From the NCBI RefSeq assembly GCF_900176515.1, contig NZ_FWXV01000005.1:433360-497359 (forward strand): a DNA stretch of 64,000 nt, read 5' to 3'. A program made the position numbers and the translations under genes. This stretch comes from Kibdelosporangium aridum. Its GTDB lineage: Bacteria > Actinomycetota > Actinomycetes > Mycobacteriales > Pseudonocardiaceae. Positions 1 to 64,000 of this stretch are shown one piece after another. The notes below the pieces were generated by a model that saw nothing but the letters and a program-made list of their open reading frames with translations, made no database searches and had not been told where the DNA came from. How positions within the stretch are numbered: position 1 is the stretch's first letter; every line of letters begins with the position of its first letter.

Positions 1-76
1 GGTAGTCGAGGAACCCGACGAGCACATCTCTCTCGCCGGGGCCGGTCGTCGGCGGTCCGGTGTCACGTTTGCCCAT
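1..76 (-). CDS. DinB/DUF664-like protein, N-terminal fragment at window edge
   Basis: Only the first 25 codons are inside the window. The minus-strand ATG is at 76-74 and the frame reads MGKRDTGPPTTGPGERDVLV followed by GFLDY before the edge. The stretch ERDxLVGFLDY resembles the start of actinobacterial DUF664/DinB four-helix proteins, which are often annotated as mycothiol-dependent enzymes. That assignment rests on this short motif and is an inference. It reads leftwards out of the window. The next minus-strand gene upstream (174-506) is separated from it by a strong hairpin, so it probably has its own promoter in 77-130. Confidence 0.45.
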   Translation of the reverse strand, partial: MGKRDTGPPTTGPGERDVLVGFLDY

Positions 77-132
77 ACGTGCCACCCTGGCGCCGAGGTG
101 CCGTGAAAGCACGAAACGTTGCCGGAATGGCA

Positions 133-160
133 AGACCGGGTCGGTCGCCCGACCCGGTCT
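133..160. terminator. Strong hairpin terminator
   Basis: Perfect 12-bp inverted repeat (133-144 and 149-160, beginning AGACCGGGTCGG) with a 4-base loop. It lies just downstream of the minus-strand gene ending at 174. There is no long T-run, as is usual for actinobacterial terminators. Confidence 0.8.
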
Positions 161-173
161 CACCACCGCTCGA

Positions 174-506
174 TCAGCACGTGCCTGCCGTGTCTTTGAC
201 GTAGTAGGCGGTCACGAGGTAGTTGATGGTGTGGCCGATCTGGGTGTCGGTCTGGGCCGGCGCGCAGACCTGCCGGTCGAAGCGGTCGAACGCGCCGCTG
301 TAGGCCTTGAACCAGACGTTGATCTTCACGCCGGTGTTCTCACAGTTGCCCCAGAAGTACTTGCGCTCGTACTGCTGGCCGCCGGGCACCGGTTCGGCGT
401 GGTTGCCGCACTTGTCGGGCGCCGCCGTGGTGGCCTGGCCGGCCATGGCCGGTGCCGCGATCATCGTCAGACCGGCGACGGCGGCGGTCAATGCCGAAAT
501 ACGCAC
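174..506 (-). CDS. Small secreted Cys-containing protein
   Basis: A 110-residue exported protein. Residues 1-22 form a Sec signal peptide (MRIS, hydrophobic core, AxA site at PAMAG). The mature part of about 88 residues has four cysteines (CGNH, GNCE, QVCAP, final C), enough for two disulfides. The pattern Cys-Gly, a Tyr/Trp-rich stretch with Asn-Cys, a central Cys and a terminal YYVxxxAGTC is reminiscent of the small DUF6355-type secreted proteins of Pseudonocardiales. I am not sure of that assignment and the function is unknown. The start is GTG at 506. The gene stands alone: a terminator follows at 133-160 and about 180 bp without a gene precede it. Confidence 0.75.
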   Translation of the reverse strand: MRISALTAAVAGLTMIAAPAMAGQATTAAPDKCGNHAEPVPGGQQYERKYFWGNCENTGVKINVWFKAYSGAFDRFDRQVCAPAQTDTQIGHTINYLVTAYYVKDTAGTC

Positions 507-684
507 AATAACTCCACAGTGGACTGAATGGCTGGAATCGGGTGACTGCCCCTCTCGTGGGCGGGGGCTTATCCGAGCCTATGAGGAATTCGTACCCGTG
601 AGACCCGAGTAGCGACCCCCATTCAGCCGCAGATGAATACCGGTGGAGTTTCTTTGCCGCCCACCTTGTTCGTGCGTATCCTGC

Positions 685-1437
685 TCAGTCCAGTGCGGTG
701 CCGCTGGTCATGTTGATCTCGGTTCCGGTGATCGTGCGGGCCCAGTCCGACGCCGCGAACGCCGCCACATTGCCGACGTCCTGCACAGTCGCGGCGTGGC
801 CGGTGAGGGTCCCCTTGCGGAAGCTGTCGATGATCATCTGGCGGTTCTCGTAGTCCGGCGGGATCGATTCGAACAGGCCGCTGGTCCTCAGGCTGAGCAC
901 GCGGATGCCGTACCTGCCCAGTTCCACCGCGAGCTGGCGGCGCATCGACTCCACCGCGTCGAAAGTGACCTGGATGCCGCCGAAGTTGTAGTCGTGCATC
1001 AGCGGGCTGCGTTCGACCGAGCCGCCGAACGCCATGATCACGCCGGACTTCTGCTTGATCATGTGTCGTGCGGCCGCGCATGAGGTGAGGAATTTCGAGC
1101 TGACCGCCGTGATCACCGGGCGGATGTAGTCCTCGAGCGTCATCTCGACCATCGGGGTGCCTTGGGTGTCGGTGTCGGAAATGACGTTCATCGAGATGTC
1201 GATGCTGCCCGCCTGCGCGGCCACGGCGTCCGCGTGCTCGTTGACCTGACGTTCGTCGAGGGCGTCGACCTGGGCGATCTCGACGTTGCGGCCGATGCGC
1301 CCAGCGGCTTTCTCAAGCGTGGCCAGCGTGCGTCCGACGAGGAAGACGCGAGCGCCTTCGCGGACGAAAGCGCTGGCCACAGCCGTACCGACGGTCCCGC
1401 CGCCGTAGATGATCGCGTTCTTGCCGTCGAGCAACAT
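685..1437 (-). CDS. SDR-family protein with atypical active site
   Basis: 250 residues, normal length for a classical SDR, with a Rossmann start (GGGTVGTA at about residues 12-19) and an NxIS stretch in the position of the NNAG motif. The canonical YxxxK catalytic pair is not intact: the expected tyrosine region reads HDYNFGGIQ with no lysine four residues later. A serine candidate is present in FGGSVERS. It may be a non-catalytic or divergent reductase. A good Shine-Dalgarno (AGGAGG) precedes the ATG at 1437, but it is buried in a hairpin (1444-1478). The sigma-factor gene lies 61 bp upstream on the same strand, so the two may be co-transcribed. The substrate is unknown. Confidence 0.85.
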   Translation of the reverse strand: MLLDGKNAIIYGGGTVGTAVASAFVREGARVFLVGRTLATLEKAAGRIGRNVEIAQVDALDERQVNEHADAVAAQAGSIDISMNVISDTDTQGTPMVEMTLEDYIRPVITAVSSKFLTSCAAARHMIKQKSGVIMAFGGSVERSPLMHDYNFGGIQVTFDAVESMRRQLAVELGRYGIRVLSLRTSGLFESIPPDYENRQMIIDSFRKGTLTGHAATVQDVGNVAAFAASDWARTITGTEINMTSGTALD

Positions 1438-1443
1438 GGTGTG

Positions 1444-1478
1444 CCTCCTGGGTTGGTTTGCTTCTACAACCCAGGAGG
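1444..1478 (-). promoter_or_regulatory. Hairpin covering the Shine-Dalgarno of the SDR gene
   Basis: Perfect 12-bp inverted repeat (1444-1455, 1467-1478) with an 11-base loop, between the sigma-factor stop and the SDR start. On the minus-strand transcript the 3' arm contains AGGAGG, the SDR ribosome-binding site. The structure could act as a terminator or attenuator after the sigma gene, or as a translational lock on the SDR. Confidence 0.6.
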
Positions 1479-1498
1479 GCGCATCAACTCATCGCGGC

Positions 1499-2383
1499 TC
1501 AGGCAGACAGTTTCGTCGGCAGTCCGTACCTGGGGAAATCGGCGGTCAGGAACGACACGACCTCGGCGATCTTCGAGCCGTCGAATCGCAGCAGATCCAG
1601 TCCCGCGGGCACGTAGTGGTCGCCTTCGAGCATGTACGTGCCGAACGCCAGCTGGCCGTTCGCCCGAGCCGGCAGGAATTTCCAGCGCGTTCGCAGTGGT
1701 GTCGCCAGGAAACCGCGGATGGCCTCGTGGCCCTGGTACCACTCCGGCAGCGGTGGCATCGCGTACTTCGCGTCCTCGGTCAGCATGGCCACGATCGCCT
1801 CCACGTCGCCGATCTCCCAGGCAGCGGCGTACTGGTCGGCGACTTTCTGCAGCTCAGGCCCGGGTTCCACGTACTTGCGCGGGCTGACGGCCTTGCGGGC
1901 ACGCTGCAACGCGCTGTTCACGGCGGCCACGGTCGTGTCGAGTTGGTCGGCGACTTCCTGCGCGGAGAAACCGAGGACTTCGCGGAGCACCAGCACGGCC
2001 CGTTGCGTCGCGGACAAGTGCTGCAAAGCGGCGACGAACGCGAGCTCGATGCCTTCGCGTGCCAGGTAACTGGCCTCCGGGTCATCCGGATAGGGCTCCA
2101 GCCAGATCGGGTCGTCGGCTTGGGTGAGCTCGGCAGGCAGTTCCCGTCTCGCGCGCTTCTCCAGCAGCGTCAAGCACCGGTTCGTGGCGATCTTGTACAG
2201 CCAGGCCCGCAGGTGCACGCCGTCGAACCGGTCGGCCGAGCGCCACGCGCGGACCAGCGTTTCCTGCAACGCGTCCTCGGCGTCCTGCACCGAGCCGAGC
2301 ATCCGGTAGCAATGCGCCTGCAGCTCGCCACGCAGAAGATCGACTTGATCCCATCGCACCAGGTCAGCGTATACAGTGTCCAC
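1499..2383 (-). CDS. ECF RNA polymerase sigma factor with SnoaL-like C-terminal domain (SigG/SigX5 type)
   Basis: 294 residues. Region sigma-2 is near residues 20-85 ([25 protein letters not shown]). Region sigma-4 is near 130-180 ([23 protein letters not shown] with helix-turn-helix). A SnoaL/NTF2-like fold follows at about 195-294. This architecture matches sigma-70 family 5 (SigX5), which includes mycobacterial SigG, where the C-terminal domain is thought to modulate activity in place of a classical anti-sigma factor. The start is GTG at 2383, which gives the normal short lead-in before QAHCYR. The first 20 or so codons overlap a small plus-strand ORF and have unusually low third-position GC. 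The downstream minus-strand SDR may be its target or partner. Confidence 0.9.
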
Positions 2384-2611
2384 GGCGAGCTGCTCGATCT
2401 GTACCGGCTCAGCGACGGCCAGCTCGAGCCGTGGCGCAGCGAGCTGCCCGGCGCGACCGATCTCTTTCCGTGCGCCCGGTTCGTGCCGCTCGCCGACATG
2501 CAGACCGGGACGGTCATCGCTGCGACTTTGGTGGCGTATCTGGGACGACTGGCGACATCGGCACTGGAGATCAGCGATGATGACGGGGTGCTGACCTGGG
2601 ACGTGCGCTAG
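2345..2611 (+). CDS. Small unrecognised protein, translationally coupled to the amidohydrolase
   Basis: An open frame of 88 codons from a TTG at 2345 (alternative ATG at 2312) ends in TAG at 2609-2611, and the next gene starts with GTG at 2611, so the stop and start share a base (TAGTG). From about 2384 on, outside the sigma gene, codon third positions are strongly G/C, as in real genes here. The protein reads [20 protein letters not shown] and continues to TWDVR. No family is recognised. Its 5' end overlaps the divergent sigma-factor start on the other strand, so the exact start is uncertain. It could be the remnant of a longer gene. Confidence 0.45.
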
Positions 2612-4098
2612 TGGACCTGGTGCTGAGCGGCGGGAGGGTGATCGACCCGGAGAGCGGGTTCGACAAGGTCGCCGACGTCGGTATCGCCGGTGACCGGGTC
2701 GTGTCGGTGTCGAGCGCCCCGCTCGAGTGCCCGAACCGGGTGGACGTGTCCGGCATGGTGGTGTGCCCAGGGTTCATCGACTTGCACAGTCATGGCCAGG
2801 CGATCCCGGAACAGCGCCTGCAGGCGTTGGACGGCGTGACCACGGCGTTGGAACTCGAGGCGGGCACGACGCCGGTCAGGGTCGCGTACGCCAAAGCCGG
2901 TGCCGAAGGCCGCCCGCTGAACTACGGCTACGCCACGTCGTGGGCGTTGGCCAGGATGGTCGAGCTGATCGGCGCGCAGCCGGGGCCTAGCCTGCACGCG
3001 ATCCTGAAACACCTGGGCAACCCGGGCTGGCAGGTGCCCGCGACGATGAAGCAGCGGGTGCGGATCTTCCAGCGGCTGTACGACGATCTGGCCGACGGCG
3101 CGCTCGGAATCGGGATCCTGGTCGGCTACGCGCCGCAGGTCGATCCGGATGAGTTCGTTGCCGTTGCTGGACTTGCGTCGCAAGCCGGAGTTCCGACGTA
3201 CACGCACGCGCGGCCGCTGATCGACGTCGATCCGGGCGTGCCGGTCGACGGTGCCACGGAGATCATCCGGGCGGCCGGTGAGACTGGCGCGCATATGCAT
3301 TACTGCCACGTCAACAGCACCTCGGCGAGGCGCATCGAGAAGGTGCGCACGCTGCTGGACAAGGCAAGGGCCGAAGGCGCGCCGGTGACGGTCGAGGCGT
3401 ATCCCTACGGCGCTGGTTCGACGGCGATCGGCGCGGCGTTTCTCGACCCGGAAGCCTTGAAGCGATCGGACATCCGGCCGAGCGACATTGTGGTCGTCGC
3501 GACGGGGGAGCGGATCGCGGACGAGAAGCGTCTGCTGGAGTTGCGCGCCGCGGATCCGGGTGCGTTGGTGATCGTGCACTTCTTGGACGAGGACAATCCG
3601 GTTGACCGCGATCATCTTGTGCGGGCGCTGGCGTATCCGGGTGGTGCGATCGCCAGTGACGCCGTGCCGTTGACGTGGCCAGGACCTCCGCCACCACCGA
3701 CGACGTGGCCGCTGCCGCCTGGTGCGCTTGTCCATCCACGCAGCGCGGGGACGTTCGCCAAGTCGTTGCGGACATTGTGGCGTGAGCACGGTGTGCTGTC
3801 GTTGGCTGAGGTGATCTCACGGTGTTCGCTGATTCCCGCGCAGGTCCTGGAGAAAGCGGTGCCCGCCATGCGCCGCAAGGGACGGCTCAAGGCGGGCAGT
3901 GACGCGGATGTGCTGGTGTTCGATCCGGACCGGATCACCGACCAAGCGACCTATGTGGACGGTGTGCGGCCGTCCGTCGGCGTGGTTCACTTGCTGGTCA
4001 ACGGTTCCTTCGTGGTTCGTGATTCGTCGTTGGTGCTGGAGTCGATGCCGGGCAGGCCGGTCCGCGGCTCGATGTCCTTGAGCGCGACGGCCGAGTAG
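2611..4098 (+). CDS. D-aminoacylase-like amidohydrolase (N-acyl-D-amino-acid deacylase family)
   Basis: 495 residues, normal for the family. It is a metal-dependent TIM-barrel hydrolase expected to remove N-acyl groups from D-amino acids or related amides in the cytoplasm. Visible signatures are the N-terminal beta-sandwich strand ([14 protein letters not shown]), the metal motif DLHSHG at about 55, later histidines in YTHAR and HYCHVNS, the segment EAYPYGAG, and an aspartate in ASDAVPL. The position usually occupied by a metal-ligand cysteine in D-aminoacylases reads ELEAG, as in an unassigned subgroup, so substrate is uncertain. The start GTG overlaps the stop of the preceding small ORF. 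The last 112 bp overlap the 3' end of the convergent MFS gene. Confidence 0.85.
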
Positions 4099-5225
4099 AG
4101 CGCGGCGAGCAGACAGCCCGCGCCCATCAGGATGAACGCCAGGCCTGCGCCCGCGCCCTCGAGGAGCACACCGGTCAGCGAGACACCGATCGGGCCAGCG
4201 ACCAGAGCGAGCGACGAGATGCTGCCGATCACCCTGCCGCGAAGCCGTTCCGGCGTGCGTTCCTGGATGAGAACGGCCGTGATCGGGTTGATCGGCGCGG
4301 CCGCGACGCCGACGAGCGCGGCGAGCACAGCCATCGGGATGCCCGACGCGAACAGCATGATCCCGGCCCCGCTGATCACGAGTCCCCACAACAGGACTGG
4401 GCGACGGCGGTGCTTGGTGGCGATGGCGCCGTACACGATCGCACCCACGATGCCGCCGACCGCGAACATGGTCATGACAAGGCCGAGTAGTCCCGGGCTG
4501 CCAATGCTTTGCGCCTGAGCGGTCAGCACGATCGAGATCGGTGCGATGAACAGGATGAGCAGCATGGCCGCGAGCCCGGCGCCGCGCAGCACCGGTTGCC
4601 GCCAGACGAACTTGAATCCTTCGGCCACGGAACGGAAATAGTGATCCGGGGCCTCGTGCCTGACGTCGCGCGGCACCGTCAACCGAGTGAGGAGAACGGC
4701 GCCGAAGAACATGCCGACCGTCACCCACAACGTGTTGGTAGCGCCCGCGATCGCGATGAACAACGCGGCGAGTCCCGGCGCCACAAGGTTGCCGAGGCCT
4801 TCGAGAGCTTCACCCCACGCGTTCACCCGTTCAAGCGGGACGTTGGCGTGCCGCGCGACATCAGGCCGGAGCGCTTCCCGTGCGGCCATGCCAGGACCAT
4901 CGAACAAGGCGCCCAACGCGACAAGAACTGCGATGAGAGCGGTGTTCAAGCCGATCGTACTGTCCAAAATAGGCAGTGCGGCCACGGCCAGCGCGCTGAG
5001 GATGTCCGCGACGATGCTCAACCGCCGGCGGCCCCACCGGTCGATCAGCGCGCCACCGAAAAGAGTGGACAGCGCCAACGGGCCGAGTGCGGCCGCGGCC
5101 AGCAGGCCGGCGAGGCCAGGGCTGCCGGTCCGTTCGAGCACGAGCCACGGGATAGCGATACCCGTGATGGCGTTGCCCGCGACGGAAAGACCGGTAGCAC
5201 CGAGCAGGCCGATGACGGCAATCAT
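3987..5225 (-). CDS. MFS efflux transporter
   Basis: 412 residues with about 12 hydrophobic segments, beginning MIAVIGLLGATGLSVAGNAI. The loop after TM2 has DRWGRRR, the MFS motif A, and the second half repeats a charged loop (KHRRRPV). It looks like a drug/metabolite exporter of the enterobactin-exporter/tetracycline-like group. The ATG at 5225 overlaps the TGA of the TetR gene (ATGA), so the pair is translationally coupled and the repressor probably controls the pump. The C-terminal tail (about 37 residues, polar) is encoded opposite the end of the D-aminoacylase gene, a 112-bp convergent overlap. Confidence 0.88.
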   Translation of the reverse strand: MIAVIGLLGATGLSVAGNAITGIAIPWLVLERTGSPGLAGLLAAAALGPLALSTLFGGALIDRWGRRRLSIVADILSALAVAALPILDSTIGLNTALIAVLVALGALFDGPGMAAREALRPDVARHANVPLERVNAWGEALEGLGNLVAPGLAALFIAIAGATNTLWVTVGMFFGAVLLTRLTVPRDVRHEAPDHYFRSVAEGFKFVWRQPVLRGAGLAAMLLILFIAPISIVLTAQAQSIGSPGLLGLVMTMFAVGGIVGAIVYGAIATKHRRRPVLLWGLVISGAGIMLFASGIPMAVLAALVGVAAAPINPITAVLIQERTPERLRGRVIGSISSLALVAGPIGVSLTGVLLEGAGAGLAFILMGAGCLLAALYSAVALKDIEPRTGLPGIDSSTNDESRTTKEPLTSK

Positions 5226-5761
5226 GTCCCGATGCCCTGCATGACCGTCTTCATGACGAGCTTGGGCGCGTCGAGCGGGGCCAGCTTGCCGGACGAGATG
5301 GCCTCCCACGCGGTGTAGAACGCGGCGTCCAAGGTGGACAGAATCCACCAGTCGGGCACATCGGTGCGAAGCTTGCCCGCCTCCTGGCCACGCCGGATAA
5401 GCCGCAGCAGCGGCTCGCCGGACTGTTCATAGCGGGTGACGAGATCAGGCACATCGTCCAAGCCGATCTGGCGGTACATGAACTCAATCCGCGGCCCAAG
5501 CGGAATAAGGGCAGCGATGGCCCGCTCCAACGCCTCGACAACATCGCTGCCAGGGACGTCGAGTTGCGCGTCGGTCATCGCTTTGTCGACGCGGTCGTAG
5601 GCGTCGTGTGCCAACGCGACGAGGAGGTCATGCCGGGTGGCATACCGTTTGTGCAGCGTTGTGCGGCTGACACCGGCCGCCTTGGCCACGTCCCCCAGCG
5701 AGGCACTCGGGTCCGCCAGCAGCACCTCAGTAGCCACATCCAAAATCGAGTGAACACTCAT
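5222..5761 (-). CDS. TetR-family repressor of the adjacent MFS pump
   Basis: 179 residues. The N-terminal helix-turn-helix spans about 10-55 (SLGDVAKAAGVSRTTLHKRY), followed by an all-helical ligand domain ending before VMQGIGT. The frame remains open upstream, but ATG at 5761 puts the HTH at the normal distance from the N terminus and lies inside a perfect palindrome (5750-5787). It is the first gene of a two-gene operon with the MFS transporter, and autoregulation is likely. The inducer is unknown. Confidence 0.88.
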   Translation of the reverse strand: MSVHSILDVATEVLLADPSASLGDVAKAAGVSRTTLHKRYATRHDLLVALAHDAYDRVDKAMTDAQLDVPGSDVVEALERAIAALIPLGPRIEFMYRQIGLDDVPDLVTRYEQSGEPLLRLIRRGQEAGKLRTDVPDWWILSTLDAAFYTAWEAISSGKLAPLDAPKLVMKTVMQGIGT

Positions 5762-5787
5762 GTTCAGAAGTGTACACGAGTGTTCAC
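5750..5787. promoter_or_regulatory. TetR operator: nested palindromes over the repressor start codon
   Basis: GTGAACACTC (5750-5759) and its exact reverse complement GAGTGTTCAC (5778-5787) are separated by 18 bp. The start codon at 5761-5759 lies at the edge of the first arm. Inside the spacer is another palindrome, GTGTACAC (5770-5777). Binding here would block the tetR-MFS operon. Confidence 0.7.
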
Positions 5788-5977
5788 GTCGCGGTCGGGT
5801 GTCGTGTCCCGGTGAGTGTCGGATGGCGAACGTGGGTCGGTGAGTAGTGCTTGGACAGATATGGTTGTGAAACTGCTGATCACAGAAGATCCCAGCATGA
5901 GGGTTGATTCGATCATCAATCTGTCCTGGTGGTGACAACGCGCCGGGTAACAGATCAGGCGCGGTCTTGGTCGTTTT

Positions 5978-6747
5978 ATGGTTACGGGCGCAGCATCAAT
6001 AGAACTCGCCGACTGCGTATGGCTTGGTCCCTTGTGGGGGGCAGCCGCATTCGTTTTATTGGTACAGTTCGGCCTTTACGGAGCAGCTGGTTTCCGTCTT
6101 GGTGGCCTGGCGGCCGCTGTGGGCGGTATAGCGGCTGCCTTCACGACATCGCGCAAATCGGATGAGAAGCGACTCGAAGTGGAGCGGGAAGTATCGGTCG
6201 CCCTCGGTCTTCCACCTGGGCCGGTCCAGAAATCACTGGATCTGAGCCGCGAGGATGAAGGACCTCTTTCGGAAGGTCGCAGCGGGTCAAGTGTCACCGT
6301 GCGGCGCGCTGGGCCGGTGATCTATGGTGACCACGTCGAGATCGACGTCGCTGGTGAACGGGCGACGACAGCCATTGCCAATGTCGTCCGGCAGCAGTCT
6401 GATGGCCATGCGCGCCTCATCGTCAAGTATTACGCTCAAGACCATACGTATCTATCAGCTTTCTCTTCAGCATGGTGTTCGCGGTCGCCGGCTTCGTCCT
6501 TATTGCCATTGCGATTGTCCAAGCGATAAAGCGAGAGGTCGAAATGAAGTTCGTGGCCGGCCTGGCTTCTATCGAACAAGTGGCAGCCAGCGGCCTGCGT
6601 GACGCGCTTCGTGCCGCGGCAGCCCTGGAGTTCAATGGCTCGAAGCTAAATCTTGAGCACCTTGCTGCTTTGGTGAACTCAGGTGCTCTTACCTCGTTGC
6701 CTGCACGGTTTCCGCGATCTCCGCATCCAGCGACCGTGGGGCCGTAA
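5978..6747 (+). pseudogene. Frameshifted membrane protein resembling TRADD-N-associated TM proteins
   Basis: Two overlapping frames look like one gene. Frame A (5978-6451) encodes two N-terminal TM helices (GAAAFVLLVQFGLYG and GLAAAVGGIAAAF), a charged linker and VRQQ..ARLIVKYYAQDHTY. At about 6449-6451 a one-base slip into frame B gives SISFLFSMVFAVAGFVLI, then KFVAGLASIEQ to a stop at 6747. Joined, KYYAQDHTYSISFLFSMVFAVAGF matches the pattern (YxxQ, then SxISFxFSxxFAxxGF) that I recall from the TRADD-N-associated transmembrane domain of bacterial conflict proteins. Either this is a real mutation, a sequencing error or a recoding site. No obvious slippery heptamer is visible. The last 59 bp overlap the 3' end of the opposite gene, so the C terminus may be truncated. 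Confidence 0.5.
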
Positions 6748-7597
6748 GGTCCAGGTACATCTCGTGCCGGTACACGTCATCCAGGTGCCCGATGTCCATC
6801 AGTTGCTCAGGCGCGCGGGTCAGTTTCGCCACGGCGCCGGTGAATCGGGCCATTTTCCGCAGCACGGGTGCCGGGACTTCCCGCACCGCCCGAGGCTTGC
6901 CGGACGCCGCCGCCATCCGAAGAACCATGTCCTTCCACGACAGGTTCTCCTCGGCCACGGGGATGTCGGCGTCCGACCGTTCCTCCAACGCCGTCACGGC
7001 CGCGTCCGCCACGGCCTTTACGCTGGTCACGGCCGTGCCGCCGCTGGGGACGACCATCGGGATGGGGGAGCGCAGCCACTTCACCCAGAAGTTCGACCAC
7101 TCGGGCACACGGCCCGGCGCGACTCCGAACACATAAGGGATCTGAATCGTCGCGAGCGACATCTCTGCCCCGGCGACCTCGCGGGCTTCATTCGCCTGCG
7201 ATAACCGTGCACGCACATACGGATGCCGTGCCAGTCGCCACTCCGGGTGAGTGCGCTGGAAGTGCACGTAGTACGAGCCCAGCAACACCGCCCGGGTACA
7301 CCCCGCTGACCGCGCTGCGCGCACGAGCGTCACAGCTGGATCCACGTACCCCGAACGCAGGCGGTCCTCGACGCTTTCGCTGCCTTCGTCCAACACTCCG
7401 CCTGCGAACACCACTGCGTCGTAACCGGCCAACAACTCCGCTAACGACGCCTGGGTAACCGTGGTCAGGTCGACCGCGTGATCCACTCCTGGCCTGCGGG
7501 TCCTTGCCATCACCGCTACTTTGTGCCCGCGTGACCGTGCCTGCCGCACCACGTGGTGCCCGAGCAGGCCGCTGCCCCCGGCGACCATGATCATCAT
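6689..7597 (-). CDS. NAD(P)-binding epimerase/NmrA-like protein
   Basis: 302 residues, an atypical SDR with an N-terminal nucleotide motif GGSGLLGHHV (about residues 7-16) and a clear Rossmann pattern. The catalytic YxxxK of extended SDRs is not intact (HPYVRARLSQ), so it may be an NmrA-like redox sensor or a divergent epimerase/reductase. The start is the first of three ATG codons (7597, 7594, 7588). It is divergent from the GtrA gene, with 79 bp between them, and its 3' end overlaps the frameshifted membrane gene. Confidence 0.82.
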   Translation of the reverse strand: MMIMVAGGSGLLGHHVVRQARSRGHKVAVMARTRRPGVDHAVDLTTVTQASLAELLAGYDAVVFAGGVLDEGSESVEDRLRSGYVDPAVTLVRAARSAGCTRAVLLGSYYVHFQRTHPEWRLARHPYVRARLSQANEAREVAGAEMSLATIQIPYVFGVAPGRVPEWSNFWVKWLRSPIPMVVPSGGTAVTSVKAVADAAVTALEERSDADIPVAEENLSWKDMVLRMAAASGKPRAVREVPAPVLRKMARFTGAVAKLTRAPEQLMDIGHLDDVYRHEMYLDLTAPRSLDAEIAETVQATR

Positions 7598-7676
7598 GGC
7601 TGCAGCCTCTCATGAGTTTCGAAACACGTTGATCCAGAGTCGCCTGTTCGCCACCTTCCCTTGCCAGGCTGCGCGC

Positions 7677-8138
7677 GTGCAGACCACTGCGGCCGAGCGG
7701 GGCCGCAAATTCAACAACGTCATGGCCGCGATCGCCGCCCGCCTCCCGTTCGGGCTCAACCGGATCGTGCCGCCCAGCCTGCTGGGCTTCGCCGTCATCA
7801 ACAGCTTCACGTTCGGCGTGGACCTCGTCCTGCTCAGCATTCTGCACGGCGTGCTCGATGTCGTGCTCTGGCTGAGCATCACGATCGCTTACGCGTGCGC
7901 GTTCGCGTTGAGCTACTTCCTCAACCGGGCGTTCAACTTCCGGTCGCACGCACCAGTCGGCCCGCAGTTCGGCATCTACGTCGTCGTGGTGATCGTCAAC
8001 TACCTCGCGTGGATCCTCGGCGTGGGCAGCGGTCTGGCCGCACTGGGCGTCGACTACCGGATCGCGAGACTGGCCGCCGGGGCTTGTGAAGCCGTCTACA
8101 TGTACGCCGCGATGCGGTGGGTGGTTTTTCGCAACTAG
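7677..8138 (+). CDS. GtrA-family membrane protein
   Basis: 153 residues from GTG at 7677, with four predicted TM helices (SLLGFAVINSFTFGVDLVLL, then VVLWLSITIAYACAFALSYF, YVVVVIVNYLAWILGVG, and a final helix). NRAFNF(R) between TM2 and TM3 is the family hallmark (NRxWTF-like). GtrA proteins are small polytopic proteins linked to polyprenyl-phosphate sugar transfer or flipping for cell-wall glycans. No glycosyltransferase gene lies beside it. The stop overlaps the stop of the convergent P450 by three bases. Confidence 0.85.
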   Translation: MQTTAAERGRKFNNVMAAIAARLPFGLNRIVPPSLLGFAVINSFTFGVDLVLLSILHGVLDVVLWLSITIAYACAFALSYFLNRAFNFRSHAPVGPQFGIYVVVVIVNYLAWILGVGSGLAALGVDYRIARLAAGACEAVYMYAAMRWVVFRN

Positions 8139-9253
8139 CCGAGTCGCACCGGCAAGGACACCAGGGCGCGGAGCATCGGGTTGACCTCCCAACGCAGGTC
8201 CGTCACTGCGAGCCTGATATTGGGGAACCGGGAGACCAGGCTGCCGATCGCCACCTGTGCCTCCATCCGTGCCAGCGCCGCGCCGACACAGAAGTGCACA
8301 CCGTGGCCGAAACCCAAGTGCTGGTTGTCGGCCCGCGTGATGTCCAGACGGTCGGGATCGTCGAACCGTGACGCGTCCCGGTTGGCCGCCGATACGACGA
8401 CGCTCACCATGCTGCCCGCGGGAATCGTGACGCCGCTGATTTCCACGTCCTCAAGGGTGTGGCGCGGTAAGGAGACCTGAAGCGGCCCGTCGTGCCGGAC
8501 GAGTTCCTCGACCGCCTGCGGCAGCAAGTCCGGGCGCTCGCGCAGCAACGCGAACTGCGCCGGGTTGGTCATCAGCGCCAGCATTCCGTTGCTGATCAGG
8601 TTGACCGTTGTCGAGTGCCCGGCCAGCAGCAGCAACATCAGCATGCTGACCAGCTCGTCGTGGCTCATCCGGCCCGCCCTGATCAACGCGCGGGTCAGGT
8701 CCGGCTGTTCGTCGGAAGGACGGTCGTCCACGTCGATGTGCGCGACCAGGTTCTCGAAGTACGCCCGCAGCGCCTTGCCGCCGTGTTCCACAGTGGCCCG
8801 ATCCGCGGTCGGATCCATGCCCATCGCCAGCTCCGCGCCCCAGATCCGGAAGTCGGCGCGGTCCGCCTCGGGCAGCCCGAGCAACTCGCACATGATCGTC
8901 ATCGGGAGCGGGAACGCCAGTGCGTCAATCAGATCCACCTCGCCGGACAGGCCGTCCAGCAACGCGTCGGTGATCTCTTGCGCGCGTGGCCGGAGGTTCT
9001 CCACACGCCGTGGTGTGAAGGCCTTCTTGATCAGACCGCGCAGCCGGGTGTGGTCGGGCGGGTCTTCGTCCAGCAGATGCCGTCCCATCGACATGTCGGC
9101 GCGGTGGTTATGTGCGAAGGCACGCAACGCGTCCGGTGCCTTGCGTTCGTCACGAGACAGCCGCGGATCTGCCAGCACCGCTCGGCCTTCCTCAAGGCCG
9201 GTGACCAGCCACGTGGTGCCGAGTCCTGGTACTTCGAGTTCGTTAATGGACAT
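8135..9253 (-). CDS. Cytochrome P450 with unusual I-helix
   Basis: 372 residues, about 25-35 shorter at the N terminus than typical actinobacterial P450s (it starts near the PGLGTTWLVTG strand). The haem motif FGHGVHFCVGAALAR is intact near residue 325 and the K-helix ExxR is EELVR. The I-helix oxygen-activation motif reads LLLAGHSTTV, where most bacterial P450s have AGHETT or AGxDT, so the acidic residue is replaced by Ser. Such substitutions occur in P450s using altered proton delivery or peroxide, which is an inference here. It is divergent from a TetR gene across a 104-bp region with a palindrome at 9255-9271. No ferredoxin gene is adjacent. Confidence 0.92.
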   Translation of the reverse strand: MSINELEVPGLGTTWLVTGLEEGRAVLADPRLSRDERKAPDALRAFAHNHRADMSMGRHLLDEDPPDHTRLRGLIKKAFTPRRVENLRPRAQEITDALLDGLSGEVDLIDALAFPLPMTIMCELLGLPEADRADFRIWGAELAMGMDPTADRATVEHGGKALRAYFENLVAHIDVDDRPSDEQPDLTRALIRAGRMSHDELVSMLMLLLLAGHSTTVNLISNGMLALMTNPAQFALLRERPDLLPQAVEELVRHDGPLQVSLPRHTLEDVEISGVTIPAGSMVSVVVSAANRDASRFDDPDRLDITRADNQHLGFGHGVHFCVGAALARMEAQVAIGSLVSRFPNIRLAVTDLRWEVNPMLRALVSLPVRLG

Positions 9254-9254
9254 G

Positions 9255-9271
9255 TGTCCGATACTTGGACA
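9255..9271. promoter_or_regulatory. Candidate TetR operator between P450 and TetR genes
   Basis: TGTCC (9255-9259) and GGACA (9267-9271) flank a 7-base spacer directly upstream of the P450 start codon (9253). The location fits repression of the P450 by the divergently encoded TetR protein. Confidence 0.45.
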
Positions 9272-9357
9272 GGCAGGTAGCTCCAGGCCAGAGACAATTT
9301 TACGGCGCCGTCCGGTACCGCACGGATCGCGGCGGATTGTTCGGAAACGAGGAGTGG

Positions 9358-9888
9358 ATGACTGATCGGCGGGTGCACAAGACCCGTGACGCGCTGCGCC
9401 GCGCCTTGGTCGAGTTGATCGTCGAGCGGGGATACGACCGGGTCACCGTGCAGGACATCCTCGATCGCGCCGACGTCGGCAGGTCGACGTTCTACACCCA
9501 CTTCCACGGCAAGGACGACCTGCTGCTGACCGGCTTCGAGAACGTCAAAGCCGAGATGGCCGGGACACAGCAACCGGGCGACGTGCTCAGCCCGCTGCGT
9601 GCGGTGTTCCGGCACGCGGGCGACAACCGGGAGCTGTTCACCGCCACGGTCATGCGGCATGAACCGGCGATGCTGGTGGTCCGCCGCGAGATGACCAAGC
9701 TGCTGACCGAGTACCTGCGGCCGCACCTGCCCGAGGACGAGCTCGATCTGGTCGTCACGTTCGTCATCCGCGGCATGACCGGGGTCATCGGCTGGTGGCT
9801 CGGCACGAAGGCGCCGCTCACCGCCGACGAGGCGTACGAGCGTTTTCGCCGTTTGGCCATGGGAGGCATCGGACCACTGCTACCGTGA
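9358..9888 (+). CDS. TetR-family regulator next to P450
   Basis: 176 residues from ATG at 9358, with GAGGAG just upstream. HTH near residues 25-50 (VTVQDILDRADVGRSTFYTHF), then a helical C-terminal domain with LLTGFENVKAEM and a Trp-rich region GVIGWWLGTKAPLT. The GRSTFYTHF recognition helix is typical of TetR/AcrR proteins. It is divergent from the P450 gene and is its likely regulator. The open frame extends upstream to 9265, but the internal ATG gives the normal N terminus. Confidence 0.9.
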   Translation: MTDRRVHKTRDALRRALVELIVERGYDRVTVQDILDRADVGRSTFYTHFHGKDDLLLTGFENVKAEMAGTQQPGDVLSPLRAVFRHAGDNRELFTATVMRHEPAMLVVRREMTKLLTEYLRPHLPEDELDLVVTFVIRGMTGVIGWWLGTKAPLTADEAYERFRRLAMGGIGPLLP

Positions 9889-9968
9889 CATCGAGTTGCG
9901 GACTGGGGAGCCGGGCTTCACGATTGGGCACCGGCAGGCCCAGAGTCCGATGTGGAGGGGACGAGACA

Positions 9969-11564
9969 GTGTCCAGCGGGGGACGACTCACGGTTCTGCT
10001 ATGCGCTGGGATCTTGCTGCTCACCGCGTGCGGCGGGGACGGCACCAAGTTCGCGTACCTGTTCGGCGATCCCTCGGCTCCTGGCGCGCCGCCCGCGGCA
10101 GGAGCCGATGCTCCGTACACACCTGACTACCCGGTGGCGGAGTACGAAAAAGAGGCCATCCCGATCTTCGCGAACCTGCGGCAGATCGACCCGTGCGCGA
10201 TGTTCGACCTCGAGGCGGTCAAGAAGATCGACCCGCAGCTCGACTCGATCGCGCCGGGCGACTCGCTCGGCGAGTGCACGGTGAACGCGGGCAAGAGCGA
10301 GCTGGCCCAGACCTGGTCGTTCAAGATCACCCTCGGCGACGCGGCCGGCACCGAACAGCCCGAGACCATCGGCGACATGCAGTTCCAGAAGTACGCGCCG
10401 CGCGGTGGTTCGTGCCAGTACACCAACCCGATCAACAAGTCGCACGGTGTGTCGTTGCGGGTCCAGTGGAACGGCTCGAACCGCGATCAACCGCCGACGC
10501 CCGCGTGCGACGTGGCCAAGCAGTACCTGACCGACACGATCGCCAAGTGGAAGACGCCGCCGAAGCGTTCGGAGCACAAGAGCACACCCGCGTTGCCGTT
10601 GGGCACGATCGACCCGTGCATCGCGGCGAAGACCCTGCTGAACGGCACCGAAGGCCGCGCGAAGCTCGGCGCGCCGCACCGCTGCACGGTGGCTCCCAAA
10701 GCGGCCCCGACCAAGGACAAGACAGCGCCGACGCCGGAGATCGACATCTCGCTGGAGTTCGCCGCTGACCCGGTCCAGCAGATCCCGAACAACCCGACGA
10801 GCTTCAAACCGGCGCAGGTCAAAGGAAAACCGGCGTCGGTGTTCCAGAGCGGCTCGCGGTGTGTGATCAGCGTCCAGTACAGCCCGGACACCCTGGTGAA
10901 GGTCGACGAGGCCAAGGGCTCGGACATGGAGCGCACGCAGGTGATCGAGGTGACCGCGAGTTCCTGCGAGGCGGCGAACAAAGCGGCGGAGACGGTCGTC
11001 GGCCGGATCCTCGAAGTGAAGGTCCCGCCCGCGGGCCAGCCCGCGCAGGGCGCGGTCAAACTCGGCGACCTCAACCCGCCGCCGTCGTGGCAGGAAGTCG
11101 GCGCGCCCGCGGACCCGTGCACGGTGATCGGATGGGACGCGTTCCCGCCGGAAGCCCGTAACCCCAAGAACACCAAGCCAACCCGGCGCCCACCGGAGAA
11201 GGACAGCGTGTTCAAGGCCGCGTGCCGCTTCGAGGCAGGCGGTGCGGACGTGACTGTCGAGAAGGACAAACCCGCCACCCAGACGACGAAGGTCATGCTC
11301 GCATTGGTTGTGTGGGGCGATGACGCGTCCGGGATGAGCGCGGATCCAGCCAAGCGCCAGGGATCCGTGGCCAAGGACTACGGCGGTAAGCCGGGCTTGG
11401 AGCTGTCGGGCACCGATTCCCTTGGCAACCCGGAATGTCTGGGCGTGGTGAAGACCGCCAAAGGCTACTGGGGCGTCTCGGTCACCAATGGTGCCTTCCC
11501 GAACACGCAAGCGTGTGCGATCAGTAGCGCTGTGCTGACTGCGATCGCCGCCAAGATGCAGTAG
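9969..11564 (+). CDS. Large lipoprotein with three DUF3558-like modules
   Basis: 531 residues from GTG at 9969, preceded by GGAGGGG. Signal peptide with lipobox LLTAC (Cys at about 20). The mature protein shows three repeats, each opening with (I/A)DPC: IDPCAMFDLEAVK near 62, IDPCIAAKTLLNG near 215, and ADPCTVIGWDAFP near 380. Each is followed by a second Cys 25-50 residues on, as in actinobacterial DUF3558 lipoproteins, where the two Cys form a disulfide. Usual DUF3558 proteins have one such module of about 150-180 residues. The function is unknown, but an envelope-anchored binding role is plausible. A hairpin terminator follows. Confidence 0.8.
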   Translation: MSSGGRLTVLLCAGILLLTACGGDGTKFAYLFGDPSAPGAPPAAGADAPYTPDYPVAEYEKEAIPIFANLRQIDPCAMFDLEAVKKIDPQLDSIAPGDSLGECTVNAGKSELAQTWSFKITLGDAAGTEQPETIGDMQFQKYAPRGGSCQYTNPINKSHGVSLRVQWNGSNRDQPPTPACDVAKQYLTDTIAKWKTPPKRSEHKSTPALPLGTIDPCIAAKTLLNGTEGRAKLGAPHRCTVAPKAAPTKDKTAPTPEIDISLEFAADPVQQIPNNPTSFKPAQVKGKPASVFQSGSRCVISVQYSPDTLVKVDEAKGSDMERTQVIEVTASSCEAANKAAETVVGRILEVKVPPAGQPAQGAVKLGDLNPPPSWQEVGAPADPCTVIGWDAFPPEARNPKNTKPTRRPPEKDSVFKAACRFEAGGADVTVEKDKPATQTTKVMLALVVWGDDASGMSADPAKRQGSVAKDYGGKPGLELSGTDSLGNPECLGVVKTAKGYWGVSVTNGAFPNTQACAISSAVLTAIAAKMQ

Positions 11565-11567
11565 GCA

Positions 11568-11594
11568 GTCGCCCGGGGAGACCTCCCCGGCGAC
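11568..11594. terminator. Hairpin terminator after the lipoprotein gene
   Basis: GTCGCCCGGGGA (11568-11579) pairs with TCCCCGGCGAC (11584-11594) with one bulged base and a short loop, starting 3 bp after the stop codon. Confidence 0.7.
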
Positions 11595-11831
11595 CTACTT
11601 AGATTGTGGTGGGTGTTGTCCTACCCGAATGCTCGCAAGGACTGCGTCGCGTGCCATGAACGCGACGCCGCAGTGGTGTTCTCAGAAGTGACAACGCCAC
11701 CCAGCGGTGCGGTGCCGTCGGAGACATTGCGAAATCCGCCACTGGCACCGGGAACGCGCCGATTACGAAGGCCGGTGCCGCGCGAAAAGCTGTTATGCGT
11801 GCCGTGTTTCAGCGTTCAGCTGCTGTACTGG

Positions 11832-12131
11832 ATGCGGTTCATCTTCGACTTGGGGCGGCTGACCACCAGGGTCGTGCTCACCCGGCCGGTGCCGGCGGTT
11901 GACGTGTCCAGCGCCAAGCCACCGTATGGTGACTGCCCCAAGACTTCCGGTGATTGTCCACTATGCGGCCAGGACACCGACGGATTTCTTGTCGGTGTCG
12001 ACTCGGACGATTTCGGTGATCGGCCAGCTGTATGCAAGGAGTGTCTGGCGTGGATCATGTCGTGTCACTTGTGGTCGCACCCGCAACCAGGCGTCCGGAT
12101 GACGTTCAGGGTCCGCCTGAAACCATCGTGA
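11832..12131 (+). CDS. Small Cys-rich hypothetical protein
   Basis: 99 residues from ATG at 11832. The same frame is open back to a TTG at 11604, where codon bias is weaker. Two CxxC pairs (CPLCG and CKEC), about 28 residues apart, suggest a small zinc ribbon (CPLCGQDTDGF, AVCKECLAW). Support for a real gene comes from the strong hairpin whose 5' arm overlaps the stop codon (12127-12167). No family is recognised and there is no operon partner. The segment 11595-11831 upstream would be its promoter region. Confidence 0.45.
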   Translation: MRFIFDLGRLTTRVVLTRPVPAVDVSSAKPPYGDCPKTSGDCPLCGQDTDGFLVGVDSDDFGDRPAVCKECLAWIMSCHLWSHPQPGVRMTFRVRLKPS

Positions 12132-12167
12132 GTGTTTGCGGGGCCGGCACCCACGCAAACACTCACG
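12127..12167. terminator. Bidirectional terminator hairpin
   Basis: Perfect 14-bp inverted repeat (12127-12140 CGTGAGTGTTTGCG, 12154-12167) with a 13-base loop, between two convergent genes. It overlaps the stop codon of the plus-strand ORF and lies just after the stop of the minus-strand gene at 12173. Confidence 0.85.
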
Positions 12168-12172
12168 AACTC

Positions 12173-13321
12173 TCAGCAGGATGTGGACAGCACATCCCGC
12201 AACGTGAAGTCGACCCAGGCGAACCCATGGGCCTGACGCGTCACGCCGCTGAGCTTGCGGCTCAGCGTCTGCGGGATCGGCTTGGCTTCCTTGCTCCACC
12301 AACCCCTATCTGAGGCGTATCCGATCTGGTAGAGCACAGGGTTCGGGTAGTACAGATCCGCCCAGCCCTTCATCTCGGCCACGTAGTCGGTGACGTTGGT
12401 GAAGTACTGCGTGTCGTCGACGAACACGATCTGGCCGCGGTAGGTCTTCGGCAGCGACGCCGGGCTGAAGTGCTTGAGGAACAGCGTGTACGACGACTTG
12501 TGGCTCTTCACCCGTGATTCCCACTGCTGCGCGAGCGAATCAGTCACCGGGTCGTTCAGGTCCGCCCCACGTGGGTTGAACCACTCGACGTCCACGCCGA
12601 ACCCGAGGACGCTCGGGTGGTGCTTGTAACGCTTGAGCACCAGGTCGATCAGCGTTGGCATGTCGGCGAACCCGGACTCGACCTGCAGCCACACCTTGAT
12701 GCCGTGGGTGTCGAAGTAGTCGAGGAACGGCTCGTGTTTGTCACTGCTCGCGAACTTGATCCGGGAGCCGTAGTTACGGCCGTCGCCCGGGTGCGGGAAC
12801 TGCAGCGCGACACCGTTGTTGGAGATGTTGCCGACGATCCAGACGTTCGCGGGCGTCGATCCGGGGAAGTAGCCGCTCATCTGCTTTGTGGCCTTCTCCC
12901 AGCCGCAGGCGCTGGGGAAGGGGCTGATGCCGTAGCTGGACGAGCGTGCGCCGCCCCAGTGGACCGGGCCGTTGCCGCCGCCCGGGTCGCTCTTGGTGGT
13001 CAGGGTGAACGGCGCCGAGTCGGGCGAGGTTCCGCTGGAGCCCTTGGCGCGTACGCGGAACGTGTACGAGGTCGACGGGCTCAGGCCCGAGATCACCGCG
13101 TTCGGGATGGTCGCGCCGACGACCTTCGACGAGCCGGTCCATCTGACTTCGTATTCGGACGCGCCGGATGAGGTGTTCCATTCCAGCGTTGCCGAGGTGC
13201 CGGTGATGCTGAAGGCTCGGACGTTGGTCGGGGCGGGCGGTGCGGCGGCGGCGGTTGCAGGGAAGGCGGTCGCGACGGTCGCCGTGATCGCCATGAGGAC
13301 CAGGGACTTCCGGAATCCCAT
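12173..13321 (-). CDS. Secreted FN3-domain protein with glycoside-hydrolase-like barrel
   Basis: 382 residues. Signal peptide 1-27 (AxA-type end ATAAAA). A fibronectin type III domain spans about 29-110 (PPAPTNVRAFSITGTSATLEW). A Gly-rich linker (DPGGGNGP) precedes a C-terminal domain of about 260 residues whose alternating strands and helices look like a TIM barrel. Segments IKVWLQVESGF, VLGFGVDVEWFNPRG and GQIVFVDDTQYF carry acidic residues at strand ends, as in glycosidases acting from the C-terminal face. I cannot place it in a named GH family. It is probably an extracellular polysaccharide-active enzyme. Transcription ends at the 12127-12167 hairpin. Confidence 0.8.
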   Translation of the reverse strand: MGFRKSLVLMAITATVATAFPATAAAAPPAPTNVRAFSITGTSATLEWNTSSGASEYEVRWTGSSKVVGATIPNAVISGLSPSTSYTFRVRAKGSSGTSPDSAPFTLTTKSDPGGGNGPVHWGGARSSSYGISPFPSACGWEKATKQMSGYFPGSTPANVWIVGNISNNGVALQFPHPGDGRNYGSRIKFASSDKHEPFLDYFDTHGIKVWLQVESGFADMPTLIDLVLKRYKHHPSVLGFGVDVEWFNPRGADLNDPVTDSLAQQWESRVKSHKSSYTLFLKHFSPASLPKTYRGQIVFVDDTQYFTNVTDYVAEMKGWADLYYPNPVLYQIGYASDRGWWSKEAKPIPQTLSRKLSGVTRQAHGFAWVDFTLRDVLSTSC

Positions 13322-13641
13322 GGAATGTCGCCTTTCGCTGACGCGGCGATGCCCGGCGCGCGGGCATTGGCGGCGACCGCGATAGTTAACAAACTTTCCT
13401 AATGAATGATGCCAGTCCTGTCAACCATGCGGTTCTGTCCCTGGATGCGTGATCAACTTGCGGGGTGCGGGGTGCGGGGCGTCTGGCGGAGGGCTTTGCG
13501 ATCATGATCGGCGTGTGTGGCTGGGCAGCCTGTGGCGCTGCGATTACGGGTCCGCCGGTTCTTCTGCGACGCACACGACTTGCTACGCAAGCGAATACTG
13601 GAGTAATTGTCAAGACCTGTTGATTGTGTTCGCTGCGCGGT
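13322..13641. other. Gene-poor interval between secreted protein and phosphatase genes
   Basis: 320 bp with no supported gene. It should contain the promoter of the minus-strand secreted FN3 protein near 13322-13400 and the 3' flank of the phosphatase gene. It has a short GC-rich run of GCGGGGT-type direct repeats around 13458-13480. I see no RNA gene or IS end in it. Confidence 0.5.
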
Positions 13642-14526
13642 TCAGGTTGTGCGTGCGGTGATGTCCAGGATTTGGTGGTGGAGGGCGGGGGTTGAGAACA
13701 GGGCGGTTCTGGTGTCGCCGTGTCGGTCGTCGGACAGGTCGCTGTAGATGCCGCCGGCTTCCTCCACGATCGGGACGAGTGCGGCGATGTCCCAGAGTCC
13801 TGCTCCTTGTAGCAGGAAGGCATCGAGTTTGCCGGTGGCCACGAGTAGGGCGCCGTGGCATGTTCCGGATCCGGTTGATGGTTTGCGGATTGTGGTTGTT
13901 GGTGGGGGTGTGCTGTGCCAGTCCAGCGCCGGGAGCGTGGTTCGGGCTTGCTTTGCCAGGTTCGCGGCGCGTTGTCGGTCGCGTGTGTTGAGTCGGGCAG
14001 GCGGCGGCCAGATGCCGATTGCGGCGTCGTGGAGGTCGGTGGCCGTGGTAACGGCGAGCCGGGTTGGCGCCGCGGTGTGGTCCATCGGCAGGCTGGTGCT
14101 CCAGGCTCCCGAGCCGCGTGTGGCCCACCATCGGGTCTGGCAGGCCGGAGCGGTGACCACGCCGAGCGAGACGGCATCGCCCTCCGCCAGGGCGATCAAG
14201 GTGCCCCACTCTGGTTCGCCGGCGAGGAAGCTGGTGGTGCCGTCGATGGCATCGACTATCCATCGGCGGTGGCCGTGGCCCTGGGCGCCGAATTCCTCGC
14301 CGAGGAAGGTGTCATTGGCGTGTGTCTGGTTGATCAGGGCGCGAACGGCGTGTTCGATCTCGCGGTCGACGGCGGTGACCGGGCTGCCGTCGCTTTTGGT
14401 CTGCCAGGCGATGCCGCCGGTCGCGAAATGGCGTGAGGCGATGGCGTCAGCGTGGTCTGCCAGCCTGTGCGCCAGTTCCAGATCGGCTGGGGCGCCGTGG
14501 GCTTGACGGGCTTCGGCGTTTGTCAT
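13642..14526 (-). CDS. Inositol monophosphatase-family phosphatase (HisN-like)
   Basis: 294 residues from ATG at 14526. Li-sensitive phosphatase signatures are intact: GEEFG near residue 68, WIVDAIDGTTSF near 85 (canonical DxIDGTxxF, metal ligands), and LWDIAALVPIVEEAGG near 245 (WDxAAxxxIxxEAGG). Enzymes of this type dephosphorylate myo-inositol phosphate, histidinol phosphate or related sugar phosphates. No histidine or inositol genes are adjacent. The ATG overlaps the TGA of the upstream IS256-type transposase remnant (ATGA), so IS transcription may now drive this gene. Confidence 0.88.
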   Translation of the reverse strand: MTNAEARQAHGAPADLELAHRLADHADAIASRHFATGGIAWQTKSDGSPVTAVDREIEHAVRALINQTHANDTFLGEEFGAQGHGHRRWIVDAIDGTTSFLAGEPEWGTLIALAEGDAVSLGVVTAPACQTRWWATRGSGAWSTSLPMDHTAAPTRLAVTTATDLHDAAIGIWPPPARLNTRDRQRAANLAKQARTTLPALDWHSTPPPTTTIRKPSTGSGTCHGALLVATGKLDAFLLQGAGLWDIAALVPIVEEAGGIYSDLSDDRHGDTRTALFSTPALHHQILDITARTT

Positions 14527-15682
14527 GCCGCACCTGCTGTCGGGCGTTCGACCAGGATGCCCCGATCGAAGTGGGCTCCGGCGCGGACCAAGGCGACCAG
14601 GTGGGGTGCGTTGACGGCGCGCCAGCGGGTTTGGGCGGACTCGATCAGTTTGAAGGCCATTGCGAGGCCAGCGGCGCGGGAGCCGGGGCCCTTGGTGAGC
14701 TTGCTGCGGTGTCGGACGGTGGCGAAGGTGGACTCGGTCGGGTTGGTCGTGCGCATGTGCTGCCAGTGCTCGGCGGGATAGTTGTAGAACGCCAGCAGTT
14801 CGGCAATATCGCCGGTGATCTTGGCGACCGCTTTGGGGAACTTCGCGCCGTAGGCCGCATCGAAGGCCTTCACCGCGTCCACGGCGTGGCGGCGGTCCTC
14901 GGCGTTCCAGATCTCGGCCAGGTGCTTCTTCGCGCCGGGGTGGGCGGACTTGGGCAGCGCGGCGAGCACGTTGCCGGTCTTGTGGAACCAGCACCGCTGT
15001 TCGCGCGTGTCGGGGAAGACCTTACGCAGCGCGCCCCAGAACCCGAGCGCGCCGTCACCGACGGCCAGGACCGGGGCGCGCATGCCGCGGCTCTTGCAGT
15101 CGCGTAGAAGATCAGCCCACGACTCGACCGATTCTCGGTAGCCGTCGGCCTGCGCGACGAGTTCCTTGCGGCCATCGGCGCGCACACCGATCATCACCAG
15201 CAGACACAGTTTGTGTTCCTCGAGACGGATGTTGACGTGAATGCCGTCCGCCCACAGATACACGAAGTCCACATCAGACAGATTGCGGGTAGCGAACGCG
15301 TGTTGCTCGGCCTGCCAGTGCTCGGTCAGCTTCGTCCCCCACCGAGCTTGACAAGCCCTTGGCTGAGCCGAGGAACTGACCCAGCGCCGGCACGAAATCG
15401 CCGGACGACAGGCCGTGCAGGTACAGCAGCGGCAGCACGTCGGTGATCTTCGGGGGCTTGCGCGCCCAGGGCGGCAGGATCGCCGAAGAGAACCGCTGCC
15501 GCTCGCCCGTCTCGGGGTTGACACGCTTGTCGTTGACTCGCGGCATCCGCACCTCCACCTGGCCGGGCTGTGGTTGTCACCTGCTGCGGCTGGTGATAGC
15601 CGTTGCGCACTACCAGTCGGTGGCCGTGCTCGTCGAGCTCGTCGCGGAACCGGGCTGCAGGGCCGGGCACTACGCTGAGCAT
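14523..15682 (-). pseudogene. Degenerate IS256-family (Mutator-type) transposase
   Basis: The C-terminal two thirds (about 14523-15340) is one long frame with VYLWADGIHVN, CLLVMIGVRADGRKELVA, AVGDGALGFWGAL, CWFHKTGNVLAALPKSAHPG and TTNPTESTFATVRHR, all typical IS256 DDE segments. The upstream part is in other frames: one slip in a C5 run on the plus strand (15336-15340) and another near 15564-15567. The preserved N terminus (MLSVV, then DELDEHGHRLVVRNGYHQPQ) appears to lack about 45 residues between those two pieces. At least three lesions make it inactive, barring sequencing error. The left end probably reaches about 15770. No right inverted repeat is seen, because the phosphatase gene begins within the stop codon. 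Confidence 0.85.
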
Positions 15683-15785
15683 GGGTCGTTTCAAGCATTG
15701 CTCCCGAATACTGCTCGACCAGTGACCAAGACGCCAGAACGGCAAAGTTGACCATGCACTAGGGGCAGAACCGAACGCTGCCGGG

Positions 15786-16586
15786 TCAGCTCTGTTGAGC
15801 GGCGTTCCACAGGTCCTGCATGGCCTCCAGGTAGACCTCGGCCTCCACGGCACGCAGCCGGGCGGCCGGGATGATGTCGTCGGGGTGGGTCTGGATCAGG
15901 AACCGCTCCTCGATCAGCCCACGCACCGCGACGTCGGCGACGTCCACAGGTGCCATCGCGTGGTTGTCCAGACCCATCCGGACCGCACGCCCGACGGGGT
16001 CGTCGTCCACAGCGAGCATCAGCGGCGTCTCGACCAGGCCAGGGCACAGGCATGAGAAGCGAACCCCGGTGTGGCTGTACATCACGGCGTACGACTCCGC
16101 GAGCGCCAGCGCGGCGTGTTTGGTCACCGTGTACGGCGCGGCGCCGGGCGTCATGATCAGACCGGCACCGGACGCCGTGTTGACCAGGTAGCCCTCACCG
16201 CGCTTGATCATCGCGGGCAGCAGGGCGCGCATCGCCCAGATGTGCGACATGACGTGCACGTTCCACTGCTGCTGCCAGCCTTCGTCGGTGACTTCCAGGC
16301 CGCCGATCGGCCGCGGGATGCCCGCGTTGGAGAAGTACACGTCGATCTCGCCGAACCGCTGTTCCGCCTCGGCGATCAGCCGGAGGATCTCCGACTCCCT
16401 GCTGACGTCGGCCTCGATCGCCAGGCCGTCCACTCGGAACGCGGTCTCCTGCGCACTTGCGAAATCGATGTCCACGACGGTGATCCCGCGTGGGCATTCT
16501 TTGGCGAACCGTTCGGCCAGCGCGGCTCCGATACCGCTACCGCCGCCGGTGATCAGGACGTGCCTGCCGCCGAACTCCATACCCAC
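15786..16586 (-). CDS. Classical SDR oxidoreductase
   Basis: 266 residues from GTG at 16586 (an in-frame ATG at 16580 is also possible). Motifs: TGGGSGIGAA at 13-22, FSNAGI (the NNAG equivalent, with Ser for Asn) near 90, NTASGAG (catalytic Ser) near 140, and APYTVTKHA with YxxxK near 155. PGLVETP follows. It is an NAD(P)-dependent dehydrogenase/reductase. It is the last gene of the minus-strand arm of the PaaX-linked locus, 54 bp after the TPP-enzyme gene. A TTGACA (16623-16618) in that gap suggests it may also have its own promoter. Confidence 0.88.
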   Translation of the reverse strand: MGMEFGGRHVLITGGGSGIGAALAERFAKECPRGITVVDIDFASAQETAFRVDGLAIEADVSRESEILRLIAEAEQRFGEIDVYFSNAGIPRPIGGLEVTDEGWQQQWNVHVMSHIWAMRALLPAMIKRGEGYLVNTASGAGLIMTPGAAPYTVTKHAALALAESYAVMYSHTGVRFSCLCPGLVETPLMLAVDDDPVGRAVRMGLDNHAMAPVDVADVAVRGLIEERFLIQTHPDDIIPAARLRAVEAEVYLEAMQDLWNAAQQS

Positions 16587-16640
16587 AATTTTAGTAGTGC
16601 CAACTTGCCGTCAGCTGTCAACTTCTTGCCACTAGGCAGC

Positions 16641-18236
16641 TCAGCTGAACGCCTCGGCCAGCCACCAGGACCCGCCGTCCGAGGCGATCCTGGCGTCGAG
16701 CAGTAACGGCCGGTCGCGAGGGCCGTTGAGCCAGTCGGTGACGCCGTCGAGGTCCTTTACATTGTGGACAGCTATAGCCGAACAGCCGAAACCCCGTGCT
16801 ATCTGGCCTATTCCGGCATCCGGAAAGCGCACAGTGGACAAATCGGCGTCCTGTCCGAAGTGGTGGATCTCGGCGCCGTACGCCGAGTCGTTGTAGACCA
16901 CGATCACCATCGGCAATTTCAGCCGTACGACCGTCTCAAGCTCCGCGATGCTCATCAGCAATCCGCCGTCGCCGACCGCCGCCACCGGCAGCCGGTCCGG
17001 TCGCGCCAGTGCCGCGCCGATCGCGGTGAACAGGCCGAGCCCGATCGACTGGAACGACTGGGTGAAACAGAAGCCGAACTCGTCGGGTACGGACAGGTAC
17101 GCGCTGGGATAACCCATGAAGTTCCCGGAGTCCACCGCCACGATCCGCTCGCCGGGCAGCAGTTCGTCCAGCCGTGCGGTCAACTCCCGTGGATCGATGT
17201 GGGTGTCGGTGGACAGGTCCGGCACTGGCCAGCGGGGACCGGCGGCGATCCGGGCTTGGATGTCGTCGGTGCGGTATCCGTCTCGGACCGTGACCAGCTC
17301 GGCCACGTCCTGTGCGGTCTGCCCGGCGTCGCCCCGCACCGCGAGATCCACGGGCTGGTGCGCCTGCCCGCCGATGTCCACGTGCGCGACCTTGCCGGTG
17401 AGCAGCGTGCCCCGGCGCGTGGTCCACTTGGTCAACGCGCAGCCCCACCCGACGACGAGGTCGGCCTGTGAGATCAAGTCGGCGGTCAGGGCGGAGGAGA
17501 ACCCGCCGGAGATCCCCAACGACCACGGATCGTCGTGGAAAAGCCCGTGCGCCACGGCCGAAGTGGCCAGCAGCGCACCCGTCTTCGCGGCGAGGGCGCG
17601 AATTTCCTTGGCCGCGCCACGAGCGCCACGCCCCGCGATGAACACCGGGCGTCGCGCTTGGTCGATCATCGCGGCCAGATCCTCGACCGCTTTGCGGTTG
17701 GGCCGTATCGGCAACAACGGCTCGACCGGCTGCACTGTGGCCGGGACGGCAGAAGCGGCCTGGACGTCCAATGGCAGGTTGAGCACGACCGTCCGGCGTT
17801 CGTGGACGGCGATGCGGTAGGCGCGGACCGTGTCGGCGACCGCCGTTTGCGCCGAGTACACACGTTCCGACGTCGCGCCAAGGGCTGTCACGGCGGCGTC
17901 CTGGTCGATCCGGAAGTTGGCCAGGATCGCCGAACTCGGGGTGTCCGCGGTCAGCACGATCATCGGCGTGCGGCTCTTGGCCGCTTCGGCGATTCCGGTC
18001 ATCGCGTTGGTCAGGCCGCAGCCTTGGTGGACGGACACCACGGCGACTCGTCCGCTCATGCGGCCGTACGCGTCGGCCATGGTCGCCGCGCCCGCTTCGT
18101 GCCGAGTTGCGACGAATGGGACACCGTGCGCGCGCAGTGCGTTCGTCACTTCGAAGTTTCCGCTGCCGACCACCCCGAATGCCTGCGCCACACCGAGTTC
18201 CGCCAGCGTCTGGCCGACGATTGCGGCGACGTTCAT
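16641..18236 (-). CDS. Thiamine-pyrophosphate enzyme (acetolactate synthase/benzoylformate decarboxylase type)
   Basis: 531 residues, normal for the family. The N-terminal PYR domain contains the cofactor-activating Glu in ATRHEAGAATMADAYGR (about residue 50). The central domain spans about 195-320. The C-terminal PP domain has GDGGLLMSIAELETV and VVYNDSAYGAEIHHF, corresponding to GDG(x)nNN with Asp in place of the second Asn. It should decarboxylate or ligate a 2-oxo acid. The ATG at 18236 overlaps the TGA of the cyclase gene (ATGA). Placement between a cyclase and an SDR suggests one step of the surrounding catabolic pathway, not valine biosynthesis, since no small regulatory subunit is present. 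Confidence 0.87.
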   Translation of the reverse strand: MNVAAIVGQTLAELGVAQAFGVVGSGNFEVTNALRAHGVPFVATRHEAGAATMADAYGRMSGRVAVVSVHQGCGLTNAMTGIAEAAKSRTPMIVLTADTPSSAILANFRIDQDAAVTALGATSERVYSAQTAVADTVRAYRIAVHERRTVVLNLPLDVQAASAVPATVQPVEPLLPIRPNRKAVEDLAAMIDQARRPVFIAGRGARGAAKEIRALAAKTGALLATSAVAHGLFHDDPWSLGISGGFSSALTADLISQADLVVGWGCALTKWTTRRGTLLTGKVAHVDIGGQAHQPVDLAVRGDAGQTAQDVAELVTVRDGYRTDDIQARIAAGPRWPVPDLSTDTHIDPRELTARLDELLPGERIVAVDSGNFMGYPSAYLSVPDEFGFCFTQSFQSIGLGLFTAIGAALARPDRLPVAAVGDGGLLMSIAELETVVRLKLPMVIVVYNDSAYGAEIHHFGQDADLSTVRFPDAGIGQIARGFGCSAIAVHNVKDLDGVTDWLNGPRDRPLLLDARIASDGGSWWLAEAFS

Positions 18237-18997
18237 CGCTCCACCAACGCCAGCACCCGCGCGGGACTGCCTGATCCGCCGACGATCGGCAACGGCGACA
18301 CCACGAGCATCGTGCCCGTCGGCGGTAGCGACTCCAGGTTGCGCAACTGCGTCAGGCCGTGCTTGCCCGCGCCCAACATGAAGTTGTGACAAGGGAAAGG
18401 CGGATCGAAGCTGTGCGCAGCTCCGGCGTCTGTGCCGACCGTCTCGACACCGACACCTGTTAATGGTGTCTCTTCAGCAAGCCATTTCGCGCACTCCGCG
18501 GACATGCCGGGGCTGTGCGCCTCGTTGAGAAAGCTCGCCGCATCGTCCGAGCGCGTGGACCACCCACTGCGCACGAGCAGCCAGCCGCCGTCGGGCAGAG
18601 CGCCGTGCTCGGCCTCCCAGCGCTTGACGTCGTCGATCTCCAGCAGGAAATCGTCGTCGCCGGCGACCGGCCCGGACACGTCGATCACGACCGCGGGCGC
18701 GACCAGGGTCTTGATCGGGACCTGGGACACGTCGTGGCCGTCTTTGCCCGACACCCAGTGCACCGGGACGTCGAGGTGGGTGCCCGTGTGCTCGCCGGTA
18801 TGGATGTTGTTCCAGTACCAGGCCGGGCCTTTCTCGTCGTACCGGCTGATCTCCTCGAGCTGGAACGGGATCGTGTTGGCGAACGGCTCGGGCAGCTGCA
18901 GGATCGGCGTGCTGGACGTCAGCGGCGCGGTCAAGTCGATCACCTCGACACCGCCGGTCGAGATCGCGTCCCGGAGCTGGTCAAGCAGACCCATCAT
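18233..18997 (-). CDS. Cyclase-family metal hydrolase (kynurenine formamidase-like)
   Basis: 254 residues of the cyclase family (PF04199). The metal motif HTGEHTGTHLDVPVHW (about 66-81) matches HxGTHxDxPxH. The family includes kynurenine formamidase and isatin hydrolase, which open amides or cyclic amides and esters. The start is one of two ATGs (18997, 18994) lying inside the end of the upstream GNAT gene, and its TGA overlaps the TPP-enzyme ATG, so the three genes are translationally linked. The substrate is unknown. A ring-opening or ester-hydrolysis step in the pathway is likely. Confidence 0.87.
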   Translation of the reverse strand: MMGLLDQLRDAISTGGVEVIDLTAPLTSSTPILQLPEPFANTIPFQLEEISRYDEKGPAWYWNNIHTGEHTGTHLDVPVHWVSGKDGHDVSQVPIKTLVAPAVVIDVSGPVAGDDDFLLEIDDVKRWEAEHGALPDGGWLLVRSGWSTRSDDAASFLNEAHSPGMSAECAKWLAEETPLTGVGVETVGTDAGAAHSFDPPFPCHNFMLGAGKHGLTQLRNLESLPPTGTMLVVSPLPIVGGSGSPARVLALVER

Positions 18998-19580
18998 CGT
19001 TCCCTTCGTCCGTTCGCAGCCGAGCGTGCAGATGCCCGTCGTGAAAGCCGTCCATATGCAACATCGCCCCGCGAAGGGTGCCTTCGGGGGCGAATCCGGC
19101 TCGGGTGGCGACGCGGCACGAAGCCATGTTCGCCTGCGAATGCTTCAAGAACAACCTGTGAAAACCGACCGTGTCGAAGCACCACTTCGCGGCCACCCGC
19201 ACCGCCGGTGCCGTCACCCCGGCGCCGCGCGCCTCGGGGAGCAGCCAGTACGCCACCTCGGCCACGGCCGACATCAGGTCGATGCCGCGCAAGCCGACCT
19301 GACCGATCGCTTGGTCGTCCCTGGCGATCGCCCAGTTGGCCTCGGTCTCGTCGCGCCATCCCGTGTCCCATCGGGCGACCCATTCGAGGGCTTCGGCGTC
19401 CGAGTCGATCCGGCGGGTGTGCCAGTGCTGGATCTCCGGGCAACTGAACGCCGCGCGGGCTACCGGGGCGTCGTCTTCCCGCCAGGGGCGGAGCGTCAAA
19501 CGGTCATCGATCTCAAGGATGGGTTGCGTGTGTGCGCTCAGCGAACCCGCGGGCAATGTCGGTTTCAGGAGAAAGGGCAC
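18981..19580 (-). CDS. GNAT acetyltransferase (RimJ/RimL type)
   Basis: 199 residues from GTG at 19580. The fold is visible from LEIDDRLTLRPWREDDAP (strand 1) to YWLLPEARGAGVTAPAV (acetyl-CoA-binding loop, a variant of RxxGxG/A) and FLKHSQANMASCRVATRAGFAPEGTLR, the C-terminal signature of RimJ/RimL-like enzymes. It would acetylate an amine on a protein N terminus or small molecule. It lies 3 bp after the paaX-like stop and overlaps the cyclase start by 17 bp, so it is part of the same operon. Confidence 0.85.
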   Translation of the reverse strand: MPFLLKPTLPAGSLSAHTQPILEIDDRLTLRPWREDDAPVARAAFSCPEIQHWHTRRIDSDAEALEWVARWDTGWRDETEANWAIARDDQAIGQVGLRGIDLMSAVAEVAYWLLPEARGAGVTAPAVRVAAKWCFDTVGFHRLFLKHSQANMASCRVATRAGFAPEGTLRGAMLHMDGFHDGHLHARLRTDEGNDDGSA

Positions 19581-19583
19581 TTG

Positions 19584-20432
19584 TCATCTTGGCACGGGAA
19601 TCTCGTCGATGACTTCCCGCGCGATCCGCAGAGCGGGCTCCTCGTAGTGCTCCGCCAGCGCGGTGAACGTCTCCTCCGCGCGGATCGCGGGCCAGTCATG
19701 GGAGAGGTGCTCAGCGGGTAGATGCGGGTCCTGGCGGACGAGGTTGAGCCAGTCCGTGTGCAGCATCAGCTGGCGTGCCAGGTCGTCGCGGGCTGCGGGC
19801 AACGGGTCCTTGGTGTCCCAGCGGGCCAGGAAGTCCTGGTAACGGGCGGCGATCGCGTCGGTGTCGAAGGCCTTGTGCACCAGATCGGCCGATTCGGTCG
19901 GCTTGGCGTGCTGCGCGGTGAAGACCGTGACGTTCCCGGCGAGGTCGAGGTGCTCGACGATCGCGGCGGCGTCCTTGATGCCCGGCGCGATCCACAGGCC
20001 GTTCTGCAGCATGCCGAAGCCGGCCCAGATCAGCTGCGAGCGCAGGTCGTGCCGGTCGGCGCGGCGGCCTTCGGGCATGGAGAACGCGACCAGCGTCCAG
20101 TTGCCGTCCCAGTCCCGGTTCACCGCGCCGGTCTGCCATATCCGCCGCTCGCCATCCGACAGCACGTCGGTGGCCCGCTGGGTGAGTCCGAAGTAGACGC
20201 GACGGCCGTCGCGGTGGCGTTCCAGCAGACCGCGGCCTGCCATCCGGGTCAGCGTCGAGCGGACCGCCTCCTCGGACACCCCGACGCGGTCGAACACGTC
20301 GATGATGCTGCCCGAGTACACCGCCGTGTGGCGCCCCAGCAAGTAGATGCCCAGAAAGCTGAGCATGAGCGGCTGCGGTCGTACCTGGTCCTCCACATCG
20401 GCCAGAGTAGACGGCACGAATGTTGGGCACAA
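19584..20432 (-). CDS. PaaX-family transcriptional regulator
   Basis: 282 residues. PaaX N-terminal winged helix: QPLMLSFLGIYLLGRH, then VSEEAVRSTLTRMAGRGLLER at about 50-70. The central domain has WTLVAFSMPEGRRADRHDLRSQLIWAGFG, and the C-terminal domain contains WLNLVRQDPHLPAEHL. In proteobacteria PaaX represses phenylacetate catabolism in response to phenylacetyl-CoA, and relatives in actinobacteria govern other CoA-ester pathways. The annotated TTG start at 20432 adds an odd tail, and GTG at 20396 (before EDQVRPQPLML) is at least as likely. It is the first gene of the minus arm, divergent from the SDR-led catabolic operon, and likely controls both by acting on the 39-bp intergenic region. 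Confidence 0.9.
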   Translation of the reverse strand: MCPTFVPSTLADVEDQVRPQPLMLSFLGIYLLGRHTAVYSGSIIDVFDRVGVSEEAVRSTLTRMAGRGLLERHRDGRRVYFGLTQRATDVLSDGERRIWQTGAVNRDWDGNWTLVAFSMPEGRRADRHDLRSQLIWAGFGMLQNGLWIAPGIKDAAAIVEHLDLAGNVTVFTAQHAKPTESADLVHKAFDTDAIAARYQDFLARWDTKDPLPAARDDLARQLMLHTDWLNLVRQDPHLPAEHLSHDWPAIRAEETFTALAEHYEEPALRIAREVIDEIPVPR

Positions 20433-20471
20433 TATTGACGCTCGTCATCAAATTGACGTACTTTGCCTGGC
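20433..20471 (+). promoter_or_regulatory. Divergent promoter/operator between paaX-like gene and catabolic operon
   Basis: ATTGACG occurs twice (20434-20440 and 20452-20458) with an inverted CGTCA between them. On the plus strand TTGACG (20435-20440), an 18-bp spacer and TACTTT (20459-20464) form a promoter. The ATG at 20472 lies only 7 bp after the -10, and no Shine-Dalgarno is visible, so the operon mRNA may be leaderless. The repeats are candidate PaaX binding sites. Confidence 0.45.
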
Positions 20472-21353
20472 ATGGACCTGACAGGCAAAGTCGCCGTCGT
20501 CACGGGAGCGGGACGCGGTCTCGGCCGTGCCTACGCCGAAGCCCTCGCGGCCGCAGGGGCCGCGGTGGTGGTGAACGACGTGGACGCGGACGCCGCCACT
20601 CGTGTCGTCAAGGCGATCGTCGAATCCGGTGGCCGTGCGGCCGAGGTCGTGGCCCCGGTCGGTACCGCGGAAGTCGCGAATGAGTTGGTGGACAAGGCCG
20701 TGACGCAGTTCGGCCGTCTCGACGTGATGGTCACCAACGCGGGCATCCTGCGCGACCGGGTGCTCTGGAAGATGACCGACGAGGACTTCGACGCGGTCAT
20801 CGATGTCCACCTGCGCGGCACGTTCACGTGCGCCCGAGCCGCGGCGGTACGGATGCGGGAGCAGGGGACCGGTGGCCGGCTGATTCTGATCTCCTCACCA
20901 GCGGGCCAACGCGGCAACTTCGGGCAGACCAACTACGCGGCGGCCAAGGCCGGGATCGTCGCGATGGCCCGGACGTGGGCGATGGAACTGGCCAAGGCGC
21001 AGGTCATGGTGAACGCGGTCGTCCCGGTCGCCGCCACCGAGATGACCAAGACCATCCCGGCGTTCGGCCCGGCCATCGAGGAAGCCGAACGCACCGGGAC
21101 GCCGTTGCCGGACTGGATGCGCAAAGACGAAGGCCTTGGCACGGTCGAGGATGTCGCCCCGCTGATCGTGTTCCTGGCGTCCGACGCGTCGGCCGGGATC
21201 ACCGGCCAGGCGATCGGGATCGGCGGTGACAAGCTCACACTCTGGTCACACCCGGCGGAGAAACAGACGGCGTACAGCGACGGAGGATGGACGGCGGCTG
21301 ACATCGCGGGTGTGTCGTGGCAACTGGAAACCTACGGGATGCCGATGTCATGA
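20472..21353 (+). CDS. SDR dehydrogenase, first gene of catabolic operon
   Basis: 293 residues. TGAGRGLGRAYAEA (about 12-25) is the form found in the 3-hydroxyacyl-CoA dehydrogenase part of peroxisomal-type multifunctional enzymes. TNAGILRDR, SSPAGQRG (catalytic Ser) and TNYAAAKAG (YxxxK) are intact. The C-terminal extension ends TYGMPMS. A role as an NAD-dependent 3-hydroxyacyl-CoA or alcohol dehydrogenase is plausible. ATG at 20472 was preferred over a TTG at 20463 because the Rossmann strand begins 5 residues after it. The TGA overlaps the next ATG (ATGA). Confidence 0.88.
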   Translation: MDLTGKVAVVTGAGRGLGRAYAEALAAAGAAVVVNDVDADAATRVVKAIVESGGRAAEVVAPVGTAEVANELVDKAVTQFGRLDVMVTNAGILRDRVLWKMTDEDFDAVIDVHLRGTFTCARAAAVRMREQGTGGRLILISSPAGQRGNFGQTNYAAAKAGIVAMARTWAMELAKAQVMVNAVVPVAATEMTKTIPAFGPAIEEAERTGTPLPDWMRKDEGLGTVEDVAPLIVFLASDASAGITGQAIGIGGDKLTLWSHPAEKQTAYSDGGWTAADIAGVSWQLETYGMPMS

Positions 21354-22222
21354 ACCTGGATTCCCTTGTGGCCATTGACGTCCACACGCACGCCGAGATC
21401 TCCAAGGACGGGCACGGGTCGCTCAGCCCGCACCTGTTCAGCGCGTCCGCGGACTACTTCAAGGCGCACGACCACCGGCAGCCGACCATCCCGGAGATGG
21501 CCTCCTACTATGCCGCGCGGGATATGGCTGCCGTGGTGTTCACTGTGGACGCGGAACACGCGACCGGCCATCCCCGGATCTCCAACTTCGAAGTCGCGGA
21601 GTCGTGCGCCGAGTTCCCGGATGTGCTCATTCCGTTCGCGAGTATCGATCCGTGGAAAGGCCGTGCAGGGGCTCATGAGGCTCGGCGGCTGGTCGAGTCC
21701 TACGGGGTCCGCGGCTTCAAGTTCCACCCGAGCATCCAGGGGTTCGCGCCCAACGATCCGCTGGCTTACCCACTGTACGAGGTGATCGAGGAACTCGGCG
21801 TGCCCGCGTTGTTCCACACTGGACAGACCGGGATCGGCGCGGGCGTGCCGGGCGGTGGCGGGATCCGGCTGAAGTACTCCAACCCGATGCTGGTCGACGA
21901 CGTGGCCGTGGACTTCCCCGAGTTGCGGATCATCCTCGCCCACCCGTCTTTCCCTTGGCAGGACGAGGCATTGGCGGTCGCCACGCACAAGCCGTACGTC
22001 TACATCGACCTGTCCGGCTGGTCGCCGAAGTACTTCCCGCCGCAGCTGGTCCGGTACGCCAACTCGCTGTTGCAGGACAAGGTGCTGTTCGGCTCGGACT
22101 ACCCGGTGATCACGCCGGACCGCTGGCTGGCCGACTTCGCCAAGCTGGAGATCAAACCCGAAGTGCGGCCGAAGATCCTGAAGCACAACGCGATCCGACT
22201 ACTAGGCCTGGAGAAGACATGA
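21350..22222 (+). CDS. Amidohydrolase-2/ACMSD-like hydrolase or decarboxylase
   Basis: 290 residues from ATG at 21350. Amidohydrolase_2 signatures are IDVHTHAE (HxH metal motif, residues 10-13), FKFHPSIQGF, ALFHTGQTG (metal/active-site His), ILAHPSFPW and LFGSDYPVITPDRW (Asp). Relatives include 2-amino-3-carboxymuconate semialdehyde decarboxylase, gamma-resorcylate decarboxylase and lactone hydrolases. It sits within an ATGA-linked string with the SDR before and MaoC after. In this setting a hydrolysis or non-oxidative decarboxylation of a ring-derived intermediate is the best guess. Confidence 0.88.
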   Translation: MNLDSLVAIDVHTHAEISKDGHGSLSPHLFSASADYFKAHDHRQPTIPEMASYYAARDMAAVVFTVDAEHATGHPRISNFEVAESCAEFPDVLIPFASIDPWKGRAGAHEARRLVESYGVRGFKFHPSIQGFAPNDPLAYPLYEVIEELGVPALFHTGQTGIGAGVPGGGGIRLKYSNPMLVDDVAVDFPELRIILAHPSFPWQDEALAVATHKPYVYIDLSGWSPKYFPPQLVRYANSLLQDKVLFGSDYPVITPDRWLADFAKLEIKPEVRPKILKHNAIRLLGLEKT

Positions 22223-22677
22223 CCACGCACGCACGAGGGCTGGCCGCGATCAAGGCGCTGGCAGGCCAGGACCTCGGCCACACCGGCTGGTGGGAGATCA
22301 CCCAGGACCGCGTCGACAAGTTCGCCGACGCCACCGACGACCACCAGTGGATCCACATCGACCCCCAGCGCGCGGCCGACGGCCCGTTCAAAACGACGAT
22401 CGCGCACGGCTACCTGACGCTCTCCTTGCTGAGCGCGTTGTCCTCGGAGCTGCTGGTGATCGAAGGCGTGGGGATGAGCATCAACTACGGGCTCGACCGG
22501 GTCCGGTTCCCCGCTCCTGTGCCGGTCGGCAGCAAGATCCGGCTGGCCGGAACCGTCGTCTCGGTCGACGACGTGCGCGACAACGGCGTCCAGATGGTGC
22601 AGGACCTCACCGTCGAGATCGACGGATCCGACAAGCCCGCGTGCGTTGCCCGCTGGCTGTCCCGCCACTACGCCTGA
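22219..22677 (+). CDS. MaoC-like enoyl-CoA hydratase/dehydratase
   Basis: 152 residues from ATG at 22219, which overlaps the previous stop (ATGA). A single hot-dog fold with the hydratase-2 motif: FADATDDHQWIHIDPQRAADGPFKTTIAHGYLTLSL, in which the D-x4-H dyad and the GPFxxxIAHG region are clear. Enzymes of this class add water to 2-enoyl-CoA to give (R)-3-hydroxyacyl-CoA. With the SDR and acyl-CoA ligase of the same operon it could form a short beta-oxidation-like sequence. No thiolase or acyl-CoA dehydrogenase is present in the window. Confidence 0.92.
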   Translation: MTTHARGLAAIKALAGQDLGHTGWWEITQDRVDKFADATDDHQWIHIDPQRAADGPFKTTIAHGYLTLSLLSALSSELLVIEGVGMSINYGLDRVRFPAPVPVGSKIRLAGTVVSVDDVRDNGVQMVQDLTVEIDGSDKPACVARWLSRHYA

Positions 22678-22688
22678 AGGGGCGTGCC

Positions 22689-23960
22689 ATGTCGACTCAA
22701 CTACGAAGGGCGGTCACGTCCAGCTACTTAGGCAGCGTGATCGAGTACTACGACTTCCTGCTCTACGGCACGGCGTCGGCCGTGGTGTTCAACAAGGTCT
22801 TCTTCGCCAACCTGGATCCGTTGCTGGCCACCGTCGCCAGCTTCGGCACGTTCGCGACGGGGTACCTGGCCAGGCCGATCGGCGGGATCCTGTTCGGGCA
22901 CTTCGGCGATCTGCTCGGGCGCAAGCGGATGCTCGTGCTGTCGATGACGTTGATGGGTGTCGCGAGCTTCCTGATCGGTGTCCTGCCGACGTACGCCCAA
23001 GTTGGCGGGCTGGCGCCGGTCGGACTGGTGGTGCTCCGGCTGGTCCAGGGCATCGCGGTCGGCGGCGAGTGGGGTGGATCGGTGCTGATGTCCGCCGAGC
23101 ACGCCACGTCCCGCCGAGGCCTGTGGGCCGGGTTCACCAACGCGGGCGCGCCGAGCGGGATGGTCCTGTCGACCGCGGTGCTGACCGGGACGTCAGCTGC
23201 CGTCGGTGAGCAGGCGTTCCTGGACTGGGGCTGGCGGATCCCGTTCCTGCTCAGCATTCTGCTGCTGGCGGTCGGGTTGTTCGTCCGGGTCAAAGTCGAG
23301 GAGACGCCCGCTTTCAAAGCGATGACAGCCCCTCCCCAGCGCAGGTTGCCCGTGGTGCAGGTGCTGCGCAGCCATCCGAAGAAGTTGCTGCTGGGCATCG
23401 GCGTCGGGTTCGCCGCGTTCGTCGCACAGTCCACTTTGACCACCTTCGTGATCTCGTACGCCGTTCAGGCCGGGCACACCCGGCAGGCTGTCCTGAACGT
23501 GCTGACGATCAGCTCGGCCGGTGCGGTCTTCGGGATCCTCGCGTTCGCCGCCATGTCCGACCGGTTCGGCAGGCGGCCGATCGTGCTCGTGGGCACGGTC
23601 GCCATGGCGGTCTGGTCGTTCTTCCTCTTCCCGATGATCGACGCCCGCAGTGCCGCGCTGTTGCTGCTGTCTCTGTTTGTCGGCCAGGCCGTTCTGCACG
23701 CCATGATGTACGGGCCGTTGGCCGCCCTGTACTCCGAGATGTTCCGCACCGAGAACCGGTACACAGGTGCTTCGCTGGCGTACCAGATCGGTGGACTGGG
23801 TGCCGGTATCGCACCGGTGCTGTTCGCGCAGCTGCAACGGGCAGGCGGCGGTACCCTGGCGATTTCCTGTACGGTCGCGGCTTTCTGTCTGCTCGCCGCG
23901 GGATGTGTGCTCGCGTTGAAGGAGACGAACAAGCAGGACCTGATCCCAGTCGCGGCATAG
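22689..23960 (+). CDS. MHS-family MFS metabolite:proton symporter
   Basis: 423 residues, 12 TM helices, beginning SSYLGSVIEYYDFLLYGTAS, a hallmark of the metabolite:H+ symporter (MHS) group (ShiA, KgtP, ProP relatives). Motif A in the TM2-3 loop is GDLLGRKRML and its repeat after TM8 is SDRFGRRPIV. A VEETPAF segment follows TM6. These transporters import organic acids or betaines, so it is the probable uptake system for the substrate of this operon. It starts 11 bp after the MaoC stop. Confidence 0.9.
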   Translation: MSTQLRRAVTSSYLGSVIEYYDFLLYGTASAVVFNKVFFANLDPLLATVASFGTFATGYLARPIGGILFGHFGDLLGRKRMLVLSMTLMGVASFLIGVLPTYAQVGGLAPVGLVVLRLVQGIAVGGEWGGSVLMSAEHATSRRGLWAGFTNAGAPSGMVLSTAVLTGTSAAVGEQAFLDWGWRIPFLLSILLLAVGLFVRVKVEETPAFKAMTAPPQRRLPVVQVLRSHPKKLLLGIGVGFAAFVAQSTLTTFVISYAVQAGHTRQAVLNVLTISSAGAVFGILAFAAMSDRFGRRPIVLVGTVAMAVWSFFLFPMIDARSAALLLLSLFVGQAVLHAMMYGPLAALYSEMFRTENRYTGASLAYQIGGLGAGIAPVLFAQLQRAGGGTLAISCTVAAFCLLAAGCVLALKETNKQDLIPVAA

Positions 23961-23969
23961 GAGAGTCCA

Positions 23970-25421
23970 ATGACCAACGAGGGTTTGGGTGGCTGGCCGG
24001 CGCGCCGGGCGATGCTGACGCCGGAACGCACTGCGATCATCTACCAGGACAGGTCGACGACGTACGACGATTTCTTCACCCGCACGACCCGGGTGGCCTC
24101 GCGGTTGCGGGCCAGCGGCGTGGCGAAGGGCGACAGGGTCGCGTATCTCGGGCCCAACCACCCGGCCTTCGTGGAGACCATGTTCGCGACCCACATGCTC
24201 GGCGCGATCTTCGTACCGCTGAACTTCCGCCTGGCCACGCCGGAACTGCAGTACATGATCGCCGACGCGGGCATCGAGATCATGGTCCGCGATCCGTCCA
24301 CCGCGGACGTGACAGGCCCCGACATCATCTCGTTGGACGACTACGAAGCCTGGCTCGCATCGGGTTCGGACGAACCGATCGATGTCGCGGTGGCGCAGGA
24401 CGAGATCGCGTTGATCCTCTACACCTCGGGCACAACCGGGCGGCCCAAGGGTGCGATGTTGAGCCACGCCAACATGATCTGGAACACGTACAACGCGCTG
24501 GTGTCGTTCGACGTGGCGGGTGACGAGGTCGGACTGGTCTCCGCGCCACTGTTCCACGTCGCCGCGCTCGGACAGCTCTTGCTGCCGACGTTCATCAAAG
24601 GCGGCTGCTCGGTGATCACCCCGACATGGGACGTCGACATGGCCTACGACCTGATCGAACGTCATCGGATCACATGGATGTTCGGCGTGACGACGATGTT
24701 CGCCGCGATGGTCCAGTCACCTCGCTGGCAGAACGCGGACCTGTCATCCGTGCGCTGCTTGATGTCCGGCGGTGCGCCGATCCCGGTGTCGCTGATCTTG
24801 ACGTACCAGGAACGCGGGCTGGTGTTCCAGCAGGGCTACGGGCTCACCGAGACCTCGCCGGGCGCGACGATGCTGGAGGCGCGGCAGAGCGTCCGCAAGG
24901 CCGGGTCAGCGGGTGTGCCGGTGTTCTTCACGTCGGTCCGGGTCGAGGCGCCGGTCGGCGAACCGGGCGAGGTACTGATCAAGGGACCGAACGTCACACC
25001 GGGCTACTGGAACAACCCGGCGGCGACAGAGGCGGCGTTCGAGGACGGTTGGTTCCGTTCCGGGGATCTCGCAACCGTGGACAAGGAGGGGTACCTGTAC
25101 ATCGTCGACCGGGTGAAGGACATGTTCATCTCCGGCGGCGAGAACGTGTATCCGGCGGAGGTCGAAGGCGTGATCTTCGGGCATCCGTCGGTGGCCGAGG
25201 TGGCCGTGATCGGGGTGCCGGACCCGAAGTGGGGCGAGGTCGGCAAGGCTTTCGTGGTGTGCCGTCCTGGTTGCGGCCTCACCCTCCCCGAGCTGCAGGA
25301 GTTTCTCCTCTCCAAGCTGGCCAAGTACAAGATTCCTGCGCACCTGGAGGTGGTCAGCGGCCTGCCGCGGACTGGTTCGGGGAAGGTCCAGAAGGCCAAG
25401 CTGCGTGATGGCTCGAAATGA
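23970..25421 (+). CDS. Acyl-CoA synthetase (AMP-binding)
   Basis: 483 residues. P-loop motif ILYTSGTTGRPKGAMLSH (about 148-165), YGLTETSPGA (A5), GWFRSGDLATVDKEGYLYIVDRVKDM (A7-A8) and the catalytic Lys region TGSGKVQKAKL at the end. It activates a carboxylic acid as acyl-AMP and transfers it to CoA. The N-terminal domain begins at once with GWPARRAMLTPERTA, as in medium/long-chain or aryl CoA ligases. It is the last gene of the PaaX-associated operon (9 bp after the MHS gene) and presumably primes the imported acid. Confidence 0.92.
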   Translation: MTNEGLGGWPARRAMLTPERTAIIYQDRSTTYDDFFTRTTRVASRLRASGVAKGDRVAYLGPNHPAFVETMFATHMLGAIFVPLNFRLATPELQYMIADAGIEIMVRDPSTADVTGPDIISLDDYEAWLASGSDEPIDVAVAQDEIALILYTSGTTGRPKGAMLSHANMIWNTYNALVSFDVAGDEVGLVSAPLFHVAALGQLLLPTFIKGGCSVITPTWDVDMAYDLIERHRITWMFGVTTMFAAMVQSPRWQNADLSSVRCLMSGGAPIPVSLILTYQERGLVFQQGYGLTETSPGATMLEARQSVRKAGSAGVPVFFTSVRVEAPVGEPGEVLIKGPNVTPGYWNNPAATEAAFEDGWFRSGDLATVDKEGYLYIVDRVKDMFISGGENVYPAEVEGVIFGHPSVAEVAVIGVPDPKWGEVGKAFVVCRPGCGLTLPELQEFLLSKLAKYKIPAHLEVVSGLPRTGSGKVQKAKLRDGSK

Positions 25422-25449
25422 GGTTCCGGCGGATGCGATCGAAGCCGCG

Positions 25450-25495
25450 TTGACAACCCCTCGTCGTGAACGTATGTTCATGAACAAGCGTTCAT
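25450..25495 (+). promoter_or_regulatory. Promoter overlapped by a perfect-dyad TetR operator
   Basis: TTGACA (25450-25455), 17 bp, then TATGTT (25473-25478) give a strong consensus promoter. GTTCATGAAC (25476-25485) is a perfect 10-bp palindrome, and outer arms GAACG (25468-25472) and CGTTC (25489-25493) share its dyad axis. The site overlaps the -10 and would be shut by the TetR protein encoded second in the operon (26326-26898). Confidence 0.75.
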
Positions 25496-25513
25496 GACTT
25501 TGGGGGTGCGACG

Positions 25514-26326
25514 ATGAGCATCGTGAACTCCGCGCAGGCGGAGGCGTGGAACGGGTACGAAGGCCAGCACTGGGCCGCGCATGATTCGCGGTATGACGCG
25601 ATGAACAGTGGGTTCAACCAGTTCGTTCTTGAGCACATTGGGCCTGATGACCGGGTGCTGGACATAGGATGTGGCAACGGTCAGCTGACGAGGCTGGCTG
25701 CTGGGGTTGGCAGGTCGGCGACTGGGGTCGACCTGTCGGCTCCTATGCTGTCGGTTGCGCGGCTGCGGGCCGCGGACGTGCCGAACGTGACCTTCACCCA
25801 GGGTGACGCGCAGGTCTTTCCCTTCGAGGCAGGCTCTTTCGACATCGCCATCAGCCGGTTCGGGATCATGTTCTTCGCTGATCCGGTCGCCGCGTTCACC
25901 AACATCCGCCGGGCGCTCGCATCGGACGGCCGGATGGCGTTTCTCTGCATGACTTCGTTGCAGGACACGGATCTCGGCACCATCTTCGACGCGATGGGGG
26001 AGTACCTGCCGTGGCCGACGGGCGCGGATGGGTCAGGGCCGACGTCGTTCGCCGATCCCGCGCGGACCGAATCGGTGTTGTCGGACGCTGGATTCCGGGA
26101 TGTCACGTGCACTCGTGTGCAGGCCGACCAGATCTGGGGCCGTGACGTCGAAGACGCCACCGAGTTCTTCGCCGACTGGGGGCCGGTGAAATACCACATG
26201 GGGCTCGCCGGTCCGCAAGCCGCGGCCAAGGCCAAACAAGCGCTCGCCAAGGCACTTGAGCCCTTCGAAACACCCGAAGCCGTGAAGCTGCGCGGTCATG
26301 CCTGGCTTGTGCGGGCCAACGCCTGA
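25514..26326 (+). CDS. Class I SAM-dependent methyltransferase
   Basis: 270 residues. Motif I VLDIGCGNGQLT (about 46-57), motif II-like ATGVDLSAPML, QGDAQVFPFEAGSFDIAISRFGIMFFADP (motif post-II/III) and a C-terminal cap with EDATEFFADWGPVKYHM. It resembles UbiE/small-molecule methyltransferases. The acceptor is unknown. It is co-transcribed with a TetR gene (TGATG overlap) from a TetR-type operator promoter, an arrangement typical of genes induced by the compound they modify. Confidence 0.88.
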   Translation: MSIVNSAQAEAWNGYEGQHWAAHDSRYDAMNSGFNQFVLEHIGPDDRVLDIGCGNGQLTRLAAGVGRSATGVDLSAPMLSVARLRAADVPNVTFTQGDAQVFPFEAGSFDIAISRFGIMFFADPVAAFTNIRRALASDGRMAFLCMTSLQDTDLGTIFDAMGEYLPWPTGADGSGPTSFADPARTESVLSDAGFRDVTCTRVQADQIWGRDVEDATEFFADWGPVKYHMGLAGPQAAAKAKQALAKALEPFETPEAVKLRGHAWLVRANA

Positions 26327-26898
26327 TGTCGCCGCGGAAAACCAACCTGCGTGAGCAGTTGGTCGCCACGGCCGCCGCGATGATCGCCGAGCAGGGCACC
26401 GCAGGGTTGACCGTCCGGGCGATCGCCAAGCAGGCTGGTGTCGCGGATGGCGTGCTGTACAACCACTTCAGCGACAAGGAGGAACTCCTCGCGCAGTCGT
26501 TGGTCACGCACGTCCGCAACGTCGAAGCCACCCTCGGCGAGCTGCCGGAGGCGGGTTCCGGTTCGGTCGAGGCGAACCTGAAGGCTCACTTGGCGTACGG
26601 CTTGGCGCTGCACCGGGCGATCCTGCCTGCCTTCGCGGGTCTGATCGGGCAGCCGGCCGTGCTGGAACGGCTGGGGGACTTGGAAAACGACAGCTGGCGG
26701 GACCGCTTGGCCGCGTACCTGCATGCCGAGAAGGACATCGGCAGGCTACGGCCGGACGCCGACGTCGGCACAGCGGCTGCGTTGATCGTCGGAATCTGCC
26801 ACGAGGCCGTGCTTTCCGGGTTGATGCCGCACACTCCGGCCAGCCGGAAACCGGACGTGGGCAGGATCGTCGCGACTGTCCTTACCGGGATCAGATGA
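26326..26898 (+). CDS. TetR-family regulator coupled to methyltransferase
   Basis: 190 residues. HTH near 20-50 (LTVRAIAKQAGVADGVLYNHFSDKEELLA), C-terminal helical domain with LAYGLALHRAILPAFAGLIG. The ATG shares a base with the methyltransferase stop (TGATG). It is probably autoregulatory through the palindrome at 25468-25493. Its last 8 bp overlap the 3' end of the convergent hydrolase-LuxR gene. Confidence 0.9.
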   Translation: MSPRKTNLREQLVATAAAMIAEQGTAGLTVRAIAKQAGVADGVLYNHFSDKEELLAQSLVTHVRNVEATLGELPEAGSGSVEANLKAHLAYGLALHRAILPAFAGLIGQPAVLERLGDLENDSWRDRLAAYLHAEKDIGRLRPDADVGTAAALIVGICHEAVLSGLMPHTPASRKPDVGRIVATVLTGIR

Positions 26899-27880
26899 GA
26901 CCGGACCGTGCCGCGTGCGCCGCAGCCGCGGTGCGGGACGGCAACCCGAGTTTGGTGCGAATGTTGGCCACATGCCGGTGCACGGTGTGTGCGCTCAGCG
27001 TCAGCCGTTGCGCGATTTCCTGATCGCTCATGCCGGCCGCGACCAGACGAAGAACGTCGATCTCCCGCGTCGACAACGACGTCGTGTCCACTGTGGAAGA
27101 AGGCGTGGAGCCGAGGAATCGGAAGGTGTGCTCGGCGATCGCGGCCGAGTCGCCCATCCACGGCATGTGGTTCACGCCGTCCAACGGGACGAGAGTGGCT
27201 CCACGGATCGTCGACGCGAGCGACCGGCCAAGGCGAAACGGGACCACGCGGTCGTTGCGGCGATGCATGACCAGCGTCGGCGCCTTGATCTGGCGCACGT
27301 GATCGCGTACGTCGAACTTGTACACCGCCTGCAACGCGGTGGCCGCTTCCTGCGGGCTCATCGTGGCGCGCTGGAACCGGATGAACTCGTTGCGGTCCTC
27401 GGCGCTGGAGTCGGGCAGGAACAGGTCGGCGAGGAACCTCGACCCGACACCCCAGTGCCGGCCAAGGATGTCCACAATGGATGACTGGGCTTCGGGTGTG
27501 GTGATCTCGCCACCGTAGGCGTACGCCCCGTAGAGCACGAGACGGTCGACCCGGTCGGGATACAGCGCGGCGTACGCGGCGGACACACAGCCGCCGGAAG
27601 ACGCGCCGAGCAACGAAACCGGTGCGCCGACCTCGGCGACGACCGCGTCGAGCGTGGCCAATTGGTCCTCAAGGCCTGACCCGATCGCCCGGCCGTAACG
27701 GATCAGTGTGACACCGCTGGCGAGCAGGGTCATGAACTCCCGGAAGGCCGACATCTGCCATTCCTGCTCCAGATCACAGCACCACCAGCCGCCCGCGATC
27801 AGCGGCGGGCCGGATCCCATGGCCGCCCACGCCACTTCACGGTCGCCCACATGCGCGAAACGGACCAGCGGTGTTGCCAC
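26891..27880 (-). CDS. Alpha/beta-hydrolase fused to a LuxR DNA-binding domain
   Basis: 329 residues from GTG at 27880. Residues about 1-255 form an alpha/beta hydrolase: nucleophile elbow LLGASSGGCVSAAYAALYPDRV (GxSxG with Ser), Asp in VMHRRNDRVVP and His in DGVNHMPWMGD, so the triad appears intact. Residues about 265-329 are a GerE/LuxR HTH (LSTREIDVLRLVAAGMSDQEIAQRL, then AHTVHRHVANIRTKLGL). Such fusions are seen in actinobacteria, and the hydrolase may serve as a ligand sensor or may degrade the signal. It is divergent from the 27977 methyltransferase, with 96 bp between them. Confidence 0.9.
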   Translation of the reverse strand: MATPLVRFAHVGDREVAWAAMGSGPPLIAGGWWCCDLEQEWQMSAFREFMTLLASGVTLIRYGRAIGSGLEDQLATLDAVVAEVGAPVSLLGASSGGCVSAAYAALYPDRVDRLVLYGAYAYGGEITTPEAQSSIVDILGRHWGVGSRFLADLFLPDSSAEDRNEFIRFQRATMSPQEAATALQAVYKFDVRDHVRQIKAPTLVMHRRNDRVVPFRLGRSLASTIRGATLVPLDGVNHMPWMGDSAAIAEHTFRFLGSTPSSTVDTTSLSTREIDVLRLVAAGMSDQEIAQRLTLSAHTVHRHVANIRTKLGLPSRTAAAAHAARSGLI

Positions 27881-27976
27881 GCCGTCAAGGGTAACCGGGT
27901 GGCCGGGATCGGCCAGTAGCCAAAATGGCCTGTTCCGGCGATGCGACCGGGCATCCGCGGCGGAGAAGGTGATCGC

Positions 27977-28639
27977 ATGAAAGAGCGTTTCTTCGCCGCG
28001 GTCTACGACCCGTTCCTCTGGTTGGGGGAGCAGCGCGGCATGCGAGCACGCCGTGCCACGCTGCTGAGTGAGGCACGTGGCCGGGTATTGGAGATCGGTG
28101 CGGGAACCGGGCTGAACCTCCGGCACTACACCGGTGAAGTGAGCGAGCTGATCCTCACCGAACCGGACGAAGCGATGTACAAAAGGCTGCGCCAAAGGGC
28201 AGCCGGACGGCCGGAAATCGTTGTACGCCAGACATCTGGCAGCGATCTGCCCGCCGAGGACGGCAGCGTGGACACCGTCGTGTCGACCCTCGTGCTCTGC
28301 ACAGTTGCCGAAGTCGAGCCCGTGCTCGACGAGATCGCCAGGGTGCTGCGGCCCGGCGGGCGTTTCCTGTTCTGCGAACACGTGCTGGCCAAGGACAGCA
28401 AACGCGCGCGCACGCAGCGCCGGGTGGCGCCGTACTGGATGAAGGTCGCAGGCGGCTGCTACCCGGACAGGGACACCGCGAGTGCGTTGGCTGAACGTTT
28501 CGACATCATGCGAATGGAGGATGAGCGTTGGCACGGCATGCCATCGTGGGTGCGTCCCTTGATCACTGGTACGGCATCGGCACGGGAGTGTGTGGCACAC
28601 CCGTGGCACACCCGTGTCACGCCTACAGGTCATGGGTGA
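27977..28639 (+). CDS. UbiE/METTL7-like SAM methyltransferase
   Basis: 220 residues from ATG at 27977 with GGAGAAGGT upstream. Motif I VLEIGAGTGLNLRHY (about 37-51), acidic motif LTEPDEAMYKRL, LPAEDGSVDTVVSTLVLCTV (motif II) and VLRPGGRFLFCEHV (motif III). The order and the LCTV/EHV signature match small phospholipid/ubiquinone-type methyltransferases. Its 3' end abuts the SARP-like regulator gene. Confidence 0.88.
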   Translation: MKERFFAAVYDPFLWLGEQRGMRARRATLLSEARGRVLEIGAGTGLNLRHYTGEVSELILTEPDEAMYKRLRQRAAGRPEIVVRQTSGSDLPAEDGSVDTVVSTLVLCTVAEVEPVLDEIARVLRPGGRFLFCEHVLAKDSKRARTQRRVAPYWMKVAGGCYPDRDTASALAERFDIMRMEDERWHGMPSWVRPLITGTASARECVAHPWHTRVTPTGHG

Positions 28640-28652
28640 GTACCGGGGTGGA

Positions 28653-29432
28653 ATGAACTATTGGCAGCGCGCGACGGGCAGCTGGCAGGTGCGGCTGGTC
28701 GGCGAGGTCACTGTGCACGGCATGGACGGCACGTGGGAAGCGCCCGACGTGGGCAGCCGCAAGGCACGGACCTTGTTGGCGCTGCTGGGCGTGGCACAGG
28801 GGCGCATGGTGACGGTGGAGACCATCGGCGAGGAGCTATGGGGCGACGCCCCGCCGCAACAGCCGAGAGCCAACGTGGCCACGTTGGTGTCCCGGTTACG
28901 GGCCAGATTCGGTGCGGCGGTGATCATCGGCGGCCGGCGCGGGTACCGGCTCGGTGACACGATCCGGGTGGACCTGCACGATGCCGCGCAGGACATCACG
29001 TACGCCGAGTCCGCGTTGAGCACCGGCCGGCCAGGGACCGGCTTGGTCGCGGCCGAGAACGGCCTCGAGCTGATCGGCACCAACCTGGTGCTGATGGACT
29101 ACCCGGCGCCCGAGTGGGCAGAGCGGGCGCGGGCAATGCAAACAGGGTTGCTGCGTCGAGGGCGGCACGCGGGTGCTGAGTGCGCGTTGCGAGTCAGCCA
29201 ACCAGCCAAGGCACAGGCCATTGCCGAGGCGGCGATCATCGCGGACCCGTTGGACGAACGGGCGTACGGGATGCTCATGCGGGCCTACGACGCCCTAGGG
29301 GAGCCTGCACGGGCGCTGGTGGCGTACGAACGGCTGCGTACGACGCTGGCGACCGAGCTGGGCACTGGTCCCGTGGCCGCGATCCGCGACCTGCACGTGG
29401 CCATCCTGCGGGCAAACGCTGTTTCGGCGTGA
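28653..29432 (+). CDS. SARP-like regulator (winged HTH plus BTAD domain)
   Basis: 259 residues from ATG at 28653 (GGGGTGGA upstream; an ATG at 28632 is also in frame). The N-terminal OmpR-like winged helix includes SRKARTLLALLGVAQGRMVTVETIGEELWGD and ANVATLVSRLRARFG. The C-terminal bacterial transcriptional activation domain (about 110-255) includes DPLDERAYGMLMRAYDALGEPARALVAYERLRTTLATELG. SARPs usually activate antibiotic gene clusters. No biosynthetic cluster is adjacent, so its target is unknown. It is convergent with the large ATPase regulator, with only 2 bp between the stops. Confidence 0.88.
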   Translation: MNYWQRATGSWQVRLVGEVTVHGMDGTWEAPDVGSRKARTLLALLGVAQGRMVTVETIGEELWGDAPPQQPRANVATLVSRLRARFGAAVIIGGRRGYRLGDTIRVDLHDAAQDITYAESALSTGRPGTGLVAAENGLELIGTNLVLMDYPAPEWAERARAMQTGLLRRGRHAGAECALRVSQPAKAQAIAEAAIIADPLDERAYGMLMRAYDALGEPARALVAYERLRTTLATELGTGPVAAIRDLHVAILRANAVSA

Positions 29433-29434
29433 CG

Positions 29435-32400
29435 TCAGGGGTCCCGCCGCACACTCCACTGCCGGGTGGTGGGCGTGTAGCGGCAGGAGGTGCCGGTGGT
29501 GACTGCCGAGCGCAGCTCACCACCGAGCACCGGGTCGTGCTCGGTGATCACGTCGAGGGCACGTTTGATCGCCTTGCGCACGGCCGTTCGCGCGCGTTCG
29601 GGGGAGGACGCGAAGCCGCGGACTCGTCCGCCCAGCCCCATGGCGCGGACGAGTTCGTTGGCGACCGCGTCGCGTTCCGTGCGCAGCTTTTCGGCTTTGG
29701 ACCCCTCACCGTTCGTTTCGGCGTCGTCGATGGCTTTGTCCAGGTCACGGACGCGTCTTCGGTACGCGTCGAGTGCTGTGTCGTCCAGCAGTTCCTGGCG
29801 CCCGGCCAGCACCGCCGAGCCGACCAGGTCCACCGCGGCAAGGTCCTCGCCGGGGTTCTCCAGCAGACGACTCAGGTAGTCCAGGCCGACGAGGTCAGGC
29901 AGCCGATAGGTGTCGCTGCCACTGCGTACGGTCCAACCGGCGCTCCAATGCAGCACGGCCGGAGTTGTCGACGGCGCCAGCATTTCCGCCTGCGCGGTCC
30001 ACTGTTCGACGCGGGTGCTCATGCCTATCGCGCCGGCTTCGTCGATTGCCTGCGCCAGCACAGTCCTTGCCCGCTCGAGGTCACCAGGCCTGCCGCGGGC
30101 GACAAGGGCTTTGGCGAGTTGCGCGCGGCTGTTGGCCAGCGCGGGCCGGTTCTCGATCCGGACGTTGACCTTGATCGCCTTCTCCAGATACGCCACAGCG
30201 GCGACCGGATCGCCCGCGACGAGCGAGGCGACGCCGAGCGAAGTCGCGACCGCGCCGAGGCAACAGACCGCGAGCGACACCATGACCGGCAGGTCCTCGA
30301 AGGGCCGCAACAACTCCACGACTTCCGCGGCCAGCGACGCGTCGTTGAGCAGCGCGGACGCCTCCGCCAGGCCGACCATCGCGGCCAGCCACGTGCTCGA
30401 CTTGGGCACGTTGGCCAGGCCGATCTTCAGCATCGGCGCCAAGGCGGCCCGGGCTTCGGCGTGCCTGCCGTCGCGCGCGAGGACCATCACCGCCGAGGCC
30501 CGGAAGCCGTATTCGCCGACCGCGAGGGTCGCGGACGTCAGAGTTTGCGTGACCAGGCCGGCCAGTTCGGCGTCCCGGCCCTGCAGCCAGCGGATGTCCA
30601 GCAACTGGGCGGCGTAGTAGCCGGTGGAGTCGGCGTCCCCGACCTCGAGGCCTTGCTGCAGGCACTGCCCGGCGGCCGCTTCGGCTTCGTCGAACTTGCC
30701 CGCCCGGATCAGCCGCATCACGTCCATGCACGCCACGATGAACCCGGTGGAAGCGACGCCGAGGGTGGCGGATCGTTGCCTCAGTTCAGTCAACGATCGC
30801 TCGGCGCCAGGATCGCCGAGCAGGTACAGATCCGTTGTCCGCCACAGCAATCCGAACAGTGCGAGGATTCCGTCACCGGCGGCGGAAGCGGCCGCGATCT
30901 GTTCCTCGGCGAGCGGCAGGCGCATCTCGGCGTGTTCAGGGCTGAGCAAAGCGTGATGTGTCAACGAAAGCGCGTCAGCCAGGGCATGCGGGTCGCCGAT
31001 CGCCCTGGTTCGTTCCATGGCTTGGAGAACCTCGTCGACGGCCGCGCCTTCGTACACGGCCTCAGCGGCCAGCCGGACCGAAAGCCTGCACCGCAAGGAA
31101 CGTTGGTGCTGCGGCAACATCGCGAGTGCGGCCCGTTGGCGGGCAAGGACATGGCCACGGACCGCGGCGTTGCGGTATTCGTGCACCCACACGCCGCCCA
31201 GCCCGAGCACCGAGCGTGCCAACAGGACTGGGTCGCCTGCCCGTTCGGCGGCCTCGGTCGATTCCTCGAATGCGGCACGGGCGTCGTTGAGACGACCGCA
31301 CGCCAACACCGCGTCGGCGTATTCGATCAGGAGCTCGGCACGTCCTGGCAGGTCAGGGCTGTGCTGCGCGAGCGTGATTGCTCGGCTGAGCAGGTCCGCC
31401 GCGCGCTCGTAGGCGTAGCCGCGGCGCAGCGAATCCGCCGCCTCACGGCACGCGCCGATCGCGATCTCCGCGTCGGCGTTCGAGCGCATAGCCGCGACCA
31501 GGGCGTGGTGCGCGATGCGTTCCGGGTTGCCCGTCAGGATCGTCGCGGCCCGGGCGTGCGCGTCCAGCAGTTCGGTCGTCTCGAACTGGTCGAGCGCCGC
31601 CTCCCGCACCAAGTCGTGGAAGGTGCATCCGTTCGGCCTAAGCTCTACGAGCCCTTTGGCCTGCGCGGCGGTCAACGCTCGCAGGACCTCGGCGGGCGAG
31701 TGGCCGCAGATGCTCGCGACCTCGCCGACCGAGCCGTCCACACCGAGCAGTGCGGCGAACGCCAGTATCCGGCTGTGCTCCGGCTTGAGGCGGGTCACCG
31801 CCTCGGTGATGGCATGCTCCAAAGTGGCCGGTCCAGTCCCGGTCCACCCGCGATCCACCGCACGGGCAAGGTAAAGCGGACTGCCGCCGGTGACTCGCAG
31901 CAAAGTCGTGGCCACGGCCTGGTCAGGACTCGGCTGGCCGTGCGCGTCCAGCAACGCCGTCACGTCATTGAGGTCGAACGGGCGCAACGCGATGGTCGTG
32001 GCGCCCGCCTGCAGTTCACCGAGCAACGCTTCGGCGGCGGCACTGCTCTGTGAGGGCGTGTTCCGCCTGGTGAGAACCATGACCAGCGGCAATCGGTCCA
32101 GCGTGGCGGCGAGGAACCGGGTGAGCAGCAATGCGCTTTCGTCCGCGTAATGCACGTCATCGATGACGATCATCGTCGGTGTCTTGCCGCGGGACGCCAT
32201 GAGCAGGTCGCCGACCGCGGCGAACCGCGCGAACCGTTCTGGGTCAACGTGATCGCGGCCGGAGTCGGCAGCGAGCAGTTCAGCGCCCGCCGGACCTGCC
32301 AACGCGGGCAGGACAGCAGGCCACGGCCACAACGCGGGCGCACCGCCGTGCGGCCAGCAGCGGCCCCAGATCACTTCGAACCCGTCGCGTTCAGCCTCGG

Positions 32401-32554
32401 CCGACGCGTGTTCGGAGAACCATGTCTTGCCCACGCCCGCTTCGCCCGTCACCACGACAAGCTGACGGCGCCCGGCAGCAGCCCACCTCCTCGCATCGGC
32501 GAGGACGGCGAGCTCGTGTGCACGACCGACGAATGTGGCGACCATCGTGGGCAA
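29435..32554 (-). CDS. Large AAA/STAND-type ATPase regulator with TPR-like repeats
   Basis: 1039 residues. N-terminal ATPase: Walker A VTGEAGVGKTWF (about 35-45) and Walker B MIVIDDVHYAD (about 128-138), after the typical FVGRAHELAVL lead-in. A long helical-repeat (TPR-like) region spans about 330-880. It has no LuxR HTH. Instead the C terminus (about 900-1039) has the pattern YRRRVRDLDKAIDDAE, AMGLGGRVRG, ERARTAVRKAIKRALDVI and GTSCRYTP, a domain that recurs at the end of actinobacterial ATPase regulators. It is probably a signal-sensing NTPase, possibly a partner of the convergent SARP-like protein. Confidence 0.88.
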   Translation of the reverse strand: MPTMVATFVGRAHELAVLADARRWAAAGRRQLVVVTGEAGVGKTWFSEHASAEAERDGFEVIWGRCWPHGGAPALWPWPAVLPALAGPAGAELLAADSGRDHVDPERFARFAAVGDLLMASRGKTPTMIVIDDVHYADESALLLTRFLAATLDRLPLVMVLTRRNTPSQSSAAAEALLGELQAGATTIALRPFDLNDVTALLDAHGQPSPDQAVATTLLRVTGGSPLYLARAVDRGWTGTGPATLEHAITEAVTRLKPEHSRILAFAALLGVDGSVGEVASICGHSPAEVLRALTAAQAKGLVELRPNGCTFHDLVREAALDQFETTELLDAHARAATILTGNPERIAHHALVAAMRSNADAEIAIGACREAADSLRRGYAYERAADLLSRAITLAQHSPDLPGRAELLIEYADAVLACGRLNDARAAFEESTEAAERAGDPVLLARSVLGLGGVWVHEYRNAAVRGHVLARQRAALAMLPQHQRSLRCRLSVRLAAEAVYEGAAVDEVLQAMERTRAIGDPHALADALSLTHHALLSPEHAEMRLPLAEEQIAAASAAGDGILALFGLLWRTTDLYLLGDPGAERSLTELRQRSATLGVASTGFIVACMDVMRLIRAGKFDEAEAAAGQCLQQGLEVGDADSTGYYAAQLLDIRWLQGRDAELAGLVTQTLTSATLAVGEYGFRASAVMVLARDGRHAEARAALAPMLKIGLANVPKSSTWLAAMVGLAEASALLNDASLAAEVVELLRPFEDLPVMVSLAVCCLGAVATSLGVASLVAGDPVAAVAYLEKAIKVNVRIENRPALANSRAQLAKALVARGRPGDLERARTVLAQAIDEAGAIGMSTRVEQWTAQAEMLAPSTTPAVLHWSAGWTVRSGSDTYRLPDLVGLDYLSRLLENPGEDLAAVDLVGSAVLAGRQELLDDTALDAYRRRVRDLDKAIDDAETNGEGSKAEKLRTERDAVANELVRAMGLGGRVRGFASSPERARTAVRKAIKRALDVITEHDPVLGGELRSAVTTGTSCRYTPTTRQWSVRRDP

Positions 32555-32604
32555 GTGTGCCGTACGCGTCGGTCAACTCAAGCGATGGTGGTAGCTCGAT
32601 GTGA

Positions 32605-33219
32605 TCACGAAGAATGCACAGAGTTGATCATCCGCTGACCGGATCGCTTGGCCCGTGCGCGTTTCGCTACCTGAACGGTGATCAGCAGGAGCAGCGCGAT
32701 CGTGCCAATGGACAGCACAGTGGACAGGCCGACCATCGTGCTGACAGCCAATTGGTACGCCAGGACGGCCCGTACGATCGCTTCGGCCAGCAATCCCGTG
32801 CCCCATACCACACTCAGCAAACGCATGAGTCCATCATGTTCCTGGCCGATGTTTCCGCCGACGGCCCTGCGATAGGCCAAATAGGTCAACGGCTTGCCCA
32901 CGACACAGCTGATCAGAAACGCGGCGCCGATGATCCCAGTCATCAGCGACGCCTTGAGGATGACGAACTTCGGGTCGTTGAAGGCGACCGCCGCGATCAG
33001 ACCAAGGCCGAAGATCGTCAGCATGAACCCGGAGAACGGGTCGAGGCGCCGGGAGCGGACGGCGTCGGTGACGAGCAAGCCCGCGGAGACGACCGTTCCG
33101 CCCAGCAGCGCTATCCAGTCGTTGGCTCCGGCCGCGTTGAGCACGTAGTAGATCGCGACCGGCGGGAGGATGTCCTTCAGCAGGATCGGGACCAGGGTCT
33201 TGATCGCTTTGTTCGCCAT
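32605..33219 (-). CDS. VC0807-like integral membrane protein
   Basis: 204 residues, six predicted TM helices (starting TLVPILLKDILPPVAIYYVL). The short loop DAVRSRRLDPFSGFML after TM2/3 and the later CVVGKPLTYLAYRRAVGG resemble VC0807-family membrane proteins, which have no assigned function. It is preceded by an AT-richer promoter region (33220-33335). It lies 50 bp upstream of the ATPase regulator on the same strand, so the two may be linked. Confidence 0.78.
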   Translation of the reverse strand: MANKAIKTLVPILLKDILPPVAIYYVLNAAGANDWIALLGGTVVSAGLLVTDAVRSRRLDPFSGFMLTIFGLGLIAAVAFNDPKFVILKASLMTGIIGAAFLISCVVGKPLTYLAYRRAVGGNIGQEHDGLMRLLSVVWGTGLLAEAIVRAVLAYQLAVSTMVGLSTVLSIGTIALLLLITVQVAKRARAKRSGQRMINSVHSS

Positions 33220-33335
33220 ACCTCGACGGTAGGAGCGCGCAAGCTTGGGCGCTTCGGCGTTCTGTCAGCAGTTAGGCCTGACATCCGTCATGGACGGGTG
33301 CGGCGCGATGATGACACCACGCCGCCCCAGTGCAC

Positions 33336-33554
33336 CTAGTCACGCGATGCTTTCGCGCGTTTCTGGCCAGCCCAGCCGATTGAGGCGAGCACGAGTCCGA
33401 GCACGCCGATCGCGATGCCGCTGACCGGCTGCCAGTCCAGTGCCCAGCGCATCATCTGCCAGTTGCCGCCCCACACCTGGGTGACCAGCGTCGAGCCGAA
33501 GCCTTGCACCATACCGATGATGCCGATGACTTCCAGTGCGATGAACAGTCCCAT
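33336..33554 (-). CDS. Small two-helix membrane protein
   Basis: 72 residues from ATG at 33554, with GAGAGGA five bases upstream. Two TM helices (GLFIALEVIGIIGMVQGFGS and GIAIGVLGLVLASIGWAG) separated by NWQMMRWALDWQP, and a basic tail KRAKASRD. The longer open frame back to 33635 lacks a ribosome-binding site. No family is recognised. Confidence 0.65.
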   Translation of the reverse strand: MGLFIALEVIGIIGMVQGFGSTLVTQVWGGNWQMMRWALDWQPVSGIAIGVLGLVLASIGWAGQKRAKASRD

Positions 33555-33665
33555 GTGGATCCTCTCCCCAGTTCGATCGGTTGCGGATCCGACGCTAACA
33601 CCGCGTTCGGGCCGCAAAGCCGGTTGTCGTACCAAGGGATGACCCCGAATCGATCCAACGGCTGG

Positions 33666-33697
33666 CCTCAGGGATGATCAAGGGATCCTCCCTGAGG
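33666..33697. promoter_or_regulatory. Inverted repeat upstream of the secreted peptidase gene
   Basis: CCTCAGGGA (33666-33674) and TCCCTGAGG (33689-33697), perfect 9-bp arms with a 14-base spacer, about 55 bp before the start at 33751. Could be an operator or a leader hairpin. Confidence 0.45.
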
Positions 33698-33750
33698 TGG
33701 TGCCCGGTGGTGTCGTGATCGGATGGGCGCCGACAAACCAAGGGGGACGA

Positions 33751-35160
33751 ATGCCTCGATACCGGCTCGCGACCGCTGTGTCCACAGTGTTCGCTGCTGC
33801 TGCTTTCACAGTTCCCGCCAGCGCGCAGGCGGCGGGGTTGCGCTGGGAAAAGTGCCCACAGAACGAGGAAGTGTGGTGCGCCGACTTACAGGTGCCTGTG
33901 GACTGGGTTACCGGCCGAGGCGTTGTCACGCTGAAGCTGGCCCGCCGGGCCGCGACCACTGACCGCAAGATCGGCACCGTCATCTATCTGCCCGGTGGCC
34001 CTGGCGATTCCGGGCGCGGGCAGTTGCTCGGCAAGAACTGGCTTTCCAAGGCCGCCGCCGAACGGTTCGACATCGTGACGCTGGATCCCAGGGGTATCAA
34101 CGAAAGCGGCGGGGTCAAGTGCGATACCGGCCTGATCGACGACGTGCCGAACCTGAACCCGGACACCGGCGGCCGGCTCGCGAACGTGATCGAGTACAGC
34201 AGGGCAGTGGCGGCCGATTGCCGCAAGCAACCCGTTGACGTGATCGACCACATGAGCAGTCGCGATGTGGCGCGTGACGTCGAAGCGATCCGCGCCGCGA
34301 TCGGCGAACAGCGCATCTCCCTCTACAGTCGGTCATACGGCACGCTGGCGGCTCAGACGTACGCGGAAATGTTCCCGCACAGGACAAGGGCCGTGGTGCT
34401 GGACAGCGTCTTCGACCACAGCTTGTCCGCCAGGCAACTGCTTGAGTCATCTGTTCGCGGCGTGGAGGACTCGTTCAAGGCCTTCACCGATTGGTGTGCC
34501 CGGACGCAATCCTGTGTGCTGCATGGCAAAGACGTCGGTGCACTCTTCGATGACCTCTACCGCAAGGCTGAACGCGGCGAACTGACCGAGCCGAGCAACC
34601 CCGCACAGGACATCACACCCACCGAGTTGTCGTGGCTCACCATGCGGGTGTGGCTGTACCGGCCCGACTGGCCGGGACTCGCGGATCGGCTGGCCAGGCT
34701 GTCCGGCCTGCTGCCGCCTGGAGCCGCGGTGGAGTTCCCGTCCTCGAAGGGGTTCTTCCCCATGGCGGCATTCTGTGCCGACCACAGGATCACTTTCCGA
34801 TCCGAGCTGGAATGGCGTTGGCAATGGGCGCGGCTCAAGGCGATGGCGCCGCACATGCGGACGCACATGGTGTGGCAGATCGCCTCGATCTGCGCGGGCT
34901 GGCCGATTCCAGCGGCAAATCCGCAGCGCGAACCCGACATCCGCGTGCCGGTCCTTGTGCTCAATTCCCGGCACGACCCGGCGACGAATCTGGAATGGGC
35001 CGTCAACGTCAGCAGGCAGATTCCTCGCAGCGCCTTGTTGACGTACGAAGGCGCTGGTCACGGCGTCTACAACCGCACCGCCTGCACCGAGCAGGTCACC
35101 GACCGGTATTTCATCGATCTGGTGCAACCGGCGCAGGGCGCGAGTTGCCCAAGCGCCTAG
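33751..35160 (+). CDS. Secreted alpha/beta-hydrolase peptidase (SlpD/tripeptidyl aminopeptidase type)
   Basis: 469 residues from ATG at 33751 (AGGGGG upstream). Signal peptide 1-27 ending ASAQAA. The mature protein starts LRWEKCPQNEEVWCADLQVPVDW, the characteristic opening of Streptomyces SlpD/SlpE and TAP-like peptidases. The oxyanion region is LPGGPGDSG. The nucleophile elbow is LYSRSYGTLAAQ (usually GxSYG; the first Gly is Ser here). The C-terminal TAP-like domain carries LVLNSRHDPATNLEWA (Asp) and GAGHGVYNRT (His). It probably releases short peptides outside the cell. It is convergent with a TlpA-like gene 4 bp away. Confidence 0.88.
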   Translation: MPRYRLATAVSTVFAAAAFTVPASAQAAGLRWEKCPQNEEVWCADLQVPVDWVTGRGVVTLKLARRAATTDRKIGTVIYLPGGPGDSGRGQLLGKNWLSKAAAERFDIVTLDPRGINESGGVKCDTGLIDDVPNLNPDTGGRLANVIEYSRAVAADCRKQPVDVIDHMSSRDVARDVEAIRAAIGEQRISLYSRSYGTLAAQTYAEMFPHRTRAVVLDSVFDHSLSARQLLESSVRGVEDSFKAFTDWCARTQSCVLHGKDVGALFDDLYRKAERGELTEPSNPAQDITPTELSWLTMRVWLYRPDWPGLADRLARLSGLLPPGAAVEFPSSKGFFPMAAFCADHRITFRSELEWRWQWARLKAMAPHMRTHMVWQIASICAGWPIPAANPQREPDIRVPVLVLNSRHDPATNLEWAVNVSRQIPRSALLTYEGAGHGVYNRTACTEQVTDRYFIDLVQPAQGASCPSA

Positions 35161-35164
35161 GGCG

Positions 35165-35662
35165 CTATCGCGCGGTGAGTTTGGCGACCCGTTCGTTCAA
35201 CCCGATCTCGCTGAGCTGCTGTTTTACGATTTCGATGGTGCCGTCGGCGTAGGCGAACGCGTACGCGGGCTGCTGGGTGATTCCGAACCGGGTCCAGATC
35301 GCCGCGTTCGCGTCGTTGAGGTGCGTGAAGCCGCTGACCTCGTTCTCCGCCACGAACTTCTTCATCGCGGGCACCTGGTCCTGCGCGCCGACACCGACGA
35401 AGGCGATCTTGCCCTCGTTCTGCTTGGCCAACGCGCCCATGTGCGGCGCCTCGCCCTGACAGCGCGGGCACCACGGTGTCCAGAACCAGATCACCGCCGG
35501 CTTGCCTGCCAGGGTCGAGCCGTCGAAGTCCTTGTCATCCAGGGTCTTGGCGGTGAACTGGAGCTTCGGTGAGACGTTCGCGCCGGTCTGCGGCGGTGCG
35601 GGCGGCGCTTCGGCGGCGCACCCGGTCAGCACCAGCAGAACGGCGACAAGCAGGGCCTTCAT
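35165..35662 (-). CDS. TlpA/ResA-like thioredoxin lipoprotein
   Basis: 165 residues. Lipobox VLTGC (Cys15) anchors it outside the membrane. Thioredoxin fold with redox motif FWTPWCPRCQGEAPHM (CPRC, about residues 64-67) and cis-Pro region TQQPAYAF. TlpA/ResA/DsbE-type proteins reduce or form disulfides in exported proteins or cytochromes c. No CcdA partner is adjacent. The neighbouring secreted peptidase and the Cys-containing lipoproteins nearby could be clients. Confidence 0.88.
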   Translation of the reverse strand: MKALLVAVLLVLTGCAAEAPPAPPQTGANVSPKLQFTAKTLDDKDFDGSTLAGKPAVIWFWTPWCPRCQGEAPHMGALAKQNEGKIAFVGVGAQDQVPAMKKFVAENEVSGFTHLNDANAAIWTRFGITQQPAYAFAYADGTIEIVKQQLSEIGLNERVAKLTAR

Positions 35663-35731
35663 ACGTCAGATCCTGGCCCACAACGCAACCCCTTGGGGAC
35701 AGCTGATGTGTGCCGGACATAGGCTGACGGC

Positions 35732-36574
35732 ATGTCAAAGGGCCATCGGGTGCGCGGCGGTCGCCGTGACGTGCGCTTCGGCATGGCCGAACTGATCCGC
35801 GACCTGGACCGGCCGGACGGCTGGCTGCTGAGCGTCGACGGGGTGGCCCAGTCGTACGTCGACCTCGACGATCCGACCCACCTGGAGTTCGACTACGTCC
35901 GGCGGATCGGTGACGTGATCGACTGCCTGCCCGAAGGCCCGCTGAACACCGTGCACATCGGTGGCGGAGCGTGCACGCTGCCGCGCTACGTGGCGGCGAC
36001 CAGGCCGGGATCACGCCAGCTCGTGCTCGACCCGGACGAAGAGCTGATCGACATGGTCCGGGAACGGCTGGACCTGCGCAGCGTGCCGTCGCTGCGGGTG
36101 CGGATCTCCGACGGCAGGGAAGGCCTCGCGACCCGCAACGAGGACTCGGCCGACCTGATCGTGCTGGACGCGTTCGTGTCCGCCGAGATGCCGAGCGCGA
36201 TGGCGACCGTCGAGTTCGCGCGCGACGTCAGGCGGGTCCTGCGGCCGCACGGGACGTACTTGATGAACGTGACCGACGGGCCAGGCTGGCAGTTCGCCCG
36301 GCGCGTGGTCGCGACCGTCGCCGAGGTGTTCGGCTCGATGCTGTTGCTCGCTGACCCGAGCGTGATGCGTGGCCGCCGGTTCGGCAATCTCGTCGTGGCC
36401 GCGTCGGCGGAGAGCCTGCCCGAGGCCGAACTGGCGCGCCGTGCGGCGTCCGCGGCGTTCCCAGCGCGCCTGGTGACGGGCGAGAAGCTGCGCGAGTTCT
36501 ACCGTGGCGCCAAGGTGATCACTGACGCCGAGCAGCTCTCCGCGCCAACGCCGCCCGAGACCGCCTTTACCTGA
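35732..36574 (+). CDS. Spermidine synthase-like methyltransferase-fold protein
   Basis: 280 residues. The aminopropyl/methyltransferase fold shows VHIGGGACTLPRYVAAT (nucleotide-binding loop), LVLDPDEELIDMV, RISDGREGLA and DLIVLDAFVS (acidic active-site strand). It aligns in layout with spermine/spermidine synthases but lacks an obvious full N-terminal tetramerisation strand set, as in many actinobacterial homologues whose substrates are unknown. No speD or decarboxylase gene is nearby. It is divergent from the TlpA-like gene (69 bp). Confidence 0.85.
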   Translation: MSKGHRVRGGRRDVRFGMAELIRDLDRPDGWLLSVDGVAQSYVDLDDPTHLEFDYVRRIGDVIDCLPEGPLNTVHIGGGACTLPRYVAATRPGSRQLVLDPDEELIDMVRERLDLRSVPSLRVRISDGREGLATRNEDSADLIVLDAFVSAEMPSAMATVEFARDVRRVLRPHGTYLMNVTDGPGWQFARRVVATVAEVFGSMLLLADPSVMRGRRFGNLVVAASAESLPEAELARRAASAAFPARLVTGEKLREFYRGAKVITDAEQLSAPTPPETAFT

Positions 36575-36737
36575 GCCGCCAGGTTCTCTGTGTGGGGCCC
36601 GACCCGGCTCGATCTCCACTTCGTTCAGAACTACGTCCGCTGTAGATTAACGTGTGACGAAAAACAACGACACGCCTTGACGTGAAGACGGGTTCCTCGC
36701 GTGTCCACACTGGACGATTCGGGAACTTCTGTGGGGG

Positions 36738-37304
36738 TTAGGGGATGCACTCCTCGGAGAACGAGTACACGTCGTTGAAGAACATGTGGTGGTACTCGGG
36801 TTGCTGTTGCTGCGGCGGAAGTGACGCGGCCCAGCGTTTCCACAGGCCGCCTGCGCCGATGAACCGCTCGGCCTCACGGGTGTCCAGGCGGGCGTCGAGA
36901 TGCATCAAGGCTCCCAGTGCCCACGTCTGGTCGTACCGGCAGGCGGATTGCGGCAAGTAGTGGCTGAGGTAGGCGACGAGCCGCCATGCGTCGTCGCGTG
37001 TCGAGAATCGGGCGAGCGCGAGGCAAAACCCTTGTCCCGCATAGGTGACCTCGCTGGCGAGGAGTTTTTCCCCGATGCGGTCACGGTATTGCGTGCGATG
37101 CGAGAGGCCGGCCAGCCACGCGGCGGTGATCTGGTCACGCCAGTCCGAGTCGAACAGCAGGTCGAGCTCGTGATCGCTGATGCTCTGGGCATCTGCCGCG
37201 ATGGCACGGGCGAACTCGGTGCGTTCCTCGCCTCTCAGGCCCACCACGTTGCCGTGCAGGAGCTTCTGATAGCGGGATGCGACGTACCGGTCCACTAGCG
37301 ACAT
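36738..37304 (-). CDS. DUF6000 family protein
   Basis: 188 residues. The pattern RYVASRYQKLLHGNVVGLRG, DWRDQITAAWLAGLSHR, IGEKLLASEVTYAGQGFCLALA and ACRYDQTWALGALMHLD matches the actinobacterial DUF6000 family, often encoded singly. Mostly helical, cytoplasmic, function unknown. The ATG at 37304 is 111 bp from the divergent transpeptidase gene. The interval 36575-36737 downstream holds no gene. Confidence 0.85.
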   Translation of the reverse strand: MSLVDRYVASRYQKLLHGNVVGLRGEERTEFARAIAADAQSISDHELDLLFDSDWRDQITAAWLAGLSHRTQYRDRIGEKLLASEVTYAGQGFCLALARFSTRDDAWRLVAYLSHYLPQSACRYDQTWALGALMHLDARLDTREAERFIGAGGLWKRWAASLPPQQQQPEYHHMFFNDVYSFSEECIP

Positions 37305-37415
37305 GGAGACATCCTGACGCGGGACGTCCGATCATGTGGGGCAATCGAGTGAAAAACCCACATAACTTGTGTGCGTTCGCTAATCGTGGGTAGTCCAGTG
37401 AGCGAGGTGATAACG

Positions 37416-37856
37416 ATGCGAGTACGTCGCCTGACGGCAATGATCTCGAGTGTCCCCCTTGGACTGGCGCTCACCGTGGGATTCGCCGCCGAAGCGCAAG
37501 CCGCGTCGGCGCCGTGCGGTCCTGCCGCGAAGGCATGCCTTGATCTCTCGGCGAACCAGGCGTGGCTGATGAACAACGGTGCGGTCACGTACGGGCCGGT
37601 CCCGGTCACCCACGGCAAGCCAGGGTGGGAAACGCCACCTGGAACGTTCAAGGTGACCAGGAAGAACAGGCACCACCGCAGTAGTCAGTTCAACAACGCA
37701 CCGATGCCGTATTCGGTGTTCTTCAACGGTGGAATCGCCTTCCACCAGGGCAGTCTGCGTGAGAAGTCACACGGATGTGTGCACCTTTCCAAGTCGGCTG
37801 CCGCGAAGTTCTTCGGCACCTTGAAGATCGGCGACCAGGTTCAGGTCGTCCCGTAA
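37416..37856 (+). CDS. L,D-transpeptidase (YkuD) family protein
   Basis: 146 residues from ATG at 37416 with GAGGTGA upstream. Signal peptide about 1-32 ending AQAAS. The catalytic domain is complete but compact: GIAFHQGS and SHGCVHLSKSAA give the HxG and SHGC(V/I)H motifs with the catalytic Cys. Such enzymes make 3-3 cross-links in peptidoglycan or attach proteins to it, outside the membrane. It lacks the extra Ig-like domains of the mycobacterial LdtMt enzymes. It stands alone and is followed by the iron-box region. Confidence 0.9.
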   Translation: MRVRRLTAMISSVPLGLALTVGFAAEAQAASAPCGPAAKACLDLSANQAWLMNNGAVTYGPVPVTHGKPGWETPPGTFKVTRKNRHHRSSQFNNAPMPYSVFFNGGIAFHQGSLREKSHGCVHLSKSAAAKFFGTLKIGDQVQVVP

Positions 37857-37879
37857 CCGAAGAGAGTCTTGTTTCGGCG

Positions 37880-37919
37880 TAAGGCGAGGCTTACCTTGGC
37901 GTGGATAGCCTAACTTACC
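37880..37919 (+). promoter_or_regulatory. Two IdeR/DmdR-type iron boxes upstream of the ferric transporter operon
   Basis: Against the IdeR consensus (TTAGGTTAGGCTAACCTAA), 37880-37898 (TAAGGCGAGGCTTACCTTG) matches about 14 of 19. A second box, read on the minus strand around 37899-37919 with core GTTAGGCTATCC, matches about 13 of 19. Tandem boxes ahead of the TTG start at 37954 imply repression by an iron-loaded DtxR-family protein. Confidence 0.75.
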
Positions 37920-37953
37920 TGGTGGGGGCAGGTGGTGAGCCAAGGAGGAGCCA

Positions 37954-38973
37954 TTGGCACCCCGCCGGAGCATTGCGGCACTGCTGGCCATCGCTTTGGT
38001 CTCACCAGCGGCGTGTTCGGACACCGCTGGTGAGGCCGGCGATGCGTTGATCATCTATTCCGGTCGCAACAAGGAACTCGTCGGCGGAATTCTGGAACAG
38101 CTCAAGCAATCCGTCGGCGGCAACGTCGAAGTCCGCTACGGCGGCAGTGCCGAGATGGCCGCGCAGATCCTCGAAGAAGGCGGCGGCACGCAGGCAGATG
38201 TCTTCTTCTCGCAGGACGCGGGGGCGCTCGGTGCGCTGACCGAGCAAGGCAAGCTGGCCGCGCTCCCACAGGACGTTCTTGGCCTGGTGCCGGAGAAATA
38301 CCGTGCTGACAACGGCACGTGGGTGGCGACATCCGCACGGTCCAGAGTTGTCACCTACGACCCTGGCCAGGTCGCCGAAGCCGATCTTCCCGCCAGCGCC
38401 GACGCGATCCTCGATCCCAAGTGGCGCGGCAAAGTCGGTTATGCACCAACGAACGCGTCATGGCAAGCGTTCGTCACCGGGCTGCGGGTGATTCGCGGTG
38501 AAGAGGGCGCCAAACAGTGGCTGGCCAAGTTCAAAGCCAACGAGCCGAAGCGGTTCGAGAACAACATCGCCATCCTCGACGCTGTCGACAAAGGACAGCT
38601 GGCGCTCGGGCTGATCAACCACTACTACTGGTACGCGCGGGTTGCCGAGGTCGGTGCCGACAAGGTGAAGGCCAAGCTGCACTTCGTCAGCGGCAATGAT
38701 CCGCTCGGCCTGGTGAACGTGGCGGGCGTCGGCGTGGTGAACGGCAGCCCGCAGAACGAAGCCGCGGTGAAGGCCGTGCGGTTCCTGCTGTCCGACCAAG
38801 CTCAGCGGTACTTCGCCGACCGGACAGCGGAATACCCGGCCAATCCGGCCGTCGCACCGGGCAAGCACCAATTGCCGCCGCTCGGTTCCCTTCAAGGGCC
38901 GGATATCGACCTGTCGAAGCTGTCCTCCTTGCAGCAGACGCTGTCCGTGCTGCAGGAGGTGGGGCTGTCCTGA
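37954..38973 (+). CDS. Ferric-iron ABC transporter substrate-binding lipoprotein (FbpA-like)
   Basis: 339 residues from TTG at 37954, preceded by AAGGAGGAG. The signal peptide ends at lipobox SPAACS (Cys21). The mature sequence ALIIYSGRNKELVGGILEQL is typical of ferric-binding proteins. ADVFFSQDAGALGAL and INHYYWYARVAEVG (tyrosine cluster, candidate Fe ligands) match the FbpA/iron(III) class. It should capture Fe(3+) at the membrane for the permease and ATPase that follow. First gene of the iron-box-controlled operon. Confidence 0.92.
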   Translation: MAPRRSIAALLAIALVSPAACSDTAGEAGDALIIYSGRNKELVGGILEQLKQSVGGNVEVRYGGSAEMAAQILEEGGGTQADVFFSQDAGALGALTEQGKLAALPQDVLGLVPEKYRADNGTWVATSARSRVVTYDPGQVAEADLPASADAILDPKWRGKVGYAPTNASWQAFVTGLRVIRGEEGAKQWLAKFKANEPKRFENNIAILDAVDKGQLALGLINHYYWYARVAEVGADKVKAKLHFVSGNDPLGLVNVAGVGVVNGSPQNEAAVKAVRFLLSDQAQRYFADRTAEYPANPAVAPGKHQLPPLGSLQGPDIDLSKLSSLQQTLSVLQEVGLS

Positions 38974-38987
38974 TCGGGCTGAACCGC

Positions 38988-40502
38988 GTGCGCAGCAATG
39001 CGCCGGTACTGAGCGCGGCGGCCGTCATAGCCGCGGTCGCCGCGTTGACTCCCTTGGCCTACTTGGCAGTCCGGTCCTTCGAGCGTGGATACGCCACGGT
39101 CTGGCAAGTGCTGTGGCGTGATCGCACCGCCGAGTTGGCGTTACGCAGCCTTGGGCTCGCAGGCGCTGTCACGGCCGCGTGCATCGTGCTTGGTGTGCTT
39201 GGCGCGTGGCTGGTGGTCCGCAGTGATCTTCCGGCGCGGCGCACGGTGGCGGTTCTGCTCGTCCTGCCGCTGGCGGTGCCGTCGTATGTTTCGGGCTTCA
39301 CCTGGATCGCCGATGCGCCATGGCTTTCCGGGTTCAGTGGCGCTTTCCTGGTCCTGACGCTCGTGTCCTTTCCCTATGTCCTGCTGCCGGTGGCCGCGGC
39401 GCTGCGGTCGGCCGATCCGGCGATGGAGGAAGTGGCTCGATCGTTGGGGAAAACCCGGTCGCAGACGTTTGTCCTGGTGACGCTGCGGCAGATCCGTCCA
39501 GCCGCGACAGCAGGCGGTCTGCTTGTCGCGCTGTATGCCTTGAGTGACTTCGGTGCTGTGTCGTTGATGCGGTACGAGGCGTTCACGATGGGCATCTACA
39601 CGAGTTACCGTGCGACATTCGACCGCACACCGGCCGCCATCCTCGGCTGTGTCCTGGTGATCTTGGCTTTGGCTCTCACGATCGGCGAGCGCAAGGCCAG
39701 GGGAGCGTGGGCGGCACGATCCTCCAAGAACGCGGGACGCACTGTCACCGTTGTCCCGCTGGGCAAAGCCCGCGGTCCTGCTGTGTTCGCGGTTGTCGTG
39801 CTGGTTGTTCTGTCGTTGGGTGTCCCGGTTTTCAGTCTCGTCCGTTGGTTGGTCATCGGCAGCTCGGCCGGGATCGATGTGGCCGGACTGCTCGCCGCGA
39901 CCTGGGGCACGGTGACGGTCTCCGCCCTGGGTGCACTGTTCGCGGTGATCTTGGCGGTCCCGGTCGGGGTGTACGTGGTCCGGCACAGTGGCAGGCTCGC
40001 CAGGGGAGTGGAGCTCGCGAGCTTCGCCGGACATGCGTTGCCCGGCATCACGGTCGGGCTGGCGTTGGTGTTCTTCGCGGTCCGGTTCGTACCCGGCCTC
40101 TATCAGCGAACTCCGATGCTGGCCTTCGCCTACGCGGTCTTGTTCTTGCCGTTGGCGGTCTCCGCGGTACGGACCGCTGTCGCGAACGCACCGCCGGTGC
40201 TTGAGGACGTCTCGCGGTCGCTCGGCAAAGGCAGGGCCGCGACTCGAATGCTGGTCACGATTCCGTTGGCGGCGCCTGGCGTGCTGACTGGTGCCGCGCT
40301 CGTGTTCCTGACCTGTGCCAAGGAATTGCCTGCCACATTGATGCTCAGGCCGACTGGGACGGACACGTTGGCGACGGAGTTGTGGAGCAAGACGGACGTC
40401 TCCGCGTTCGCCGCAGCGGCGCCGTACGCGGCCGTGCTGCTCGTGGTGGCGGCGGTGCCCGCGTTGATCCTTGACCGGTTCCTCCACAAAGGAGGGATAT
40501 GA
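38988..40502 (+). CDS. Ferric-iron ABC transporter permease (FbpB-like, fused double permease)
   Basis: 504 residues from GTG at 38988, about 12 TM helices in two homologous halves. Each half carries an EAA loop: DPAMEEVARSLGKTRSQTFVLVTLRQIRP and PPVLEDVSRSLGKGRAATRMLVTIPLAAP. This double-permease layout is characteristic of FbpB/ThiP-type transporters. It starts 14 bp after the binding-protein gene and ends in an ATGA overlap with the ATPase gene, so expression is coupled. Confidence 0.9.
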   Translation: MRSNAPVLSAAAVIAAVAALTPLAYLAVRSFERGYATVWQVLWRDRTAELALRSLGLAGAVTAACIVLGVLGAWLVVRSDLPARRTVAVLLVLPLAVPSYVSGFTWIADAPWLSGFSGAFLVLTLVSFPYVLLPVAAALRSADPAMEEVARSLGKTRSQTFVLVTLRQIRPAATAGGLLVALYALSDFGAVSLMRYEAFTMGIYTSYRATFDRTPAAILGCVLVILALALTIGERKARGAWAARSSKNAGRTVTVVPLGKARGPAVFAVVVLVVLSLGVPVFSLVRWLVIGSSAGIDVAGLLAATWGTVTVSALGALFAVILAVPVGVYVVRHSGRLARGVELASFAGHALPGITVGLALVFFAVRFVPGLYQRTPMLAFAYAVLFLPLAVSAVRTAVANAPPVLEDVSRSLGKGRAATRMLVTIPLAAPGVLTGAALVFLTCAKELPATLMLRPTGTDTLATELWSKTDVSAFAAAAPYAAVLLVVAAVPALILDRFLHKGGI

Positions 40503-41500
40503 TGACCGGATTGGTCGTCAAGGGGTTGGTCGCCGGGTACGGGACCGATCCGGTGCTGCGTGGACTCGATCTCGTGGTGCCCGAGGGTGCTTTGGTGGCC
40601 GTGCTCGGGCCATCCGGCTGCGGCAAAACGACCCTGCTGCGGGTCGTTGCCGGGTTGCACACGCCTGCCGCGGGGCGGATCGAGCTCGGCGGTCGTGACC
40701 TGGCAGGTATCCCACCGGAACGTCGTGGAATCGGTATCGTTCCGCAAGAGGGTGCGTTGTTCCCGCATCTGACCGTGACCAGGAATGTCGCTTTTGGACT
40801 GAGCAGGGACGAGCGCCGCAATGGCCGGGTCGGCGAGCTGCTCGACCTGGTCGGCTTGGCTGACTTCGGCCAGCGGATGCCCAGTGAGCTGTCGGGTGGG
40901 CAACAGCAGCGAGTCGCATTGGCGCGTGCGCTCGCGCCCAAGCCTGGCGTCATTTTGATGGACGAGCCCTTCTCATCGCTTGACGCAGGTCTGCGCGACG
41001 AGCTGCGCGGTGACGTGCGGGCAGCCCTCAGGGCCACGGGTGCGACGGCTTTGTTGGTCACGCACGACCAGGAGGAGGCGCTGGGTGTCGCGGACCTGGT
41101 CGCGGTTCTGCGGGACGGAGCGGTCGCGCAACTCGGGACACCGCAAGAGATCTACACGTCCCCGGCCGATCTCGGGGTGGCGTTGTTCGTCGGCGAGGCG
41201 GTGACTTTCCCGGCCACGGCAACGCAGGGGTCGGTGGAGACACCGTTGGGCAGGTTCGGGGTGAAAGGCCAAGGCGCGGGCACGGTGCTCATCAGGCCGG
41301 AGCAACTACGCCTGGGTGAGGGAGCGGAGGCGGCCGTGGTCGACGTCCGGTTCCACGGCCATGGCGCGACTGTGCTGTTGCGGCTGCGCGACGGCACGCA
41401 GGTGCGTTCCAGAGTGCTGGGAACGCACGTCAAACCGGGGGAGAACACTGCGGTGACCGTACGGGGGCCGGTGCTGTTCTTCCCTGGAAATGAGCTATGA
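40499..41500 (+). CDS. Ferric-iron ABC transporter ATPase (FbpC-like) with TOBE domain
   Basis: 333 residues. Walker A GPSGCGKTTLLRVV, signature LSGGQQQRVALARAL, Walker B ILMDEPFSSLDAGLRDEL, H-loop LLVTHDQEEA. A C-terminal TOBE-like domain follows from about 240 (VLIRPEQLRLG). ATG at 40499 overlaps the permease stop and has AGGAGGG upstream. Its stop overlaps the start of the adenylation-domain fusion gene (ATGA), which ties that enzyme to the transporter. No separate FecE-type ATPase is present for the FecCD permeases downstream. Confidence 0.92.
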   Translation: MMTGLVVKGLVAGYGTDPVLRGLDLVVPEGALVAVLGPSGCGKTTLLRVVAGLHTPAAGRIELGGRDLAGIPPERRGIGIVPQEGALFPHLTVTRNVAFGLSRDERRNGRVGELLDLVGLADFGQRMPSELSGGQQQRVALARALAPKPGVILMDEPFSSLDAGLRDELRGDVRAALRATGATALLVTHDQEEALGVADLVAVLRDGAVAQLGTPQEIYTSPADLGVALFVGEAVTFPATATQGSVETPLGRFGVKGQGAGTVLIRPEQLRLGEGAEAAVVDVRFHGHGATVLLRLRDGTQVRSRVLGTHVKPGENTAVTVRGPVLFFPGNEL

Positions 41501-43878
41501 GCCAGACAATCGAGACCGTTGGTGCCCTGTTCGACCTGCGCAGGCACGGGCATCGGCTAGCCGTCGTCACACCGGACGGTACCGAGGTGTCCTATCACGA
41601 CCTTGCCGATCGTGTGTCCGAAGTGGTCGATGAGCTCGGGTCTGACCGACGGCTTCTGCATGTGACGGCACGCAACGACCTCGACTCGCTCGTGACCTAT
41701 CTGGCCGGTCTGCAAGGCGGTCACGTGGTCCTGCTAGCCGCGGACGACAGCCTGCGATCGGTGTACGACCCGGAAAAGGTGCACGATCTGCACCCGGATC
41801 TCGCGTTGTTGCTGTCCACATCGGGCTCGACCGGCTCGCCGAAGCTGGTCCGGCTTTCCATGGCGAACCTGCGGGCGAACGCTGCGAGCATCGCCCAGTA
41901 CCTGGACATCCGTGCCACTGACCGCGCGTCCGCGACGCTGCCGATGCACTATTGCTACGGCCTGTCCGTGATCAACAGCAATCTGCTGTCCGGGGCCGGT
42001 TTGCTGCTGAGTGACAAGTCGGTGGTGGACAACGACTTCTGGGACATGTTCGGGCGATACGGCGGCACGAGCCTGCACGGTGTTCCGTACACGTTCGAGC
42101 TGCTGGACGAGCTCGGGTTCGACCAGATGGACCTGCCCAGCCTGCGGTACATCACCCAGGCGGGCGGCCGGCTCGCTCCGGCTGACGTCCGCCGCTACGC
42201 CAGGCTCGGACAGCAGCGCGGATGGCGATTTTTCGTCATGTACGGCCAGACCGAGGCCACGGCACGGATGGCGTACCTGCCACCGGACCTGGCCGCGGAC
42301 AACCCCGCGGCGGTGGGTGTGCCGATCCCCGGCGGATCGTTCGACATCGCCGAGGACGGTGAGCTGATTTATCGCGGCCCGAACGTGATGCTCGGATACG
42401 CCGAGAAACCGGCGGATCTGGCTTTGGGGCGAACGATCGACGCATTGCCGACCGGTGACATCGCTCGCCGCAACGCCGCCGGGCTGTACGAGATCGTCGG
42501 CCGCAAAAGCCGGTTCGCCAAGATGTTCGGACTGCGGATCGACTTGCCGAACGTCGAACAGCTGCTTGCCGGCAACGGATTCCAAGTCGTGTGCGTGGAC
42601 TCGGGTGATTCGTTGGTCATCGCGGTACTCGATGGGGATGTTGAGCGCGTGAGCGAAATTGTCCACGCGCGAACAGGTTTGCCACCAAGCAGCATCTGTG
42701 TCGTGCGAGTGGAGCGATTTCCGCGATTGCCCAACGGCAAGATGGACTATCAGGCGATCCGGCGGATGGCACCGGATCGGCCGGCCAGGGAACGGACTGT
42801 GCGCCAAGCGTTCGCCCGTGTGCTGGGGCGCCGTGAGATCGCTGATGACGCGTCCTTTGTCAGCCTTGGCGGCGATTCACTGTCGCATGTACGGATGTCG
42901 ATCGAGTTGGAACGTGTCCTTGGCCGGGTTCCGGTCGGCTGGCATACGATGCCGGTGGCGCAATTGGAACGGCTGCGGCCACGGCGCTCGGCCGGAGCGA
43001 TGGTGGAGACCGACATCGTATTGCGTGCCATAGCGATCACGCTGATCGTCGGCACCCACGTCGGCTTGTTCACGATCATGGGTGGCGCGCATTTGCTGCT
43101 GGTGATCGCGGGCTGGAGCTTCGCCAGATTCGGCCTGTCGCACGCTCGTCCGAGCGGCGCGATTCTGCGCAGTACGACCAGGATCGCGATCCCGTCGATG
43201 GCATGGCTGACCTACCGGATGTTCGTCTCGGACAATGTCACGCCGGCGAATGTGTTCCTGGTCAACAACTATCTGGACACCGGCACGTGGGCGTACTGGT
43301 TCATCGAAGTGCTGGTGCAGATCCTGCTTTTCCTCGCGATCGTTTTCGCGATCCCCGGTGTCGCGAACTTCGAGCGGCGGCACCGTTTCGGCTTCGCCTT
43401 CACCGGGCTGTGCGCTGCCGTCGCCGTGCTCGTTCTCCTGGAGTCCACCGGGGTCACTCCCGAATGGGGACTGAGCACCCACGGTGTGTTGTGGTTCTTC
43501 ATGCTTGGCTGGATGGCGCAACGGGCGACCACGGGGACGCGGAAATGTGTCGTACTGGGTGTATGTCTGTTGCTGGTACCGGATTTCCTCGGCCATCCAC
43601 TCCGAGAGATCGTAGTGATGGGCGGTGTGCTCGCGTTGATGGTGGTACCGAGATTGGTCGTGCCGAAACCGTTGGTACGACTGGTCGGATTGCTCGCGGG
43701 CGCGTCCCTCTACATCTACCTCACGCACTATGCGGTCTATTTGTCGCTGTTGCCGTACCTGCCACTCTTGCCCGTTGCCGCGATCACGCTCGCGATCGGC
43801 GTCGTCGCTTGGCGTGGTGCCGAGTGGGTCCGATGTGGATGGCGCCGGTCGCATGCTTACACTGCGCTGGAGACTTAG
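41497..43878 (+). CDS. Adenylation - carrier protein - membrane acyltransferase fusion
   Basis: 793 residues in three parts. (1) Adenylation domain about 10-425: LLSTSGSTGSPK (A3, TSGSTG at 108-113), YGQTEATARM (A5), LPTGDIARR (A7), GRKSRFAKMFGLRIDL (A8) and NGKMD with the catalytic Lys near 415 (A10). (2) Carrier domain about 435-505 with FVSLGGDSLSHV, Ser461 being the phosphopantetheine site. (3) About 515-793: roughly ten TM helices resembling acyltransferase-3 proteins. It would activate an acid, load it on its own carrier domain and hand it to a membrane acyl transfer step. It lies inside an iron-regulated operon (ATGA with the ATPase). The substrate is not predictable; the selectivity region is ligase-like, without a clear amino-acid-binding Asp. 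Confidence 0.85.
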   Translation: MSQTIETVGALFDLRRHGHRLAVVTPDGTEVSYHDLADRVSEVVDELGSDRRLLHVTARNDLDSLVTYLAGLQGGHVVLLAADDSLRSVYDPEKVHDLHPDLALLLSTSGSTGSPKLVRLSMANLRANAASIAQYLDIRATDRASATLPMHYCYGLSVINSNLLSGAGLLLSDKSVVDNDFWDMFGRYGGTSLHGVPYTFELLDELGFDQMDLPSLRYITQAGGRLAPADVRRYARLGQQRGWRFFVMYGQTEATARMAYLPPDLAADNPAAVGVPIPGGSFDIAEDGELIYRGPNVMLGYAEKPADLALGRTIDALPTGDIARRNAAGLYEIVGRKSRFAKMFGLRIDLPNVEQLLAGNGFQVVCVDSGDSLVIAVLDGDVERVSEIVHARTGLPPSSICVVRVERFPRLPNGKMDYQAIRRMAPDRPARERTVRQAFARVLGRREIADDASFVSLGGDSLSHVRMSIELERVLGRVPVGWHTMPVAQLERLRPRRSAGAMVETDIVLRAIAITLIVGTHVGLFTIMGGAHLLLVIAGWSFARFGLSHARPSGAILRSTTRIAIPSMAWLTYRMFVSDNVTPANVFLVNNYLDTGTWAYWFIEVLVQILLFLAIVFAIPGVANFERRHRFGFAFTGLCAAVAVLVLLESTGVTPEWGLSTHGVLWFFMLGWMAQRATTGTRKCVVLGVCLLLVPDFLGHPLREIVVMGGVLALMVVPRLVVPKPLVRLVGLLAGASLYIYLTHYAVYLSLLPYLPLLPVAAITLAIGVVAWRGAEWVRCGWRRSHAYTALET

Positions 43879-43893
43879 GCTTGGCTTTCCTAA
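43875..43893 (+). promoter_or_regulatory. IdeR/DmdR-type iron box on the stop codon of the fusion gene
   Basis: TTAGGCTTGGCTTTCCTAA matches 15 of 19 positions of the IdeR consensus, with perfect TTAGG/CCTAA outer arms. It overlaps the stop codon (43876-43878) and lies just before the FecCD-type permease gene, indicating a second iron-controlled promoter within the locus. Confidence 0.8.
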
Positions 43894-43909
43894 TTGCAGT
43901 GAGGTGGCG

Positions 43910-44908
43910 GTGGGTGGACGGCGGCGTTCGCTGGTGCTTGTCGGCGCCGGCGTGCTGGCGATTCTGGCGGTTTTCGCCAGCCTCGCCGTCGGCAACCTCG
44001 GGATCCCGCTCGGCGAGGTGTGGCGGGCGCTGGTCAGCCCGGACGACTCGGCGAGCAGCCTGATCGTCCAGACCCAGCGGATCCCGCGAACCGTGCTCGG
44101 TGTGGCGGCCGGAGCGGCACTGGCGGTCGCGGGCGTGCTGATGCAGAGCCTGACCCGCAACCCGCTCGCCGAACCGCGGATCATGGGCGTGAGCTCGGGG
44201 GCGTCGCTCGGTGTGGTCATCGCGATCTTCGTGTTCGGGGTCGAGACGCTGCCCGGATATGTCTGGTTCGGCATTCTCGGTGCGCTGGCCGCGGGCTTGC
44301 TCGTGTACGGACTGGCCGCCAGGACCCGCAGCGGATCAAGCCCGGTCACGCTCGCCCTGGTCGGCGCCGCACTCGACGCGTCGTTCGGCGCGGTGGTGAT
44401 CGCGGTGCTCACGCTGGACGCGCAGACGTTCGAGCAGTACCGCTACTGGGTGATCGGGTCGTTGACCGGACGGCCCGCGGACGTCTCGTTCACCGTCCTG
44501 CCTTTCATCGTGGTCGGCCTGCTGCTTGCGATGATCTCGGCACGCGGCCTGGACGCGCTCGCACTCGGCGAGGACGTGGCCGTCGGCCTCGGTAACCGGG
44601 TCGCGATCACCCGCTACTCGGCAGCGGCGGGATCGGTGCTGCTCACGGGCGCGGCGGTGGCGGCAGCGGGCCCGATCGGGTTCGTGGGACTGGCCGTGCC
44701 GCATTTCGCCAGGGCGCTGGTCGGCAGCGATCACCGGTGGCTGCTGGCGGTGAGCGTGCCGCTGGGCGTGGTGTTCCTGCTGGGTGCGGACGTGATCGGA
44801 CGCGTGGTCCTGTTGCCGGACGAGATCCGGGCCGGCGTGATCACGGCCGTGCTCGGCGCACCGTTCCTGCTGTTCCTGGTCCGCAGGCCCCGGTTGGTGA
44901 CGGCATGA
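43910..44908 (+). CDS. FecCD-family siderophore permease, first subunit
   Basis: 332 residues from GTG at 43910 (AGTGAGG upstream; GTG at 43904 is an alternative), 9-10 TM helices. QRIPRTVLGVAAGAALAVAGVLMQSLTRNPLAEPRIMGVSSGASLG is the FecCD signature for vitamin B12/siderophore importers, and GPIGFVGLAVPHFARALVG is the second conserved loop. It should pair with the next gene product. The stop overlaps the next ATG (ATGA). Confidence 0.92.
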   Translation: MGGRRRSLVLVGAGVLAILAVFASLAVGNLGIPLGEVWRALVSPDDSASSLIVQTQRIPRTVLGVAAGAALAVAGVLMQSLTRNPLAEPRIMGVSSGASLGVVIAIFVFGVETLPGYVWFGILGALAAGLLVYGLAARTRSGSSPVTLALVGAALDASFGAVVIAVLTLDAQTFEQYRYWVIGSLTGRPADVSFTVLPFIVVGLLLAMISARGLDALALGEDVAVGLGNRVAITRYSAAAGSVLLTGAAVAAAGPIGFVGLAVPHFARALVGSDHRWLLAVSVPLGVVFLLGADVIGRVVLLPDEIRAGVITAVLGAPFLLFLVRRPRLVTA

Positions 44909-45909
44909 CACGACTCGTCGTGCGGCCCGCCACGGCCGTGTCGTTCACGCTGCACCGGCGCGGCATCGTCACAGGCGGCGGGCTTGTCGTCGCGCTGGTT
45001 CTCGCTGTGGTCGCTTCGCTGAGCATTGGTTCGACGTTCGTCGAGCCCGGCGACGTGCTGCGGGCAGTGTTCGACATCCCGACGTGGGCCGAGAAGGTCG
45101 TCGAGCTGCGCACACCCCGGATCGTGCTCGCGATGGTCATCGGGGCCGCGTTGGGCCTGGCCGGGGCGTTGCTGCAGGGCGTCAGCCGCAACCCGCTGGC
45201 CAGCCCGGACGTCATCGGCATCTCCCAAGGCGCGGGCTTGGCCGCGACGATCGTGATCGTGGCCGGCGCGCCGATCGCCGTACTGCCGCCGCTCGCGTTG
45301 CTCGGCGGTCTCGGCGCCGCCGCGGTCGTCCTGCTGTTCGGGTCCGTTCGGGCGAATCGCTTTGTGCTCGCCGGAATCGCGGTCGCGGTGGCGCTCAAGG
45401 CGTTGACCGAGATCGTGATCATCGGTGCGGCTCCGATCGACGGGCAACGCGCGCAGGTCTGGCTCGTCGGGACGCTCGCGGGTTGGGGCTACGACGAGGC
45501 ATTGGTCGTCGCCATCGTGATCGCCGTACTGACGCCCGTGCTGTTCTGGGCTGGCCGCGCGCTGGACACCTCAGCCCTGTCGGATGACGTCGCGCGAGCG
45601 ATCGGCGTCCGGGTCGGCCCGCGTCGACTCGTGATGGCGTTGTCCGGCGTCATCCTCGCGGCGTTCGCGACCTCCCAGGTCGGGTCGGTGGACTTCGTGG
45701 CGCTGGCCGCGCCACAGATCGCACGCACGCTCGCCAAGGCCGAGCGGCCACCTTTGTTTTGCGCCGCGCTGACCGGCGCGTTGCTGACGGTCGTCGCCGA
45801 CACCGCCGCGCGGACCGTCTTCGCTCCCACCCAACTTCCAGTCGGTGTACTGACCGCCGCGTTCGGCGGCGTGTACCTGGTCTGGTTGCTAGTGCGCCGC
45901 AAGCGCTGA
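44905..45909 (+). CDS. FecCD-family siderophore permease, second subunit
   Basis: 334 residues from ATG at 44905. Signature RTPRIVLAMVIGAALGLAGALLQGVSRNPLASPDVIGISQGAGL and, near the C terminus, SVDFVALAAPQIARTLAKAERPPL. About ten TM helices. With the preceding subunit it would form the heterodimeric channel of a ferric-siderophore importer. The ATPase must come from elsewhere or be shared with the FbpC-like protein. The binding-protein gene follows after 15 bp. Confidence 0.92.
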   Translation: MTRLVVRPATAVSFTLHRRGIVTGGGLVVALVLAVVASLSIGSTFVEPGDVLRAVFDIPTWAEKVVELRTPRIVLAMVIGAALGLAGALLQGVSRNPLASPDVIGISQGAGLAATIVIVAGAPIAVLPPLALLGGLGAAAVVLLFGSVRANRFVLAGIAVAVALKALTEIVIIGAAPIDGQRAQVWLVGTLAGWGYDEALVVAIVIAVLTPVLFWAGRALDTSALSDDVARAIGVRVGPRRLVMALSGVILAAFATSQVGSVDFVALAAPQIARTLAKAERPPLFCAALTGALLTVVADTAARTVFAPTQLPVGVLTAAFGGVYLVWLLVRRKR

Positions 45910-45924
45910 AGGAAAGGAACACCC

Positions 45925-46851
45925 ATGCGGAAGATCGCGACGCTGCTCGCTGCCGCGCTCGTGCTGAGCGCGTGCGGGACGGGCACCACCCCGCCTGGCG
46001 GCGCACCCGCTCCCGAGTCCGGCCAGACCCGGGCGATCAAGCACGCCATGGGTGAGACCCAGGTGCCCGCGTCGCCGCAGCGCGTTGTCGTGCTGGACAC
46101 CGACAAGCTGGACTCCATGTTCAGCCTCGGCATGACGCCGGTCGGTGCGGCGCAGGCCGCGCAGAACGCGACCATCCCGAAGTACCTCGGCGCGGGGTTC
46201 CAGTCGGTCAAGCCGGTCGGCACCCTGACCGAACCCGACCTCGACGCGATCAGGGCGCTGAAGCCGGACCTGATCCTCGGCTCGAAGTTCCGCCAGGAGA
46301 AGTTCTACGACGAGCTGGCCACGATCGCTCCGACGGTGTTCACCGAGAAGGTCGGCATCACCTGGAAGGAGAACTTCCTGCTCGACGCGGACGCGTTGAA
46401 CAAGAAGGCGGAGGCGCAGGCGCTGCTGGACAAGTACAAGCAGCGCGCCACCGGGTTGAAGCGCACCTCGCAGAAGGTGTCGATCGTGCGGTTCCGGCCG
46501 GACGAGATCCGGGTGTACGGCCCCGAGTCCTTCAGCGGCATCGTGCTGAAGGACGCCGGCGTGCCCCGCCCGGCTCGCCAGGAACTCGCCGACAAGTCGG
46601 ACAAGCGGTTCGACGCGGTCTCACCCGAGCGCATCCAAGAGGTGGACGGTGACGTCATCTTCGTCTCGGCCTTCGGTGAGAAGGCCGCGCAGAAACAGGC
46701 CGAGACGACTGCCGGTCCGTTGTGGAACAAGCTGTCCGCGGTGGCGGCCGGCCGCGTGTACGTCGTGGACGACGAGATTTGGATGACCGGCATAGGCGTG
46801 ACCTCGGCCAACAAGATCCTCGACGACCTGGAGAAGCTCCTCACCGCCTGA
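45925..46851 (+). CDS. Ferric-siderophore-binding lipoprotein (FepB/FhuD-type)
   Basis: 308 residues with lipobox VLSAC (Cys17) after MRKIATLLAAALV, and AGGAA-type ribosome site upstream. Class III solute-binding fold: RVVVLDTDKLDSMFSLGMTPVG, EPDLDAIRALKPDLILGSKF and a long connecting helix, then DEIWMTGIGVTSANKILDDLEKLL. It captures a ferric siderophore for the FecCD permeases. Last gene of the iron locus. IS-type repeats begin 12 bp after the stop and a hairpin follows at 46911. Confidence 0.92.
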   Translation: MRKIATLLAAALVLSACGTGTTPPGGAPAPESGQTRAIKHAMGETQVPASPQRVVVLDTDKLDSMFSLGMTPVGAAQAAQNATIPKYLGAGFQSVKPVGTLTEPDLDAIRALKPDLILGSKFRQEKFYDELATIAPTVFTEKVGITWKENFLLDADALNKKAEAQALLDKYKQRATGLKRTSQKVSIVRFRPDEIRVYGPESFSGIVLKDAGVPRPARQELADKSDKRFDAVSPERIQEVDGDVIFVSAFGEKAAQKQAETTAGPLWNKLSAVAAGRVYVVDDEIWMTGIGVTSANKILDDLEKLLTA

Positions 46852-46862
46852 CCCCTCCGGCG

Positions 46863-46910
46863 TGTCCACCACTCCGGCACACCGAAATACACATTCCGGC
46901 ACACCGAAAT
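46863..46910. repeat. Left terminal repeat block (two 22-bp-spaced units)
   Basis: TCCGGCACACCGAAAT occurs at 46873-46888 and again at 46895-46910. The block opens with TGTCCACCAC, the inverted counterpart of the right-hand block at 48882-48922. Confidence 0.75.
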
Positions 46911-46934
46911 GCCCGGCGCGACCAGCCGCCGGGC
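46911..46934. terminator. Hairpin terminator
   Basis: GCCCGGCG (46911-46918) and CGCCGGGC (46927-46934), perfect 8-bp stem, followed by GTTT. It could end transcription of the iron locus, but it lies inside the left IS-like end. Confidence 0.6.
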
Positions 46935-46974
46935 GTTTCGCCGTGTGGGCTTACCCCGTTTTGGCAGACATCGT

Positions 46975-47103
46975 TCACTCGATCCTGGTGCGCCAGCGTT
47001 GCCGGTCGAGTTGCTCGGTGTGCGGGCGTGCCCAGAATGCCTCGGCCAGGGCGTTGTCATACGGGTCGCCGACGGTGCCCAGTGAGGGCGGACTGCGTAG
47101 GCA
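46975..47103 (-). pseudogene. IS3-family transposase (OrfB) fragment
   Basis: About 40 codons on the minus strand read SLGTVGDPYDNALAEAFWAR and then HTEQLDRQRWRTRIE before a stop at 46975-46977. GDxYDNALAEAF is the conserved region around the third catalytic residue (Glu) of IS3-type DDE transposases. The rest of the protein is missing on both sides. Confidence 0.75.
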
Positions 47104-47128
47104 TCAGCTTCTTTGGTGGCGGCGGGAC

Positions 47129-47773
47129 TCAGTCTTTGGTGGACGCCCCTGGTCCAGTCGCGGCGTACCGGGCGGCGATGGTGCGGACGGCCTCGTCGAC
47201 TACCTGAGCGACGCGTTCGGCGCTAACCTCCCAGCCCGGCACTAGGAGTGTCGGCCAGAAGACGTAGTTGGAGATCATGCCCAGGAACTGGGTGGCTGCG
47301 AGATCCACGTCCTCTACCCGCACCGTTCCCGCCTCGTGCTCGGCTAGGAGGTAGCTGCGTACGGACTCGAAGTAGGGCATCTTCCCGTGCGAGAACTGCG
47401 CGTGGGCCAGCTCGGGGAATCGCGGCAGCTCGGCGATGACGATTCGGAACAGGTCGGTCATCTGGGGGCGGCTCAACAGCTCGGCGTAGCGGCGACCGAT
47501 GCTGCTGAGCCCGTCGATGACGTTGCCTGCTGGCGGAGGATCCTCTTCGTCAGCGGTCGACCAGGACTCCGTGACGATGGCGTCGAAGAGGGCAGCTTTG
47601 CTCGGGAACTGCTTGAACAAGGTGGCCCGCGAAACGCCCGAGCACTCTGCGATCCGTGCCAGCGACGTGCGGTCGTAGCCCAACTCGAGGAACAGTGCGG
47701 TCGCGGCCGTCACGATCAGCGCGCGCTTCTCTTGGGCGACGCGCTGGTGGTACGTCGTCACAACCCTGCCCAT
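47129..47773 (-). CDS. TetR-family regulator inside the IS-bounded segment
   Basis: 214 residues. HTH about 25-60 (TALFLELGYDRTSLARIAEC, then SGVSRATLFKQFPSKAALF), and a C-terminal domain of TetR_C type with FRIVIAELPRFPELA, the common AcrR/AefR pattern. Divergent from the SDR gene across 142 bp with two palindromes, so it very likely controls that gene and itself. The 3' side abuts the IS3 fragment. Confidence 0.9.
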   Translation of the reverse strand: MGRVVTTYHQRVAQEKRALIVTAATALFLELGYDRTSLARIAECSGVSRATLFKQFPSKAALFDAIVTESWSTADEEDPPPAGNVIDGLSSIGRRYAELLSRPQMTDLFRIVIAELPRFPELAHAQFSHGKMPYFESVRSYLLAEHEAGTVRVEDVDLAATQFLGMISNYVFWPTLLVPGWEVSAERVAQVVDEAVRTIAARYAATGPGASTKD

Positions 47774-47792
47774 GGGCCGAGCATACGAGGTG

Positions 47793-47855
47793 AGTGGCTT
47801 GACTCGCCACTGCGGCCGACCTAGTGTCAGGGATGGTGAGTCGCCCGGCTCACCA
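47793..47855 (+). promoter_or_regulatory. Promoter of the SDR gene with flanking palindromes
   Basis: TTGACT (47799-47804), 17 bp, then TAGTGT (47822-47827). AGTGGC/GCCACT arms (47793-47798, 47806-47811) straddle the -35, and TGGTGAG/CTCACCA arms (47834-47840, 47849-47855) lie just after the start point. Both are candidate operators for the divergent TetR protein. Confidence 0.65.
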
Positions 47856-47915
47856 TTGGCCGCCGTCCTTCATTGATGATCCCGGTCATTCACGCACGTA
47901 CCGAAGGAACATTTG

Positions 47916-48695
47916 ATGCCTCGCTTCGACAACCAGACCGTGCTCGTGACCGGTGGGACCGGTGGTCAGGGCTCGAGCCACGTGCGCGCCTTTCACGCGG
48001 AGGGAGCGAACGTGGTGATCGGCGGCATCGACGCGGAACGCGGCGCCGCTCTCGCGGACGAGCTCGGGACCCGTGCTCGCTTCGCCCGCCTTGACGTTAC
48101 CGACGAGAGGTCGTGGTCCGCCGCTGTGCTAGCCGCCGAGAGCGCCTTCGGCGCCCTGAACGTGCTCGTCAACAACGCGGGCGTGCAGAACCCGCCTGCA
48201 ACAATCGAAACCACGGACCAGGCCACGTGGTCGCGCATCCTCGACATCAACCTCACAGGGACCTTCCTCGGCATCAAGGTCGCAGCCCCCGCTCTGCGCC
48301 GCGCAGCAGGGGGAGCCATCGTCAACATCGCCTCGACCATGGGCCTGGGCGGCACGGCTCACTACGCGCCGTACGTCGCCAGCAAGTGGGCCGTGCGAGG
48401 CCTCACCCAAACGGCAGCACTCGAGCTCGGCCGCGACCACATCCGGGTGAACACCATCCACCCCGGCGTGATCGCGACCTCCTTCATCCACGAACCAGCA
48501 GCTGGCGCAGTCGCGGCAATCGCCGACTTCTACTCACCCGAGCCGTTCGCCATTCCCCGGCTTGGAGAACCGGCCGACGTCACCCAGCTGCTCCTGTTCC
48601 TGACGTCATCAGACGCCTCGTTCATCACGGGGTCGGAGTACGTCATCGACGGTGGACTCCTCCTTGGCCCCGCCCTTCAGACCGAGACCGCATGA
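47916..48695 (+). CDS. SDR oxidoreductase under TetR control
   Basis: 259 residues from ATG at 47916 (AAGGAAC upstream). TGGTGGQGSSH (Rossmann), NNAGVQNP, NIASTMGLGG (catalytic Ser), YAPYVASKWA (YxxxK) and PGVIATSF are all intact, so it should be an active NAD(P)-dependent dehydrogenase of the 3-ketoacyl reductase/steroid dehydrogenase-like group. The pairing with a divergent TetR is common for enzymes that reduce reactive carbonyls or foreign compounds. It is carried between IS21-like ends. Confidence 0.9.
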   Translation: MPRFDNQTVLVTGGTGGQGSSHVRAFHAEGANVVIGGIDAERGAALADELGTRARFARLDVTDERSWSAAVLAAESAFGALNVLVNNAGVQNPPATIETTDQATWSRILDINLTGTFLGIKVAAPALRRAAGGAIVNIASTMGLGGTAHYAPYVASKWAVRGLTQTAALELGRDHIRVNTIHPGVIATSFIHEPAAGAVAAIADFYSPEPFAIPRLGEPADVTQLLLFLTSSDASFITGSEYVIDGGLLLGPALQTETA

Positions 48696-48881
48696 GCAGT
48701 CCGGACACAACCGGATGGAACGACTCCGCACGGGACGCCACGACTACACCCTCAACCGTGAAGAGCCGGATAAGGCTTCGGCACGACCAACGATCTCCTT
48801 CGGCAAGATCGTCGAACCGCATCTCTCCAACATCCGTGCCCGCCAAACGGGTCAACCCCGTGCCGGAAAGCGCATCTCGAC

Positions 48882-48922
48882 GTGCTGGTGTGGTGGACAC
48901 GGTGTGCTGGTGTGGTGGACAC
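48882..48922. repeat. Right terminal repeat block (two 22-bp-spaced units)
   Basis: The 21-base unit beginning GTGCTGGTGTGGTGGACACG occurs at 48882-48902 and 48904-48924. It is the inverted partner of the block at 46863-46910 and ends a few bases before the stop codon of the next gene. Confidence 0.8.
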
Positions 48923-48926
48923 GGGT

Positions 48927-49766
48927 TTAGAGGGGGAGGGGCTCGGCGGCTTGCCACCACTCGGCTGGTACGGCGTCGAGCCCGGTCCGGGGCGCGATGA
49001 TGCCCGCGACCATCGCACTGTTGGTGTCCGTGTCGCCGCCTGCGATGACCGTGTCCCACAATGCTTCGACGAGGTCGTCGAGGCGCCTTGCCGCGCTCCA
49101 CACCACGAACGGCACGGTGTCGGGCGCGGACAGCTTGCTCCCGTTGCCAAGCGTGCCCGCCGCGTTGCGGGGATCCACCTCGAACCCGATCCGCTGAGCC
49201 CGCCGCAGACCCTCGCGGACCAGTCCGTCCGGCACGCGGTCGATCACCTCGTCGAGCAGCTCCGAGCCAGTCACACCGTTGATTGACAACGCTGTCGCCA
49301 CCGCGACAGCCACGGCTCCGGCCGCCGCCTCGGGATGAGCATGCGTCACGACCGCGGACTTGATCGCCTGGTCAGCGACCTCATCCAGCGGGAAGTACGC
49401 GCCGACCGGCGGGACTCGCATCGCCGCGCCATTGCCCCACGATCCCAAGCCGCCGAACTGCCGGGCCGCCACTTCGCGCCACGGTTCGCCGTTGTGGATC
49501 GCCTGGAGAACGTCGTGCATCGCAGGCCCGTAGTTCCGGTGCGGGTCGCGGGTGTACTCGGCGGCGAACTCCTGCGCCAAGGCGTCCTGGTCGATCTCGC
49601 CATGGCGGTTGAGCACTCGAAACACGCCAAGGGCCATCGCGGTGTCGTCAGTCCAATGCCACGGACCTGGCGCGAGCAGGCGCGGTGCACGGGTGCTACG
49701 GAACCACGTCTCGCCGAATGCGTCGCCCAACGCCAAACCCCGCAACGAGACCTCAGCACTGTCCAT
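48927..49766 (-). CDS. ADP-ribosylglycohydrolase (DraG-like) family protein
   Basis: 279 residues from ATG at 49766. The frame is open further up to 49823, but RGLALGDAFGE normally begins within the first 20 residues. Two-metal motifs: WTDDTAMALGVF (about 38-49) and AGGDTDTNSAMVAGIIAPRTGLDAVP near the C terminus (the GDTDT Asp cluster), with GNGAAMR in the middle. The family removes ADP-ribose from Arg, from DNA bases or from other small adducts in the cytoplasm. No toxin or transferase partner is adjacent. Its stop lies 5 bp from the IS-like right repeat, which may have replaced the original downstream sequence. Confidence 0.9.
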   Translation of the reverse strand: MDSAEVSLRGLALGDAFGETWFRSTRAPRLLAPGPWHWTDDTAMALGVFRVLNRHGEIDQDALAQEFAAEYTRDPHRNYGPAMHDVLQAIHNGEPWREVAARQFGGLGSWGNGAAMRVPPVGAYFPLDEVADQAIKSAVVTHAHPEAAAGAVAVAVATALSINGVTGSELLDEVIDRVPDGLVREGLRRAQRIGFEVDPRNAAGTLGNGSKLSAPDTVPFVVWSAARRLDDLVEALWDTVIAGGDTDTNSAMVAGIIAPRTGLDAVPAEWWQAAEPLPL

Positions 49767-49899
49767 GTCCACGATCGTGCCAGGCAACCTTCGGCGGGTT
49801 CCGCCGACGCCGAACAGGGCCATAACATCGGGCTATGGCGCCGGCATGAACCCCCGGCGCCACGGTTACTCCAAACCCCTGCAAAGCGAGGAGTAAATC

Positions 49900-50460
49900 G
49901 TGCTTCGACGCACAATCACAGGTGTCATGGTCGGCGCGGCGCTGGCTATGCCCGTCACGGTGGTCACCGCGACCTCGGCCGCTGCGGCGCCCGCGGTCCT
50001 GGCGACCACGCTCACCTATGACGACAGCCAGGCAACGCAGTACTCGAGCCAGATCGCGGCGGCCGTCCAGGTATGGAACAGCAGCGTGACGAATGTGCAG
50101 ATCCGCAAGGCCACCGCGGGCCAGCGGGTGAACATCCGGCTGATCGCTGATCCAGGCTGGCCGCGCGCCCAGCTCGGACCGGTCCGTCCCAACCAGACAG
50201 TGACGATCTGGATGGGCAGGCAGGCGGTCGACCAGGGGTACAACGTGACCCGGATCGCGGCCCACGAAATGGGCCACAGCCTCGGGCTGCCGGACGTCAA
50301 GCCCGGTCCGTGCTCGTCGCTGATGTCCGGCTCGACGGGCGGCGTGAGCTGCACGAACCCCAACCCGAACGCCAGCGAGAAGGCCAGGGTCGAGCGCAAC
50401 TACGCGGGTACAGCGCAGGTTGCTGACACCAGCGTCGTCCTCGAGGACGCCGCGTACTGA
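49900..50460 (+). CDS. Secreted snapalysin-like metalloprotease (peptidase M7)
   Basis: 186 residues. Signal peptide 1-29 ending AAAAP. Zinc motif IAAHEMGHSLGLPD (HExxHxxGxxD, about residues 124-135) matches the M7 snapalysin family, whose third ligand is Asp. CSSLMSG provides the Met-turn. A Cys pair (GPCSS and VSCTN) probably forms a disulfide. Small extracellular neutral proteases of this type are secreted by streptomycetes and relatives and usually have a LysR activator, which is not adjacent here. A terminator follows at 50466-50491. Confidence 0.92.
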   Translation: MLRRTITGVMVGAALAMPVTVVTATSAAAAPAVLATTLTYDDSQATQYSSQIAAAVQVWNSSVTNVQIRKATAGQRVNIRLIADPGWPRAQLGPVRPNQTVTIWMGRQAVDQGYNVTRIAAHEMGHSLGLPDVKPGPCSSLMSGSTGGVSCTNPNPNASEKARVERNYAGTAQVADTSVVLEDAAY

Positions 50461-50465
50461 GTGAT

Positions 50466-50491
50466 CAGGGGGCGCCTACGGGCGTCCCCTG
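50466..50491. terminator. Bidirectional terminator hairpin
   Basis: An 11-bp stem (CAGGGGGCGCC pairing with GGCGTCCCCTG, one G-U pair) with a 4-base loop lies between the convergent protease and response-regulator genes. Confidence 0.8.
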
Positions 50492-50493
50492 GT

Positions 50494-51084
50494 TCAGTTG
50501 TTGAGGATGGCGTCGGCCTTCAGCGCCGCCTGGGTGCGGCTGGGCACGCCGAGTTTCGCCAGCACGTTGCCGACGTGGACCTTCACCGTCCGTTCGGCAA
50601 GGCCCAGCTCGCTCGCGATGTCGCGATTGGACAGTCCACGGCCGAGCATCGCCAGCACGTCACGTTCTCGCGGCGTCAGCACCGGATGGTGGATGGACAG
50701 GCTCGTCGCCGCTACCGGGCTGATCACCGTCATTCCGCAGTGGACCGCACGGACCGCGGAGGCGAGTTCCGACCCGGTGGAGTCCTTCAGCACGAAGCCG
50801 CCGGCGCCGAGACTCAACGCCTGACGGATGTCCCTGTCCCGGCCCACAGTGGTGAGCATCAGCGTTTTGGTGACCGTGCCGATCCGCCGCAAGGTCTCCA
50901 GACCGTCCATCCCGGGCATGTAGAGATCGAGCAGGATCACGTCGATCCCGTCCAGTGCCTGTGCGAGCAGTTCCTCGCCGGACGCGCACTGCGCGACGAC
51001 CGTGATGTCCGGGTGGGCATTCAGGACGAAGGTCAGTCCTTCCCGGACCAGAGTGTGATCGTCGACCACCGCCACGCGGATCAT
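50494..51084 (-). CDS. NarL/FixJ-family response regulator
   Basis: 196 residues. Receiver domain 1-115 with DDHTLVREG, phosphoacceptor Asp in VILLDLYMPGMDG (about residue 53), Thr in LMLTTVG and Lys in FVLKDST. LuxR-type HTH about 130-190 (LTPRERDVLAMLGRGLSNRDIA, then AERTVKVHVGNVLAKLGV). It is divergent from a histidine kinase gene with only 21 bp between start codons, so the pair forms a two-component system, probably sharing one control site. Confidence 0.93.
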   Translation of the reverse strand: MIRVAVVDDHTLVREGLTFVLNAHPDITVVAQCASGEELLAQALDGIDVILLDLYMPGMDGLETLRRIGTVTKTLMLTTVGRDRDIRQALSLGAGGFVLKDSTGSELASAVRAVHCGMTVISPVAATSLSIHHPVLTPRERDVLAMLGRGLSNRDIASELGLAERTVKVHVGNVLAKLGVPSRTQAALKADAILNN

Positions 51085-51105
51085 CGGACCACCTTAACCT
51101 AAGGC

Positions 51106-52056
51106 GTGCGATCGAGGTGGCCGGCCGACGCCGGAATAGCGCTCATGGTGGCCGTGTTGTTCTGGGGCAGCGGTGTTTGGTCCACGACCTTGGCCATTCT
51201 GCTTGGTACCGCGCAGATCGTGCCGTTGCTGGCGCGCAGACGCGCGCCCGTAACAGTTCTGGTGGCAGTCACGGCCGCGACGGTCGTCCACGTGTTACTC
51301 GGTCTGACAGTGAATATTGGATACGTTCCCGTACTGATCGGTATCTACAGCGCGTCGAGCAGGCTGTGGCTGTGTTCCGGTGCCGCGCTGGCCATCGCTT
51401 CGGCGATGTCCACAGTAAAGGGACCGGTCAACGGCGGCATGCTGACGCTCGCGATTTCCGCTGTGGCGTGGACACTCGGCGTCGAGCGGCAGAAGCACCT
51501 GTCCGAACGGGCTGAACTGGAGGCGGCGCATCGCCGTGAGCGCACGGCGATGCGCCTGCACGACACGCTCGGGCAGACCACGACCGTGATGTTGGTGCAG
51601 GCCGAGGCACTGCGATCGGCCGGCACACTGACTGAGGCGGAACGCGGCCGGGTGGACGCGATCCTTGCCGCTGGGCGGGAAGCGATGACCGAAGTCCGGC
51701 GTACGCTGGCGGACTTGCGTGACGACGTCGTGCCGGACCGGGAAACCGACCTGTCTGAACTTGTCGAACGCTTGCGGCAAGCCGGACTCGTCCTCGACGA
51801 CCTGCCGGACATCCCGGAGTGGGCGCAACGCGTTGTCGCAGAGGCGTTGACGAACGTTCTCAGACACGCGGGCCCCGGCACCAAGGCAACGGTGACTGTC
51901 AACGATGTCCACGTCGAAGTCCGCAACCGGATCCCGGGCGTGATCAGGCCGCGCGGCGCAGGTTACGGACTGTCCAGTTTGGAACGCCACTTCGGATCGC
52001 GGCTGGTGTACGGCCGGCGAGGGCTGCACTGGGTAGTTCGTGTCTACTTCCCCTGA
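51106..52056 (+). CDS. Membrane sensor histidine kinase (HisKA_3 type)
   Basis: 316 residues from GTG at 51106. About four to five TM helices occupy residues 1-125, followed by the dimerisation helix RRERTAMRLHDTLGQTTTVMLV with the phosphoacceptor His in RLHDTLGQ (about 152). The catalytic HATPase_c domain has VVAEALTNVLRHAGPG (N box) and GAGYGLSSLERHFG (G box). It is shorter than many NarX-type kinases and has almost no extracellular sensory domain, so it may sense through the membrane. It partners the divergent NarL-type regulator. Its last 13 bp overlap the end of the deacetylase gene. Confidence 0.9.
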   Translation: MRSRWPADAGIALMVAVLFWGSGVWSTTLAILLGTAQIVPLLARRRAPVTVLVAVTAATVVHVLLGLTVNIGYVPVLIGIYSASSRLWLCSGAALAIASAMSTVKGPVNGGMLTLAISAVAWTLGVERQKHLSERAELEAAHRRERTAMRLHDTLGQTTTVMLVQAEALRSAGTLTEAERGRVDAILAAGREAMTEVRRTLADLRDDVVPDRETDLSELVERLRQAGLVLDDLPDIPEWAQRVVAEALTNVLRHAGPGTKATVTVNDVHVEVRNRIPGVIRPRGAGYGLSSLERHFGSRLVYGRRGLHWVVRVYFP

Positions 52057-52790
52057 TACGTCAGCAGTTCGCCGACGGTGACGAACCGGTAGCCGTCCGC
52101 CTTCAAGCGGTCGAGGATCGGCCCCACCGCCCGCCGAGTCTGCTCGCGGCCGGCGTACATGCCGTGCAACAGGATGATCGAGCCCGGCCGGACGTGCTCG
52201 ACGGTGAAGTCGACGATCCGCTCGGCACTGGCGTCCACGTCCGGGTAGGTGTTCGGCTCGACGTCCCACATGATCGTCTTGCGGTTGTGCTCGTCCAGGT
52301 AGTACGGCAGCGCCAGCAGTTTCTTGCCGTTCGGCGGGCGGAAGGTGATCTCACCCTGGAAACCGGCGTCCCTGATCAGCTTGTCGGTCCGCTCGACCTC
52401 CTCGGCCACGAACCCCGGTGTCACCAACACCATCCGCTCATGCGAATACGTGTGATTGCCCAGCTCGTGCCCGGCCGCGACGATCGACCGGGCCAGCTCG
52501 GGGTGTTTCTCCATGTCCTGGCCTATCAGGTAGAACGTCGCAGGCACCTGCGCACGGGCGAGCTCGTCCAGCAGCGGCTGCGTACCTGCTGGAACCGGCC
52601 CGTCGTCGAACGTCAGCGCGACGACTTTCTGCGTCGTGTCCACGCGGTCGGTGAGCCCGCCGAAGAACTGCCACGTCCGGGCACTGGTCAGCGCTTGCAG
52701 CCCGAACGTGCCCGCGACCAGTACCAACACGGTGGCCACCGCGATGATCGTCCACCTGCGGGCGCGCCGGGATGAAGGAAGAACTCGCAC
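52044..52790 (-). CDS. Membrane-anchored polysaccharide deacetylase (NodB homology)
   Basis: 248 residues from GTG at 52790. An N-terminal TM anchor (WTIIAVATVLVLVAGTFGL) puts the enzyme outside the membrane. NodB motifs: ALTFDDGPVPAG (catalytic Asp pair), HELGNHTYSHERM (zinc His pair), FRPPNGKK (motif 3, RPP) and SIILLHGMYAG (motif 5, LLH). It should de-N- or de-O-acetylate a wall or capsular glycan. It starts 4 bp after the GH13 stop and therefore ends the carbohydrate operon. Confidence 0.9.
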   Translation of the reverse strand: MRVLPSSRRARRWTIIAVATVLVLVAGTFGLQALTSARTWQFFGGLTDRVDTTQKVVALTFDDGPVPAGTQPLLDELARAQVPATFYLIGQDMEKHPELARSIVAAGHELGNHTYSHERMVLVTPGFVAEEVERTDKLIRDAGFQGEITFRPPNGKKLLALPYYLDEHNRKTIMWDVEPNTYPDVDASAERIVDFTVEHVRPGSIILLHGMYAGREQTRRAVGPILDRLKADGYRFVTVGELLTYQGK

Positions 52791-52794
52791 GCGG

Positions 52795-54165
52795 TCACTC
52801 TGGCAATCGGTCCTCCGACAGGGAAGCGGCAGAGGTACTAGTACCTAAGACAGTCCACACCGCAGTGTCCGGCGGCAGCAGGTCCCCGACGAGCGGCCCA
52901 CTGTGATGCAGTGGGTAACCGGGGAATGTGACTGGCTGTTGGCCGGTGTTGAGCACGCACGCCACGTCACCACGCCGAAACGCCAGCACATCACGCCTTT
53001 CCGGCAACCAGTCGAACGGCTGGCCGACGAGGAAGCGCTTACGCAGCGCGATTGCCTTGCGGTACATCGTGAGTGGTTCGGCGGGCAAGCTGTCCCATGG
53101 CATCGGTGCACGGAACCCGTCTCGGCCGCCGGGATCGCCGTAGTCCACTTCGGCGTTCTCCATGCCCAGTTCATCGCCCTGATAGATCCACGCCGAACCG
53201 GGAAACGCGAAGGTGACCAGGGCTTTCGCCAGCGCGCGGCGCAGTCCGTAGCGGCTTGCCACGCGCGGGAGGTCGTGACTGCCCAGCACCCACGTCGGCA
53301 GGGCGCCGACCTTGCCGAGGGCCTCGATCGCCTGCGCCGCGGTGTCCTGCAGGAACTCCCACGGCGCCACCGCCCAGTCGAACTGGAAGACCTGGTGCAA
53401 CCGGCCGGCAGTGACCCGGGCGGCGATCCGGTCCGGCGAACCCCAGAGTTCACCGATGGCGACGCGGTCGTCGTACGAGTCCAGCACCGCGCGCCAGCGG
53501 CGGTGGATCGCTTCGGTTTCCGGCCGGTCCCAATGCGGGTGGATCGCCTGCGAGTCCACATCGGCGTAGTCCGGGTGCTTGGCCAGCCCGCCCGCGACGT
53601 CGATCCGGACGCCCGCGAAGCCACGGTCCAGCCAGAATCGCAGGGTCTGGTCGAAATCGTCGGCCACGTCCGGGTTCGTCCAGTTCAGATCCGGCTGCTG
53701 CGGGCTGAACAAGTGCAGGTACCACTGACCGTCCGGCGTCTGGGTCCACGCCGGGCCACCGAACATCGACTCCCAGCCGTTCGGCTCGGCGCGGAAGTGG
53801 TAGCGGGCCCGCTCGGGCCCGCCCCGCAACGCCGCCTGGAACCAGGGATGCTCTGCCGACGTGTGGTTGGGCACGACATCGGCGATCAGCCGCATCCCGA
53901 GCCGCCGTGCCGCATCGACCAGCATGTCCACATCGGACAAGGAGCCGTACAACGGGTCCACGGCACGGTGATCGGTGATGTCGTAGCCGGAATCAGCCTG
54001 TGGTGACGGGTAGAACGGCGAGATCCAGACCGCGTCCACCCCCAGGTCGCTCAGGTGATCCAGCCGGGACAACAGGCCGGGCAGGTCGCCGATCCCATCG
54101 CCGTCGGAGTCGCGGTAACCACGCAGGTAGACGTGATAGCCCACGGCCTCTCGCCACCAGGTCAC
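52795..54165 (-). CDS. GH13 alpha-glucosidase/alpha-amylase family enzyme
   Basis: 456 residues from GTG at 54165, overlapping the previous stop (GTGA). GH13 regions: I DVVPNHTS, II GVRIDVAGGLA (nucleophile Asp), III AIGELWGS (acid/base Glu), IV VLGSHDLPR (transition-state Asp). The opening WWREAVGYHVYLRGYRDSDG matches oligo-1,6-glucosidase/alpha-glucosidase types, though the total length is 60-100 residues shorter than most, mainly at the C-terminal beta domain. No signal peptide, so it likely acts on imported oligosaccharides. Confidence 0.92.
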   Translation of the reverse strand: MTWWREAVGYHVYLRGYRDSDGDGIGDLPGLLSRLDHLSDLGVDAVWISPFYPSPQADSGYDITDHRAVDPLYGSLSDVDMLVDAARRLGMRLIADVVPNHTSAEHPWFQAALRGGPERARYHFRAEPNGWESMFGGPAWTQTPDGQWYLHLFSPQQPDLNWTNPDVADDFDQTLRFWLDRGFAGVRIDVAGGLAKHPDYADVDSQAIHPHWDRPETEAIHRRWRAVLDSYDDRVAIGELWGSPDRIAARVTAGRLHQVFQFDWAVAPWEFLQDTAAQAIEALGKVGALPTWVLGSHDLPRVASRYGLRRALAKALVTFAFPGSAWIYQGDELGMENAEVDYGDPGGRDGFRAPMPWDSLPAEPLTMYRKAIALRKRFLVGQPFDWLPERRDVLAFRRGDVACVLNTGQQPVTFPGYPLHHSGPLVGDLLPPDTAVWTVLGTSTSAASLSEDRLPE

Positions 54166-55922
54166 CGCGGGACCAGCTCGATCAGGGAGATGGCCGGCAT
54201 CGGAAGCGTGAACGCCATCTCGACATCCGCGTCCACTTCGATATCCTCCCCGATCCGCGCCAGTTCGTTGGCGGCGTGCAGCCGCTCCCATTGCTCCTCG
54301 GTTGGCCATGCGGCGCCATTGCTCATCCGCCCCCAGACTCCTGTGATGTTCGAGTGGTGCTCGTCCACGCGGAAATGCCTCAGGGTGTAGCGGCCCGACA
54401 GGCCTGTGAACCGCAGCTTGACGGTCCGGTTCAGCGGTGTATGTCCGTCTGCTTTGGACTGGTCGAGGGTGCCGTTCCACACCACGACCGCCACGCTGCC
54501 GTCAGGATCACGGCCTGCCCACGCTTCGACCAACGATCCCGCGCCGTCGCCGTGCGCCGAGATGTGGAGTTCTCGATCGCCCAGCCGTTCCAGCATTGTC
54601 AGCGCCCAGAACCTCGGCTTCGCCAGATCACCGACGGTGCGCAAGCCGAAACCGCCGTGCGCCAAGGATTGTGGCCGGCCGAGCTCCTCGAAGTGGTCCG
54701 AGGCGACCCAGTACGACAACGCCTCGATCCGCCCGGCTGCCGACCGCATCCCTCGCGCGAGGAATGCCGCCGACAGCACCGAATCGTTGACCGGGTGGAA
54801 GTGCTTCGGACTCACACCCCATTCCGTCCACCAGATCGGAAGCCCTGGCCGTCCGTGCCGGGCGAGTTGTGGCCGGATGTCCAGTGGCGGGCTGCCGTAG
54901 GTGTGCGTGGACACGAAGTCGACGGGGGTGTCTGGGTCTATTGTGGACAGCATCTCGTCGATCTGGCCCGCGGCGGCCGATGCCGGGCCACCCACCTTCA
55001 GCGCCGGATCGACGTCCTTGACTGCCCTGGCGGTCACCTCGTACAGACGCCAGAACTGGGCCGGTGTCCCGCTCCAGAACACCTCCAGGTTCGCCTCGTT
55101 CCAGACCTCGAAGCTCCATTCGAGCACCTCGGCCCGCCCGTGGCGTTCGATCAGGTGGCTGACCAGAGCGCGGATCAAGTCTGCCCATTTGTCCCAGTCC
55201 TTCGGCGGGGAGATGATCGCCCGGTAGAAGAACACCGTTCTGTCCGGTTCGGACGCCAGATCCGCCGGCATGAAGGACAGTTCGACCACCGGCCGCAGAC
55301 CCAGTGACAGCAGCCGGTCGTAGATCCGGTCGACGCCGGTGAAGTCGTACACCGGCCGACCGTCGACCTCACGATAAACGCCCAAGTCATCGCACAGAAT
55401 TCCGTGTGCCCGGACTGTCTGGGCGCCGAAGTTGTCCTTCGCCGCGACCAGAGCGGCCGCCAGCTCAGTGCCGATCGGACGTCCGCCGGTGGTCTCGGTG
55501 CTCAACAGGTGCGACAGGTGCTCCGAGCCGATCATGAATCGCCAAGGCCGTTGAAGCACACCGGCGTCCGAGTCCGCGGCCACCACGAACTCCACCTCAG
55601 CCGATCCACTTGTCCATGGTGTGGCCGCGATCGGCGCGGACGGCGTACCCGGAGTGTCCACGGAACTGAGCGCTGCCACGGAATACCAGTACTGACGCCC
55701 GGGTTCGCCGGTCGTGTCGCAGTACGGCGAGTGCGGAACCGCCAGCACGTCCAACCCGAGGTGGTCGACCGGCTCGAACGGCCCGTCCGCGCGATCGGCG
55801 CGATAGACCTGATACCCGCAGGCACCTTCGACGGGATCCCAGGACAGGGTCACCTGCGCCCGCCCGCCTGCCGCGACGACGTTGGCGGGCGGGCGCAAAG
55901 TTTCCAGGTCGGTAATGCTCAT
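54162..55922 (-). CDS. GH39-type glycosidase (beta-xylosidase/alpha-iduronidase family)
   Basis: 586 residues from ATG at 55922 with GAGGAGAGGG upstream. An N-terminal FN3-like strand domain (about 15-105: ANVVAAGGRAQVTLSWDPV, GYQVYRAD) precedes the barrel. The acid/base Glu lies in SFEVWNEANLEVFW and the nucleophile Glu in IWWTEWGVS, as in GH39. A C-terminal beta domain follows with VAVVVWNGTLDQ and LRHFRVDEHHSN. No signal peptide is visible. It should hydrolyse a xylo- or uronic-type oligosaccharide brought in by the ABC system. The stop overlaps the GH13 start (GTGA). Confidence 0.88.
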   Translation of the reverse strand: MSITDLETLRPPANVVAAGGRAQVTLSWDPVEGACGYQVYRADRADGPFEPVDHLGLDVLAVPHSPYCDTTGEPGRQYWYSVAALSSVDTPGTPSAPIAATPWTSGSAEVEFVVAADSDAGVLQRPWRFMIGSEHLSHLLSTETTGGRPIGTELAAALVAAKDNFGAQTVRAHGILCDDLGVYREVDGRPVYDFTGVDRIYDRLLSLGLRPVVELSFMPADLASEPDRTVFFYRAIISPPKDWDKWADLIRALVSHLIERHGRAEVLEWSFEVWNEANLEVFWSGTPAQFWRLYEVTARAVKDVDPALKVGGPASAAAGQIDEMLSTIDPDTPVDFVSTHTYGSPPLDIRPQLARHGRPGLPIWWTEWGVSPKHFHPVNDSVLSAAFLARGMRSAAGRIEALSYWVASDHFEELGRPQSLAHGGFGLRTVGDLAKPRFWALTMLERLGDRELHISAHGDGAGSLVEAWAGRDPDGSVAVVVWNGTLDQSKADGHTPLNRTVKLRFTGLSGRYTLRHFRVDEHHSNITGVWGRMSNGAAWPTEEQWERLHAANELARIGEDIEVDADVEMAFTLPMPAISLIELVPR

Positions 55923-55995
55923 GCCCTCTCCTCGCTGTGCCCACTGAAGTCGCATGAGCTGCTCACTGTGTTGAATGGTTCGCTCGCAAGCTCGC

Positions 55996-57498
55996 TCACG
56001 TGCCTACCCTTCGGATACTGAACTCCTCGATGGCCAGCAACGGCCGGATACCTCGTTCGATCTCGCCACGCGTGAACGCGTTGCGCACGAGGTCGTGGCG
56101 TAGTGAATTGCCGATCGCGCCGAGGACCATGGCTTGGTCAAGCGACAGGTACCGATCGGCGACCTTGCCGCTGCGCACCGCGATCGAGTCCTTGAACCCG
56201 CCAGGGCCGTAGACGTTTCCGAAGCTCCGCTTCAACTTCGCCAAGTTGGCCAGTGCCGCGTCTTTGGCATACGGCAGAGCCAGGAACACCGCGTGCGGCG
56301 TCACGACGCCGTCGCCCCACTTCTGCGGTGCCGGTCCGGGCGCACGGCATTCGCCGAAGCCGTAGTCCACCTTGGTGCCTTCAAGGTCCGACGGATATCC
56401 GGCAGGGTCCATGCCAAGCGGCGGCGCGCCGTAGGCCGCGTAGCCACCGAGCGGGTTGCTGGCGGGGGAGAAGCCCCAGTAGCCGTACTTCGCCTCGCCG
56501 AGGCCGTGCTCGATCTGGCCTTGGACGTAGATCGGGTGGTTCAGGCCCCAGCTCTTGGGCGCCCAGCGTTCCTCGGGCACGAACAGCGCGGGCATCAGGG
56601 CCTCGAACATGTCGCCGCCCCACGTCGGCACGAACCGCTTGCCGTTGTAGCTGTACGTGCCCTCGAAGACTGGAACACCCAGATAGGACCGGTGCACGCC
56701 AACAGGCTTCTGCTTGAGCCATGACCAGTCACAGGTGTCCGGGAACGTCCGGTACGTGCCGAAGTAGTGCTCGCGCGGGATCTGGCCGAGCGCGATGCCG
56801 ATGTAGCTGGCGATCCTGGGCTCGGTGTTCAGGATGTCGTAGTGGTTGCAGGTGTAGTAGACGTCCTTGTCGAACACCGAGCAGCCGGGCGGTTTCTCCG
56901 GCCAGAACCCACCTCGCAGCTGACCGGCGGGGAAGTCGTCGCCACGGGACTTCGGGTTGTAGTAGAAGCCGAAGTCCATACCGTAGAGGAGTTTCTCGGC
57001 CTTGTGGCGGGCTGACGGCTCGGCGGTCCGTACGACCATCAACGCGGCCGCCAGCCACCCGTTGTCCACACTGGACAAGAAGGGGTGGACCGGGTTGCCG
57101 TCCTCCGGCCAGATCCTCAAGACCTCACCGTTCGCCGGGTCGTACCAGTTGAAGTACATTCCGGTGGGTTCGTGCTTCTTCAGCCGGGCCAAGGTGTCCA
57201 GAGTGGCGTCGATCCGGGTACTTGCTTCGCGGCGGTCGATGATGCCCAGGTCACGGGCAACCACCGTGCTCCACAGGTAGCCGCCGATGTTCGTTGGTGA
57301 CGTGTACTTGCTGCGAGTGACGGGGTTGAGGTCACCGCCGATGTTGTCGGCGACCAGGTTGGTCCGTGGGTCGAGCATCGCGGTGAACGACCGCCATGTG
57401 TCCACGGCGTATCCGTACAGCGCTGGTTTTGGTTCCGCTGTGGCTGCCGGAGCGGTGCCTAACAAGAGGGTTGCCGCCAGGATTGATACGAGTTTCAT
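55996..57498 (-). CDS. Secreted glucoamylase-like/GH144-type protein (DUF3131/PF10091-like)
   Basis: 500 residues from ATG at 57498. Signal peptide 1-21 (LLLGTAPAATA). The sequence has YTSPTNIGGYLWSTVVARDLGII, YFNWYDPANGEVL, LSSVDNGWLAAALMVVR and, at the end, DRYLSLDQAMVLGAIGN, all typical of the alpha/alpha-barrel glucoamylase-like group that includes beta-1,2-glucanases. A central region has FVPTWGGDMFEALMPALFVPE. It is the only clearly secreted enzyme of the operon, so it may release the sugars imported by the neighbouring transporter. It starts 4 bp after the inner permease gene. Confidence 0.85.
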   Translation of the reverse strand: MKLVSILAATLLLGTAPAATAEPKPALYGYAVDTWRSFTAMLDPRTNLVADNIGGDLNPVTRSKYTSPTNIGGYLWSTVVARDLGIIDRREASTRIDATLDTLARLKKHEPTGMYFNWYDPANGEVLRIWPEDGNPVHPFLSSVDNGWLAAALMVVRTAEPSARHKAEKLLYGMDFGFYYNPKSRGDDFPAGQLRGGFWPEKPPGCSVFDKDVYYTCNHYDILNTEPRIASYIGIALGQIPREHYFGTYRTFPDTCDWSWLKQKPVGVHRSYLGVPVFEGTYSYNGKRFVPTWGGDMFEALMPALFVPEERWAPKSWGLNHPIYVQGQIEHGLGEAKYGYWGFSPASNPLGGYAAYGAPPLGMDPAGYPSDLEGTKVDYGFGECRAPGPAPQKWGDGVVTPHAVFLALPYAKDAALANLAKLKRSFGNVYGPGGFKDSIAVRSGKVADRYLSLDQAMVLGAIGNSLRHDLVRNAFTRGEIERGIRPLLAIEEFSIRRVGT

Positions 57499-57502
57499 TG
57501 CC

Positions 57503-58384
57503 TCACCTGAATCCCGTTGTGGCGATGCCTTGAGTGAAATGCCGTTGCAGGAACGTGAAGAGCAGCAAGACCGGCACGACAACGACGACCGCACCGGCCA
57601 GCAACAGGCCGTAGTCGATGCTGTTCTGCCCCACCGAGTACAGCGCCAACGCGACGGGCATCGTGTACATGTCCTCGGTCTGGGCCACAACCAGAGGCCA
57701 CAGGAAGTTGTTCCACGAACCCAAGAACGTGATGATGCCCAACGTCGCCAGCGCGGGACCGCAGAGCGGCACGACGATCCGGGCGAATATCCGCAATTCG
57801 CCCGCGCCGTCCACCCTGGCCGCGTCGATCAGCTCGTCCGGCAACTCGGAGATGAACTGCCGCATCAGGAACACACCGACCGGCTGCACCAGGTACGGCA
57901 GGATCAGCCCGGAGTACGTGTTCGCCAGGCCGGCGTTGCTGACCAGGATGAACAGCGGCACGAACGTGACCATGCCCGGCACCATCAGCATGCCCATGAC
58001 CAGCCCGAACAGCAGCCTCCGCCCTCGGAACGACAGCTTCGCGAGCACATAGCCGAGCATCGAGCAGAACACCATGTTGCCCACGGTCACCGCGACCGCG
58101 ACGAACACGGAGTTGGCCAGGTACGTGCCCAGATCGAGCCGCTCGAACAGGGACCGGAAGTGCTCGCCGGTGAACTGCTGCGGCCACCATGTAGGCGGTG
58201 AGCTGAGGACTTCCCGTGTCGGCTTGACCGAGCTGAGCAGCATCCACACGAACGGCGAGATCACCGCGGCCAAGCCGGCCGTGAGGATCAGATAGACCCA
58301 CCAGTGGCCCGGCCTGGCAGCTGGTTTCGCTGGGCGCTCCACTGTGGACACAGTGGGTGGTGCGGGGAGCTGTGTGGTCGTCAT
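57503..58384 (-). CDS. Sugar ABC transporter permease (MalG/AraQ type)
   Basis: 293 residues, six TM helices after an N-terminal cytoplasmic tail rich in Pro. The EAA loop is LPDELIDAARVDGAGELRIFARIVVPLCGPAL. ISPFVWMLLSSVKPTREVL near the start is typical of CUT1 inner permeases. It forms a heterodimer with the product of the upstream gene (4 bp gap). No ATPase gene is in the operon, so it probably uses a shared MsiK-type ATPase, as is common in actinobacteria. Confidence 0.92.
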   Translation of the reverse strand: MTTTQLPAPPTVSTVERPAKPAARPGHWWVYLILTAGLAAVISPFVWMLLSSVKPTREVLSSPPTWWPQQFTGEHFRSLFERLDLGTYLANSVFVAVAVTVGNMVFCSMLGYVLAKLSFRGRRLLFGLVMGMLMVPGMVTFVPLFILVSNAGLANTYSGLILPYLVQPVGVFLMRQFISELPDELIDAARVDGAGELRIFARIVVPLCGPALATLGIITFLGSWNNFLWPLVVAQTEDMYTMPVALALYSVGQNSIDYGLLLAGAVVVVVPVLLLFTFLQRHFTQGIATTGFR

Positions 58385-58388
58385 GGCA

Positions 58389-64000: not shown

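Follow-up and report, generated by a model that had tools for sequence, protein, structure and literature searches.

What do the inverted repeats around a TetR-SDR gene pair in Kibdelosporangium aridum delimit: a mobile element, or something that the pair has entered? The pair lies in a 64,000-nucleotide window (C25:433360-497359 of a 12.27-Mb draft genome, G000), by which we mean the whole stretch of DNA that was analysed, and the initial annotation had read positions 46862-48922 as a single non-autonomous IS21-family element, with two 22-bp repeats at each end and istAB replaced by TetR-SDR. The inverted ends are real: 22-bp-periodic inverted sequences occupy 46861-46910 and 48860-48924, their arms (46861-46884 and 48900-48923) pair over 24 nt with 92% complementarity, and when the pairing is shifted it reaches 81% over 42 nt. 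Direct repeats spaced 22 bp occur on both sides as proposed (left 46870/46892, right 48882/48904), but the motif TGTCCACC is not doubled on the left, where it is found in only one of the two units, the inner one being a variant that has GAAATACACA. Domain and sequence matches also bore out the described interior, made up of a TetR regulator, an SDR oxidoreductase and an IS3 fragment without istAB. That description overlooked that the insert carries IS3 sequence at either end, together with IS3 terminal repeats and a flanking direct repeat, and that the outer repeats belong to a dispersed family.

A cargo-free site between the binding-protein and ADP-ribosylglycohydrolase genes, by which the initial annotation had proposed to check its element, exists in a relative, G004. 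At G004:C12:180800-181671, both flanking gene ends are conserved (90 and 88% identity to those of the window), and only an uninterrupted 136-bp palindrome lies between them, with no insert. In the window, this compact palindrome, whose orthologue is intact in G004, is split: its left arm, its loop and the first part of its right arm lie at 46861-46945, and the remaining right arm, likewise made of 22-bp units and present in the G004 orthologue, lies at 48863-48924. Excising 46946-48859 together with one GTG restores a palindrome of 147 bp in which the 22-bp register is kept, and the predicted RNA fold of the rejoined palindrome is -102 kcal/mol, compared with -37 and -18 kcal/mol for the separate parts. 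The G004 site firmly establishes the palindrome as older than the insert. The palindrome is also present at the orthologous locus of G007, with a long run of outer units. There, at the ends of contigs C8 and C2 (L131, L132), the right arm is a long tandem 22-bp run that terminates both contigs, so that the expanded array breaks the assembly.

Palindromes of this type are common in the K. aridum genome, where they are intergenic and where copies were counted through searches. A search with the 2,061-bp stretch gave 43 matches, almost all of which fall on its two ends, and the outer motif, at no more than 2 mismatches, was found at 71 sites in the 12.27-Mb genome and at 1 for a reversed control, which places the similarity of the ends far above chance. 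The motif sites form about 48 loci, nearly all of them compact (about 80-250 bp), in which outer units (CGTGTCCACCATTCCGGCAC) and inner units (GAAATGCACATTCCGGCAC) make up inverted arms around a short loop. We gathered 71 distinct palindrome sequences (median 146 bp) from all retrieved loci; they differ in their number of 22-bp units. Folding was tested for 60 of them, and in 78% it beat mononucleotide shuffles by more than 5 standard deviations. An 18-base unit, at no more than 1 mismatch, occurs 66 times in G000, 155 times in G001, 103 times in G004 and 133 times in G007, and 0-1 times in each of the other four Kibdelosporangium genomes; outside the genus, 3 of 289 family genomes have one match each (297 family genomes searched). 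Across these genomes, the copies constitute a dispersed, MITE-like palindrome family confined to one Kibdelosporangium subclade. A second palindrome subfamily shares the terminal unit and has another core (GTGAGTCAAACTGCTCGACTC...), as at G000:C21:261780-261905 and at many sites in G004 and G007, often beside or within palindromes of the first kind. A record labelled Rhodococcus rhodnii NRRL B-16535 (JOAA01 contigs; L142, L149, L161, L164, L167) groups with Kibdelosporangium and seems mislabelled. Our literature search turned up nothing relevant on palindromic repeats in Kibdelosporangium.

The sequence that interrupts the palindrome in the window is a 1,914-bp insertion of IS3 origin (46946-48859, minus strand), which is absent at the G004 site and each end of which carries an IS3 terminal repeat and a transposase remnant. 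Read on the minus strand, its high-coordinate end is the IS3 left end with the 5' remnant of orfA (48767-48859; start MPKPYP..., 93% over 86 bp to an IS3 in G004), and its low-coordinate end is a piece of orfB followed by the right terminal repeat. This orfB 3' remnant (46978-47089, minus strand, the region of GDPYDNALAEAFW) is 92-93% identical to orfB in L120 and L121; its C-terminal segment is deleted, with about 170 bp of orfB lost between this remnant and the right terminal repeat TGGGCTTACCCCGTTTTGGCAGACA (46946-46970, minus strand), which matches the end of an intact IS3 on contig C5 of G004 at 92.6% over 27 nt. Each end of that intact IS3 (L120) is a terminal repeat TGGGCTTGCCCCGTTT; the element has a CAT duplication, and its orfB scores 270 bits against NF033516 (cut-off 160). 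In the window, the left end has diverged (GGGGTTGACCC) and the starting TG is lost. Copies of GTG at 46943-46945 and 48860-48862 form a 3-bp direct repeat, presumably a target-site duplication, that is readable up to 5 bp (CCGTG) and short enough to have arisen by chance.

In its terminal repeat TGGGCTTACCCCGTTT, orfA start, orfB DDE segment and 3-bp direct repeat, the insert resembles the IS3 family (NF033516), with terminal inverted repeats and a short presumed target duplication as in that family. It differs in that its interior is TetR-SDR and the rest of orfB is deleted, leaving no functional orfA/orfB transposase; because only the orfA start and an orfB segment are left, we class it as an IS3 derivative and an incomplete member of the family. 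Its own genome yielded no other copy of a related IS3, so the derivative, now degenerate, is probably immobile.

The captured TetR-SDR block that replaces the IS3 interior spans 47090-48738, and blocks 88-93% identical to it are found in many genomes without IS3 remnants. Both of its genes are intact: a 214-aa TetR-family regulator (47129-47773, minus strand; PF00440, PF14246) with Ka/Ks of 0.09-0.24 to homologues, and a 260-aa SDR-family oxidoreductase (47913-48695, plus strand; PF13561, PF00106) with Ka/Ks of 0.17-0.19. Between them lies a divergent promoter region (47774-47912), in which two inverted repeats (about 47790-47810 and 47835-47857) are conserved across an alignment of 12 loci and are likely TetR operators. 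Blocks at 88-93% identity were found in G003, G001, G055 (from another family) and G033, and 41 of 397 order genomes have matches to the block (E <= 1e-40, up to 93% identical), none of which reach the IS3 remnants; no other copy of the pair was found in its own genome. The Ka/Ks values and the conserved inverted repeats support the view that regulator and enzyme, in their usual context, form a functional pair. In G003 (L122:2700-3300), the frame after the SDR gene resembles a deazaflavin-dependent nitroreductase by eye and is cut off in the window, which suggests a three-gene locus, two genes of which would be represented here.

We consider it very probable that the locus is an IS3-derived TetR-SDR insertion nested within a pre-existing palindrome. 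Its first layer, which we regard as demonstrated, is an intergenic palindrome of about 147 bp, built of 22-bp units and lying between two convergent genes before the split. The second, demonstrated by the anatomy of the insert, is the IS3-family derivative (46946-48859), with its 3-bp direct repeat, in the right arm of that palindrome. Its orfA/orfB interior has given way to the intact divergent TetR-SDR pair; if, as we infer, this replacement preceded transposition, the derivative would have moved as a unit, with an IS3 transposase acting in trans, as a non-autonomous element similar to a transporter IS. TetR would repress its own gene and that of the SDR through the two conserved intergenic inverted repeats.

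Transporter ISs (tIS) are IS derivatives with passenger genes (PMC9330008), and here too, genes that have nothing to do with transposition lie between the two ends of one IS, flanked by a short direct repeat. Unlike a tIS, the insert in the window is without transposase genes, its ends are degenerate, a single copy is known, and any mobility would be hypothetical. The composite was not found a second time in 8 genus genomes, 397 order genomes or plasmids. Its movement as a unit is for this reason something we only infer, and the earlier suggestion that such an element may spread a regulated enzyme finds no support among the genus and order genomes. The idea of a cargo-carrying, non-autonomous element survives in part, in that the insert is transposase-less and G004 has a cargo-free site, but the element is an IS3 derivative and its boundaries are 46946 and 48859.

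The order of events is less sure: a complete IS3 may have come in first, with the replacement following later in situ. On this variant of the nested reading, an intact IS3 entered the palindrome, its interior was swapped afterwards by illegitimate recombination, and the composite itself never moved; the nested anatomy would be identical. We hold this to be a real but lesser possibility. It fits with a composite known from a single copy across the 8 genus and 397 order genomes and with IS3 remnants from which part of the orfB 3' region has been lost, but it needs the independent arrival of TetR-SDR exactly between two IS3 remnants, in a genome that holds no other copy of either the pair or the IS3.

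Set beside both versions of the nested insertion, a single IS21-family element is very improbable. IS21-family ends are known to consist of multiple repeats (PMC10122671), and the window shares with that family multiple repeated units, inverted, at both ends; the analogy was therefore reasonable, yet membership fails. Between the ends there is neither istA nor istB, the interior holding only TetR, SDR and IS3 remnants, and the ends are common to no IS21 element searched. The units of the palindrome (CGTGTCCACC) do not match the istA loci of the same genome (L009-L018) even when 4 mismatches are allowed; most of these istA copies sit at the end of a contig, and four have another end, TGTCGACGGCACGTGAAAACTGACCCC, in common. 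The expectation that the same ends would be found with istA/istB thus failed at these loci, and the 289 family genomes outside the genus gave at most single matches. Nor are the outer repeats likely to be the bounds of the element, since they occur without cargo as one palindrome in G004 and as dozens of compact copies elsewhere, and since the IS3 ends and the direct repeat lie inside them. More improbable still is a composite pair made by two independent compact palindromes that flank TetR-SDR by chance: such palindromes are common and intergenic, but the two halves here complement each other to form one palindrome, the 22-bp register running on across the insertion point, and the G004 orthologue, with exactly one palindrome there, refutes the idea.

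The palindromes are themselves present in some genomes and absent from others at orthologous positions. In a search of the genus with the joined flanks of four palindromes, the palindrome at C19:38601 was present in G004 and G007 and its site empty in G001, G002 and G003; that at C26:140985 was present in G004 and G001 and empty in G007; that at C21:1059954 was present in G004 and empty in G007; and that at C27:982987 was present in G004 and empty in G003 and G002. At none of these four sites was a target duplication recognised. Many palindrome boundaries in the K. aridum genome are close to gene ends, and TAA or TAG lies no more than 12 bp from 28 of 75 boundaries, compared with 4 of 96 control positions. 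The genomes occupied at C19:38601 have TAG or TAA there, and those with an empty site have TGA. Gene orientation around the palindromes, as called by a GC3 gene finder, was too incomplete to use (15 of 48 unresolved).

Short and non-coding, with inverted ends, many dispersed copies and presence or absence at orthologous sites, the palindrome has the features of a MITE. No autonomous parent element sharing its ends was found among the 297 family genomes. REP/RAYT, with its Y1 transposase, was rejected as a mobilizer, PF01797 being absent from the copy-rich genomes G001 and G007. A gene with a DUF559-like endonuclease domain lies next to hutI, inside widely spaced repeat arms (G000:C21:272498-273633; L219:12199-13334; L202; L223); it is found in the same place in G001 and G007, and G004 keeps only a 17-bp remnant, CGTGCCCGCCATTCCGG. 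As an autonomous partner, this gene (C21:272500-273631) was judged unlikely, because homologues 43-54% identical to it occur family-wide in repeat-free genomes and because only one repeat-enclosed copy per genome was seen.

The nearest published layout that we found for the compact palindrome is that of BrickBuilt, a MITE of Porphyromonas gingivalis with a 23-bp tandem unit (PMC4596501). Both are intergenic and dispersed, occur in few species, have a tandem unit of 22-23 bp and inverted ends, and lack a transposase. They differ in that the tandem units of the Kibdelosporangium palindromes themselves form both inverted hairpin arms, whereas BrickBuilt has a separate leader and tail and IS5-like terminal repeats; for the palindrome, no parent IS was found. 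It is conceivable, although we think it unlikely, that the palindromes are a previously undescribed dispersed class, in which tandem 22-bp units build hairpin arms that grow and shrink beside gene ends, amplified in one Kibdelosporangium subclade by a mechanism that is neither IS21 nor REP/RAYT.

The locus is a clear example of repeats outside an insertion being mistaken for the ends of that insertion, and the palindromes may be a more interesting object than the cargo element. With copies borne by 4 of 8 species, and with both empty and occupied orthologous sites known, the palindrome family offers a tractable question.
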